From the NCBI GenBank assembly GCA_018242465.1, contig JAFEBY010000068.1:1-54198 (forward strand): a stretch of 54,198 bases of DNA, read 5' to 3'. The notes below the pieces were generated by a model. It saw nothing but the letters and a program-made list of their open reading frames with translations, ran no database searches and was not told where the DNA came from. Positions 1 to 54,198 of this stretch are shown in pieces. The position numbers and the translations under genes were made by a program. The first letter of the stretch is position 1. Each line of letters opens with the position of its first letter. Source of the DNA: Pseudomonadota bacterium. Its GTDB lineage: Bacteria; Pseudomonadota; Gammaproteobacteria; Xanthomonadales; Xanthomonadaceae.

Positions 1-55
1 GACCGGCCACGGAGCCGGTTCCGTTCTTTCCAATTCCAGCCGAGGCTTTCCCGCG

Positions 56-883
56 ATGCAAAAACCCGCGGTCACCATCATGGTCAAGGCGGCGCGTGCC
101 GCCGGCAACATCCTGTTGCGCAATCTCAATCGGCTGGAATCGATCAACGTGGTCGAGAAGGCACGCCAGGACTACGCCAGCGACGTCGATCGCGACGCCG
201 AGGACGCCGCCGTGCGCGAACTGCGCCGCGCCATGCCCGATGTCGGCGTGCTCGGCGAGGAATCCGGCCAGTCCGGCAACACCCGTACCACCTGGGTGAT
301 CGACCCGCTCGACGGCACCAGCAACTACATCCGCGGCCTGCCCCACTACTGCGTTTCGATCGCCATGGTCGAGAACGGCGAGCCAGTACACGGCGTGATC
401 TACGATCCGATCCGCAACGAATTGTTCACCGCCAGCAAGGGCAGCGGCGCCTTGCTCAACGGCGTGCGCATCCGCGTCGCCGAGCGCAAGGACCTGACCG
501 GCGCGGTGCTCGCTACCGGGTTCGCCCCGCGCGAACGCGAACGCCTGAGCGCGCAACTGCGCTGCACCGACCTGCTGCTGACCGAACACGGCAGTGAGGA
601 CATCCGTCGCGCCGGATCGGCCGCACTCGATCTCGCCTACGTCGCCTGCGGTCGCGTCGACGGCTACTTCGAAGCCGGCGTGAAGCCGTGGGACATCGCC
701 GCCGGCGTGCTGCTGGTGCGCGAGGCCGGTGGCCGCGTGATCGCCGCCGATGGCGGAGCGACCGGCCCGCTCGATTCACGCGGCCTCGACCCGCGCATGG
801 TGATCGCCGGCAACCTCAAGCTCAGCGATGCGCTGCAGAAGGTCGTGGTGAGTTCGGGGTATGCGGCCAGTCTGCGCGGCTAA
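56..883 (+). CDS. suhB: inositol monophosphatase family protein (SuhB)
   Basis: The 275-aa protein matches the Mg2+-dependent inositol-1-phosphatase family. In bacteria SuhB also joins the rRNA antitermination complex. Metal-site motifs are intact: GEESG around residues 67-71, the DPLDGTSNY block from residue 83 (D83, D86, G87, T88) and the C-terminal KPWDIAAG motif. Length is normal for the family (about 265-275). It is followed by a strong bidirectional hairpin terminator, so it is probably monocistronic here. Function as SuhB rather than another family member is inferred from overall similarity. Confidence 0.93.
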
Positions 884-906
884 TCGTTCGCCACGTCGCA
901 GCAAAC

Positions 907-936
907 AAAAACGCCCGGTTCATGCCGGGCGTTTTT
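907..936. terminator. bidirectional rho-independent terminator
   Basis: A perfect 12-bp stem (left arm 907-918, right arm 925-936) with a 6-nt loop is flanked by A5 on the left and T5 on the right. It can therefore end transcription of suhB on plus and of the secF-linked gene on minus. It lies exactly between the two convergent stop codons. Confidence 0.9.
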
Positions 937-939
937 CAT

Positions 940-1416
940 TCAATTCACTTCGATCTGTTTGCTGCGCAGGATATTGCGATACAACGCCGTGCCCTTGGCC
1001 GCGAGGTAGGCATCCTCGATTTCACCGCGATCGGCGGACTCGAGTTGGCGCGACAGGCATGCCCGCACGAAGGCACCCTTGTCACCGTACTTCCCGATGC
1101 CCCAGCGCGTGCCGCTGGCATGCCCGGGCCAGAACGCCTGCCAGGCCGTTGCGCCATCGCCTTCGTTTTTCAGCATCACGCCAACCACGCCCGAAGCGTT
1201 GCGCGCGGTCATGCGATCACGCGCGCTGCTGGCATCCGGCAGCGTCGTCTTCACTTCGTCCAGCCAATTGCTGGCGGCGGCCTGCGCCTTGGCCCAGGTG
1301 GCAAATTCAACCAGCGAGAAGTTGCGGGAATGCAGCACGCCATCACGACGGATACGCGCCATGATGCAGTTCGACGCGGTATTGCGGGTGAGGTTGCGCG
1401 GGAGTTGTTTGCGCAT
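940..1416 (-). CDS. small basic protein with a possible AP2-like domain
   Basis: A 158-aa protein encoded 19 nt downstream of secF. The start at 1416 is chosen because AGGAA lies about 9 nt upstream; a further in-frame ATG at 1461 would overlap secF. From about residue 75 there is a segment of the form S-G-V-x-G-V, then WQAFW, then IGKYGDKGAFVRACLSR. This spacing of a GV strand, a W-x-A strand and an Ala-rich helix resembles AP2/ERF-type DNA-binding domains, known in bacteria mainly from HNH homing nucleases. No nuclease motif is seen. Assignment is by pattern only; a specific function cannot be given. Confidence 0.65.
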   Translation of the reverse strand: MRKQLPRNLTRNTASNCIMARIRRDGVLHSRNFSLVEFATWAKAQAAASNWLDEVKTTLPDASSARDRMTARNASGVVGVMLKNEGDGATAWQAFWPGHASGTRWGIGKYGDKGAFVRACLSRQLESADRGEIEDAYLAAKGTALYRNILRSKQIEVN

Positions 1417-1435
1417 GGGAAGATGTTCCTGTCGC

Positions 1436-2404
1436 TTACGGCCGGCGGGCCAGCGCCGCATCGTCCTTGGCCTTCGGCAGCAAGTCCTGGCGCGACACCT
1501 TGAACGGGCCGATGGCCAGCAACGGCACCGCGACGATCACCGAGGAGATCACCACGATCACCGCGCCGATCATGTGCGTTTCGGCCAGGCCTTCCATGGT
1601 GCGGCCGCCGTACATGTACAGCGCCATCGCCGACAGGAAGAACATCACCGCGGTGATCACCGTACGCGACAGCGTCTGGTTGATCGAGCGGTTCAGCACT
1701 TCATTGGAGTCGACGCGCAGCGTGCGGAAGTTTTCGCGGACACGGTCGAACACCACGATGATGTCGTTGATCGCGAAGCCCATCACCGACAGCAGGCCGG
1801 CGAGCACGGTCAGGTCGAATTCACGGCCGAGCAGCGACATGTAGGCGATGGTCAGGATCAAGTCGAAGAACGCGGTCATGCTGGCCACGATCGCGAACTT
1901 CAACTCGAAGCGGAAGGCGATGTAGATCAGGAACCCGACCAGCATGAAGATGGTCGCGTAGAGGCCGTTCTTCGCGAGGTCCTTGCCGACTTGCGGACCG
2001 ACGAATTCGCCGGGCTGCACGGTGACGTGGTTGGCACCGGTATCGACCGCCTGGCGCACCTGCTCGGAGATCTTGCGCGACGCATCATCGGCATTGTTGT
2101 GCTCGCCCTGCGGTTGCAGGCGGATGATCACGTCGTTGCCGCTGCCGGCGTTCTGCACCAGCGCGTCGTGGAAACCGGCCCTGGTGAGCTGGTCACGGAC
2201 GTTGTTGGTCTCGACCGGCTGGGCGAAGTGCGCACGCACGACGGTACCGCCGGTGAATTCCAACGCGTAATTGAAGCCCCTGAGGCCGATGACGGCGATC
2301 GAGCCGATCAGCAACAGCAGCATCACCACCAGGATCGGGCGGCTCGGCCGCATGAAGTCGATCTTGGTGTCGTTCGGGAGGATATGAAGCGGGAAGAGTT
2401 TCAT
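1436..2404 (-). CDS. secF: protein translocase subunit SecF
   Basis: A 322-aa inner-membrane protein, partner of SecD in the SecDF-YajC complex, which uses proton motive force to help pull secreted proteins out of SecYEG. Features seen are an N-terminal membrane segment (around residues 23-43), a periplasmic region beginning ALEFTGGT, and C-terminal membrane helices containing the family motif GFAINDIIVVFDRVRENFR. Length is typical. It sits 22 nt after secD on the same strand, in the standard yajC-secD-secF order. Confidence 0.97.
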   Translation of the reverse strand: MKLFPLHILPNDTKIDFMRPSRPILVVMLLLLIGSIAVIGLRGFNYALEFTGGTVVRAHFAQPVETNNVRDQLTRAGFHDALVQNAGSGNDVIIRLQPQGEHNNADDASRKISEQVRQAVDTGANHVTVQPGEFVGPQVGKDLAKNGLYATIFMLVGFLIYIAFRFELKFAIVASMTAFFDLILTIAYMSLLGREFDLTVLAGLLSVMGFAINDIIVVFDRVRENFRTLRVDSNEVLNRSINQTLSRTVITAVMFFLSAMALYMYGGRTMEGLAETHMIGAVIVVISSVIVAVPLLAIGPFKVSRQDLLPKAKDDAALARRP

Positions 2405-2426
2405 GAATATCGTGTCCGTGGCCCGA

Positions 2427-4307
2427 TCAGATGGCGATCGACTTGAGGTGCTTGCGACGGCCGTAGATCAGCGTGGCCAATGCGCGCGACACCGTGATGG
2501 CGGTGAACATCGAGGCGAAGATGCCGATGATCATCGTCAACGCGAAGCCCTTCAGCGGACCGCTGCCGAAGGCGTAGAGCGCCACGCCGACGATCAGGCC
2601 GGTGAGGTTGGCGTCGAAGATGGTGTGGCTGGCCTTCTCGTAACCGGCGGCGATCGCCGCCTTGGCTGGCATGCCGTGTCGGAACTCTTCGCGGATACGT
2701 TCGTTGATCAGCACGTTGGCGTCCACCGACAGGCCGACCGACAGCGCCAGGCCGGCGAAACCAGGCAGCGTCATCGTCGCGCCGAACAGCGACATCACCG
2801 CCACCACGATCAGCAGGTTGAACAGCAGCGCCACCGAGGTGATGAGGCCGAACATGCGGTAATAGATGGTGAAGAAGCCGAGGGTGAACAGGAACGAGAA
2901 CACCACGGCCTTGATGCCGCGGCTGACATTCTCGGCGCCAAGGCTCGGGCCGATCACGTATTCCTCGACGAAGTCCATCGGCGCCGCCAGTGCACCCGAC
3001 TTCAACTGGCGGACCAGGTCGGTCGCCTGCTGCTGGGAGAGACCGGTGGTCATGAAGTTCGCACCAAACGGCTCATTGATGTCGGGTGCGGTGATCACGC
3101 GTTCCTGCACGCGCGAACCGCGCACTTCCTTGCCGTCGGCGTCCTTGGTCACGGTCGGGATGCGATCGATGTAGACCGTCGCCAGACGCTTGTGCACGTT
3201 GTTGACGGTGTGGTCGAACATTTTCTTGCCGGCGGCCGCGGTCAGCGTTACGTTCACGGACGGCATGCCGGTCTTGGGATCGGGCGTCGCCGTGGCGTTC
3301 AACAGTTCGTCACCACTCACCAGCACACGCTTGGAGAGCAGGATCGGTGCGCCGCTTTCGAAGTGGTAAAGCTTGGAATCCGGCGGGATATTGCCGCTGC
3401 GCTGCGCTTCCGCGGCAGTGGCTTCATCGCCGGTCACGGCGCGGAATTCCAGCGTGGCGGTCGCGCCGATCTGGCGCTTGGCTTCGGCGGTGTCCTGCAG
3501 GCCGGGCAATTCCACCACCAGGCGATCGTTGCCCTGGCGCTGCAGCACCGGCTCGGCCACGCCGAGGCCGCTGATACGGTCGGCGATCACCGCGCGGTTC
3601 TGGTCGATGGCGTCGACCGCAACCTTGGCGAAGTCCTGCGCGTTCATGCTCAGCACCACCTGGTTGCCGCGCACTTCGGTGGTGTATGGATTGCTGCCAC
3701 CGGCGGCGTTGGTGCGCAGACCGGCATCGATCACCTGCTGCGCCTTGGGCGCATCGGCGGCTGTCGGCAGCGTGGCAACGACGGTCTGGTCGGGCATGGC
3801 ATCGACCGATCCAAACGTCACCGCCTTGTCTCGCAGCAGCGTGCGCACGGTATCGGCAGTGCCTTCGAGTTTCTTCTGCAGCGCGGCCTTCTCATCCACC
3901 TGCATCAGGAAGTGCACGCCACCCTGCAAGTCGAGGCCGAGCGACATCGGCTTGGCGCCCATCGAACTCAACCACTTCGGCACCGTCGGCAACAGGTTGA
4001 GCGCGGTGGTTTCGCCCTCGGCAAGCACCGGCTTGATCGCGTCGCTGGCCTTGGTCTGGTCGTTCTGGCTCTTCAGGCGGATCAGCAGGCGGCCTTTGGC
4101 GTCGGTTTCCTCCGCCTTCGGGGCGATCTGCGCCGCCGCCAGCGCGGCGTTCACCTTGCCCTTGAGCGCGGTATCGACCACTGCACCATTGGCAGCGGTG
4201 ACCTGCACCGAGGGATCCTGCGGATAGAGGTTGGGCATCGCGTAGATCGTGCAGAACGCCAACACGAGGACGATGACGAGGTATTTCCAGCGGGCGAACT
4301 CAAGCAT
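2427..4307 (-). CDS. secD: protein translocase subunit SecD
   Basis: A 626-aa inner-membrane protein. The start at 4307 (MLEFARWKY) is chosen because it begins with the usual short basic stretch before the first membrane segment; an upstream ATG at 4340 adds only 11 odd residues. The SecD D1 motif LGLDLQGGVHFLMQVD is present, followed by the large periplasmic P1 domain and the C-terminal helices with SVGLSVDANVLINERIREE, which carries the conserved Asp of the proton path. It lies between yajC and secF and acts with them in protein export. Confidence 0.97.
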   Translation of the reverse strand: MLEFARWKYLVIVLVLAFCTIYAMPNLYPQDPSVQVTAANGAVVDTALKGKVNAALAAAQIAPKAEETDAKGRLLIRLKSQNDQTKASDAIKPVLAEGETTALNLLPTVPKWLSSMGAKPMSLGLDLQGGVHFLMQVDEKAALQKKLEGTADTVRTLLRDKAVTFGSVDAMPDQTVVATLPTAADAPKAQQVIDAGLRTNAAGGSNPYTTEVRGNQVVLSMNAQDFAKVAVDAIDQNRAVIADRISGLGVAEPVLQRQGNDRLVVELPGLQDTAEAKRQIGATATLEFRAVTGDEATAAEAQRSGNIPPDSKLYHFESGAPILLSKRVLVSGDELLNATATPDPKTGMPSVNVTLTAAAGKKMFDHTVNNVHKRLATVYIDRIPTVTKDADGKEVRGSRVQERVITAPDINEPFGANFMTTGLSQQQATDLVRQLKSGALAAPMDFVEEYVIGPSLGAENVSRGIKAVVFSFLFTLGFFTIYYRMFGLITSVALLFNLLIVVAVMSLFGATMTLPGFAGLALSVGLSVDANVLINERIREEFRHGMPAKAAIAAGYEKASHTIFDANLTGLIVGVALYAFGSGPLKGFALTMIIGIFASMFTAITVSRALATLIYGRRKHLKSIAI

Positions 4308-4372
4308 GGGAGGCACCTGCGCCCGCATCCGCGGGCGCATCTAAGGATCGATGGGTCAGTAAAAGTCCGGAA

Positions 4373-4717
4373 TCACGCGTTTTTCAGCGTGCCTTTCGGC
4401 AACACGTTGGCGATGGCGCCGCGCTGGATGCGCATGCGCACGTTGTCGTCCACTTCGACGGTCACGAAGTTCTCGCCGATGTCGGTGACCACGCCGGCAA
4501 TGCCGCTGTTGGTCAGGATTTCGTCGCCCTTGGACAGCTTGTCCATCAGCGCCTTGTGCTCCTTGGCGCGCTTGGACTGCGGGCGGATCACCATGAAGTA
4601 CATCAGCAGGATGAACACCGGCACCATGACGAGCATGGACAGGCCACCACCGGGCGGCGGCGCGGCTTGGGCGGTCTGGGCCGCGGCGGGCGCGATCAGG
4701 AAGTCGAGCGGGGACAT
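4373..4717 (-). CDS. yajC: preprotein translocase subunit YajC
   Basis: A 114-aa protein with one membrane segment (about residues 27-45, LSMLVMVPVFILLMYFMVI) followed by the diagnostic RPQSKRAKEH cytosolic motif and a small beta domain. The start at 4717 (MSPLDFL) matches known YajC N-termini; the open frame extends upstream without family resemblance. It accompanies SecD and SecF in the translocon accessory complex and precedes secD with a 65-nt gap. Confidence 0.95.
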   Translation of the reverse strand: MSPLDFLIAPAAAQTAQAAPPPGGGLSMLVMVPVFILLMYFMVIRPQSKRAKEHKALMDKLSKGDEILTNSGIAGVVTDIGENFVTVEVDDNVRMRIQRGAIANVLPKGTLKNA

Positions 4718-4775
4718 CGGCAGTCTCGTGAAAACGTAACGGGAGATTATGCCATGCGGGCCCGCAGCACGGCTT

Positions 4776-6985
<2,210 letters not shown>

Positions 6986-6999
<14 letters not shown>

Positions 7000-8065
7000 G
7001 GTCGTCCTGCGGCCACAGCAGCATCGCATCGCCATAGCTGAAGAAGCGATAGCGCTCGCGCACCGCGTGTTGGTAGGCAGCAAGGATGCGCTCGCGACCG
7101 GCGAGCGCACTGACCAGCATCAGCAGCGTGCTTTCCGGCAGATGGAAATTGGTGACCAGGCCATCGACGCTGCGCACCGGGATTCCGGGATATATGAAGA
7201 TGCTGGTCTCGCCGGAAAACGGCTGCAATCCATCCGGCGTCATGGCGGATTCCAGGGCGCGCAGCACCGTGGTGCCGACCGCGATCACGCGGCCACCGGC
7301 GGCACGCGTCGCCCGCACCGTGTCGACCAGCGCTTGCGACACGTCGATCCATTCCGAGTGCATGCGGTGGTCATCGAGATTCTCGACACGCACCGGCTGG
7401 AAGGTGCCGGCACCGACGTGCAAGGTCACGCGCGCATCATTGATGCCGCGATCGCGCAGGGCCTGCAACAAGGCTTCGTCGAAGTGCAGGCCGGCGGTCG
7501 GTGCTGCGACTGCGCCGACGCGTTCGGCGAACACGGTCTGGTAGCGCTCGGCATCGGCGGCATCGGGCGTGCGTTCGATGTAGGGCGGCAGCGGCAACTG
7601 GCCGACGCGCTGCAGCCAGTCGGTCAATTCGCCTTCCACATGGAAACGCAAGGTGAAGAAGCCACGATCGTCGCGATCGACCACTTCGGCGTTGCCGCCA
7701 CCGTCGAGTTCGATCAACGAACCCGGCTTCGGGGTCTTGCTCGCGCCGACCTGCGCCTTGGCGACGTCGTCGCCGAGCAGGCGTTCGATCAGGATCTCGA
7801 CGCGCCCACCCGTGGCCTTGTGCCCAAACAATCGCGCCGGAATCACGCGGGTGTCGTTGAACACCAGCAAATCGCCGGCACGCAGCAAGTCCGGCAGATC
7901 GCGGATGCCGCGATCGGCAAACGGCGCGTCTCCCGGCGGCACGACCAGCAGGCGGCTGGCGGAACGTTCGGCCAGCGGTTGCTGGGCGATCAGTTCGGGC
8001 GGCAGATCGTAGTGGAAGTCGGAGGTCTTCAAGTTGATAGCAATGCAGCGTGCTTGGACGCGCAT
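6986..8065 (-). CDS. queA: tRNA preQ1(34) S-adenosylmethionine ribosyltransferase-isomerase
   Basis: The 359-aa open frame encodes QueA, which transfers and isomerises the SAM ribosyl group onto preQ1-tRNA to give epoxyqueuosine. Recognisable blocks are [12 protein letters not shown] at the N-terminus, [28 protein letters not shown] and [10 protein letters not shown]. Homology begins at about residue 12, where a TTG at 8032 could be the true start; the ATG at 8065 is the only ATG upstream. It works one step after tgt, encoded 1 kb away on the same strand. Confidence 0.95.
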
Positions 8066-8558
8066 TTTCGCACGCGTCGACTTGACGGGTCATGGCACGC
8101 ACTGGTGGCGTGGGGTCATTCGCCAAAAGCATCGCCCGGCTCTGCGCCTTTAGCGGTTATCCGCAGTGACCGACACGCCGTGAATCCCCGCTACGCGGGT
8201 CCGGCCCCTCGCTTGCGCTCGGTGCGTTCGGGATCACCACGCGGCATGCCGCGTGAGCGGCGCTTCCTCACCCATGCCTCGTATGGTCGGCCACAGCGGA
8301 CGAACCGCACGGCGCCGCCGGTGGCGGGCTTTTCGCTCTTTCTCGAAAACCAAGCACACGCAGCGGAGTGAGTCCGAAGCACGCACGCTCCGCTTTTCGG
8401 AGGAGTGAAAGCCACAACACGCGCGCGGAAGTGGGTCGCTGCTCCGGTGCGCGGGCGTTGCGCCGCATGGATGCGGCGCACGAGCCTACATGGACGTATT
8501 CACGGCGTCCCGCGCAGCGGAGTGGCGACCCACGCCACCAGCGCGTGCCTTGACCACT
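8066..8558. other. 493-bp gene-free region between queA and the Lrp regulator
   Basis: No convincing gene is visible. Short open frames here are Arg/Pro/Ala-rich and look like translated repeat sequence. The region is dense in palindromes: a 16-nt perfect palindrome at 8239-8254 (ACGCGGCATGCCGCGT) and a 10-bp hairpin with 2-nt centre at 8459-8480. Most of it (8175-8508) is bounded by inverted repeats and is listed separately. Confidence 0.7.
8175..8508. repeat. candidate intergenic repeat element with terminal inverted repeats
   Basis: The left end reads ACGCCGTGAAT (8175-8185) and the right end is its exact reverse complement ATTCACGGCGT (8498-8508). The 334 bp between contain several hairpins, including 8239-8254 and 8459-8480. 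There is no open frame that could be a transposase. This is the architecture of a small non-autonomous mobile or structural repeat. No second copy is seen in the window. Confidence 0.5.
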
Positions 8559-8990
8559 TCACCGCTCAAATTTCGTCGAAAGAATGATCGACGACGTCGT
8601 GCGCTCCACGCCATCGATCGCGCCGATGCGATCGGTCAGCACGTCCATTTCGCCCACTGTCGCCGTCGTCGCCTGCGCGATCAGGTCGTAGCCGCCGCTG
8701 ATCGAGTACAGCACGCGGACTTCATGCATCGACTGCAGCGCCTTCACCACCACCGCCATCTGTTTCGGGCGCACCGTGATCAGGATGTGCGCGCGAATCC
8801 GGCTGCGCTCGTACTCATCATCTACTCGTACCGTGTAACCACCAATCACCCCCGACTGCTCCAGTCGTGCGATGCGGTTCTGCACGGTCGTCCGCGACAA
8901 CCCCAGACGCCTGGCGATCTCGGCGGTGGAAGCGCGGGCGTCCTCGCGGAGGACGGACAGCAGCAACTCATCGGCGGCAGAAATGCCCAT
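8559..8990 (-). CDS. Lrp/AsnC family transcriptional regulator
   Basis: A 143-aa regulator with an N-terminal winged helix-turn-helix (TAEIARRLGLSRTTVQNRIARLEQSGVI, residues about 20-47) and a C-terminal RAM ligand-binding domain. The start at 8990 (MGISAADELL) is taken because upstream sequence in the same frame is only antisense to the neighbouring gene's region. It is transcribed divergently from a class III aminotransferase, with an inverted repeat in the shared promoter region. It therefore probably controls that gene in response to an amino acid. The ligand is not evident. Confidence 0.92.
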   Translation of the reverse strand: MGISAADELLLSVLREDARASTAEIARRLGLSRTTVQNRIARLEQSGVIGGYTVRVDDEYERSRIRAHILITVRPKQMAVVVKALQSMHEVRVLYSISGGYDLIAQATTATVGEMDVLTDRIGAIDGVERTTSSIILSTKFER

Positions 8991-9010
8991 ATCGTCAGAT
9001 TTACAAGTTG

Positions 9011-9043
9011 TTTCGACCAGAATAACCCGGCGTTTGGTCGAAA
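9011..9043. promoter_or_regulatory. inverted repeat, likely operator for the Lrp-type regulator
   Basis: TTTCGACCA (9011-9019) and TGGTCGAAA (9035-9043) are perfect 9-nt reverse complements separated by 15 nt. They lie in the 144-bp gap between the divergent regulator and aminotransferase genes. Lrp-family dimers bind such dyads; assignment to this regulator is inference from position. Confidence 0.55.
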
Positions 9044-9134
9044 TGCACCTGTCGAACGGCACGAATCCCGCGATAATGGGAGATTGCCGCGCATCCGCCC
9101 TACCGATGCGGGCCCAGACCGGGAGACCACGACC

Positions 9135-10625
9135 ATGAGCCTGATCGACACCCTCGCCCTGCTTCGCTCGCACGGCGGCCAGCGCACCACCGGCCTCGAC
9201 GACACCACCATCCTCGACTTCGCCAAGCGCCACCCTGAACTCGGCGAAGCGATCGCCGCGGCGGCATCGGCCTATCTCGACATCAAGGCCGATTTCCCCG
9301 ACCTGCTCGAGCTCGAAGAGAACGCACAGATCGCACGCGTGCAAGCGGGCTTCCTCAACTTCTATGCCGCCGATGCCGTGAACCCGTACGTCGCGCTGGC
9401 CGCGCGCGGTCCGTGGATCGTCACGCTCAAGGGCGCGGTGCTGAACGACAGTGGCGGCTACGGCATGCTCGGCCTTGGCCACGCCCCGCAAGCCGTACTC
9501 GCCGCGATGGCCAAGCCGCAGGCGCTGGCCAACATCATGACGCCGAACGTCGCCCAGCTGCGTTTCGACATCGCGATGCGCAAGGAAATCGGGCAGACGC
9601 GCGGCGGCTGTCCCTACACCAGCTTCATGTGCCTCAACTCGGGTTCGGAATCGGTGTCGCTGGCATCGCGCATCGTCGACGCCAATGCCAAGACGATGAC
9701 CGATCCGGGCGCACGCCACGCCGGCAAGGAAATACACCGCATTGTGGTCAAGGGCAGTTTCCACGGCCGAACCGACAAGCCGGCGCTGTATTCCGACTCC
9801 TCGCGCAAGACGTATGTGCAATATCTCGCCAGCTATCGCGGCGAACACAGCGTCATCACCATCGAACCCTACGACGTGGCCGCGTTGAAGCAAGCCTATG
9901 CCGATGCGGAAAAGAACGGCTGGTTCATCGAAGCGGTCTATTTGGAACCGGTGATGGGCGAAGGCGATCCTGGTCGTTCGCTGCCGCGCGCGTTCTACGA
10001 CGCCGTGCGCACGCTGACCCGCGACCACGGCAGCCTGATGCTGATCGACTCGATCCAGGCCGGCCTGCGCGCCACCGGCTATCTGTCGATCGTCGACTAC
10101 CCCGGCTTCGAAGATGCCGACGCACCCGACATGGAAACCTATTCCAAGGCGCTCAACGCCGGCCAGTTCCCGCTGTCGGTGCTCGCCGCCGGCGAACGCG
10201 CGACCAACACCTACAAGCGCGGCCTCTACGGCAACACGATGACCGCGAATCCGCGCGCGCTCGATGTCGCCTGCGTGGTGTTGAACAGCCTGACGCCGGA
10301 ACTGCGCACCAATATCCGCGAACGCGGCAAGCAGGCGCAGGCCAAGCTCGAAGCGCTGAAGCAGGACACCGGCCTGATCACCAAGGTCCAGGGCACCGGG
10401 TTGCTGTTCTCCTGCGAACTCGCGCCGGGCTTCAAGGGCTACGGCACCGGATCGACAGAGGAATGGCTGCGCGAACGCGGCATCGGCGTGATCCACGGCG
10501 GCGCCAACTCGCTGCGCTTCACCCCGCGCTTCGCGATGCAGGAAGACGAACTCGACCTCATCGTCGCAATGGTCAAGCGTTCGTTGCTGGAAGGTCCGCG
10601 CGAGGCGCAGGACAAGGCAGCCTGA
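9135..10625 (+). CDS. class III (PLP-dependent) aminotransferase
   Basis: A 496-aa protein of the omega-amino-acid/lysine-type aminotransferase fold. The start at 9135 has GGGAG upstream. Supporting segments are [13 protein letters not shown] (PLP phosphate region), a SFHGRTD motif, [10 protein letters not shown], and [12 protein letters not shown] with the presumed Schiff-base Lys. The usual D-E-[IV]-Q-[TS]-G block reads [11 protein letters not shown], so the common Glu after the PLP-binding Asp is Ser. The gene is divergent from an Lrp-type regulator, suggesting induction by its amino-acid substrate, which cannot be named from sequence. Confidence 0.88.
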
Positions 10626-10649
10626 TTCGCCACCGCGATGATCTGAAGG

Positions 10650-10677
10650 AGCCGGCCACGCGCCGGCTTCTTTTTTT
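10650..10677 (+). terminator. rho-independent terminator after the aminotransferase
   Basis: AGCCGGC pairs with GCCGGCT across a short loop and is followed by TTC and seven T. It lies 24 nt after the aminotransferase stop and separates it from upp. Confidence 0.88.
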
Positions 10678-10723
10678 GGTGGGATCATGCAGACTCGTCG
10701 CATCGAATCCACGGCCAGACCCA

Positions 10724-11356
10724 ATGAAGATCGTCGAAGTCCGCCATCCGCTGGTGCAGCACAAGATCGGCCTGCTGCGTGACGCCGGACTCAGCACCAA
10801 GGGCTTTCGCGAACTGGTGACCGAACTCGGCACCCTGCTCGCCTACGAGGCGACGGCCGATCTCGAAACCGAGCCGTCAACGCAACCCGGATGGGCCGGC
10901 GACGTTCAGGTCCGGCGGATCGCCGGGGCCAAGATCACCGTGGTGCCGATCCTGCGCGCCGGCCTCGGCATGCTGCCGGGCGTGATGGCATTGATTCCCG
11001 CCGCAAAGGTCAGCGTGGTCGGCCTGCAACGCGACGAGGAAACCCTACAGCCGGTGTCCTACTTCGAACGCCTGACCGGCCGCCTCGACGAACGCGATGC
11101 ATTGATCCTCGATCCGATGCTGGCCACCGGCGGCACCCTGATCGCGACCATCGACATGCTCAAGCGTGCCGGCGCCAAACGCATCAAGGGCATCTTCCTG
11201 GTCGCCGCGCCGGAAGGATTGCGGGCACTGGAAGCCGCGCATCCCGACATGCAGGTCTATACCGCCGCGATCGACGAGCGCCTCAACGAACACGGCTACA
11301 TTCTGCCCGGCCTGGGCGATGCCGGTGACCGCATCTTCGGCACGCGCGTCAGCTGA
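10724..11356 (+). CDS. upp: uracil phosphoribosyltransferase
   Basis: A 210-aa salvage enzyme converting uracil and PRPP to UMP. The N-terminus [20 protein letters not shown] is typical. [13 protein letters not shown], the PRPP loop region [16 protein letters not shown] and the C-terminal [16 protein letters not shown] are all present. Length equals that of the family. It has its own transcription unit, since a terminator precedes it, and is convergent with the following MBL-fold gene. Confidence 0.97.
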
Positions 11357-11364
11357 TTCTTTGC

Positions 11365-12255
<891 letters not shown>

Positions 12256-12271
12256 GCGCTTAGCCTACTCC

Positions 12272-14806
<2,535 letters not shown>

Positions 14807-14809
14807 TTA

Positions 14810-15382
14810 TCAGCGTCGATACAGTCGATAATCGACCTCGCGGGTGGCGCCCTCGCGATGAAGCTGCCAGTCCACCCCGGGATCGGCCTGCGCCCCATGC
14901 GCCGACTCCACGTACAGCCAGGCGTCGGCTGAGACATGCGCCGCCAGCCCGGCCATCACCCGCGCCCACAGGTCGTCGGCGAAGGGCGGATCGACGAAGA
15001 CGATGTCGTACGGCCCTCCCGTCGTTCCCGCCAGCCACGCCAATGCATCTGCTTGCACCAGATGGGCGACATCGCCAGCGCCAAGCCGGTCGATGCTGGC
15101 GCGCAGCCCGGCGCAGGCAGCGCGTTCGCGTTCCACCAGCGTCGCCGACGCCGCGCCCCGCGACAACGCCTCCAGCCCCAATGCCCCGGTGCCGGCGAAG
15201 AGATCGAGCACGCGCGCACCGGGCAACGCCGGTTGCAGCCAGTTGAACAGCGTCTCGCGCACGCGATCGGAACTCGGCCGCAGGCCTGCGACATCCGGAA
15301 CCGGCAATTTCGTGCCACGCCAGCGCCCACCGACGATGCGCACCGCGCCCGCAGGCCGGCTGTCATTGCGGCCACGATTCAT
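14810..15382 (-). CDS. rsmD: 16S rRNA (guanine(966)-N(2))-methyltransferase
   Basis: A 190-aa SAM-dependent methyltransferase for G966 of 16S rRNA. The family N-terminus RIVGGRWRGTKLPVP, the LRPSSDRVRETLFNWL block, SAM motif I LDLFAGTGALGLEALSRGA and catalytic DPPF are all visible. The start at 15382 (MNRGRND) is the most upstream ATG giving a sensible length. It is divergent from ftsY, as in many gammaproteobacteria. Confidence 0.95.
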   Translation of the reverse strand: MNRGRNDSRPAGAVRIVGGRWRGTKLPVPDVAGLRPSSDRVRETLFNWLQPALPGARVLDLFAGTGALGLEALSRGAASATLVERERAACAGLRASIDRLGAGDVAHLVQADALAWLAGTTGGPYDIVFVDPPFADDLWARVMAGLAAHVSADAWLYVESAHGAQADPGVDWQLHREGATREVDYRLYRR

Positions 15383-15440
15383 GCAGGCCTGCGGAGGTCG
15401 GGTGATACCATGACCCCTATTGTCCGCCATCGCATCCGGA

Positions 15441-16505
15441 ATGGTCAGCTGGTTCCGCCGCAACAAGCCCGAAGCCGCCGCGCCGGCGCCTTCCGATCCC
15501 CCGCAGCAACCCGCCACGCCGCCAGACGCGCCCGCGCCTGCTGCGCGTGACGATGACTTCGCAAGCGCCGCCCCGGCCGCCGCACCCGGCAAGACCGGCT
15601 GGCGCCAGCGCCTGTCCGGCAGCGGCATCGCCCGCAGCCTCGGCGGCCTGTTCCGCCGCAATCCCGCGCTCGACGATGCCCTGCTCGACGAAATCGAGAC
15701 TGCGCTGATCACCGCCGACGTCGGCGTTGGCGCGACCACCGCTCTGGTCGACGATCTGCGCGCGCGCATGCGCAAACGTGAATTCGCCGATGCCGCCGAT
15801 CTGTTCAAGGCCCTGCGCGCCGAACTGGTCGCTATCCTCGAGCCCGTTTCGAAACCCTTGCAGATCGATGGCGATGCACGTCCGTTCGTGATCGTCACCA
15901 TCGGTGTCAACGGCGTCGGCAAGACCACCACCATCGGCAAGCTCGCGCGCAAGTTCCGCGACGAGAACCGCAGCCTGATGCTGGCCGCCGGCGACACCTT
16001 CCGCGCCGCCGCCGTCGCGCAGTTGCAGGCCTGGGGCGAACGCAACGATGTGCAGGTGGTCGCGCAGGGTCAGAACGCCGACCCCGCCGCGGTCGCTTTC
16101 GATGCCTATCAGGCCGCCCAGTCACGCGGCGTCGAAGTGTTGATCGCCGATACCGCCGGCCGCCTGCACACGCAAGGCGGATTGATGGAGGAGCTCGCCA
16201 AGATCGTGCGCGTGCTCGGCAAGCAATCGAGCGCGGTGCCCCACGAAATCCTGATGGTGATCGACGGCACCACCGGCCAGAACGCCATCTCGCAAGTACG
16301 CGCCTTCAGTGCGAAGGTGCCGGTGTCCGGACTCGTCGTCACCAAGCTCGACGGCACCGCCAAGGGCGGCGTGGTGTTCGCATTGGCGCGCGAATTCGGC
16401 ATCCCGATCCGCTATGCCGGCATCGGCGAACGCCCGGAAGATCTGCGCGTGTTCGATGCCGAAACCTTCGTCGACGCGCTGTTGCCTGATACGCTCGCGA
16501 ATTGA
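15441..16505 (+). CDS. ftsY: signal recognition particle receptor FtsY
   Basis: A 354-aa SRP receptor GTPase that docks ribosome-SRP complexes at the membrane. A Pro/Ala-rich N-terminal region (about residues 9-45) replaces the acidic A domain. The NG domain follows with GVNGVGKTTTIGKLARKF (G1), DTAGRL (G3) and TKLDGTAKGG (G4). The start at 15441 (MVSWFRRNK) is preferred to an in-frame TTG at 15420. Its stop overlaps the TTG start of mutY. Confidence 0.95.
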   Translation: MVSWFRRNKPEAAAPAPSDPPQQPATPPDAPAPAARDDDFASAAPAAAPGKTGWRQRLSGSGIARSLGGLFRRNPALDDALLDEIETALITADVGVGATTALVDDLRARMRKREFADAADLFKALRAELVAILEPVSKPLQIDGDARPFVIVTIGVNGVGKTTTIGKLARKFRDENRSLMLAAGDTFRAAAVAQLQAWGERNDVQVVAQGQNADPAAVAFDAYQAAQSRGVEVLIADTAGRLHTQGGLMEELAKIVRVLGKQSSAVPHEILMVIDGTTGQNAISQVRAFSAKVPVSGLVVTKLDGTAKGGVVFALAREFGIPIRYAGIGERPEDLRVFDAETFVDALLPDTLAN

Positions 16506-17539
16506 GCGACCGTTTCGCCACCCGGCTGCTGAAGTGGTTCGACGTCCACGGCCGCCACGACTTGCCGTGGCAGCACCCGCGCACGCCCTATCGCGTGTGG
16601 CTGTCGGAAATCATGCTGCAACAGACCCAAGTGAGCGTCGTCACCGGGTACTTCCAGCGATTCGTCGACGCCCTGCCTGATCTCCCCGCACTCGCCGCCG
16701 CGCCGCCCGATCAGGTGCTGGCGCTCTGGTCCGGACTCGGCTACTACGCCCGTGCCCGCAACCTCCATGCCACCGCGCACCGTTGCGTGGAACTGCACGA
16801 TGGCGATCTCCCCCGCGATTTCGACGCGTTGCTGGCATTGCCGGGCATCGGTCGCAGTACTGCCGGCGCGATCCTCGCGCAGGCCTGGGGTGATCGGTTC
16901 GCCATTCTCGATGGCAACGTCAAGCGCCTGCTCGCGCGTTACCACGGCATCGAAGGCTGGCCAGGCACGCCGACAATCGAAAAGCGCATGTGGGCACTCG
17001 CGAACTCGCATCTTCCCGATTCGCGCCTTGCCGATTTCACCCAGGCACAGATGGATCTCGGCGCGACGTTGTGCACGCGCTCGAATCCCGATTGCGCGCA
17101 CTGCCCGTTGCACAAGGATTGCGTCGCCTATTCGACCAATCGCACCGCATCCCTGCCGACGCCGCGCCCGATCAAGGCCAAGCCGGAGCGCGAAATGCAC
17201 GTCGTCTGGCTGGAAGACGACACCGGCCGCGTCCTGCTGCAACGCCGACCACCGACGGGCGTGTGGGCATCGCTGTGGTCGCTGCCGCAATTCGAAGCCA
17301 TCGCTGCACGCGACCAGTGGCTGGATGCGCAGGGACGCATCGCCTCATCTTCCGAACTGGAATCGATCGAACACGTCTTGACCCATTTCCGCCTGTCCCT
17401 GCATCCGCTGCATGCACGGCTCGCTGCACCGAAACCACGCTTGGGCGACAATGACGATCACCGCTGGGTCGCCCGTTCGGAACTCGCCACACTCGGCATC
17501 CCCGCACCAATCCGCCGATTGCTGGAGTCCACCTCGTGA
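16502..17539 (+). CDS. mutY: A/G-specific adenine glycosylase
   Basis: A 345-aa DNA repair glycosylase removing adenine opposite 8-oxoguanine. Catalytic E36 ([10 protein letters not shown]) and D137 (ILDGNVKR), the helix-hairpin-helix [12 protein letters not shown] and the 4Fe-4S motif C-x6-C-x2-C-x5-C ([17 protein letters not shown]) are intact. A C-terminal NUDIX-like 8-oxoG recognition domain follows. The start is a TTG overlapping the ftsY stop, and the end overlaps the yggX GTG start, so the three genes are translationally coupled. Confidence 0.95.
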
Positions 17540-17805
17540 GCCGCACCGTCCACTGCGCATACAGTCATCAAGAGGCCGAAGGCCTGGATTTCGTGCCGTG
17601 GCCAGGCGAACTCGGGCAGCGCGTCTTCAACCACATCGGCAAGGCGGCATGGGCGGCATGGCTGGCGCACCAGACCATGCTGATCAACGAATTACGGCTG
17701 TCACCGCGCAACCCCGCCGACCGCGCGCGGCTCGAAACCGAGATGGAGAAATTCCTGTTCGGCGGCGATGCGGAAAAACCCGCGGGTTACGTTCCGGAAG
17801 GTTGA
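17536..17805 (+). CDS. yggX: oxidative damage protection / Fe(2+)-trafficking protein YggX
   Basis: An 89-aa protein of the YggX family, linked to protection of Fe-S clusters and Fe(II) handling. The N-terminus [19 protein letters not shown] with its conserved Cys and the [10 protein letters not shown] block are diagnostic. The start is GTG, overlapping the mutY stop by 4 nt (GTGA). The link fits, since MutY itself carries an Fe-S cluster. Confidence 0.94.
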
Positions 17806-17825
17806 AGCGGCGCGCGGGGACACCC

Positions 17826-18263
17826 TCAGATGGCGCGGGCGTCCCCATTCGGCACCGACTCGATCAGCTTCCCGGCATCCAGTGGCTGGATCTGCTTGAT
17901 GCTGCAGGCGGGACCGTGCGAGACATAGATGCGATCGAAGTTGGTGTGGATCCGCCCCATGTCCGAGCTGACGCCGATGACATAGGCCCCGGTGGCCCAG
18001 TCCATGCATGGTCCGCTGAGCGTCATCAGGTATTGGTGCTTCGGCGACACCACATAGACGATGTGGCTGCCATCCACCGTGTCCCAGCGTGGCGACCCGA
18101 AGTTGTTGATGCTTGATACCGGCGCACCGGCCGCTGCCTGGACCCGCGCGAGCGCTGCCGTTTCTTTCGCCTGGTGCGCGGAAGCGGATGCCGATGGCGT
18201 GGTGCTGCATGCTGCCGCCGACAGGATCATGGCGGCGATGATCGAAAATGTGGCGATTCGCAT
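17826..18263 (-). CDS. small lipoprotein of unknown function (DUF6491-like)
   Basis: A 145-aa predicted lipoprotein. A signal segment MRIATFSIIAAMILSAAAC ends in a lipobox-like SAAAC with the Cys at residue 19. The mature part contains ISNNF-like and WDTVDGSHIVYVV strands, two later Cys residues (GPCMDW, GPACSI) that could form a disulfide, and no known catalytic motif. I place it tentatively with DUF6491 proteins of xanthomonads. It is convergent with yggX, 20 nt away. Confidence 0.75.
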   Translation of the reverse strand: MRIATFSIIAAMILSAAACSTTPSASASAHQAKETAALARVQAAAGAPVSSINNFGSPRWDTVDGSHIVYVVSPKHQYLMTLSGPCMDWATGAYVIGVSSDMGRIHTNFDRIYVSHGPACSIKQIQPLDAGKLIESVPNGDARAI

Positions 18264-18341
18264 TGCGTTCTCCTGCCCCGTTGATCCCGGAATGATGCCA
18301 GAGTCGATCTGTAGCCCGGCTTTAGCGCCGACATGTCGACC

Positions 18342-18370
18342 TTGCCCTCATTCGGCACAGCCGTTACAAT
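18342..18370 (+). promoter_or_regulatory. promoter of tRNA-Phe
   Basis: TTGCCC (18342-18347) and TACAAT (18365-18370) form a sigma-70 type -35/-10 pair with an exact 17-bp spacer. They end 10 nt before the tRNA-Phe gene. Confidence 0.75.
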
Positions 18371-18380
18371 GGTCGGCTAC

Positions 18381-18456
18381 GGCTAGGTAGCTCAGTTGGT
18401 AGAGCAGGGGATTGAAAATCCCCGTGTCGGGGGTTCGATTCCCTCCCTGGCCACCA
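18381..18456 (+). tRNA. tRNA-Phe (GAA)
   Basis: A 76-nt cloverleaf. The acceptor arm GGCTAGG pairs with CCTGGCC (with a G·T), the D arm is GCTC/GAGC, the anticodon stem GGGGA/TCCCC encloses TTGAAAA with anticodon GAA, and the T loop is TTCGATT. The CCA end is encoded. It has its own promoter and terminator. Confidence 0.98.
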
Positions 18457-18466
18457 CATCCAGAAC

Positions 18467-18495
18467 AAGCCCGCAGCGATGCGGGCTTTTTCTTT
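18467..18495 (+). terminator. rho-independent terminator after tRNA-Phe
   Basis: AAGCCCGC pairs with GCGGGCTT around AGCGAT, followed by TTTCTTT. It lies 11 nt after the tRNA CCA end. Confidence 0.9.
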
Positions 18496-18564
18496 ATGGA
18501 TTCATCGATTCCGGCGTAGGCTTGCGGTGATCGCCACCCCATCGGGGGCGGTGGAGCAAACGCC

Positions 18565-18987
18565 ATGAAACGAATCCTGTTGCTGCTTGCACTCGGCCTC
18601 GCCGGCTGCGCGACGTCCTCGCACGTCCTGACCGGCGTGGCACGCCCGGCCATCTCGCCCGACCAGGTCAAGTTGTATTCCGAGCCTCCGCAAGGCCGCT
18701 ACGAACAGATCGCGGTCATCGATGCCATCAGCTCGCAATCCTTCGCATTCTCGTCGCAACAAAAGACCGACAAGGTGATCGCGCGACTGAAGGAAGAAGC
18801 GGCGAAGCTGGGCGCCAATGGCATCCTCCTGCAGGGCATCGCCAGCGAAACCACAGGCGGCGGCACCGGGGTCTCCGTCGGCGGTTACGGCGGCGGCGGA
18901 CATGTCGGCATCGGCACCGGAGTTGGCATCTCGATTCCGAGCACCCGCAAGAATGGCAATGCACTGGCGATTTACGTCTATCCATGA
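18565..18987 (+). CDS. putative lipoprotein, glycine-rich C-terminus
   Basis: A 140-aa lipoprotein. MKRILLLLALGLAGC has a clear lipobox (LAGC, Cys15). The middle (YEQIAVIDA … KTDKVIARLKEEAAKLGANGILLQGI) has the alternating strand-helix pattern of small envelope lipoproteins of the RcsF/YbjQ-like fold. A Gly-rich run follows (GGGTGVSVGGYGGGGHVGIGTG by segments). The exact family is uncertain. The next lipoprotein gene begins within a few nucleotides, so the two are probably one operon. Confidence 0.8.
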   Translation: MKRILLLLALGLAGCATSSHVLTGVARPAISPDQVKLYSEPPQGRYEQIAVIDAISSQSFAFSSQQKTDKVIARLKEEAAKLGANGILLQGIASETTGGGTGVSVGGYGGGGHVGIGTGVGISIPSTRKNGNALAIYVYP

Positions 18988-18998
18988 AAGGACCTTCC

Positions 18999-19484
18999 AT
19001 GCCCCCATCGAAACGAATTGCAGCCATCGCCCTCGCCTCCGGCTTCGCGTTGCTGCTGGTCGCGTGTTCCTCCACCGGCGGCAAGCGGGTCTCCGAACCC
19101 GCTGCCAGCATCCAGCAATTGACGGTGGATGCCCGTGGCAACTGGCAGGTGCAATTGCGCCTGCAGAACTACAGCAGCATGGCGATGCGTTTCGATGCCA
19201 TCGACCTGGCGCTGGAAGTGAACGGCCAACCGGCCGGCCATCTCAAGGCAAGTCCCGCGCTGTCGATCCCGGCCGAATCCGGCGATCTCACCACCATCCA
19301 CCATGTCCCCGACGGCACGGGGCGACTGGTCGTGGCCGACGCATTGGCATCGGGACAGGGCATCAACTACACGCTCAAAGGCGATGTGCAGGTGACGCCG
19401 GAGGGCAACAAGCAACGCAGCTACACCATCGACGGCAAGAACCAGCTTGGCCCGGTGCCGGGTCTGACGGGGGTTCTGCGCTGA
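18999..19484 (+). CDS. putative lipoprotein with LEA-type beta-sandwich
   Basis: A 161-aa lipoprotein. The signal peptide ends in LLLVAC. The mature part (WQVQLRLQNYSSMAMRFDAIDLALEVNG) resembles LEA14/WHy-type domains that occur in many gammaproteobacterial lipoproteins. The start at 18999 is chosen because AAAGGA lies 7 nt upstream; an in-frame ATG at 18984 overlaps the preceding stop. Function is unknown. It probably acts in the envelope with its upstream neighbour. Confidence 0.8.
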   Translation: MPPSKRIAAIALASGFALLLVACSSTGGKRVSEPAASIQQLTVDARGNWQVQLRLQNYSSMAMRFDAIDLALEVNGQPAGHLKASPALSIPAESGDLTTIHHVPDGTGRLVVADALASGQGINYTLKGDVQVTPEGNKQRSYTIDGKNQLGPVPGLTGVLR

Positions 19485-19528
19485 CAATACGCTGAGGTAT
19501 GCTTGGAGAAATTCGCCGGACTCCAGCC

Positions 19529-21319
19529 ATGAGCACCTACAAAGCCCCCCTTGCCGACCTGCGCTTTGCGCTCCACGACGTGCTCGGCGTCGATCGCGAA
19601 TTCGCCGCGCTCGGTTACGACGAAGTCACGCCCGATATCGTCGATGCGGTGCTGGAGGAAGCCGCACGCTTCACTGAAACCGTGCTGGCGCCGATCAATG
19701 CCATCGGCGATGAGGTCGGATGCAAATTTGATCCGGCCACCGGCGATGTCGTCGCGCCACCCGGCTTCAAGCAGGCCTTCGACCAGTTCGTCGAAGGCGG
19801 CTGGACCGGCCTCACCAATGACCCGAATTACGGCGGCCAGGGCATGCCCGAAGTACTGGGCGCCGCACTGACCGAAATGGTCGACGCCGCGAACCTTGCC
19901 TGGGGCAACTTCCCGATGCTGTCGCACGGTGCGGTGGAAGCACTCAACCGCTACGGCGAGGACTGGCAGAAAGAAGCATTCCTGCGCCCGTTGGTGGAGG
20001 GCCGCTGGACCGGCACCATGTGCCTGACCGAACCGCATGCCGGCACCGATCTCGGCCTGCTGAAAACTCGCGCCGAACCGAATGCCGATGGCAGTCATGC
20101 CATCACCGGCACCAAGATCTTCATCACCTGCGGCGAACACGATCTTGTCCCGAACATCGTGCACCTCGTGTTGGCGCGCTTGCCCGATGCCCCGCCCGGC
20201 CCGAAGGGCATCTCGCTGTTCGTGGTGCCGAAGTTCAAGGTCGGCAAGGACGGCATTGCGGGCGAACGCAACGCGCTGCGCTGTGGCTCGATCGAACACA
20301 AGATGGGCATCCACGGTTCCGTCACCTGCGTGATGAACTTCGACGGCGCGCAAGGCTGGCTGGTCGGCGAGGCCCACAAGGGCCTGCAGGCGATGTTCGT
20401 GATGATGAATTCCGCGCGCCTCGGCGTCGGCCTGCAGGGGCTGGGGTTGAGCGAACGCGCCTACCAGAACGCGTTGCGCTACGCCCGCGAACGTTTGCAG
20501 ACCCGCTCGCTGTCGGGGGCAAAGTTCCCGGAAAAACCGGCCGATCCGATCATCGTCCACCCCGACGTGCGGCGCATGCTGCTGTCGATCAAGTCGCTGG
20601 TCGAAGGCGGCCGCCTGCTCGCGCTGCATGCCTATTCGCAACTCGATGCCTCGCATCACGCCAAGGATGCCAACGAACGCGCCAATGCCGAAACGCTGGT
20701 CGGTTTCCTGACCCCGATCGCCAAGGCCTGCCAGACCGAGTGGAGCATCGAGAACACCTACAACGCGGTGCAATGCTTCGGTGGCCACGGTTACATCCGC
20801 GAACACGGCATGGAACAACTGGCGCGCGATGCCCGCATCACCACGCTGTATGAAGGCACCACCGGCATCCAGTCGCTCGACCTGATCGGACGCAAGACGG
20901 CATCGACGCAAGGCGCAGGACTCAAGCTGTTCATCGCGATGATCGAAGACTTCGCGAAACAGCACGACGGCGATGCCGCACTCGCCGAGTTCATTGGCCC
21001 ACTCAAGGCAAAAGCCGCGGAATGGGCGCAACTGACCACCGGCGTCCTCCAGCGTGCGGCGCAAAACCCGGAAGAACTCGGCGCCGCCAGCACCGACTAC
21101 CTGTTCTATTCGGGTTATGTGGTGCTGGCCTACTGGTGGGCGCGCAGTGTCGCTGCCGCGAATGCATCGGGGCAGACTGCGGCCTTCAGGCAAGCCAAGC
21201 TCGATACCGCGCGCTTCTACTTCGCGCGCATGCTGCCGCGCACCCTGTCGCACAAGGCGGTGATCGAGTCCGGCGCTGCCCCGCTGATGGCGATGCCCGC
21301 GGAGCTGTTCGGGGACTGA
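19529..21319 (+). CDS. acyl-CoA dehydrogenase with C-terminal extension (DmdC/FadE-like)
   Basis: A 596-aa FAD-dependent acyl-CoA dehydrogenase of the long subfamily with an extra C-terminal domain. This group includes 3-methylmercaptopropionyl-CoA dehydrogenases and fatty-acid enzymes. Seen are MCLTEPHAGTDLG (FAD/substrate loop), ITGTKIFITCGEH, the QCFGGHGYIREHGMEQLARDARI block and YEGTTGIQSLDLIGRK, whose Glu is at the catalytic-base position of the subfamily. The start at 19529 (MSTYKAPL) matches the usual N-terminus. The substrate chain cannot be assigned. Confidence 0.92.
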   Translation: MSTYKAPLADLRFALHDVLGVDREFAALGYDEVTPDIVDAVLEEAARFTETVLAPINAIGDEVGCKFDPATGDVVAPPGFKQAFDQFVEGGWTGLTNDPNYGGQGMPEVLGAALTEMVDAANLAWGNFPMLSHGAVEALNRYGEDWQKEAFLRPLVEGRWTGTMCLTEPHAGTDLGLLKTRAEPNADGSHAITGTKIFITCGEHDLVPNIVHLVLARLPDAPPGPKGISLFVVPKFKVGKDGIAGERNALRCGSIEHKMGIHGSVTCVMNFDGAQGWLVGEAHKGLQAMFVMMNSARLGVGLQGLGLSERAYQNALRYARERLQTRSLSGAKFPEKPADPIIVHPDVRRMLLSIKSLVEGGRLLALHAYSQLDASHHAKDANERANAETLVGFLTPIAKACQTEWSIENTYNAVQCFGGHGYIREHGMEQLARDARITTLYEGTTGIQSLDLIGRKTASTQGAGLKLFIAMIEDFAKQHDGDAALAEFIGPLKAKAAEWAQLTTGVLQRAAQNPEELGAASTDYLFYSGYVVLAYWWARSVAAANASGQTAAFRQAKLDTARFYFARMLPRTLSHKAVIESGAAPLMAMPAELFGD

Positions 21320-21356
21320 ACACGGCCCCGTAGCAAAACCATCACCAAACAGGTAT

Positions 21357-22031
21357 ATGCTGGTTCCCCGTATGGAGCCAGCGCACACGCATCGCCGTCT
21401 GCCACTGGCCGCCTCCGACACGGAGCCGGCCCCGGGCGTCCTGTCGCTGCCCGCCAGAATCCGTCAAACCAATGCCGTGCGCCTGCTCGCACTGGATTCG
21501 CATGGCCAAGCCCTCGACTGGATCAGCTGGCAGGACGCCGCCTGTCTCTACGCGCGTGACGCCGTCGCCTGGACCTTGGGCGATCCCTGCATCACCCTGC
21601 ATGGGGGCACCTCGCGCCTGACCGGCGAACAAAGCGAACTGCTGCTCCACCCGATCATCGCTGCCCGCAACCACGCCCGCGGTCGCCCCGGCATGCCAAC
21701 GCCGGCATTGACCAATCCGGCGCTGTTTGCCCGCGACCAACATCTGTGCCTGTATTGCGGCAACAGCTACAGCCGCAGCCTGCTGACCCGCGACCACGTA
21801 CAGCCGGTCTCGCGCGGTGGCCGGGATGTGTGGGAGAACGTGGTCACCGCCTGCGTCGGCTGCAACTCGCGCAAAGGCAACCGCACGCCTCAACAAGCGG
21901 CGATGCCGCTGCTTGCGGTTCCCTACCGGCCGAGCTGGATTGAGCACCTGATTCTCAGCAACCGTCACATTCTTGCCGACCAGATGGAATTCCTGAAGGC
22001 GCAATTGCCGAAAAAATCGCCACGCCATTAA
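21357..22031 (+). CDS. HNH endonuclease
   Basis: A 224-aa protein with a C-terminal HNH nuclease domain. LCLYCG and CVGC supply the two structural CxxC zinc pairs, around LTRDHVQPVSRGG (catalytic His) and DVWENVV (Asn), with NSRKGNRTP at the end. This is the McrA/HNH_5-type arrangement common in stand-alone chromosomal proteins of gammaproteobacteria. The N-terminal 120 residues show no recognisable domain. No toxin-immunity or phage genes lie beside it. Its role is unknown. Confidence 0.88.
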   Translation: MLVPRMEPAHTHRRLPLAASDTEPAPGVLSLPARIRQTNAVRLLALDSHGQALDWISWQDAACLYARDAVAWTLGDPCITLHGGTSRLTGEQSELLLHPIIAARNHARGRPGMPTPALTNPALFARDQHLCLYCGNSYSRSLLTRDHVQPVSRGGRDVWENVVTACVGCNSRKGNRTPQQAAMPLLAVPYRPSWIEHLILSNRHILADQMEFLKAQLPKKSPRH

Positions 22032-22109
22032 CAAAACGGCAACCACACACTGGTGGACAGGCGCATGACGCCCCTAGAATCACCGGTTTCCGGTCGTATC
22101 GGTGGTTCG

Positions 22110-23198
22110 ATGAAGTTGAAACTGGGCATGACAGGCATGGACGGCCAAACCCAGGCCGCATTGACCGAAGCGTTCCAGGCCGCCAATCGGGCTGCCGACA
22201 ACCGTTTCGAATTGACTAATGCCGATCATATGGACGCCGAGTTCGTCGTCGTCGACATGGACAGCCTGTACGGACCGATGAGCTTCATGCAGCTGCACAA
22301 TGCCGGCAAGCATGTGATCGGCTACACCCAAGCCACGCGCACGCAGTCCGATTCGCGCCTCGCAAAACCCCTCAATCAGGCGGAATTCGCCACGCTGCTC
22401 GGCATGCTCGCCGACCAGCGGGGGGCGCAGGCTGCCGTTGAGGAACCGGAGCCGGCACCAGTGGCCGCCCCTGAACCCGTTGTTGCCCAACAGCCGGTGG
22501 TCAAGGAAACGGTCGCACCCCTGCAGCCGGCACCCCCGGCAGGCACCACCCCCGCACCGACACAGCAGGACCACCTGCCGCCCTCACCTGCCGCAGCCGT
22601 CAGCGCGCCGCATCCGGCACCCGTCCCGGCCCCGGTAGCAGCCAATGTCGCCCCGGAACCAGCTCGCCAGCCGACCCTCGCCGACTGGCTGGCTCCTGGC
22701 GCCCTGAAGGGTGCGGTCGTGCTCCAGCGCGGCGACGGCCCCGAATTGCGCATCCATCCCGGTCGCCGCGAATACCACGGTCCAGCCGGTCTCAAGCCGT
22801 TGATCGCATATTTCGATGCGCCGGTGGCCGAGAATGAGCTGCGCCCTCTCGCCGATGCCGATTGGCAGTCGGGCCAAGCGCAGCCGTTGGCGCGCCTGGT
22901 GTGGCTGGCCGGCCTGCTGGCCGGCAATGGCAGCGTCGTCGCCGGCTTGCCGGATCGCGCCCATTACCAGCTCACCAAGTGGCCGCAAACCGAACGCGAG
23001 TATCCCAAGCATTTCCGCATCGCCACCGCGATGATGAAGGGCCCGGCCACTGTCGAGGAAATCGCCGTCGCGGCCAGCGTGCCGGCCACCGACGTCGCCG
23101 ACTTCGTCAATGCCAACCTCGCGACCGGCTTCGCAGCCGCCAGCGTGGATGGTGCCAACGTCCCGGCCCCGGGTGTTCTCGGCGCCTTGCGCGGCTGA
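22110..23198 (+). CDS. hypothetical protein with Pro/Ala-rich linker
   Basis: A 362-aa protein not recognised by function. The start at 22110 (MKLKLGMTGMDG) has GGTGG upstream; the frame extends to 22053. The N-terminal ~120 residues look like a response-regulator-like alpha/beta fold (AEFVVVDMDSLYGPMSFMQL … KHVIGYTQ). A disordered Pro/Ala linker spans about residues 115-195. The C-terminal domain (ADWLAPGALKGAVVLQRGDGPELRIHPGRREYHG by pieces, then a winged-helix-like PATVEEIAVAASVPATDVADFV) is compact. It lies 15 nt before dxs and may share its transcript. Confidence 0.75.
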   Translation: MKLKLGMTGMDGQTQAALTEAFQAANRAADNRFELTNADHMDAEFVVVDMDSLYGPMSFMQLHNAGKHVIGYTQATRTQSDSRLAKPLNQAEFATLLGMLADQRGAQAAVEEPEPAPVAAPEPVVAQQPVVKETVAPLQPAPPAGTTPAPTQQDHLPPSPAAAVSAPHPAPVPAPVAANVAPEPARQPTLADWLAPGALKGAVVLQRGDGPELRIHPGRREYHGPAGLKPLIAYFDAPVAENELRPLADADWQSGQAQPLARLVWLAGLLAGNGSVVAGLPDRAHYQLTKWPQTEREYPKHFRIATAMMKGPATVEEIAVAASVPATDVADFVNANLATGFAAASVDGANVPAPGVLGALRG

Positions 23199-23213
23199 GC
23201 GTAAAATGGCGGA

Positions 23214-25136
23214 ATGATCGATGCCGACCGTTATCCGCGCCTGTCGCGGATCGATTCCCCCGCCGACCTGCGCAAGTTCGATGCAAGCGAACTGCGCGCC
23301 ATCGCCGATGAACTGCGCGCCTACCTGATCGAGTCAGCCGGCAAGTCCGGTGGACATTTTGGCGCGGGCCTCGGCGTGGTCGAGCTCACGACCGCGCTGC
23401 ACTATCTCTACGACACCCCGAACGATCGCATCGTCTGGGACGTTGGCCACCAGGCTTATCCGCACAAGATCCTCACCGGTCGCCGCGACGCCATCTCCAC
23501 TGTCAAACAGAAGGACGGCGTCGCGCCCTTCCCCAAGCGCGAGGAGTCGGTGTACGACACCTTCGGCGTTGGTCATTCTTCGACGTCGATTTCCGCTGCG
23601 CTCGGCATGGCGATCGCAACAAACCTGCTCAAAGATGGCAACGCCGGAAACGACCGCAAAGTAGTCGCAGTGATTGGCGATGGCGCGATGACCGCGGGCA
23701 TGGCGTATGAAGCGCTGAATCACGCAGGCGGCATGGAGCGCGATCCCGACATCCTGGTGATCCTCAACGACAACCGCATGTCGATCAGCGAAGCGGTCGG
23801 CGGACTCACCAAGATGCTCGGCCGCATGACCGGCAGCCGCGCGCTCAACGCCATCCGCGAAGGTGGCAAGAAACTGCTGGGCGACAAGGACAAGGCGCCG
23901 GCGCGTTTCGTCAAGCGCTGGGAAGAACACTGGAAAGGCATGTTCGTGCCGTCCACGTTGTTCGAGGAAATGGGCTTCCACTACACCGGCCCGATCGACG
24001 GCCACGACATCAATGCGCTGGTCGATACGCTGACCACGCTGAAGACCCTGAAGGGTCCACAGCTGCTGCATGTCATCACCACCAAGGGCAAGGGGTACGA
24101 ACGCGCCGAAGCCGACCAGATCGGTTATCACGCAGTGTCGCCGTTCGATCCCGAACAGGGCATGGTGTCGAAGCCGGGCGCGGTGAAGAAACCGACCTAT
24201 ACCGATGTCTTCGGCGACTGGCTGTGCGACATGGCGGCAGCCGATCCGAAACTGCTGGCGATCACCCCGGCGATGCGCGAAGGCTCGGGCCTGGTGCGTT
24301 ACAGCAAGGAATATCCGGATCGCTATTTCGACGTCGCCATCGCCGAACAGCATGCGGTGACGCTGGCGGCAGGCATGGCCTGCGAAGGCGCGAAGCCGGT
24401 TGTCGCGATCTACTCGACCTTCCTGCAGCGCGGCTACGACCAGCTGGTGCATGACGTCGCGATCCAGAATCTCGACGTGCTGTTCGCGATCGATCGCGGC
24501 GGCGTGGTTGGTCCGGATGGCGCGACGCACGCAGGAAACCTCGATCTCTCCTATCTGCGCTGCGTGCCGAACATGGTGGTGATGGCACCGTCCAACGAAG
24601 ACGAATGCCGCAAGATGCTGAGCACCGGTTTCGAATTCAACGGACCTGCAGCGGTGCGTTATCCGCGCGGCACCGGTCCAGGCGTTGCCGTGCAACCAGG
24701 CCTCGCCACGTTGCCGATCGGCAAGGCCGAGGTCAAACAGCGTGGCCAGCGCATCGCCCTGCTGGCATTCGGCGCGATCGTGCCAGCGGCGCAAATCGTC
24801 GGCGCGGAATCCGGATACACCGTCGTCAACATGCGCTTCGTGAAGCCGCTGGATCGCGAGCTCATCCTCGAACTGGCGAAGACGCACGACGCCTTCGTCA
24901 CCCTGGAAGACAATGTCGTTGCCGGCGGTGCCGGTTCCGGCGTGGCGGAATTGCTGGCCGATGCTGGCATCGCGATGCCGATCCTGCACCTCGGCTTGCC
25001 CGATGCTTTCCAGCACCACGCCAGTCGCGAGGATTTGCTGAGCGAAGCGGGCCTCGATGCCGCCGGCATTCGCAGGGCGATCGAGGCGCGTTTTCCTCAG
25101 CAGCAAGACGGGCGGCTGCGCAGCGCACAGGCCTGA
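23214..25136 (+). CDS. dxs: 1-deoxy-D-xylulose-5-phosphate synthase
   Basis: A 640-aa thiamine diphosphate enzyme joining pyruvate and glyceraldehyde 3-phosphate, the first step of the MEP isoprenoid pathway. Seen are [20 protein letters not shown], the ThDP motif [18 protein letters not shown] with the later NDN, and the transketolase catalytic Glu in [14 protein letters not shown]. Length is normal. It is convergent with the TraB/GumN-like gene 9 nt away. Confidence 0.97.
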
Positions 25137-25145
25137 TGGAATCGA

Positions 25146-26159
25146 TCAGGGCTCGGTGATCTCGTAGCCGCGGGCACGCAGGGCATCCAGATAGCCTTCC
25201 TTGCCAACCAGCTGAGCCAGTGACACCACCGCGAGACTGGTGTCGTTGTTGGCGACGGCGGTGTCCATCGCTTTCAGCCAGTTGTCCTTGAATCGCGCCG
25301 GCAAGTTGTTGATGCCGCGCGATGACGCGACTTGCGCATCCATCAATGCCTGCACGCAGTTGGTGGTGGTGTCGGCAATCGGCAGCTGGCGCAGGCGGGC
25401 GATATCGCCACGCGCCCACGCGTTGGCACGCGCCTTGATCGCCGGAAGATCGTGCTCCGCGAGCGCCATCGCGCTGGACAGACACCCATCGTCACCAAGT
25501 TTCTCGTTGGCGAATTCCTTCAGCGCCTTGCCCGGGTCTGCGATTTTCACCTTGACCGACGTCGACGTGACTTTGATGCGATGTTGCTTGATGGCTTCAT
25601 CAAGCACCGACGACACCACCTTGCGTCCACCCAAACCCTGCGTCTTGTACACCGACTTCAGCAATTCGCCAGCCGCGAACATCGGGCGCATGCGCTCCAC
25701 CTTGCCGTCATTGGCGAGATAGCGCGCCTTCAGTGGCAACCAACGCGCATAGGTCGCGGGAGGCAACACCTGTTGCAAGGTCAGGCCGCCAGGATTCTCG
25801 TCCATCTTGCGCAGCGCATTGAACAGGAACAATCCCTTGAAGATCCCGATATCGGCATCGATGCTGATCGAAGGCGGGTAGATGACCTCCTTCGAGTCCG
25901 CGAGGATGTCGCGGATCAATTTGGAATTCCACGTCATGTTGTCCGGCAGCGGCGCTACCGTCGCGAGAATCCATACAGTGTGGCCGTTCTTTTGCGCCTG
26001 CCACAGCCCCGGCCCGGGCTGCGCGCCCTCCACGGTGACCGCGTCGAATTCTGCGGATTGTTGGGCAGGCGCCGGCATCGTGACGGCTTGCCGCGCCGTG
26101 GACGGCGACGCCATGACGCAGGACATCAATCCGGCTGCGAGGATGCGCATCAATGGCAT
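25146..26159 (-). CDS. TraB/GumN family protein with degenerate active-site motif
   Basis: A 337-aa exported protein. MPLMRILAAGLMSCVMAS is a signal peptide, and the start at 26159 has AGGAAGAAG upstream. LWQAQKNGHTVWILATVAPLP corresponds, in two overlapping parts, to the GumN N-terminal signature, normally ILGTxHxLP. Here G-T and the His are replaced (ATVAP), and most of the downstream layout is kept (VSLAQLVGKEGYLDALRARGYEI at the end, by pieces). Members of this superfamily are proposed metalloproteases. Loss of the His suggests this copy is not catalytic in that way. Confidence 0.82.
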   Translation of the reverse strand: MPLMRILAAGLMSCVMASPSTARQAVTMPAPAQQSAEFDAVTVEGAQPGPGLWQAQKNGHTVWILATVAPLPDNMTWNSKLIRDILADSKEVIYPPSISIDADIGIFKGLFLFNALRKMDENPGGLTLQQVLPPATYARWLPLKARYLANDGKVERMRPMFAAGELLKSVYKTQGLGGRKVVSSVLDEAIKQHRIKVTSTSVKVKIADPGKALKEFANEKLGDDGCLSSAMALAEHDLPAIKARANAWARGDIARLRQLPIADTTTNCVQALMDAQVASSRGINNLPARFKDNWLKAMDTAVANNDTSLAVVSLAQLVGKEGYLDALRARGYEITEP

Positions 26160-26258
26160 CGGGCTTCTTCCTGAATCCGGAAATGTCGATTCCGACACGA
26201 AGTACAGTCGCAAGTTCCTTGGCAGTCACGCGGGCTGCCGTGCAATGCCCTTCCCCTG

Positions 26259-26284
26259 AAAAAAACCCCGGGAGGCCGGGGTTT
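26259..26284 (-). terminator. terminator after tRNA-Pro
   Basis: On the minus strand AAACCCCGG and CCGGGGTTT pair around a short CCTC-type loop, followed by a run of seven T (A7 at 26259-26265 on plus). It ends the translation operon that finishes with tRNA-Pro. Confidence 0.88.
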
Positions 26285-26316
26285 CATGACAACTTGGGAG
26301 TTGTCGGACGATCAGT

Positions 26317-26393
26317 TGGTCGGGGTAGCCGGATTTGAACCGACGACCACTTGTCCCCCAGACAAGTGCGCTACCAGGCTGCGCTATACCCCG
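26317..26393 (-). tRNA. tRNA-Pro (GGG)
   Basis: A 77-nt cloverleaf on minus. The acceptor CGGGGTA pairs with TACCCCG, the D arm is GCGC/GCGC, the anticodon stem CTTGT/ACAAG encloses CTGGGGG with anticodon GGG, and the T loop is TTCAAAT. CCA is encoded. It lies 31 nt after the MerR gene, as in other xanthomonads. Confidence 0.97.
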
Positions 26394-26424
26394 AGAGGGG
26401 ATCCATTATAGACGCGATCGCCGG

Positions 26425-26805
26425 TCAGCGCTTCAGCAGCGCCACGATCTGTTCCAGCTCGATACGCAGGGTGCGCAACGAATCCTGGGTGGCCGATGGC
26501 GCGGATGCGGACGCTGCGGCGGCAACGGCCTTGCCTTGGTCGCCTTCCAGGCGCAAACGCGCGCCGCTGATGGTGTAACCCTGTTCGTAGAGCAGGCCGC
26601 GGATCTGGCGCACCATCATCACGTCGGAACGCTGGTAGTAACGGCGATTGCCACGGCGCTTCACCGGTTTCAGCGACGGGAATTCGGTCTCCCAGTAGCG
26701 CAGCACGTGCGGCTTGACGTCGCACAACTCGCTGACCTCACCGATGGTGAAGTAGCGCTTCGCGGGGATCGGCGGAAGTTCCTTGTTGCTGCCGGGATCA
26801 AGCAT
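26425..26805 (-). CDS. MerR family transcriptional regulator
   Basis: A 126-aa regulator. The N-terminal winged helix ([28 protein letters not shown] by pieces, residues 18-45, then [12 protein letters not shown]) is the MerR DNA-binding signature. A helix with Ala/Ser-rich stretch and a C-terminal coiled-coil ([19 protein letters not shown]) follow. No metal-binding cysteines are seen at the C-terminus. This small MerR protein regularly follows ihfA in gammaproteobacteria; its start overlaps the ihfA end by 8 nt. Its target is unknown. Confidence 0.93.
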
Positions 26806-27085
26806 GTCCTTCCACTCGCTCCTTCAGCTTCTGGCCTGGCTTGAATGTGACCACGGTGCGCGCGGTGATCGGGATCTCGACGCCGGTTTTCGGATTGCGG
26901 CCGGGACGCTCGTTCTTGCGGCGCAGGTCGAAGTTGCCGAAACCGGACATCTTCACTTGGCGACCATCGGAAAGCGCATCGGACAGCGACAGGAAGAACG
27001 CATCGACGAATTCCTTCGACTCGCGCTTGTTCAATCCGACCTCTTCATGCAATCGGTCGGCGAGTTCGGCTTTCGTCAACGCCAT
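26798..27085 (-). CDS. ihfA: integration host factor subunit alpha
   Basis: A 95-aa DNA-bending protein, one half of the IHF heterodimer that shapes nucleoid DNA, promoters and recombination sites. The N-terminus [22 protein letters not shown], the [25 protein letters not shown] arm (in parts) and the C-terminus are diagnostic of the alpha rather than the beta subunit. It lies 12 nt after pheT, the conserved pheST-ihfA order. Confidence 0.97.
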
Positions 27086-27097
27086 TGTTGCTTCCCC

Positions 27098-30535
<3,438 letters not shown>

Positions 30536-30583
30536 CATCCGAAGATGCCGGTTGCAGATCGCAACCAGCGTCAGGGCCATGAA

Positions 30584-31021
<438 letters not shown>

Positions 31022-31034
31022 TGTTCAGTCCTCC

Positions 31035-31238
31035 TCAGAGATAGGGCAGCATGCGATCCAAACGACCTGCGTCTTCCGCACGGACGTGGTTCGTCTGGCG
31101 GAGGTTGCGCTTGCGCTTGGTGGCCTTCTTGGTGAGGATGTGGCTGCGGTTGGCATGGCCACACTTGTATTTGCCGCTGGCGGTCTTGCGGAATCGCTTC
31201 GCCGCGCCGCGATGGGTCTTGATCTTGACCTTCGACAT
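31035..31238 (-). CDS. rpmI: 50S ribosomal protein L35
   Basis: A 67-aa ribosomal protein. The start at 31238 ([16 protein letters not shown]) and the [17 protein letters not shown] block are diagnostic. It follows infC by 174 nt, a leader-like gap without a gene that may carry the L20 control structure by analogy with relatives. It precedes rplT. Confidence 0.97.
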
Positions 31239-31412
31239 GACATTCCTTGGTTGTGTTCTGACTGACCGGGCGGAGGCCGCGAAGCCCCTCTTTCCATCCA
31301 TGCCCATGTCGGGTTCGAGCCGCTATCCGTTACGGGCGCGGCAGGCCCGTCCCGGCGAACCGGGAGCCGCCTAGTATGGCGGAAAGGGGGTGCAGGTGCA
31401 AGGAGAAGCGGC

Positions 31413-31940
31413 TTATTTCCGCTTCGGAGCGATCATCATCACCATCTGGCGGCCTTCCAGGCGCGGGCGGGACTCGATCACCACGTCCTCGCCGAGGTCG
31501 CCCTCGATGCGCTTGGCCATCTCCATGCCCAGCTCCTGGTGGCTCATTTCGCGGCCACGGAAGCGGATATTGACCTTGATCTTGTCGCCTTCGACCAGGA
31601 ATTCGCGCATCTTGCGCAGCTTGATCTGGTAGTCGCCCTCGTCCGTTACCGGGCGGAACTTCACTTCCTTGATCTCGACCTGCTTGGTCTTCTTCTTGGC
31701 CTCGTTGGCCTTTTTCTGCATTTCGAACTTGAACTTGCCGAAATCCATGACCTTGCAGACCGGTGGATCGGCCTGCGGCTGGATTTCGACGAGATCGAGA
31801 CCTTCTTCCTCGGCCATGCGCAAGGCGTCGTCGCGCGAGAGCACCCCGACCATTTCGCCGTCGGATCCGATCACGCGCACGCGCGGGACACGGATTTCAT
31901 TGTTCTTGCGGTTCTGCTTGCTATCGACGGGCGTACTGAT
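31413..31940 (-). CDS. infC: translation initiation factor IF-3, AUC start
   Basis: A 175-aa initiation factor that blocks 70S association and proofreads start codons. The N-domain (EIRVPRVRVIGSDGEMVGVLSRDDAL by parts), the Lys-rich linker (KKANEAKKKTKQVE) and the C-domain (VNIRFRGREMSHQELG) are complete. Homology continues upstream of the first GTG (31880) for 20 residues to an ATC at 31938-31940, with GGAG 8 nt before it. There is no ATG, GTG or TTG at that point. AUU/AUC starts are the known basis of infC autoregulation. It lies between thrS and rpmI. Confidence 0.93.
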   Translation of the reverse strand: MSTPVDSKQNRKNNEIRVPRVRVIGSDGEMVGVLSRDDALRMAEEEGLDLVEIQPQADPPVCKVMDFGKFKFEMQKKANEAKKKTKQVEIKEVKFRPVTDEGDYQIKLRKMREFLVEGDKIKVNIRFRGREMSHQELGMEMAKRIEGDLGEDVVIESRPRLEGRQMVMMIAPKRK

Positions 31941-32014
31941 GTTGCGGTCTCCGGAGGGGTCTGGGTCCGAGCCGCGTTTCTCATCGCGGCCACGGCTCTT
32001 GTGCAGCTTGTTTT

Positions 32015-33934
32015 TCAGCCGGGTACGTGTTCCGTACGCAGCCTGTTCGCGAAGTCTTCGATCGACTGGGTTCCCAGGTCCTCGCCTCCGCGGGTACGCA
32101 CTGCCACCCGGCCTTCCTCGCGCTCGCGGTCGCCCACGACCAGCAGGTAAGGCACGCGCTGCAGCGTGTGCTCGCGAATCTTATAGCCGATCTTCTCGTT
32201 CCGCAAATCGGAAACCACCCGGAAGCCTTGACCCGCAAGGGTTTTGCGGACCTCATCGGCATATTCAGCCTGGGCGTCGGTGATGTTCATCACCACCCCC
32301 TGGACCGGGGCCAGCCAGGCCGGGAACTGGCCGGCGTGGTGCTCGATCAGGATGCCGATGAAGCGCTCCATCGAGCCGACGATGGCCCGGTGCAGCATCA
32401 CCGGATGGCGTTTCTGGCTGGTTTCGTCGACATATTCGGCCCCGAGGCGGCCGGGCATCATGAAGTCGACCTGCATGGTGCCAAGCTGCCAGGTGCGGCC
32501 GATGGCGTCCTTCAGGTGGTACTCGATCTTGGGACCGTAGAAGGCGCCCTCGCCCGGCAGCTCCTGCCACTCCACCCCTGCCCCGCGCAGGGCCGACCGC
32601 AGGGCGTCCTCAGCCTTGTCCCACGTCGCATCGTCGCCGAGACGGGAATCCGGGCGCAGCGCGATCTTGATCTGGACATTCTCGTTGGAAGCCCCGCTCA
32701 TCCCGAACGCGCGATAGACCTCCAGCGCCTGCTGGTGGAAGTCGCGGACCTCGGACTCGATCTGGTTCTCGGTGCAGAAGATGTGGCCATCGTCCTGGGT
32801 GAAGCCACGCACGCGGAGGATGCCGTGCAGCGCGCCCGAGGGCTCGTTGCGGTGGCAGGCGCCGAATTCGCCGTAGCGGATCGGCAGGTCGCGGTAGCTG
32901 TGCAGGCCCTGGTTGAACACCTGGACGTGGCCCGGGCAGTTCATCGGCTTGAGTGCGTAGGTGTGCTTCTCCGACTCGGTGAAGAACATGTTGTCCTGGT
33001 AGTTGTCCCAGTGGCCGGACTTCTGCCACAGCGACACGTCGAGGATCTGCGGGCAGCGCACTTCGCCGTAGCCGGTCTGGCGATAGACGCGGCGCATGTA
33101 CTGTTCGACGATCTGCCAGATCGCCCAGCCCTTGGGATGCCAGAACACCAGTCCCGGGCCTTCCTCCTGCAGGTGGAACAGGTCCTGGGCCTTGCCGATC
33201 TTGCGGTGGTCGCGCTTTTCGGCCTCTTCCAGCTGGGTCAGGTAGGCCTTGAGGTCCTTGTCGTTGAGCCAGGCGGTGCCGTAGACGCGCTGGAGCATCT
33301 CGTTGTTGGAGTCGCCGCGCCAGTAGGCGCCAGCAACCTTCATCAGCTTGAAGCCGCGCAGCTTGTCGGTGTTGGGCACGTGCGGGCCGCGGCAGAGGTC
33401 GGTGAATTCACCCTGCGTATAGAGGGAGAGTTCCTGGTCGGCGGGGATCGATTCGATGATCTGCGCCTTGTATTCCTCGTTCTTGCCGCGGAAGAACTTC
33501 ACCGCCTCGTCGCGCGACAGCACCGAACGCGCCACCGGCAGCGATTCGCCGACGATCTTCTTCATCTCGGCCTCGATCTTCTCGAGGTCCTCCGGGGTGA
33601 ACGGCGTCTTGCGCGCGAAGTCGTAGTAGAACCCGTTGTCGATCACCGGGCCGATGGTGACCTGGGTATCCGGGAACAGCCGCTGCGTCGCCTGCGCCAA
33701 GAGGTGCGCGGTGGAGTGGCGGAGGATGTCGAGCGCTTCCGGCGACTTGTCGGTGACGATGGCGAGTTCGGCGTCGCGATCGATGCGGAAGCCGGTGTCG
33801 ACCAGCTGGCCATCGACCTTGCCGGCGAGCGCGGCCTTGGCGAGACCGGCGCCGATGGAACCGGCGACGTCGGCGACCGTGACCGGATGGTCGAATGTGC
33901 GGCGCGAACCGTCGGGGAGCGTGATGTTGATCAT
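32015..33934 (-). CDS. thrS: threonine--tRNA ligase
   Basis: A 639-aa class II synthetase. The N-terminal TGS domain ([20 protein letters not shown]), the zinc-dependent editing domain ([16 protein letters not shown]), the catalytic core ([10 protein letters not shown] with the zinc Cys, [19 protein letters not shown] by parts) and the anticodon-binding domain are complete. The start at 33934 (MINITL) fits family N-termini; ATG at 33949 is an alternative. It is first in the thrS-infC-rpmI-rplT-pheST operon and is preceded by an attenuator-like leader. Confidence 0.97.
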
Positions 33935-34028
33935 GGGGCGGGGACTCATTGCCGGGCCAAGGCCCGTTGGGTTGCATTGGGATGCCGGCCATGGCCGGCC
34001 GGAGATTCGTTCAAGGACAAGCGCAAAC

Positions 34029-34053
34029 GAAAACGGCGCCGCGAGGGCGCCGT
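34029..34053 (-). terminator. attenuator hairpin in the thrS leader
   Basis: ACGGCGCC (34033-34040) and GGCGCCGT (34046-34053) form an 8-bp GC-rich stem. On the minus strand it is followed by TTTTCGTTT. It lies 21 nt after the Thr-rich leader peptide stop and 95 nt before the thrS start. The short T-run makes termination probably incomplete. Confidence 0.6.
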
Positions 34054-34074
34054 CGTTCGGGACCTCGGGACGGT

Positions 34075-34101
34075 TCAGCGATGGGCGGTGGTAGTGCTCA
34101 T
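34075..34101 (-). CDS. putative thrS leader peptide MSTTTAHR
   Basis: An 8-codon reading frame (ATG at 34101, TGA at 34075) encoding MSTTTAHR, with three consecutive Thr codons (ACT ACC ACC). It lies upstream of thrS and directly before a terminator-like hairpin. This is the arrangement of amino-acid attenuators, in which the ribosome stalls at Thr codons when charged tRNA-Thr is scarce. No strong Shine-Dalgarno sequence is seen. The call is inference from position and codon content. Confidence 0.55.
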
Positions 34102-34178
34102 GTCGCACGCTGGGCCGGCGTTGCCGCGGGCCACCTTGTCCGGTGGGATGATTGGAAAAATACCATACTCGCGACGGG

Positions 34179-34775
34179 TCATCCGCCCGGATGGGCCAGC
34201 ACCCGCAGGAAATGCGCCGGCGCGCCGGGAACGGCCACCAGCACTGCAAGCATGCCGAACGCCGCACCCCAGAGGTGCGCGCTGTGGTTGACGTTGTCTT
34301 GCCCGCGGCGATCCATCCAGATCGAATAGGCCACGTACAGCACCGCGTAGATGATCGCCGGAATGCCGAGCGCGCCGTAGAGATAGATCTTGTCCCACGG
34401 TGCGACCACGATGAAGGCGAACAGGCACGCGGAGACCGCGCCCGATGCGCCGAGGCTGCGATAGCTGGAATCGTTGCGGTGCGACAAGTAGGTAGGCAGG
34501 ATCGAGACCACCAGCGCCGCGAGATAGAACGCCACGAAGCCGAGCGCGCCGAACAGCTGTTCCACCACGCGCCCGAAGAAGTACAGGGTGAACATGTTGA
34601 AGAACAGGTGCATGCCGTCGGCGTGGACGAAGCCGTAGCTCACCAGGCGGTCATATTGCCTGCTGCGGTTGATCGCCGGTGGCCACAGGATGAGGCGCGA
34701 CATCAGCGTCGGCTTCTGCCACGCCAGGTAGGACACCACGACGGTGATGGCGACGACGATCAATGTCATGGGCAT
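34179..34775 (-). CDS. rhomboid family intramembrane serine protease
   Basis: A 198-aa six-helix membrane protease. [23 protein letters not shown] (by parts, helix 2 with the oxyanion His and Asn), the catalytic Ser in GASGAVSAC and the catalytic His in [11 protein letters not shown] are all present, so it should be active. The start at 34775 (MPMTLIVV) begins directly with a membrane helix. The substrate is unknown. It is divergent from the GNAT gene. Confidence 0.93.
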
Positions 34776-34827
34776 GCGGGGTGATCCGGTGGATATATCG
34801 GCGACATCATGCCCTAACATCGGTTGC

Positions 34828-35355
34828 ATGGAGCTGAGACTGCCCGCGCCGCACGAAGAACCCGAGTTCCGGCGCGTGGTTGCGGCGATTCCCGCCGACC
34901 ACCCGACCTTCCTGCATTTCCATCGCGCAGACATGTCGCTTGCGGAGTATCTCGACGTGCTGCGGAAACAGGCACTGGACATCGATACCGCGCCGGACAG
35001 CGAAGTGCCATCCACCTTCCTGTTCGCCTTCGTCGATGGCCGCATCGTCGGGCGCGCATCGATCCGCCACAGCCTGGATCACCCCTTGGGTCTGATGACC
35101 GGCCACATCGGTTATGCCGTGTTGCCGGAATTCCGCGGTCGTGGCCACGCAACCGACATCCTGCGCCTCGCGCTGAGGCATGCGCACGCACAGCTTGGAA
35201 TCCCGCACGTCCTGGTGACCTGCGATCCCGGCAATCTTGCATCGATCCGCGTGATCGAAAAGAACGATGGCGTGTTCGAGGATGAACGCCTCGACGCCGC
35301 AACCGGGATGCGCAAACGGCGCTACTGGATTGATGTGCTGCCCTATGATGGATGA
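34828..35355 (+). CDS. GNAT family N-acetyltransferase
   Basis: A 175-aa acetyltransferase. The acetyl-CoA binding motif A is seen as IGYAVLPEFRGRGHATDILRLAL (by parts), followed by VLVTCDPGNLASIRVIEKN. This is the pattern of RimJ/RimL-like small-molecule or aminoglycoside-type GNATs. The start at 34828 (MELRLPAP) gives the standard length. The substrate is not evident. Confidence 0.9.
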   Translation: MELRLPAPHEEPEFRRVVAAIPADHPTFLHFHRADMSLAEYLDVLRKQALDIDTAPDSEVPSTFLFAFVDGRIVGRASIRHSLDHPLGLMTGHIGYAVLPEFRGRGHATDILRLALRHAHAQLGIPHVLVTCDPGNLASIRVIEKNDGVFEDERLDAATGMRKRRYWIDVLPYDG

Positions 35356-35386
35356 CGACAACACCGGCTGCGCCACAGGACCATCG

Positions 35387-36040
35387 ATGAGCAACGATCT
35401 CTCCGATATTTACACCGAGCAGGAAGGCTATTCGCCGGACACGCTCGCGAATCTTGGCCCGTTGCGGCGGCTCGCCGGCGATTGGCGATCCGACAAGGGC
35501 GTCGACATCAACCCCAAGGCCGAAGGCCCTGAACGTCGCGTCTACAGCGAATACATCCGCATGCAGCCGATCGATCCGCAGTCGAACGGTCCGCAACTGC
35601 TGTACGGGTTGCGCTATCACCTCCACATCAACACGCCGGAAGAGGAGATCACCTTCCATGACCAGGTCGGCTACTGGCTGTGGGAACCCGCGACCGGGTT
35701 GATCATGCAGAGCCTGACCATTCCGCGCGGACAGGCGCTGCTGGCGGGCGGCACCGCGCATCCCGATGACACGCGCATCTCGGTGGAAGCGCGTCGCGGC
35801 GACACCCGTTTCGGCATCTGCTCGACCACGTTCCTGGAAGAAGCGTTCCGCACCGACTACTACCGCATCGACATCGACTTCCACGATGACGACAGCTGGA
35901 CCTATGTCACCCGCACCGACCTCGCCATCCGCGGCAAGACCCCGGCGTTCGACCATCGCGATACCAACACGATGCGACGCGTCGCCCAGGCCAAGCCGAA
36001 TCCGCTGGTGAATCCCGCGATTCGTGAAACGGGGGGATAG
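35387..36040 (+). CDS. nitrobindin-like heme-binding beta-barrel protein
   Basis: A 217-aa protein of the FABP-like/THAP4 heme-binding domain family. LGPLRRLAGDWRSDKG, the HLHINTPEEEITFHDQVGYWLWEP region (by parts) and a C-terminal FDHRDTNTMRRV with the candidate proximal His support this. The start at 35387 (MSNDLSD) is chosen over 35345 and 35267 by similarity in length. It is the last core gene before the accessory region; its stop lies 70 nt from the vWA gene. Confidence 0.8.
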   Translation: MSNDLSDIYTEQEGYSPDTLANLGPLRRLAGDWRSDKGVDINPKAEGPERRVYSEYIRMQPIDPQSNGPQLLYGLRYHLHINTPEEEITFHDQVGYWLWEPATGLIMQSLTIPRGQALLAGGTAHPDDTRISVEARRGDTRFGICSTTFLEEAFRTDYYRIDIDFHDDDSWTYVTRTDLAIRGKTPAFDHRDTNTMRRVAQAKPNPLVNPAIRETGG

Positions 36041-36110
36041 CCTGCAGAAGGCCAGCCCAATAGCCGACACGCGTCATGGGCATTTTTCTCGCGAAATAGC
36101 CGACTGGCGC

Positions 36111-36746
36111 TTACTCCGCCGCTTTGCGGTCATCGTCGTCAAAGACCACCTTTTCGGCCACCCCCATCCGACAGTGAGAAATCCTCATGGATGCGGCCGT
36201 CCAAGCTCGATCATTGCCCGCCTTGCTTTTGCTGAACAGCAGACTCGACACGGCATCCACTCCCAGGCTCTGGGCGTCTTGGAAGGCCCCCAAATCCGCG
36301 CTGAGGAATACGAAATCCCAGCCGATCGCCTTCTTGGCTTCGATCAATGCGGTCACCCGCGCCCGATCGAACTCCTGGCTGGCGTTCTCCTGCCCATCGG
36401 TCACAACCACAAAGATCACCTTTGTCGGCCGCTCCGATTCCGGGATAGCTGCCAGTTGCGCCTCCAGATCCAGGATGCCCCGACCCATGGCGTCATACAG
36501 GGGCGTCGAGGCCCGCGGCACGTAACGCTCCAACGTCAACGGTTGCACCGATCCAATCGGATCAACCGAATGCAGCACCTCATAGGGATCTTGGGAATCG
36601 AACTGAACAAGCGTGAAGGTGGCCGGATACGGGGCTGCCTGCTGCTGGGCGAGGAAGGCATTAAACCCGCCGACTACGTCCTCCCGAATGTCCTGCATGG
36701 ACCCCGTCCGGTCCAAGATCAGGGTGATGTGGCTGCGCTCGGTCAT
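36111..36746 (-). CDS. vWA domain protein of the accessory island
   Basis: A 211-aa single-domain von Willebrand A protein. The MIDAS residues are complete: DRTGSM (residues 11-16, ILDRTGSMQD), Thr in ASTPLYDAMG and Asp in VVVTDGQENA. Such cytosolic vWA proteins bind partners through Mg2+. The gene has a very strong ribosome site (AGGAGGA) and is divergent from the HEPN gene across 86 nt. It is the leftmost gene of the putative defence island. A role in it is inferred from neighbourhood only. Confidence 0.88.
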   Translation of the reverse strand: MTERSHITLILDRTGSMQDIREDVVGGFNAFLAQQQAAPYPATFTLVQFDSQDPYEVLHSVDPIGSVQPLTLERYVPRASTPLYDAMGRGILDLEAQLAAIPESERPTKVIFVVVTDGQENASQEFDRARVTALIEAKKAIGWDFVFLSADLGAFQDAQSLGVDAVSSLLFSKSKAGNDRAWTAASMRISHCRMGVAEKVVFDDDDRKAAE

Positions 36747-36832
36747 GGCATGCTCCTCCTTGTTGGATGTGGTTCAGAGGATGCTCCCGGCCCATCTCAC
36801 AAGCTGAGACAGGCATATCGAGAGGGGATGGG

Positions 36833-37486
36833 ATGACGGAAGCGGAGAAGTTGAAGGACAAGCATCGGCTGGTGCGCGACCGACAGCCGGAGGCCCTGCG
36901 GGTCCGGATCCATCGCGCCCTCAGTTGGTTGCAGAGGGCCGAGCAGGAAAAAGACGATGCAGATACCCGGTTTCTGTTTCTCTGGATCTCGCTCAACGCT
37001 GCCTACGCACAGGAGTTCGGTTTCGAACTCAGCGAGCGCGATCAGACCCGGCAGTTCATCCAGAAAGTACTAGCTCGCGACCAGGCGGGACGATTGCATG
37101 ATGCGGTCCACCGTCAGTTCACGGGTCCGATCAGGACCCTCATCGACAACAAATTCGTCTTCGAGCCGTTCTGGAAGGCGATGCGTGAGCACGACGCAAG
37201 CGACCACTGGGAAACGCAATTTTCTGCGGGAAAGAGGCTGGCGACGCGCGCCATCGTAGAGAAACAGACGGACGTCGTCCTTTCCGTTGTCCTTGATCGG
37301 CTTTACGTGCTGCGGAACCAGATCGTGCACGGCGGTGCCACATGGAACAGCGGCGCTAACCGTACCCAATTGAGGGACGGAGCCGCGATCCTGGCGACCA
37401 TCATGCCAGTCATCATCGACGTCATGATCGAGGACGTCACGGACGACTTCGAGGCCATCGCCTATCCGTTGGTTCCGGGGGGATGA
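36833..37486 (+). CDS. HEPN (Apea-like) domain protein, possible RNase
   Basis: A 217-aa all-helical protein. The C-terminal part carries the HEPN signature Rx4H as LRNQIVHGG (R161, N162, H166), followed by NRTQLRDGAAIL, the form of the Apea-like HEPN family. HEPN proteins with this motif act as RNases in toxin-antitoxin and abortive-infection systems. The start at 36833 has AGAGGGG upstream. It is the only clear plus-strand gene in the island and is convergent with the DUF499 gene. No antitoxin-type nucleotidyltransferase is adjacent. Confidence 0.85.
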   Translation: MTEAEKLKDKHRLVRDRQPEALRVRIHRALSWLQRAEQEKDDADTRFLFLWISLNAAYAQEFGFELSERDQTRQFIQKVLARDQAGRLHDAVHRQFTGPIRTLIDNKFVFEPFWKAMREHDASDHWETQFSAGKRLATRAIVEKQTDVVLSVVLDRLYVLRNQIVHGGATWNSGANRTQLRDGAAILATIMPVIIDVMIEDVTDDFEAIAYPLVPGG

Positions 37487-37622
37487 CCACCGATGCGTTG
37501 AACAAGGCGTGCAACTATTTCCAGTGTGCAATCGGCGATCTGGTCGAACACATTCTGGGCCCGATCCCCAATTGCAGTTTCAGCGGACTGAGCGAACGAG
37601 GCTTCAACGTAGCCCGTGAAAA
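37483..37622 (+). other. short open frame overlapping the HEPN stop (possible truncated gene)
   Basis: An ATG overlaps the HEPN stop as ATGA after a G-run (GGGGGG), and the frame reads about 46 codons (MTTDALNKACNYFQCAIGDL …) before running antisense into the end of the DUF499 gene, where it becomes a shadow. The 46 codons have ordinary protein-like composition. It may be the start of a gene lost by rearrangement, or chance. Confidence 0.25.
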
Positions 37623-40412
37623 TCACTCGAAATCCGCCGACGAAATCCCCAGCACACGGCTGTTCTCCTTCGCCGCGCGCACGGTGGTCTCATCGAACCC
37701 GCGGCCATCGCTGGCCTCGATGTCCACTTTGATCACCACGCTGGTGCCGTGGCGAGCGCTGAACAGCTCGACCAGCTCCTTCATGATATTGGCGAACTTC
37801 AACGAGGCGCCGACCGGATCCAGTTCTGCCGATGCCCAGAAGTGCGTCGGCATCGTTGCGGTTGGCCCTGGCGGTGGCGGCGGAACCGGGTTCGGATTGG
37901 GATCAGGGTCGGGGTTCGGGCCTGGATCGGGCGGCAGAGCAGGCGGAGGCGGCCGCGTCGCCTCTTCGTACGCTGCAGACTTCGCGGGCTCGATGAGCAG
38001 CGCCACGTCCATGAAGGGTGATGTCGCTTCGCCGTAGGTGAAGCCTAGATAGCGGTCCTCGTCCTTGCCACTGGCCAGACCGAAGAAATCACGGCTTGAC
38101 GCACCGGCGGCGATGGCATGCGCCATCACGTCCGAGTTGCGCAGTCGCGGCAGGTAGAGGTAGCTGCAGGACTTCTGCCACACATCCAGCGCCTTCACGT
38201 CCACGTTGCCGTCCTTCCAGAACCACGCCTTGAGCAGGTAGTGGAGGTTGACCGGCGCCCACTGGCTGATCACCCATTCGTTGTCGGCCAGCACGCGGTC
38301 AACTTCCTTGCCCAGACCCACCGATGCCGGGTTCAGCGCCTGCGCTTCCCACTCGATCTCGCCCACCGTGCCGTCCTTGCGACTGACCGCCTGGGTGGGT
38401 GCGACCAGCCACTTGTAGGTGTCGCGCACTAGGCGCAGCACGGTGTCTCGGGTCTGCTCCTTGTTCTGGCTGACCTGCTTGGCCTGGATGTTGTCCAGCA
38501 GGATCCGGGTCTCTTTGAGATCGGTCTCGATGCTGCGCCAGGCCAGCAGCGCACGCACAGTCTCCTTCAAGTGGCTGACCTGATCGGCATCGGCCGCCAG
38601 GAACAGCAGGCGGTTTTGCTTGACCCGTGGTTGCCCGCCACGATCCTTCAGGATCGCCGCGGCTGCATCGCGTGCCGGGTTCGGACCAGCCCCGCGAGTC
38701 CAGCCCGTATTCGGCGACAGCACTACCAAGCGAAGCTCGAAGTCATCCGGCACGTCTGCGGCAGGCGTGAACACATGGTGGTTGGCGATTGAACCGCCGC
38801 CCAACACCTTGCGGAGCACATCGGCGACCTCGTCGAACACTGCAGGATCCTGGAAGCGCCGCTTGCGGTCTTCCATCTCACGCCGCAGGTTCGGCTTCAC
38901 ATCCAGCCACCAGCGGTTGTTGCCCTCGTTGAGGAAGGTCAGCCGCGTCTTCAAGCGCGACAGCGCGTCCTTGAACACGTGCGGCGCCTGGCCCGGCTGG
39001 ACGCAGCTCAGGATCAGCCGCTCGGTTTCCACGCCACGCGCCATCTCGTTGCCGGACACCGGGGCGCTGCCCAGGAAGATGCTGCGGGTGATCCGGCGAC
39101 AGGCCTGCACCGATCCGAACTTGGCCTCCTGGGTTTCCAGCAGTGCGGGTTCGCTGCGCTCGCCATCCACGTCGCGGGACAACACGGGATCCCAGCCCAC
39201 CGGCAGGTTGCTGGTCAACTCGGCGCTTACTTCCGCGTCGTACAGCGGCAGGCTGCCCGGCAGGATCAGCAGGTCCTTGTTGTCGCTCTGCCACAGGCGG
39301 TGGATCACGCGCGCCATCAGTTTCAGTACGCCGCGCGTGCGCTGGAAGTTCGGCAATGCCGACCAGTCCTGGTAGAGCCGCTCGAACACTTCCGGATGGA
39401 TCGGATACGCCGACCGCAGACGGTCGTAGTACCGCCCCTCCTGTGCCTCGCCAGGCAGGTCATCTTTGTGCTTCACATACCAGTCGGCGAATGCGCGGCA
39501 GACGGTGTCGCGCGTGTCCTGGTCGCGGATCTCGGTAAACAAGCGGCGGCGCACGATCTCGAACGACTCTTCGGTGCTCACCGGCTTCCAGATCGCCTGC
39601 ACGCGGGAGAAGTAGTGTTCAAGCGCATGCAACGCGGCCACGCCGCGTTCGCTTCCGGCCTCGCGCTCGCTCTCCGGCAGCGAGGCCAGCAGCACTGCCT
39701 GCGGTGCCGCCTTCAAGGCCTCGGTCAGCGCTTGGATAAACGTGAGGTTGGCATCGTAGGTGCCGCCGGACAGCGACTTGCCGTCCTCGAACTGGCGGAT
39801 ATACGCCACCAGCTCGTCGATCAGGATTACGCAGGGCCCGGCCTTGCGGATCAGGTCGGCGAGCAGGTCCTTGCCTGGGTTGGTGCCAGTGGCATCGGCG
39901 TCGGCCAGTGCCGCATAGGCCTCAGCGCCGCCGAGTTGCCAGGCCAGCTCGCCCCACAGTGTGCGCAAGGTATGGCCATCCACACGACGCGGCTGGCTGG
40001 GCGACAGCTTCACGCCGTCCAGCACCACCACCTTGGCGGTGGGCAGGTCGAGGATACCGGCAGCATCAAGCAGCTTCGGAATGCCCGCGAGGTCGCTCTT
40101 GGCGGCCTTACCGCCGACCATGTGCATGACCGCGAGCATGGTGTGGGTCTTGCCGCCACCGAAGGCGGTCTGCAACTGGATGACCGGATCGCCGCCCTTA
40201 CCGGCAAGGCGCTTTGCCACGGACGTCAGCAGCGCGCCCATGCCCTCGGTGATGAAGGTTCGCTGGAAGAAAAGCACCGGGTCCTGGTATTCCGGCGTAG
40301 CGGATCCGTCATGGACGCGGGTGATGTCGGCCGCGAACTCGGCACGGACGAAGGTGCCCCGATGGACATCCTCGTGCGGGATGGCGACTTCGCGCCAGGG
40401 TTTCATGGTCAT
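37623..40412 (-). CDS. DUF499 family ATPase (anti-phage-associated)
   Basis: A 929-aa AAA-type ATPase. Walker A is FGGGKTH (G85-T89) and Walker B VILIDE ends at residue 200. The N-terminus ([10 protein letters not shown] … [14 protein letters not shown]) is typical of DUF499. Near residues 835-865 is a Pro/Asp/Asn linker with DPNP repeats, followed by a small conserved C-terminal domain. DUF499 proteins occur with DUF1156 methyltransferases, DUF3780 and helicases in predicted phage-defence loci and resemble BREX ATPases in size and role. It starts 10 nt after the DUF3780-like stop; a second ATG at 40406 is possible. Confidence 0.9.
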
Positions 40413-40422
40413 GGCTCGTTCT

Positions 40423-41010
40423 CTACATCATGGGTGCGGGCATGGCGGGCATCCTGACCGGCGGATCGTCGTCTTCGTCATCGTCGTACTTGCCGAAGAA
40501 GCTCGAAATCTCGAACCAGTACTCACCCACGTAGTGCACAGTTGCTTCGTCTCGACGACGGAAATGGTCTTCCCGATCGAAATCGGGCGACCGAATGCCC
40601 TGTGGTCCTTCCCACTCGGCTTTCAGTGCTTCCCATACTTCCAATGGGAGCGCCGTGATGTCGAACTCCATCACGTCGTACTTCTTGCCGTCCTCGCCAC
40701 CTCTCAGGCTCTGCTTCTTCAGCTTGATCTGAGTGCCCGCATGCTGCTTCCCTTCGGGACGGCAGCCGATCAGCTCTTCATACATGCGAAGCCTGGCGAA
40801 AATGTGCTCGACCTCGACGCCGTTGAACGGGCGGAAGTTGGCTGCGGCCGGGTGCGACTTGTCGATCACCACGGCGTCGGCCTCGGAATAGCCCCAGCCC
40901 CCACGGATGGGCAGCGCGGGCTGCGACTTGTACTTGCGGGAGAGGAACACCTGTGGCTCCCACTTCTCGAAATACGGCGTGATGTTCTCGACCTCGATCT
41001 CAACGGCCAT
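40423..41010 (-). CDS. DUF3780-like protein of the defence module
   Basis: A 195-aa protein with no catalytic motif I can see. I place it tentatively with DUF3780, the small partner of DUF499/DUF1156 systems, from its position between those genes, its size and the [14 protein letters not shown] and [16 protein letters not shown] segments. An acidic patch DDDEDDD and a Met/Pro-rich tail end the protein. The start at 41010 lies 2 nt after the cyclotransferase stop, so translation is coupled. Confidence 0.72.
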
Positions 41011-41012
41011 TC

Positions 41013-41573
41013 CTATCCCCCTGTGGTCAACACTGCGCGTCGCTGGACCTCGTCCAGTACGCCCGTCATTCCTGCTTCCGCCAACGCTGCCAACGCCTCC
41101 AGGCGCGTCGCCCTCTCTTCCTTGCCATCGACGTCGAAGGCCGTGGCTTCCAGCGCCTGGACGTACGCGACAGGCAATCCGCCTTGTCGCGCACCAGCGA
41201 TGATCAGCGCCAGATACCAGTCGTAAGGCACCTTCGATGGATCCCGCCTGTGCGGTTCCGCCATGTATGCCCATGCCGTCTCGAGGCCAGATGACGTGGA
41301 CACGACAACCGCTCGCGCCATGTAGTGCCCGCCCTCGTGCTTATCGAGATCAGCCTTCTGGTCTCCATCGAACTCGTACAGCACTCCCAGGACCTCGCTC
41401 CCAGGACTCGACACCATGTCGCCCTTGCCGGAGCCATCCACGCTGACCTTGGCGAAGTCAAGCCGGTAGTCGCGCACGACACCCACCGCCGCGGCTTTCG
41501 CAGTGGACACGCGCGCGACGAGACGCTCGCGCAGCATGTTGGAGCCGTAGGCGAAGTAGCGGAGCGTGGCCAT
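41013..41573 (-). CDS. gamma-glutamylcyclotransferase (GGCT/AIG2) family protein
   Basis: A 186-aa protein. YFAYGSNML at residues 6-14 is the GGCT signature, and E in LDKHEGGHYMARAV fits the catalytic acid. Family enzymes cyclise gamma-glutamyl amines or peptides to release pyroglutamate. It is unusual in the middle of a methyltransferase-ATPase operon. Its ATG (41573) overlaps the stop of the frame-corrected methyltransferase as TGATG, and its stop lies 2 nt before the next start. It is therefore clearly a member of this transcript. Confidence 0.87.
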   Translation of the reverse strand: MATLRYFAYGSNMLRERLVARVSTAKAAAVGVVRDYRLDFAKVSVDGSGKGDMVSSPGSEVLGVLYEFDGDQKADLDKHEGGHYMARAVVVSTSSGLETAWAYMAEPHRRDPSKVPYDWYLALIIAGARQGGLPVAYVQALEATAFDVDGKEERATRLEALAALAEAGMTGVLDEVQRRAVLTTGG

Positions 41574-44493
41574 CAAACGTCGAAGCTCCCCTGTACGTTG
41601 ATATGACCCGCATCGTGGCTGGCCGCCTCGATGGCGTGCCACGCGGTGATCAGTTCGTTGTAGGCGCGGGCTTCTTCCGGCAGCTTCTTGCGCTCGGCGC
41701 AGGCGTTGTAGAGCCAGTAGGCCAGGCGGCGGATGTCACCGGACTTCTCCGGCATGCGTGCCAGCAACATGCCGGCAATGCTCTCACCGCCTGCGTTGTA
41801 GGCGCGGATCAGTTGGTGCAGCGCTTCCCAGACGGGGTGCGGTTGTCGGACTGCGGGTCCCAGTCCGCCGGGTACTCGTCCGGCTTCAACAGGCGCACCT
41901 TGCCGCCATCGGACGCCAGCACGCCGGCATTCTTCACCGCGTCCACGCTGGTGGCTTTGGCACGGGCCAGCACGTCGGCGTTGCCGAAGGCGCCGGTGCC
42001 GAAGCCGACCTCGTCGAACCAGCCCAGGCAGAAGTTGGTGTCGGCGTCGAAGGTCTCGCCGCCCAGCACTTCGTCCACCTGGCGGTTGATCAGCATCAGC
42101 GCGGTCTTCACGCTCATCGGCTCGCCGTTGCTTTCCAGCACGGCGGCGTACTGCGAGAACACGCCCATGCCGGGACCGATGGCGGCCTGGGCCAGGTCCA
42201 CCGGCGCGATGGGCGATGCGCCATCGGCGCCGCCGAGCATGGCGTCCAGCGCGTCACCCAACACTTCCTTCAACTCACGCTGGAACTCGCGGCGCGGTAT
42301 CTGCGGAGCATCGTCCCCGCGACGGCGGCAGACCAGGATGATGCTGGATGCCAGCGCATTGGTGCCGCTGCCGATCATGCGATTGCCCAACTCGGTACGC
42401 ATGGGCCAGGTGCCGTGTATGGCAAATCCAGCACTGATCACGGCCGCAATGAATGTCTCCCATCCAGTTGAGGCAGTTCCATCGTTTCCGGTATCGGACT
42501 GCTTGAAGGCGTAATAGATCGAGACCGGGAACGCGCCATGCGCCTTGTCGGCGATGTTGTGCATCGCCGCCGTCATGCCGTCCAGGAAAAACTTCTCCGC
42601 ACCTTCCTTGCCGCCGTGGCGATACGGTGTTGCGACCAGCTCCTCGGCCTTGGGTACGGCAACGGTTGCGAACAACGATGGGAAGGTGCCACGCAGCGTG
42701 CGGCGCAACCACACGTAGAAGAAGTCCGAAAGATCGGCATAGCCGATGTTGTCGTAGTAAGGCGGATCCGTTGAGACAACGCGTCCATCCAACGCCGCCC
42801 CAGCAGCATTCTTCTGCTGCGCCTCTCCGGTCGGCCAACCCGGCTTGGTTCCTACGGACAAGAGGTTGTCAGCGGTGTACTTCACCGCATTCAACCAGCA
42901 GATCGCCTTCTCTCCCATGACGTTGGACTCTGGGAAGTCCCAGGTCATGGGGATCGCCTGGCGCTTGTAGGTCTGCATGACCTGCTCGCCTGACGGTTTC
43001 CAGGTAGCGATCGAGCTGTTGTAGTCGTTCAATCGACTGATGGCGAATGACAGGTAGGTAGCAACTGCTTCCGCATACGCCGTCGCGCCAGTGCCACCGG
43101 CATCCAGCTCGCGGCCGTCGTCGGCCATGCCGCTGTTCACCGCGTCGGCGCGGATCTTCTCCCGCGCTTCGCCCACCAGATCGGAGAAGGTGTTCAGCGC
43201 GACGAGCTGGCGCGGGGTGAACAGGTCGCCGAACGTATCCATGCCGTAGTTCGGCGTCTTGAAATCGCGCGTGTTGTCCGGCAGCGGCGTGTTCGGCTTC
43301 CATTCCGGCTTGGCACTTTCCGCCAGCGCCTGCATCGCCTCGTCGGGCGAAAGATAGACACGGCCGCGCTGACCTTCCGCCACCACGGCCATCAGTCGCT
43401 GCCCCATGCGCCCGGCCTTGCCCTCACTGCGGATGTGGTCGTAGGACACCGCGACATCGGACATCAGGCAGATGAAAGCCGCGCGCTTGCCTGCCGTGGT
43501 GCCGCCCTTGGCACTGGCCGGCGGCTTGCGCGTGCCATCGGCCACCTTGACCTCGAACCGATAACTGCTGCCTTCCACCACCGGCTCCACCCAGGCTTCC
43601 TTGCCGGCCTTGGTGGACAGCAGGAAGGTGGAGGCCAGCGGCACCTGCACGCTGGAATACGCCGGGTTGGGGCTGCGCACGGTGCGCGCCCACAGCCAGG
43701 CGATGACGGTCAGCTTCTGGCCGACGTAGGGCTTCAGGTCCGACCGGGTCTTGGCCATCTCCGCGGTGATCTCCACCGGCGGATACAGATGGCCGATGCG
43801 CTTCTGTGCTTCTTCGCGCATCCAGTGGCCATAGCGGCGCACGTCTTCGGCCAGGCCGCGCGCGCCGGACCAGTCCTCGGCCATCTTCGTCTGCTTCTCG
43901 CCGGCCGGCACCGGCCCCACCGGCTTGCGACCGGCGAACTTCGGCGGGATCTCGATCATCGCCTTGTTGATCAGCACCGCCACGGGGTTGAGGTCGCTGG
44001 CATGGCTTTCCAGCCCCAGCCGCTGCGCTTCCAGCGGAATGGCACCACCGCCCGCGAATGGATCATGGAAGGCGGGAAGTTTTTCCGGGTTGAACAGCTC
44101 GGCCGCCTGCGGATGCTTCTTGTTGAGCTCGCAGGTCTCGGCCCAGCTCTTGCGGATCTCCGCCCGCGCCCGTTCCAGGACTTCCTCGTTGTTGGTGTTC
44201 TCCCACTTCACCAGCTCGCGGATGATGTCGAACAGGCGCTCGCGCTCGCGCGTGGCTTCCTTCTTGTTCGAGCCCCGCCTGAAGCCCTGACCTTGTTGCA
44301 ACCCGGGGTCATTCACCATCTGCGCGAACAGCACCGCCCGCGCCGCCGCCAGCGGGCGCCGCGCCCACCACAGATGCAGGCCACGCGGATGCGCGCCAAT
44401 GCCCGGCTGCTTCTCTGCCGCCGCAGCGATGTTGATGTCGTCCAGAGGCAGCGCGACTTCGATGAGTTTCCTGGGGGTCTTGATGGGATGCAT
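41573..44493 (-). CDS. DUF1156 DNA (adenine-N6-type) methyltransferase with apparent frameshift
   Basis: About 973 aa if one base is restored. The DUF1156 N-terminus ([37 protein letters not shown]), SAM motif [14 protein letters not shown] (D144) and catalytic [10 protein letters not shown] (D576) are intact. The main frame ends at 41809 with an odd tail ([10 protein letters not shown]). Adding one C in the C4 run at 41834-41837 (minus strand) instead gives [18 protein letters not shown] and continues 65 further in-frame residues from 41770 to a stop at 41573 that overlaps the next ATG. It may be a real mutation, phase variation or a sequencing error. It probably marks host DNA for the system. 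Confidence 0.88.
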
Positions 44494-44504
44494 GGGGTAC
44501 GGTT

Positions 44505-45125
44505 TCAGTTCCAGGAGGCCGGGCGAGTGAGGACGAAGCCGTCCGGCTTGGTGATGGTGGCGGGCAGCTGGCTGTCCTGCAGCTTCTTGCGGCCGATGGT
44601 GAAGCACGCATTGGCCGCGGCAGCGAGCTTGGCGGAATGGCGTGCCGGCGGACTGGCGATGATGATCCGCTTGGCCGGGAAACGAGCGCGCACGGCTTCC
44701 ACCGGCGGCACCAGGTCGCTGTCGGCAGAGACGATCATCGCCGTGTCGAAGGCATCGTCCATGGCGTCGGACAGCAGGCGCACGGCGATGTTCACGTCGG
44801 TCATCTTCTCCTCGGCCTGCTGCCACTGCGCCCCGCACGCGCGGCACTGCTTGGGCTTGCTCAAGTAGTGGCCGTAGATCGCCTCGACGCCAGCCAGGGT
44901 CTCCACGGCTTCTAGATAGGTCTGCTGGCGCAGGTGCTTGTCAGGGTCACCGGGACTGGGGCTGATGCGGGCGCTGAAATACCGGACGCCCGCCAGGGTC
45001 TGCCACGGCTTCATCAGGTTCTGGATCAGCAACTCCGGGCTCAGCCAGTAGTAGCGGCGCAGGCCACTGTCGCGCAGACCGAAGAACAGGTTGAAGCCAT
45101 CGATGTAGCCCACTACCCTGTTCAT
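44505..45125 (-). CDS. NYN domain (PIN-like) nuclease
   Basis: A 206-aa NYN/LabA-type protein. The acidic active-site positions are [10 protein letters not shown] (D9), DVNIAV and SADSDLVP, the typical NYN triad of a Mg2+-dependent RNase fold. A single CRACG pair could be half a zinc site. It is encoded between the helicase and the methyltransferase, 11 nt before the latter, so it belongs to the module rather than being a bystander. The usual role of NYN proteins is RNA processing or cleavage; its target here is unknown. Confidence 0.88.
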
Positions 45126-45180
45126 GTTCTGGCATCCCTGCCTGTTGACAGGCCGTCAAGCCTTGACAACAATGCGCCTA

Positions 45181-45330
45181 CCCCGTCGGGGATAGCATCC
45201 CCGGCCCGACGCCCCGCAAGGGGCGTTTCTCTTTTGTGGCCTCGCAGACCATGAAAGACAGCCCCGCCGGAGATAGCATCTCCGGCCCGACGCCCGCCTC
45301 GCGCGGGCGTCTCTGTTTCTGGCGCAGCAC
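45181..45330. repeat. two tandem copies of a double-hairpin element
   Basis: Copy 1 begins at 45181 and copy 2 at 45262 (period 81). Each has hairpin A, an 8-bp stem with AGC loop (CGGGGAT/ATCCCCG; CCGGAGAT/ATCTCCGG), the shared GGCCCGAC, then hairpin B (ACGCCCC-GCAA-GGGGCGT; GACGCCCGC-CTCGC-GCGGGCGTC) and a pyrimidine tail (TTTCTCTTTT; TCTCTGTTTCT). Stems differ in sequence but stay paired, so the RNA or DNA structure seems selected. On plus, hairpin B with its tail resembles a terminator, although flanking genes are on minus. Confidence 0.7.
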
Positions 45331-45348
45331 GCCGTACCGCCGCAAGGC

Positions 45349-48300
45349 TCATGCGGCACCTCCGTGGCGCGTGGCGCGGGCCAGCAGCTCGGCCAGTTCC
45401 AGGTTCTTGCTGACCTCGGCCCAGTCCGGCGCCTGTGTGACGGGTCCTTGCAGGTAGTACGGGCCTTCAGTGCTGTCGTCCTCGTTGACCAGGACGACGG
45501 CCAGCCAGAACTGATCGGGCTTGTTGAGCGCAGCGATGATCTCGTTCTTGGTCAGGGTGATGGTGGTTGCACCCTTCGCACGCCCCTTCACCTCGATCAG
45601 GCGGTCGTCCGGCAGCGTGGCGCCGGTCGGCGGGACTGCCGAGGTGATGTCCCAGCCACACTTCTCCGCCGACACATCACGTGGGCTGAACCCCATCGCA
45701 CGCTCTGCTGCGGCAACAGCTTCCATGGCCAGCAGTTCGATGCGCGAACGCGCGAGCGGATCGATGCTGTGCGTCGCTGGTGTGGCGGCAGGCTGGCCCG
45801 CCTGGAACCAGCCAGTTGGCACGACCAGCGCACCACCCACGATCTTGGGCGTGGCCGGCACGATATGGCGCTGGGCTTCCAGCTCCTGAAGGCGCGCAGA
45901 TCGCCGCGCGGTCAGCTCCTCGGCCCGTCGGATCAGGTTGTCCGGCTGGACCCTGGGCTGCTTGCCGGCTCGCACTTCCTCCTGCAGCGCGATGGCGCGA
46001 TGGGAGAGGAAGTTGATTTCACGGGTCAGCCGCTCATGCACCGCCTGGCTGACCCGATCAATATGCCGCAAGCGACGCTCGCGCACGCCGGACAAGTGCT
46101 TGGGCACCAGTTGTCCGCCCGCCCATTCCAACGCACGCTGTTCCAACCCCTGGTCGAGCCATGCTGCGTCGAGCAGTGGCTTGATCTGGCCAGCTTCTAC
46201 CTCAGTAGCCGGACGCAGATCCAGGTGCGGTGCCCAGCCCGCGAAGGTGGCTTCGCCATTCGGCGCGATCCGCAGGAACTGGACCTCGCGCGAGATCGTG
46301 CGCTCGGACTCGCCCGTTCCCTCGCGCACCTCGTGATCCACCATCAGCAACAGGTGCGGCTCGGTGCCCATGTCGGTCGGATCGACCAGCACGCTGCCCT
46401 GCTTCAACGCGGGCAGACGTGCTTCCAAGGTCATGTCGATGACAGCGCCCATTAGCGGATGCGCCGGATGGATCAGGTCGGCCATTGGCTTGTTGAGCAG
46501 GCGGATGTCGCCCTTCTCGAAGCACACACGCGCGTACTTCGGCAGTACCGGCTGGCGGGTCTGGCCGATGCGGCGGTCGCGCTCGCGGATCGCCGCTGGC
46601 ACATGCGGCAGCTCGTAGCGCCCTTTCTCACGCAGGCGGGCGTCGCCGCCCAGCTGTTCGAAGGCTTGCAGGAAGAAGGCGCGGATGAAGTGCGGCTGCA
46701 GCTTGCGTGCCTCGGCCTTGTCCATCTCTTCCTTGATGGCATGCAGCGCGTCCAGGCCCATCTGGTTGTCCACCAGCGCGTTGCGGCGGAAGATCTCCTT
46801 CAGCTTCTCGGAGTCCAAGCTGTTGTCGATGACCTTGAACAGGTCGCGCTGGACGTCTTCGCGCTCACCGTAGCGGATCGCCTCCCACAGCAGATCTTTG
46901 AGCGGCTTGCCGGTGAAGGCTTCACCGAGTACGTCGAACACTCGGCCGCCCAGCGCCTGACGTTCGATCTCGATCTTCTCGAACAGGCGCTGGAACACGG
47001 CGCCCTCGCGTGTCTTGTCGGCCACCAGGTTCCACAGGTGGCAGATCTCGCGCTGGCCAATGCGATGGATGCGACCGAAGCGCTGTTCCAGCCGGTTCGG
47101 GTTCCAGGGCAAGTCGTAGTTGACCATCAGGTTGGCGTTCTGCAGGTTCACCCCCTCGCCTGCCGCGTCGGTGGCCAGCAGGACCTGAACGTCCTTGTTC
47201 TGGCGGAACTCCTCCTGCACACGTCGCCGCTCGTCGCGGTTGGTGCCGCCGTGGATCTGGACGACGGCCTCCCGCCTGCCAAGCAGCCCGACGATCTTTG
47301 TGGCCAGATAGGCCAGCGTGTCGCGGTGTTCGGTGAAGATGATGATCTTGCGGCGGTTGCCGTTCGCATCGAACATCAACTCGCTGTCCTGCAGGATCTG
47401 CGACAGTTCCCGCCACTTCTGATCGTTGCCGCTGTCGTACAGCGCGCGGGCTTCTGCTTCCAGCGAGCGCAGGGTCAAGAGTTCGGCCTCCATCTCGGCG
47501 ATGGTGTCCGCGGTGCTGGCCTGCTCCACCGCCTGGTCGGCAACGTTCTCGAAATCCTCCGGGGACAGCTCGTCCTCGGCCTCGTCCAGGTCGTCCGGGA
47601 CGTCGATCGCCACTCGCTTGCCGTAGGTAGAGCGATCCTCACCGACCCGATTGCCGCGGGCGATGAGCTTGGCCTCTTCCAGGCGCTCTTCCAACCGTTT
47701 GCGACGGCGCAACAGCGACTGGTAGATGGCGGCGGGGCTGGAGGCGAGGCGGCGTTGCAGCATGGTCAGTGCGAAACCCACGCTGTTGCGCTGCTTGCCG
47801 TCCAGTTGCTCTGCCCGGTTCCACTCGTTGCGCACGTAGTCCGAGACATGCGCGTACAGCGCTTCCTCGGCCGGTGACAGATCGTAGTTGGCGGTGTAGG
47901 CCAGACGCGGCGGGAACAGCTTGGTGCCGTCGAACTTGAGCAGCTCCTCCTTCACCAGGCGGCGCATCAGGTCGGACACGTCCACACGCGTGGCGCCCTC
48001 GCGGAACTTGCCGTAGAAACGGTCGCCATCCAGCAACGCCATGAACAGCTGGAAGTCCTCTTCCTTGCCGTTGTGCGGCGTCGCCGTCATCAGCAGGAAG
48101 TGACGGGAGATCGAGCCGAGCAGCTCGGCCAGTTCGTAGCGCTGGGTCTTCTTGACCTCACCGCCAGAGAAGCTGGCGGCGCACTTGTGGGCCTCGTCAA
48201 TGATGACCAGGTCCCAGTGCGACGCACGCAGCTTCTCCTTCAAGTCGTCGTTGCGTGCCAGCTGGTCCAGCCGCGCGATCATGCGGTCGGCCTGGGTGAA

Positions 48301-48882
48301 GGCGTTGCCGTTGGCGGACAGCTCCTGCTGCTCACGACTGAACAGGGTGAACTCCAGACCGAACTTGTCGCGTAGTTCGTCCTGCCACTGACCGGACAAC
48401 GAGCCCGGCGACACCACCAGGATGCGCTGTGCGTCGGAGCGCATGATCAGCTCGCGGATCAGCAGGCCGGCCATGATGGTCTTGCCGGCGCCGGGGTCGT
48501 CGGCCAGGACGAACCGGAGCGGCTGGCGCGGCAGCATGGCCTCGTACACCGCCGAGATCTGGTGCGGCAGCGGCTCCACGTCCGAGGTGTGGACGGCCAT
48601 CATCGGGTCGAACAGATGGGCGAAGCGGATGCGCAACGCCTCGGCAGCCAGCTGGAAGGCTTCGCCGTCCGCGGCGAAGGACCAGGGGCGGGTTGCGGTG
48701 GCCTCGGCCAGGGACGCTTCGTCGTCCCGAAACAGCATCCGCTCGCCGATGACCCCAGCCGGGGAGCGGTAGACCAGAGTAATGGCGTCCGGGCCACCGG
48801 GGGCAGCGGCCACGACTTCCACGGGACCTGCGGGATCCACCCCGACCAGTCTCTGCCCCCTGGTGATGTCCTCGATTTTCAA
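45349..48882 (-). CDS. SNF2/DEAH helicase with C-terminal DUF3883-like domain
   Basis: A 1177-aa helicase. Motif I is DDPGAGKT (G131-T135), motif II IIDEAH (229-232), motif III TATPHNGK, and motif VI lies in QRFGRIHRIGQ after ATDAAGEGVNLQ. This matches SNF2-like helicases of DISARM and related systems. The C-terminal ~90 residues (DRLIEVKGRAKG … LTKNEIIAALN) form a DUF3883-type nuclease-like domain with the I-E-V-K-G core. The start is TTG at 48882 with GGGGGCG upstream. It heads the defence transcript and is followed by the double-hairpin element. Confidence 0.9.
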   Translation of the reverse strand: MKIEDITRGQRLVGVDPAGPVEVVAAAPGGPDAITLVYRSPAGVIGERMLFRDDEASLAEATATRPWSFAADGEAFQLAAEALRIRFAHLFDPMMAVHTSDVEPLPHQISAVYEAMLPRQPLRFVLADDPGAGKTIMAGLLIRELIMRSDAQRILVVSPGSLSGQWQDELRDKFGLEFTLFSREQQELSANGNAFTQADRMIARLDQLARNDDLKEKLRASHWDLVIIDEAHKCAASFSGGEVKKTQRYELAELLGSISRHFLLMTATPHNGKEEDFQLFMALLDGDRFYGKFREGATRVDVSDLMRRLVKEELLKFDGTKLFPPRLAYTANYDLSPAEEALYAHVSDYVRNEWNRAEQLDGKQRNSVGFALTMLQRRLASSPAAIYQSLLRRRKRLEERLEEAKLIARGNRVGEDRSTYGKRVAIDVPDDLDEAEDELSPEDFENVADQAVEQASTADTIAEMEAELLTLRSLEAEARALYDSGNDQKWRELSQILQDSELMFDANGNRRKIIIFTEHRDTLAYLATKIVGLLGRREAVVQIHGGTNRDERRRVQEEFRQNKDVQVLLATDAAGEGVNLQNANLMVNYDLPWNPNRLEQRFGRIHRIGQREICHLWNLVADKTREGAVFQRLFEKIEIERQALGGRVFDVLGEAFTGKPLKDLLWEAIRYGEREDVQRDLFKVIDNSLDSEKLKEIFRRNALVDNQMGLDALHAIKEEMDKAEARKLQPHFIRAFFLQAFEQLGGDARLREKGRYELPHVPAAIRERDRRIGQTRQPVLPKYARVCFEKGDIRLLNKPMADLIHPAHPLMGAVIDMTLEARLPALKQGSVLVDPTDMGTEPHLLLMVDHEVREGTGESERTISREVQFLRIAPNGEATFAGWAPHLDLRPATEVEAGQIKPLLDAAWLDQGLEQRALEWAGGQLVPKHLSGVRERRLRHIDRVSQAVHERLTREINFLSHRAIALQEEVRAGKQPRVQPDNLIRRAEELTARRSARLQELEAQRHIVPATPKIVGGALVVPTGWFQAGQPAATPATHSIDPLARSRIELLAMEAVAAAERAMGFSPRDVSAEKCGWDITSAVPPTGATLPDDRLIEVKGRAKGATTITLTKNEIIAALNKPDQFWLAVVLVNEDDSTEGPYYLQGPVTQAPDWAEVSKNLELAELLARATRHGGAA

Positions 48883-49117
48883 TCAATCGCCCCCACATCG
48901 ATAACAGATGATGTCTTCTATTGTCGCGTTGCAACTACGGCTTCAACGTTGAGTTGTACCAATCGACCATATTGGCATCGCCGACCACGCCACCTTCAAT
49001 TATCGGTGCCCGCGTAAGCGCGCGACCTCAAATCTACATGACCTCCTTCTCAAAAACTGACACGGACGTGGGAGGACATCGCACGGATTCGGCCTGGAGC
49101 CCAGCCGCCCGAACAGC
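48883..49117. promoter_or_regulatory. upstream region of the helicase gene
   Basis: 235 bp without a gene, lower in GC than its surroundings. On minus, TTGAAG and CAATAG with a 17-bp spacer could be a weak promoter for the defence transcript. No integrase fragment or repeat of the tRNA end is seen. Confidence 0.35.
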
Positions 49118-49150
49118 AAAAAGGGCCAATGAGCGAGAACTCATTGACCC
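49118..49150 (-). terminator. terminator after tRNA-Arg
   Basis: On minus, GGGTCAATGAG pairs with CTCATTGGCCC (one mismatch) around TTCTCG and is followed by TTTTT. It lies 13 nt past the tRNA CCA end and insulates the tRNA from the helicase gene downstream. Confidence 0.88.
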
Positions 49151-49163
49151 CAATGTTTTTAGA

Positions 49164-49240
49164 TGGCGCGCCCGGAGCGATTCGAACGCCCGACCCCCAA
49201 GTTCGTAGCCTGGTGCTCTATCCAACTGAGCTACGGGCGC
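49164..49240 (-). tRNA. tRNA-Arg (ACG)
   Basis: A 77-nt cloverleaf on minus. The acceptor GCGCCCG pairs with CGGGCGC, the D arm is GCTC/GAGC, the anticodon stem CCAGG/CTTGG (one G·T) encloses CTACGAA with anticodon ACG, and the T loop is TTCGAAT. CCA is encoded. Its 3' end faces the defence island. Its first 10 nt overlap the stop of the upstream membrane-protein gene. Confidence 0.97.
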
Positions 49241-49824
49241 GCTGAGCCGGTCATTATGCAGATCCGGACAGTGGGCGTCAACGGCCACGCCATCCACGCC
49301 AAGGCAGCCATCACCTGCGCCCAGCCGCCAAACAGGACCGGCAACGCAATGATCGCCACGCACCACAATGCGACCAGCACGCCCATCCTCCCACGCTGCC
49401 CTTTCGCGCCGCCCATCATCAGGGCCACGACTGCGGTCGAGACGGCGATCAGCCACAGCATCCACAACGCCGCGTGGTGCTGACTGCCCTCGCCGGCAAG
49501 ATCGCCGCCATCCATCGGGAACAGGCCCAACGCGAGCCATGCCAACCCGGCGATGGCCAGCAGCCACAGGGCGATTCCGATCGTCATCCCGGAGTGGTCG
49601 CGCGTCCGCCAGCGCTGCCATAACGCAGCAACCAGCAATGCCGCGCCCGGAACGACGAAGGCCAGCAGGTTGAAGACGCCTGCATCCGGCACCCCCTCCG
49701 CACCGGGCATGGCCAGCGCATGTCGCGGCGTCCACGCGCCGGCATGACCGGCCCATGCCAACGCCAACACAAATGCCGCGATCGCGATGCCGCCCAGCCA
49801 GCGGTCGATGTGATTCCGGTTCAT
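49231..49824 (-). CDS. DUF998-like integral membrane protein
   Basis: A 197-aa hydrophobic protein with about six membrane segments (for example GGIAIAAFVLALAWAGHA, LLAFVVPGAALLVAALW, IGIALWLLAIAGLAWLAL). FPMDGG after the third or fourth helix is typical of DUF998 proteins. The start at 49824 (MNRNHID) is chosen; 49854 is possible. The stop (TAG) lies inside tRNA-Arg. Function is unknown. Confidence 0.78.
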   Translation of the reverse strand: MNRNHIDRWLGGIAIAAFVLALAWAGHAGAWTPRHALAMPGAEGVPDAGVFNLLAFVVPGAALLVAALWQRWRTRDHSGMTIGIALWLLAIAGLAWLALGLFPMDGGDLAGEGSQHHAALWMLWLIAVSTAVVALMMGGAKGQRGRMGVLVALWCVAIIALPVLFGGWAQVMAALAWMAWPLTPTVRICIMTGSARP

Positions 49825-49900
49825 CGCGACAGTCTGCCTTGTCGCAGCCGCCATGACAGCAGGCATGCGATCATTCGCGCCTGTTCCGACGAGGTGATCC

Positions 49901-50761
49901 ATGTCCACGCACGTGCTCGATGTTTCCATGTCCACCTTCGAGAGCGAGGTGCTGCAAGCATCGATGCAGGGACCGGTGCTGGTCGATTTCTGGGCCGAAT
50001 GGTGCGGCCCCTGCAAGTCGCTGACGCCGGTGCTGGAGAAGCTCGCCGCCGAATTCAATGGCGCGTTCACGCTGGCCAAGGTCAATACCGAGAACGAACC
50101 GGAAATCGCCCAGGCCTTCCAGATCCGTTCGATTCCGACCGTCTACCTGATCCGCAACGGCCAGCCGGTCGATGGTTTCCAGGGCGCGCTGCCGGAAGGC
50201 CAGCTACGCGAATTTCTCGCCCGCAACGGCATCGAAGCGGCAGCAGGCGGTGACGGTGACGAACCGGAAGCCGCCCCGGCGCCGGTCGATCCGCACGAAG
50301 AAGTGATGCGCCTGCGCAAGCTGGTGGAGACGGAAACCGACAAGCCTGCGCATCGCCTCGATCTGGCATTGGCCTTGCTGAAAACCGGTGCCGTGCAGGA
50401 AGCGGAAACTCTGCTCGACGCGCTGCCGGCCAATCTCGCCACCGACGATCGCGCCGTGCAGGCGCGCGCGCGCCTCGGGTTCGCCGGATTGCTGAAAGAT
50501 GCACCGCCCGCCGCCACGCTGGAACAGGCGATTGCCGCCAATCCCGCCGACCTGCACGCACGCCATCTGCTCGGTGCGCACAAGCTGGTCGCAGGCGATG
50601 CCGATGGTGCGCTGGAACAGTTCATGGAGATGCTGCGCCGCGATCGCCAGTTCGAGGACGGCCTGCCGCGCAAGGCGCTGATCGATGCCTTCCGGGTGAC
50701 CGAGGACGACGACCTCGTGGGCAAGTACCGCCGCCAGATGTCGGCCTTGCTGTTGTCCTGA
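49901..50761 (+). CDS. thioredoxin-TPR co-chaperone (CnoX/YbbN-like)
   Basis: A 286-aa protein. An N-terminal thioredoxin domain with active WCGPC (residues about 34-38) and the cis-Pro in SIPTVYL is followed by an acidic linker and a TPR-like helical domain of about 150 residues. This is the architecture of CnoX/YbbN, a redox-linked holdase that passes clients to DnaK and GroEL. The redox motif here is complete. It lies 1 nt before the DUF4442 gene on the same strand. Confidence 0.93.
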   Translation: MSTHVLDVSMSTFESEVLQASMQGPVLVDFWAEWCGPCKSLTPVLEKLAAEFNGAFTLAKVNTENEPEIAQAFQIRSIPTVYLIRNGQPVDGFQGALPEGQLREFLARNGIEAAAGGDGDEPEAAPAPVDPHEEVMRLRKLVETETDKPAHRLDLALALLKTGAVQEAETLLDALPANLATDDRAVQARARLGFAGLLKDAPPAATLEQAIAANPADLHARHLLGAHKLVAGDADGALEQFMEMLRRDRQFEDGLPRKALIDAFRVTEDDDLVGKYRRQMSALLLS

Positions 50762-50762
50762 C

Positions 50763-51230
50763 ATGCGGGTAACGCCAACGCGGCTACGCCTGGGGATGAA
50801 CCTCTGGCCGCCTTTCCTGTTCACCGGCATCCGCGTGCAATACATCGGCGAGGACTGGCGCAGCGCGCGCGTGGTGCTGCGCAAACGTCCGTGGAACCGC
50901 AACTTCGTCAATACCCAGTTCGGCGGCAGCCTGTTCGCGATGACGGATCCGTTCTGGATGCTGCTGATCATGCATGCCATCGGCAACGACTACTTCGTCT
51001 GGGACAAGGCGGCGGCAATCGAATTCGTCAAACCCGGGCGCGGCGACGTGTTCGCGCAATTCCATCTCGCCGATGCCGACATCCAGTCGCTGATCGACGA
51101 AGCCGCGTCCGGCGGCAAGGTGTTGCGCTGGTTCGATACCGATGTCGTCGATGGCTCCGGCGAAGTGATCGCGCGCGTGCGCAAGCAGATCTATGTGCGC
51201 CGGAAGCCGCACAAGACGACAACATCGTAA
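50763..51230 (+). CDS. DUF4442 hotdog-fold protein (thioesterase-like)
   Basis: A 155-aa protein of the DUF4442 hotdog superfamily. RVQYIGEDWRSARVVLRKRPWNRNFVNTQFGGSLFAMTDP (by parts) is the family core, where the N-x-x-G segment replaces the acyl-CoA thioesterase active site. Function is not established. It starts 1 nt after the CnoX-like stop and precedes the DUF502 gene. Confidence 0.88.
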   Translation: MRVTPTRLRLGMNLWPPFLFTGIRVQYIGEDWRSARVVLRKRPWNRNFVNTQFGGSLFAMTDPFWMLLIMHAIGNDYFVWDKAAAIEFVKPGRGDVFAQFHLADADIQSLIDEAASGGKVLRWFDTDVVDGSGEVIARVRKQIYVRRKPHKTTTS

Positions 51231-51239
51231 AATCACGCC

Positions 51240-51896
51240 ATGGCCCCCAAACGCGTCAACCTGTCCCTGCGCCGACTGCTCGTCACCGGCCTGCTCACCC
51301 TGCTGCCGATCTGGCTGACCTGGGTGGTGCTGAGTTTCGTGTTCCGCATGCTCAGCGACATCAGCCGGCCGTGGGTGCAACCGCTGCTGTCGTCGCTGGC
51401 GCACACGTCACCGGAGCTGTCGTGGTTGCAGCAATCGGTGGTGATGGGGGCGGTCGCGCTGTTCGGCACCTTGCTGGTGATCCTGCTGGTCGGCTGGCTG
51501 GCGGAACACCTGGTTGGCCAGGCCCTGCTGGAATGGTTCGAAGCGCTGGTCGCACGCATTCCGCTCGCCAACAGCGTGTACTCCGGCGCACGCAAGTTGC
51601 TCGATACCGTGCAGACCTCGCCGGATGGCACCCAGCGCGTGGTGCTGGTGGAGTTCCCGCATCCGGGCATGAAAACGGTCGGGCTGGTCACACGGGTATT
51701 CCAGGATGCGAATACGGGCGAAGAACTCGCTGCCGTGTTCATCCCGACCACGCCCAATCCAACCGGCGGCTATCTGGAAATCGTGCCGGTCGAACGTCTG
51801 GTCGCGACCACCTGGTCGGTCGACCAGGCGATGAGCTTCATCATCTCCGGCGGCACCGTCGCCCCTGATTCGATTCCGTACCGCAAGACGGAGTAA
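51240..51896 (+). CDS. DUF502 family inner-membrane protein
   Basis: A 218-aa protein with two membrane helices (LLVTGLLTLLPIWLTWVVL and MGAVALFGTLLVILLVGWL) and a cytosolic domain carrying IPLANSVYSGARKLLDTV and VEFPHPGMKTVGLVT, typical of DUF502. C-terminal PTTPNPTGGYLEIVP is also conserved. Its function is unknown. It is in line with the DUF4442 gene and the following beta-propeller gene, which starts 4 nt later. Confidence 0.92.
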   Translation: MAPKRVNLSLRRLLVTGLLTLLPIWLTWVVLSFVFRMLSDISRPWVQPLLSSLAHTSPELSWLQQSVVMGAVALFGTLLVILLVGWLAEHLVGQALLEWFEALVARIPLANSVYSGARKLLDTVQTSPDGTQRVVLVEFPHPGMKTVGLVTRVFQDANTGEELAAVFIPTTPNPTGGYLEIVPVERLVATTWSVDQAMSFIISGGTVAPDSIPYRKTE

Positions 51897-51900
51897 ATCC

Positions 51901-53076
51901 ATGCACCGTGTCGTCGTGCTCCTGATCGCTGCACTGGCCATCGTGCTTTCCAGCGCTCCGGCAACGGCGGCCGATGCCCTGACGCCACACCGCATCAGCC
52001 TGAAGGACGGCCGCAGTTTCGACCTGCAGGCACCAGCATCGTTGCGCATCACGCCGCTGGCCGAGGGCTTCAAGCGTCCGCGTTTTTTCACGCGCAGTCC
52101 GGATGGCCGCATCTTCCTCACCGACATGCACGACCTCGGTGACAACACGCGCGGCGCGATCTACATCCTCGACGGTTTCGATGCCGCGAACGGCAAGGTC
52201 GGCAAGATCACGGCGTGGGCGACCGGCCTGCGCAATCCCAACAGCGTCGCCTTTCTCAAGGACGCGCAAGGCATCCAGTGGATCTACGTCGCGCTGACGG
52301 ATTCATTGCTGCGGTATCGCTACACGCCGGGCGAATTGCATCCGACCGGATCGGCGCAACTGGTCGCGCGCTTTCCCGACCGCGGAATGAGCGCGGCCAA
52401 CGGCGGCTGGCATCTCACCCGCACCGTGGTGCCATCCGGGAATGGCAAGCTTTACGTCTCGATCGGAAGCAGCTGCAACGCCTGCGTGGAAACCGAAGCC
52501 TTGCGCGCGGTGGTGATCGAAATGAATCCGGACGGCAGCGGCCAACGCATCGTCGCGCGTGGATTGCGCAACGCGGTGTGGATGGCAATGGTCGATGGCC
52601 AGTTGCTCGCGACCAGCCAGGGCGTCGATCACCTCGGCCCGAACATGCCCAACGAAACCTTTTACGCGATCAAACCCGGCGATTACGGCTGGCCGTCCTG
52701 CTACGTTACCGGCAAGGCGATCAAGGCCGATCCGAAGTACCCGCGCAAGGAAGGCTGCGCGAACGTCCTGCATCCGCTGGCGACCTTCCCCGCGCACGCA
52801 TCCGCACTCGGTTTCGATGTGTTTGCGAAGGGCGAAAATCCCCAGCTCGGCGACGAAATCGTGGTCGCCCTGCACGGCTCCGGCAGCATCCGCCTCGGCC
52901 ACGGCTACAAGATGGTGCGAATGCGTCGTGACGGTTCGGGCCAGCGCGACCTGGTCAGCGGCTTCCTGCGCACGGGCAAGGTGATGGGTCGCCCCTGCGG
53001 CGTGTTGCGCGTCGGCCCCGACGCCTTCCTCTTCAGCGACGACAAATCCGGCGTCATCTATTACGTGCGCCCCTGA
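51901..53076 (+). CDS. exported PQQ-dependent sugar dehydrogenase-like beta-propeller
   Basis: A 391-aa periplasmic protein. The signal peptide ends near ATAADA (residue 25). The six-bladed propeller is recognised from FTRSPDGRIFLTD, GLRNPNSVAF, GKLYVSIGSSCNAC, GLRNAVWMAM and GDYGWPSCY. This is the soluble glucose dehydrogenase/Yli-type fold, in which PQQ and Ca2+ sit in the centre. Cys residues in SSCNACVE and PSCYV may form disulfides. The substrate is undetermined. Confidence 0.88.
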   Translation: MHRVVVLLIAALAIVLSSAPATAADALTPHRISLKDGRSFDLQAPASLRITPLAEGFKRPRFFTRSPDGRIFLTDMHDLGDNTRGAIYILDGFDAANGKVGKITAWATGLRNPNSVAFLKDAQGIQWIYVALTDSLLRYRYTPGELHPTGSAQLVARFPDRGMSAANGGWHLTRTVVPSGNGKLYVSIGSSCNACVETEALRAVVIEMNPDGSGQRIVARGLRNAVWMAMVDGQLLATSQGVDHLGPNMPNETFYAIKPGDYGWPSCYVTGKAIKADPKYPRKEGCANVLHPLATFPAHASALGFDVFAKGENPQLGDEIVVALHGSGSIRLGHGYKMVRMRRDGSGQRDLVSGFLRTGKVMGRPCGVLRVGPDAFLFSDDKSGVIYYVRP

Positions 53077-53157
53077 CGCCCCCCTGACTTTGGGCACAGC
53101 CCGGCACCCGGTGGCAGGCATACACTCGCCTGCTATCCCCCCCACCGGATGTCGACC

Positions 53158-54198
53158 ATGCGTCTCGCCCGTCTCGCCCTTGCAGTGGCCATTGCCGCCG
53201 TAGTTCCGACCCTTCACGCCGCTCCGGCCAAGACCGCGCATGCGCCCGCGGCAAGCAACGCGAAGGCCAAGCAACTCGACACGCTGTACGCCCAGTACTG
53301 GAACGAATCGCTGAAGCTCAATCCGCTGAGCGCGACGTATCAGGGCGACAACCGCTACAACGACCAGCTGCCGGATTTCTATTCCGCCGCATTCCGCAAG
53401 CAGAACCATGATTTCACCGCGCGCTGGTTGAAGAAAATCGAATCCGTCGGCAGTGCCGGACTCACCGGCCAGGCGCGGATCAGCTACGACATCTTCGTGC
53501 ACGATTCCAAGGAGTCGTTGGAAGGTGAGAAGTATCCCGGCTGGATGATGCCCGTGGACCAGATGGGCAGCATCGCCACCATGGCCGCACAACTCGGCAG
53601 CGGCACCGGCGCGCAACCGTTCAAGACGGTGAAGGACTACGACAACTGGCTGAAGCGTGGCCGTCGCATCCCGGTGCTGGTCGACAGCATCATCACCGAC
53701 ATGCAGGCCGGCGTGAAAGCCGGCGTGGTGCAGCCGCGCGCGCTGATGACCAAGGTGGTGCCGCAGTACGACGCCATCATCAAGGACAAACCGGAAGACA
53801 GCGTGTTCTGGGGGCCGATCAAGCAGATGCCCGCGAGTTTCAGCGCCGCCGACAAGACGCGATTGACAAAGGCATACCAGGCGATGATCGCCAGCGACAT
53901 CATGCCGGCGTTCCGCAAGCTGCGCGGCTACATCGCCAACGATTACCTGCCGAAAACGCGCGACAGCGTCGGCCTCGACAAGTTGCCGAACGGTGCGGCG
54001 TGGTACGCCTTCAACGTGCGCCAGACCACCACCACGGACCTGACGCCAGCGCAGATCCACGAACTCGGCCTGTCGGAAGTCGACCGCATCCACGGCGAAA
54101 TGCAGCAGGTGATGAAGGATGTCGGCTTCAAGGGCTCGCTGCAGGATTTCTTCAAGTTCATGCGCGAGGACAAGCAGTTCCAGTTCAAGTCGGAAGAC
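53158..54198 (+). CDS. DUF885 family protein, 3' end outside window
   Basis: The first 347 codons of an exported DUF885 protein. MRLARLALAVAIAAVVPTLHAA is a signal peptide. LKLNPLSATYQGDNRYND, the QMGSIATMAAQLGSGTGAQPF region (by parts) and LTPAQIHELGLSEVDRIHGEM match the family. Its members are often called lipoprotein or peptidase-like and carry a later HExxH-type motif that would lie beyond the window. An in-frame ATG at 53149 adds three residues. Confidence 0.9.
   Translation, partial: MRLARLALAVAIAAVVPTLHAAPAKTAHAPAASNAKAKQLDTLYAQYWNESLKLNPLSATYQGDNRYNDQLPDFYSAAFRKQNHDFTARWLKKIESVGSAGLTGQARISYDIFVHDSKESLEGEKYPGWMMPVDQMGSIATMAAQLGSGTGAQPFKTVKDYDNWLKRGRRIPVLVDSIITDMQAGVKAGVVQPRALMTKVVPQYDAIIKDKPEDSVFWGPIKQMPASFSAADKTRLTKAYQAMIASDIMPAFRKLRGYIANDYLPKTRDSVGLDKLPNGAAWYAFNVRQTTTTDLTPAQIHELGLSEVDRIHGEMQQVMKDVGFKGSLQDFFKFMREDKQFQFKSED

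Follow-up and report, generated by a model that had tools for sequence, protein, structure and literature searches.

Among described defence systems, those closest to the present locus are Hma as catalogued by PADLOC (PMC8565338), with the gene order HmaA, HmaB, HmaC, and the Type-1 BREX-related (BR) system (Rakesh & Krishnan 2026, PMC12839542), which combines a DUF499 ATPase, a DUF1156 N6-methylase and an SNF2 helicase with a C-terminal PD-(D/E)XK-type domain (this nuclease is present on the helicase in 79% of Type-1 taxa) and has auxiliary nucleases in its locus. The same ATPase and methylase families are also common to Type-2 BR systems, i.e. the anti-phage DUF499-DUF3780-DUF1156-PLD loci. 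The window analysed here, a stretch of 54,198 nucleotides from a draft assembly in 139 contigs, contains a locus which a sequence-only reading had described as an unnamed 'extended module' that follows BREX-like logic and has additional RNase genes. This was right in kind, but can now be given a name: judged by protein matches, the core is Hma, i.e. the already known Type-1 BR system, and an Hma / Type-1 BR system with two slots for exchangeable cargo is with high probability the best reading of the locus as a whole. An unnamed module is thereby placed in a named defence family.

The Hma core and the island that carries it

The order helicase–NYN–DUF1156–GGCT–195-residue protein (X195)–DUF499 on the minus strand, followed by a divergent HEPN/vWA pair, was confirmed from the reading frames (table 1), with the six minus-strand genes closely spaced. 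All eight genes lie in a single insertion, which is flush with a tRNA-Arg gene and has no counterpart in three congeners. Their joint presence in the island is therefore supported, but their membership of one system is not. Elsewhere in the window, neither an exact 12–30 nt copy of the tRNA-Arg 3' end (att) nor a 15-mer shared with it was found.

Table 1. Features of the locus, with positions in the window and the basis of each assignment.
Feature	Position	Strand	Basis
Genomic island (13.1 kb, borders approximate) adjoining tRNA-Arg	36043..49162	.	flanks joined by 61–72 nt in congeners G302, G312, G313
vWA-domain gene	36111..36746	-	PHROG 7371 E=2.6e-51
HEPN-like gene with R-x4-H motif	36833..37486 (likely; open frame from 36767)	+	relatives annotated HEPN
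HmaC, DUF499 AAA+ ATPase	37623..40412	-	PADLOC HmaC E=0, full length; Pfam DUF499 E=2e-31
X195, 195-aa orphan-family protein, not DUF3780 by sequence	40423..41010	-	profile and fold comparisons
GGCT, gamma-glutamyl cyclotransferase-like protein	41013..41573	-	Pfam AIG2_2 E=5.5e-14, GGACT E=1.5e-10; human GGCT E=5.2e-15
HmaB, DUF1156 adenine methylase, frame broken near 3' end	41809..44493 (likely start 44493)	-	PADLOC HmaB E=0; Pfam DUF1156 E=1.8e-26
NYN RNase-fold gene, HEC-09	44505..45125	-	PADLOC HEC-09 E=1.2e-91; Pfam NYN E=5.6e-10
Two-hairpin element, copy 2 (NYN-proximal)	45177..45238	-	model match
Two-hairpin element, copy 1 (HmaA-proximal)	45258..45322	-	model match
HmaA, SNF2-type helicase, C-terminal NOV_C nuclease domain	45349..48882	-	PADLOC HmaA E=0; NOV_C E=1.4e-19
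tRNA-Arg(acg), island border	49164..49240	-	tRNA position and congener comparison

The DUF499, DUF1156 and SNF2-helicase assignments of the earlier reading are borne out by Pfam and PADLOC matches, whereas its fourth family, DUF3780, found no match by sequence. The PADLOC match of HmaA spans residues 1–1172 and is accompanied by Pfam helicase domains, and the motifs DPFAGG, DPPY, GAGKT and DEAH were found in the Hma proteins, together with IEVKGR in the NOV_C domain at the helicase C-terminus, which we take to be PD-(D/E)XK-like. The locus shares with PADLOC Hma the order of the three core genes, HmaA and HmaC matching their models over the full length, and differs from it in a broken HmaB frame and in the GGCT and X195 genes, which have no PADLOC match. 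With Type-1 BR it has in common all three core families as well as auxiliary nucleases; no HEPN fusion was, however, detected on HmaC, and Pfam sequence profiles gave no match in the N-terminal region of HmaA, the site of the Tudor domain in Type-1 BR. PglZ, the marker of BREX and Type-3 BR, had no match among the island proteins scanned. DISARM was rejected, with DrmD reaching 373.8 bits against a cut-off of 610 bits and the matches to DrmA and DrmD models falling on HmaA, for which HmaA itself is the better fit. Type-2 BR was rejected as well, since the Pfam matches of HmaA do not include the N-terminal HKD (PLD) nuclease and the NCBIfam PLD-helicase model scored 181 of 1100 bits.

For biochemical steps and cargo roles, we infer the following scheme, in which the core acts as in the published model: HmaB would mark self DNA with N6-methyladenine, HmaC, the AAA+ ATPase, would scan and license, and HmaA would move on unmarked DNA and cut it with the PD-(D/E)XK-type (NOV_C) domain at its C-terminus. 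The slots between HmaA and HmaB and between HmaB and HmaC take exchangeable cargo, often nucleases; in the first, the NYN RNase behind its two-hairpin element would most likely be a back-up RNA cleaver with its own regulatory leader, and the second holds gamma-glutamyl cyclotransferase and X195 as rare cargo. A restriction-like defence with an RNase back-up is the likely function.

The activity of this particular copy is uncertain, since the HmaB frame is broken in a draft assembly, a break that also counts against the Hma reading: the last approximately 90 positions of the HmaB model lie in another frame (41579–41854). HmaB is also in pieces in four other loci (L034, L050, L085 and L113). Both findings would fit an island copy that is decaying, with a truncated HmaB and a locus no longer working as a modification–restriction system. 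We consider this rather unlikely, because most of HmaB, including both methylase motifs, precedes the break, all other large frames are open, and a sequencing or assembly error is possible in a draft assembly. In L085, an IS4-family transposase is annotated between the HmaB pieces.

Neither the island borders, the HmaB frame break, the NOV_C domain nor the two-hairpin copies had appeared in the sequence-only reading.

Variable slots and flanking genes

Other Hma loci, 36 in number, were surveyed with HmaB as the query, because HmaA turned out to be too unspecific (matching 296 of 299 genomes). The Hma operon has two variable slots, HmaA–HmaB and HmaB–HmaC, the contents of which differ between loci: where NYN occupies the first and GGCT with X195 the second in our locus, others carry Septu, other HEC families, GmrSD or PIN genes. 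The closest relative (L057) has kept GGCT and X195 and has other genes in place of NYN. In this sample, Hma thus amounts to a chassis that offers two slots for exchangeable cargo.

The partners seen here are rare in these 36 loci, with NYN in five, GGCT and X195 in one each, and HEPN and vWA in none. NYN, GGCT, HEPN and vWA had been put forward as companions of the locus; their joint presence in one insertion stands for this island, but the co-occurrence test proposed along with this claim ran against the eight-gene set as one conserved system. An extended system comprising the whole set, with one effector arm directed at RNA and another of small-molecule type, therefore seems very unlikely to us. 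The single insertion and the tight spacing of the minus-strand genes would be in line with it, and so would two Hma-less loci in which HEPN and a relative of X195 are no more than about 1.1 kb apart. Against these stand, in addition to the survey counts, the genome of L057, in which no HEPN relative was found, five plasmid regions with HEPN, all of which are without Hma genes, and the abundance of vWA relatives in phages (215 phage records). Under the preferred reading, i.e. Hma with exchangeable cargo, HEPN and vWA are probably passengers. Counting against this reading, HEPN might be tied to X195, given its closeness to an X195 relative in the two Hma-less loci.

For the HEPN-like protein, Pfam gave no match above cut-off (best E=0.16), but its RNase motif R-x4-H is indeed intact and conserved in all of the 8 relatives aligned, and many plasmid relatives are listed as 'HEPN domain-containing'; comparison with the PDB by sequence gave nothing useful. 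The vWA identity is carried by PHROG 7371 and by relatives annotated vWA, whereas the Pfam match to VWA_4 is weak (E=0.02).

GGCT and X195, a rare cargo pair

The embedded gene proposed to encode a GGCT enzyme does belong to this family by its Pfam match, and alignment to human GGCT places YGSN at 32 and HEG at 102, which are presumably, with the catalytic Glu in HEG, the functional residues of gamma-glutamyl cyclotransferase. Its neighbour X195 had been called DUF3780-like, and this identity was rejected on sequence: Pfam yielded nothing for X195 at a threshold as loose as E<=10, whereas true DUF3780 proteins, as a positive control, score E<=3.1e-73, and the profile comparison of X195 with DUF3780, based on only two DUF3780 sequences, gave 0.1%. 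The annotated DUF3780 genes were taken from plasmid records, a PF12635 search having been uninformative with no hit in 150 genomes of the phylum and none in 14 control genomes either. A far-diverged DUF3780, which would make the locus Type-2 BR, could still be argued for from the similar size of X195, its place between the DUF1156 and DUF499 genes and its predicted alpha+beta fold with five helices, which bears some likeness to DUF3780 as described in print (PMC12839542). Given the sequence comparisons, the NOV_C domain on the helicase and Pfam matches of HmaA that report no HKD domain, we regard this as exceedingly unlikely; apart from the two shared families, the DUF3780 (by sequence) and the PLD-helicase of Type-2 BR were not found here. 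Among solved structures, the best profile relative of X195 reached E=0.041 (designed proteins) and the best fold match 0.18, with none at E<=0.001, and no relatives were found in plasmids, phages or viral contigs.

As to the novelty suspected for the whole combination, the core is known as Hma and NYN is catalogued as HEC-09; GGCT with X195, however, is a rare cargo pair without PADLOC match and looks new. The main text of PMC12839542 contains neither 'NYN' nor 'cyclotransferase', and GGCT together with anti-phage and BREX terms was not found among the literature matches listed (6 of 212). The pair was seen in a single further Hma locus, which is closely related, and this counts against our best explanation.

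The NYN gene and its two-hairpin element

The proposed NYN RNase fold was upheld by Pfam, and the protein matches HEC-09 over its full length (residues 1–206, model positions 1–203 of 203), HEC presumably standing for 'Hma-embedded candidate'. Comparison with the PDB by sequence gave nothing useful, and NYN in an Hma context was not found among the literature matches listed (5 of 16). That NYN serves as an RNA-cleaving back-up effector of Hma has about an even chance.

Upstream of NYN lies an element of about 65 nt with two hairpins, in two copies here and in three in L042, which is found upstream of NYN in all six NYN-bearing Hma loci and is also present in 3 of the 31 Hma loci without NYN. 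It occurs in the absence of NYN or Hma as well, which counts against our best explanation. The element has no match in Rfam 15, which sets the locus apart from PADLOC HEC-09 with its same NYN protein, nor any in E. coli genomes; two of its 15-nt words were not found in the literature, where no mention of the element itself was found either. The element linked to NYN looks new, and it offers a testable starting point for asking how an RNase carried as cargo could be held inactive.

In Type III toxin–antitoxin systems, a toxic RNase is held by an upstream repeat RNA. The present arrangement likewise places a structured repeat directly ahead of a gene resembling an RNase, but the fold is NYN, the element also occurs alone, and the likeness is one of arrangement only. 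Element and NYN could thus be a stand-alone selfish or toxin–antitoxin-like cassette that has landed in an Hma slot, instead of serving Hma as a back-up effector. Their joint occurrence without Hma in G089, where the element lies upstream of NYN, and the lone NYN relatives on small plasmids point in this direction, as does the uneven relatedness of the loci: the closest Hma relative is without NYN, and a Thermus Hma locus with an HmaA only 48% identical has an NYN at 54%. We nevertheless find this alternative doubtful, since the element is present without NYN in L041, L057, L095, G255 and phage contigs, the element model does not match at the more distant NYN genes of L086 and L087, and toxin or antitoxin activity is putative.

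A bolder and improbable reading would be that HEC-09 NYN forms a mobile cassette in the HmaA–HmaB slot together with a cognate partner, a two-hairpin RNA (or single-stranded DNA), by which the RNase is controlled; disabling of Hma by a phage would then release the RNase, and the same element in phages would act as a decoy. Its occurrence in phage contigs hints that the element may be connected with phage counter-defence.

Core genes and exchangeable cargo

The eight genes named in the sequence-only reading were borne out by ORF listing and translation, and an HMM scan identifies the three large ones with HmaA, HmaB and HmaC of PADLOC's Hma system (each E=0), i.e. the helicase-nuclease, DUF1156 methylase and DUF499 ATPase of a Type-1 BREX-related (BR) system. 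Three NCBIfam models also match, DrmD at 374 bits (cut-off 610), antiphage DUF499 at 199 (cut-off 1200) and antiphage DUF1156 at 108 (cut-off 1000), all falling far short. The C-terminal end of HmaA, beside the helicase, carries a NOV_C domain with an IEVKGR motif. The NYN protein, whose stop lies 11 nt before the likely HmaB start, is PADLOC HEC-09 (E=1.2e-91), and GGCT resembles human gamma-glutamyl cyclotransferase (E=5.2e-15). HmaB contains a DPPY motif, which we take to fit an N6-methylase rather than an m5C methylase. Both assignments have been made, the former in the available text of PMC12839542 and the latter in that of PMC8565338, an excerpt in which the term 'HEC' is absent. In the accessible part of PMC12447246, HEC-09 itself is one of the systems said to correlate with phage susceptibility in Pseudomonas.

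By analogy with the model in PMC12839542, the consulted portion of which cites another study for anti-phage activity of the helicase, the Hma core would most likely provide an RM-like DNA defence, and NYN would most likely be a back-up RNase. For GGCT, a role on gamma-glutamyl peptides or as a sensor is conceivable. Overall, the system is already known; the combination is new, and so is part of the cargo.

NYN, GGCT, HEPN and vWA had also been proposed to extend this core into one module, a membership that the comparison does not support. The eight proteins of the window served as queries (E<=1e-3) against 36 other Hma loci, taken as fetched and drawn from 33 genomes or records; this set includes two distant loci (L139, L140; HmaB ~30% identical), and an HmaA-like-only locus (L043), three fragments (G053:C177, G526:C82, G769:C98) and distant HmaA-like loci (G041, G073, G153:C222) were dropped before counting. 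NYN occurs in five loci (L036, L037, L042, L085, L113), GGCT and X195, the 195-aa orphan-family protein, in one each, and HEPN and vWA in none of the sequence read, with flanks that differ and some loci that end at contig ends. GGCT and X195 are both found in L057, a metagenome-assembled genome (MAG) locus (WH4.bin29) and the closest relative, where identity with the window is 93% for HmaA (residues 417-1177), 85% for HmaB, 92% for HmaC, 77% for GGCT and 96% for X195. Where the window has NYN, in the HmaA-HmaB gap (A-B slot), L057 has genes for an ATPase and an HNH-like protein that by eye resemble Septu; its HmaB-HmaC gap (B-C slot) contains further genes, and its genome gave no match to the HEPN protein.

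Measured between matched ends, with a filter that skipped the window, L042 and L134, the A-B slot is practically empty (15-48 nt) in six loci (L033, L035, L105, L109, L111, L115) and exceeds 1 kb in others; cargo was named by HMM from the part of the slot ORFs scanned (table). With slot lengths and cargo that vary among loci, the Hma core resembles a chassis on which cargo is optional, which agrees with the auxiliary nucleases that the available text of PMC12839542 describes for BR loci and the Septu link in that of PMC8565338. In L042 (G002:C143) the HmaA 3' end is tandemly repeated, and between the repeats lie element copies (see below), an NYN gene and a small gene pair, as if a replacement HmaA end had come along with cargo.

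Coordinates of features and slot cargo (positions in the window unless another locus is named)
Feature	Locus	Position	Remark
HEPN likely start	window	36833	
X195	window	40423-41010, minus	
GGCT likely start	window	41573	
HmaB remainder, other frame	window	41579-41854	model positions 876-966 of 967
HmaB, compared with L057	window	41809-44493	
HmaB likely start	window	44493	
Element, two copies	window	45177-45322, minus	between HmaA and NYN
tRNA-Arg site (see also L201)	window	49164-49240	
Element site	L216	6788-6860	outside the window
HEPN and X195 relatives	L061 (Dyella)	6051-8480	
HEPN and X195 relatives	L063	3249-5303	
HmaB pieces	L085	9629-13435	
Repeated HmaA 3' end	L042	1789-4351	
A-B cargo: PtuA + PtuB (Septu)	L049, L104		HMM
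A-B cargo: PtuB	L136		HMM
A-B cargo: HEC-07	L108		HMM
A-B cargo: HEC-08	L034		HMM
A-B cargo: HEC-09	L037		HMM
A-B cargo: AAA ATPase with DUF3226	L039		HMM
A-B cargo: weak sacsin match	L040		HMM, under cut-off
B-C cargo: PIN	L036		HMM
B-C cargo: HEC-06/GmrSD	L048		HMM
B-C cargo: GmrSD	L057		HMM

The island at tRNA-Arg and its individual genes

The flanks of the island, left of ~36043 and right of ~49162, lie only 61-72 nt apart in three congeners (G302, G312, G313), and therefore all eight genes came as, or grew inside, one insertion flush with the tRNA-Arg 3' end. In G304 the flanks are ~150 nt apart, the left match being less complete. Since G305 holds a different insert of ~3.4 kb between the flanks, without match to island genes, the site may be an insertion hotspot. 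Seventeen genomes of the genus, own included, were searched in this way; in the other 11 the two flanks were not found adjacent, which is uninformative. No att repeat was found in the window, and no integrase stood out among the proteins put through general domain-family scans. HmaB at E<=1e-100 occurs in 5 of 60 relatives, own genome counted, two of them (G000 and G303) among the 17.

Relatives of HEPN were found in 25 plasmid records; in the five regions viewed, their neighbours are WYL, DUF3883, TM0106 nuclease, HipA, dynamin or transfer genes, with no Hma. The sole hint tying HEPN to another island gene is its proximity (~0.9-1.1 kb, opposite strands) to an X195 relative in L061 and L063, both without Hma. 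A gene reading like a metallophosphatase lies near these relatives in both loci. vWA relatives occur in 215 phage and 25 plasmid records.

X195 had been read as DUF3780-like, an assignment rejected at the sequence level: it has no Pfam match at E<=10 (positive control: annotated DUF3780 proteins from two loci, at 3.1e-75 and 3.1e-73) and reaches a probability of 0.1% in comparison with the DUF3780 profile. The AlphaFold model is a confident alpha+beta fold (pLDDT 88, pTM 0.79) without a PDB match at E<=0.001. The family is found at 23 loci in genome_contigs, in neighbourhoods that by eye are diverse, and, in a set of 398 genomes of the phylum, in two others besides ours, one of which (G160) looks like the contig of L058.

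HmaB is broken, its long frame covering model positions 2-883, and a 1-nt gap relative to L057 lies around the break. An assembly error is possible in this draft genome (139 contigs, 87% complete). HmaB is in pieces at other loci too (L085, L034, L050, L113); in L085, a Thermus oshimai plasmid, an IS4-family transposase gene is annotated between the pieces and the helicase gene is full length. Nucleotide identity of HmaB with L057 is 0.55-0.69 in three middle windows and 0.77-0.98 in the remaining windows past the start, a mid-gene drop between two otherwise close loci that would fit an exchanged target-recognition part.

A two-hairpin element linked to NYN

The part most worth following is an element of ~65 nt that can form two hairpins and is present in two copies, with starts 81 nt apart. 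It occurs in 6/6 Hma loci with NYN (window counted) versus 3/31 without (Fisher p=3.6e-5, not a true probability, the loci being related and partly incomplete); restricted to the 28 loci in which the slot or an NYN end could be read, p=2.2e-4, with the same caveat. When 44 sources were searched (the window, the 36 Hma loci and seven others), a covariance model built from 12 copies recovered those 12 and had no further match below E=0.1; all of them, the same that built the model, come from the A-B region, either of the window or of eight Hma loci. When the copies are set on the two-hairpin structure, 88.5% of cells are paired and 4 pairs show two-sided changes, figures flattered by a structure drawn from the same sequences; a slid-partner control gives 28.6-51.6% and 0-1. 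RNAalifold favours a different outer stem, and the L036 copy folds no better than its own shuffles. The element has no match in Rfam 15. It is possibly a plain terminator, since on direct reading its opposite strand resembles an intrinsic terminator.

At genome level, the element occurs in 6 of 269 genomes of the phylum, own included: inside an Hma slot in four (G000, G002, G097, G125), ~64 nt upstream of an NYN gene in G089, on a contig of 9.5 kb that otherwise matches only through an over-long HmaB frame overlapping NYN, and away from both Hma and NYN in G255. G125 has one weak extra copy away from Hma. In a set picked mostly for holding Hma, 7 of 15 genomes carry it. It is also found in one phage record and in eight viral contigs (L152-L160 among their handles; two pairs look near-identical), which gave no matches to window proteins within the stretches covered. 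Near the more distant NYN genes of L086, L087 and L218 there is no match, and two Streptomyces plasmids with distant NYN each have a weak match upstream of it, one at ~130 nt (E=0.00036) and one at ~100 nt on the opposite strand (E=0.028). In L087, a 3.5-kb E. coli plasmid, two genes are annotated, one of them the distant NYN relative (~33% identical), and small plasmids of this kind top the NYN match list after its first rows.
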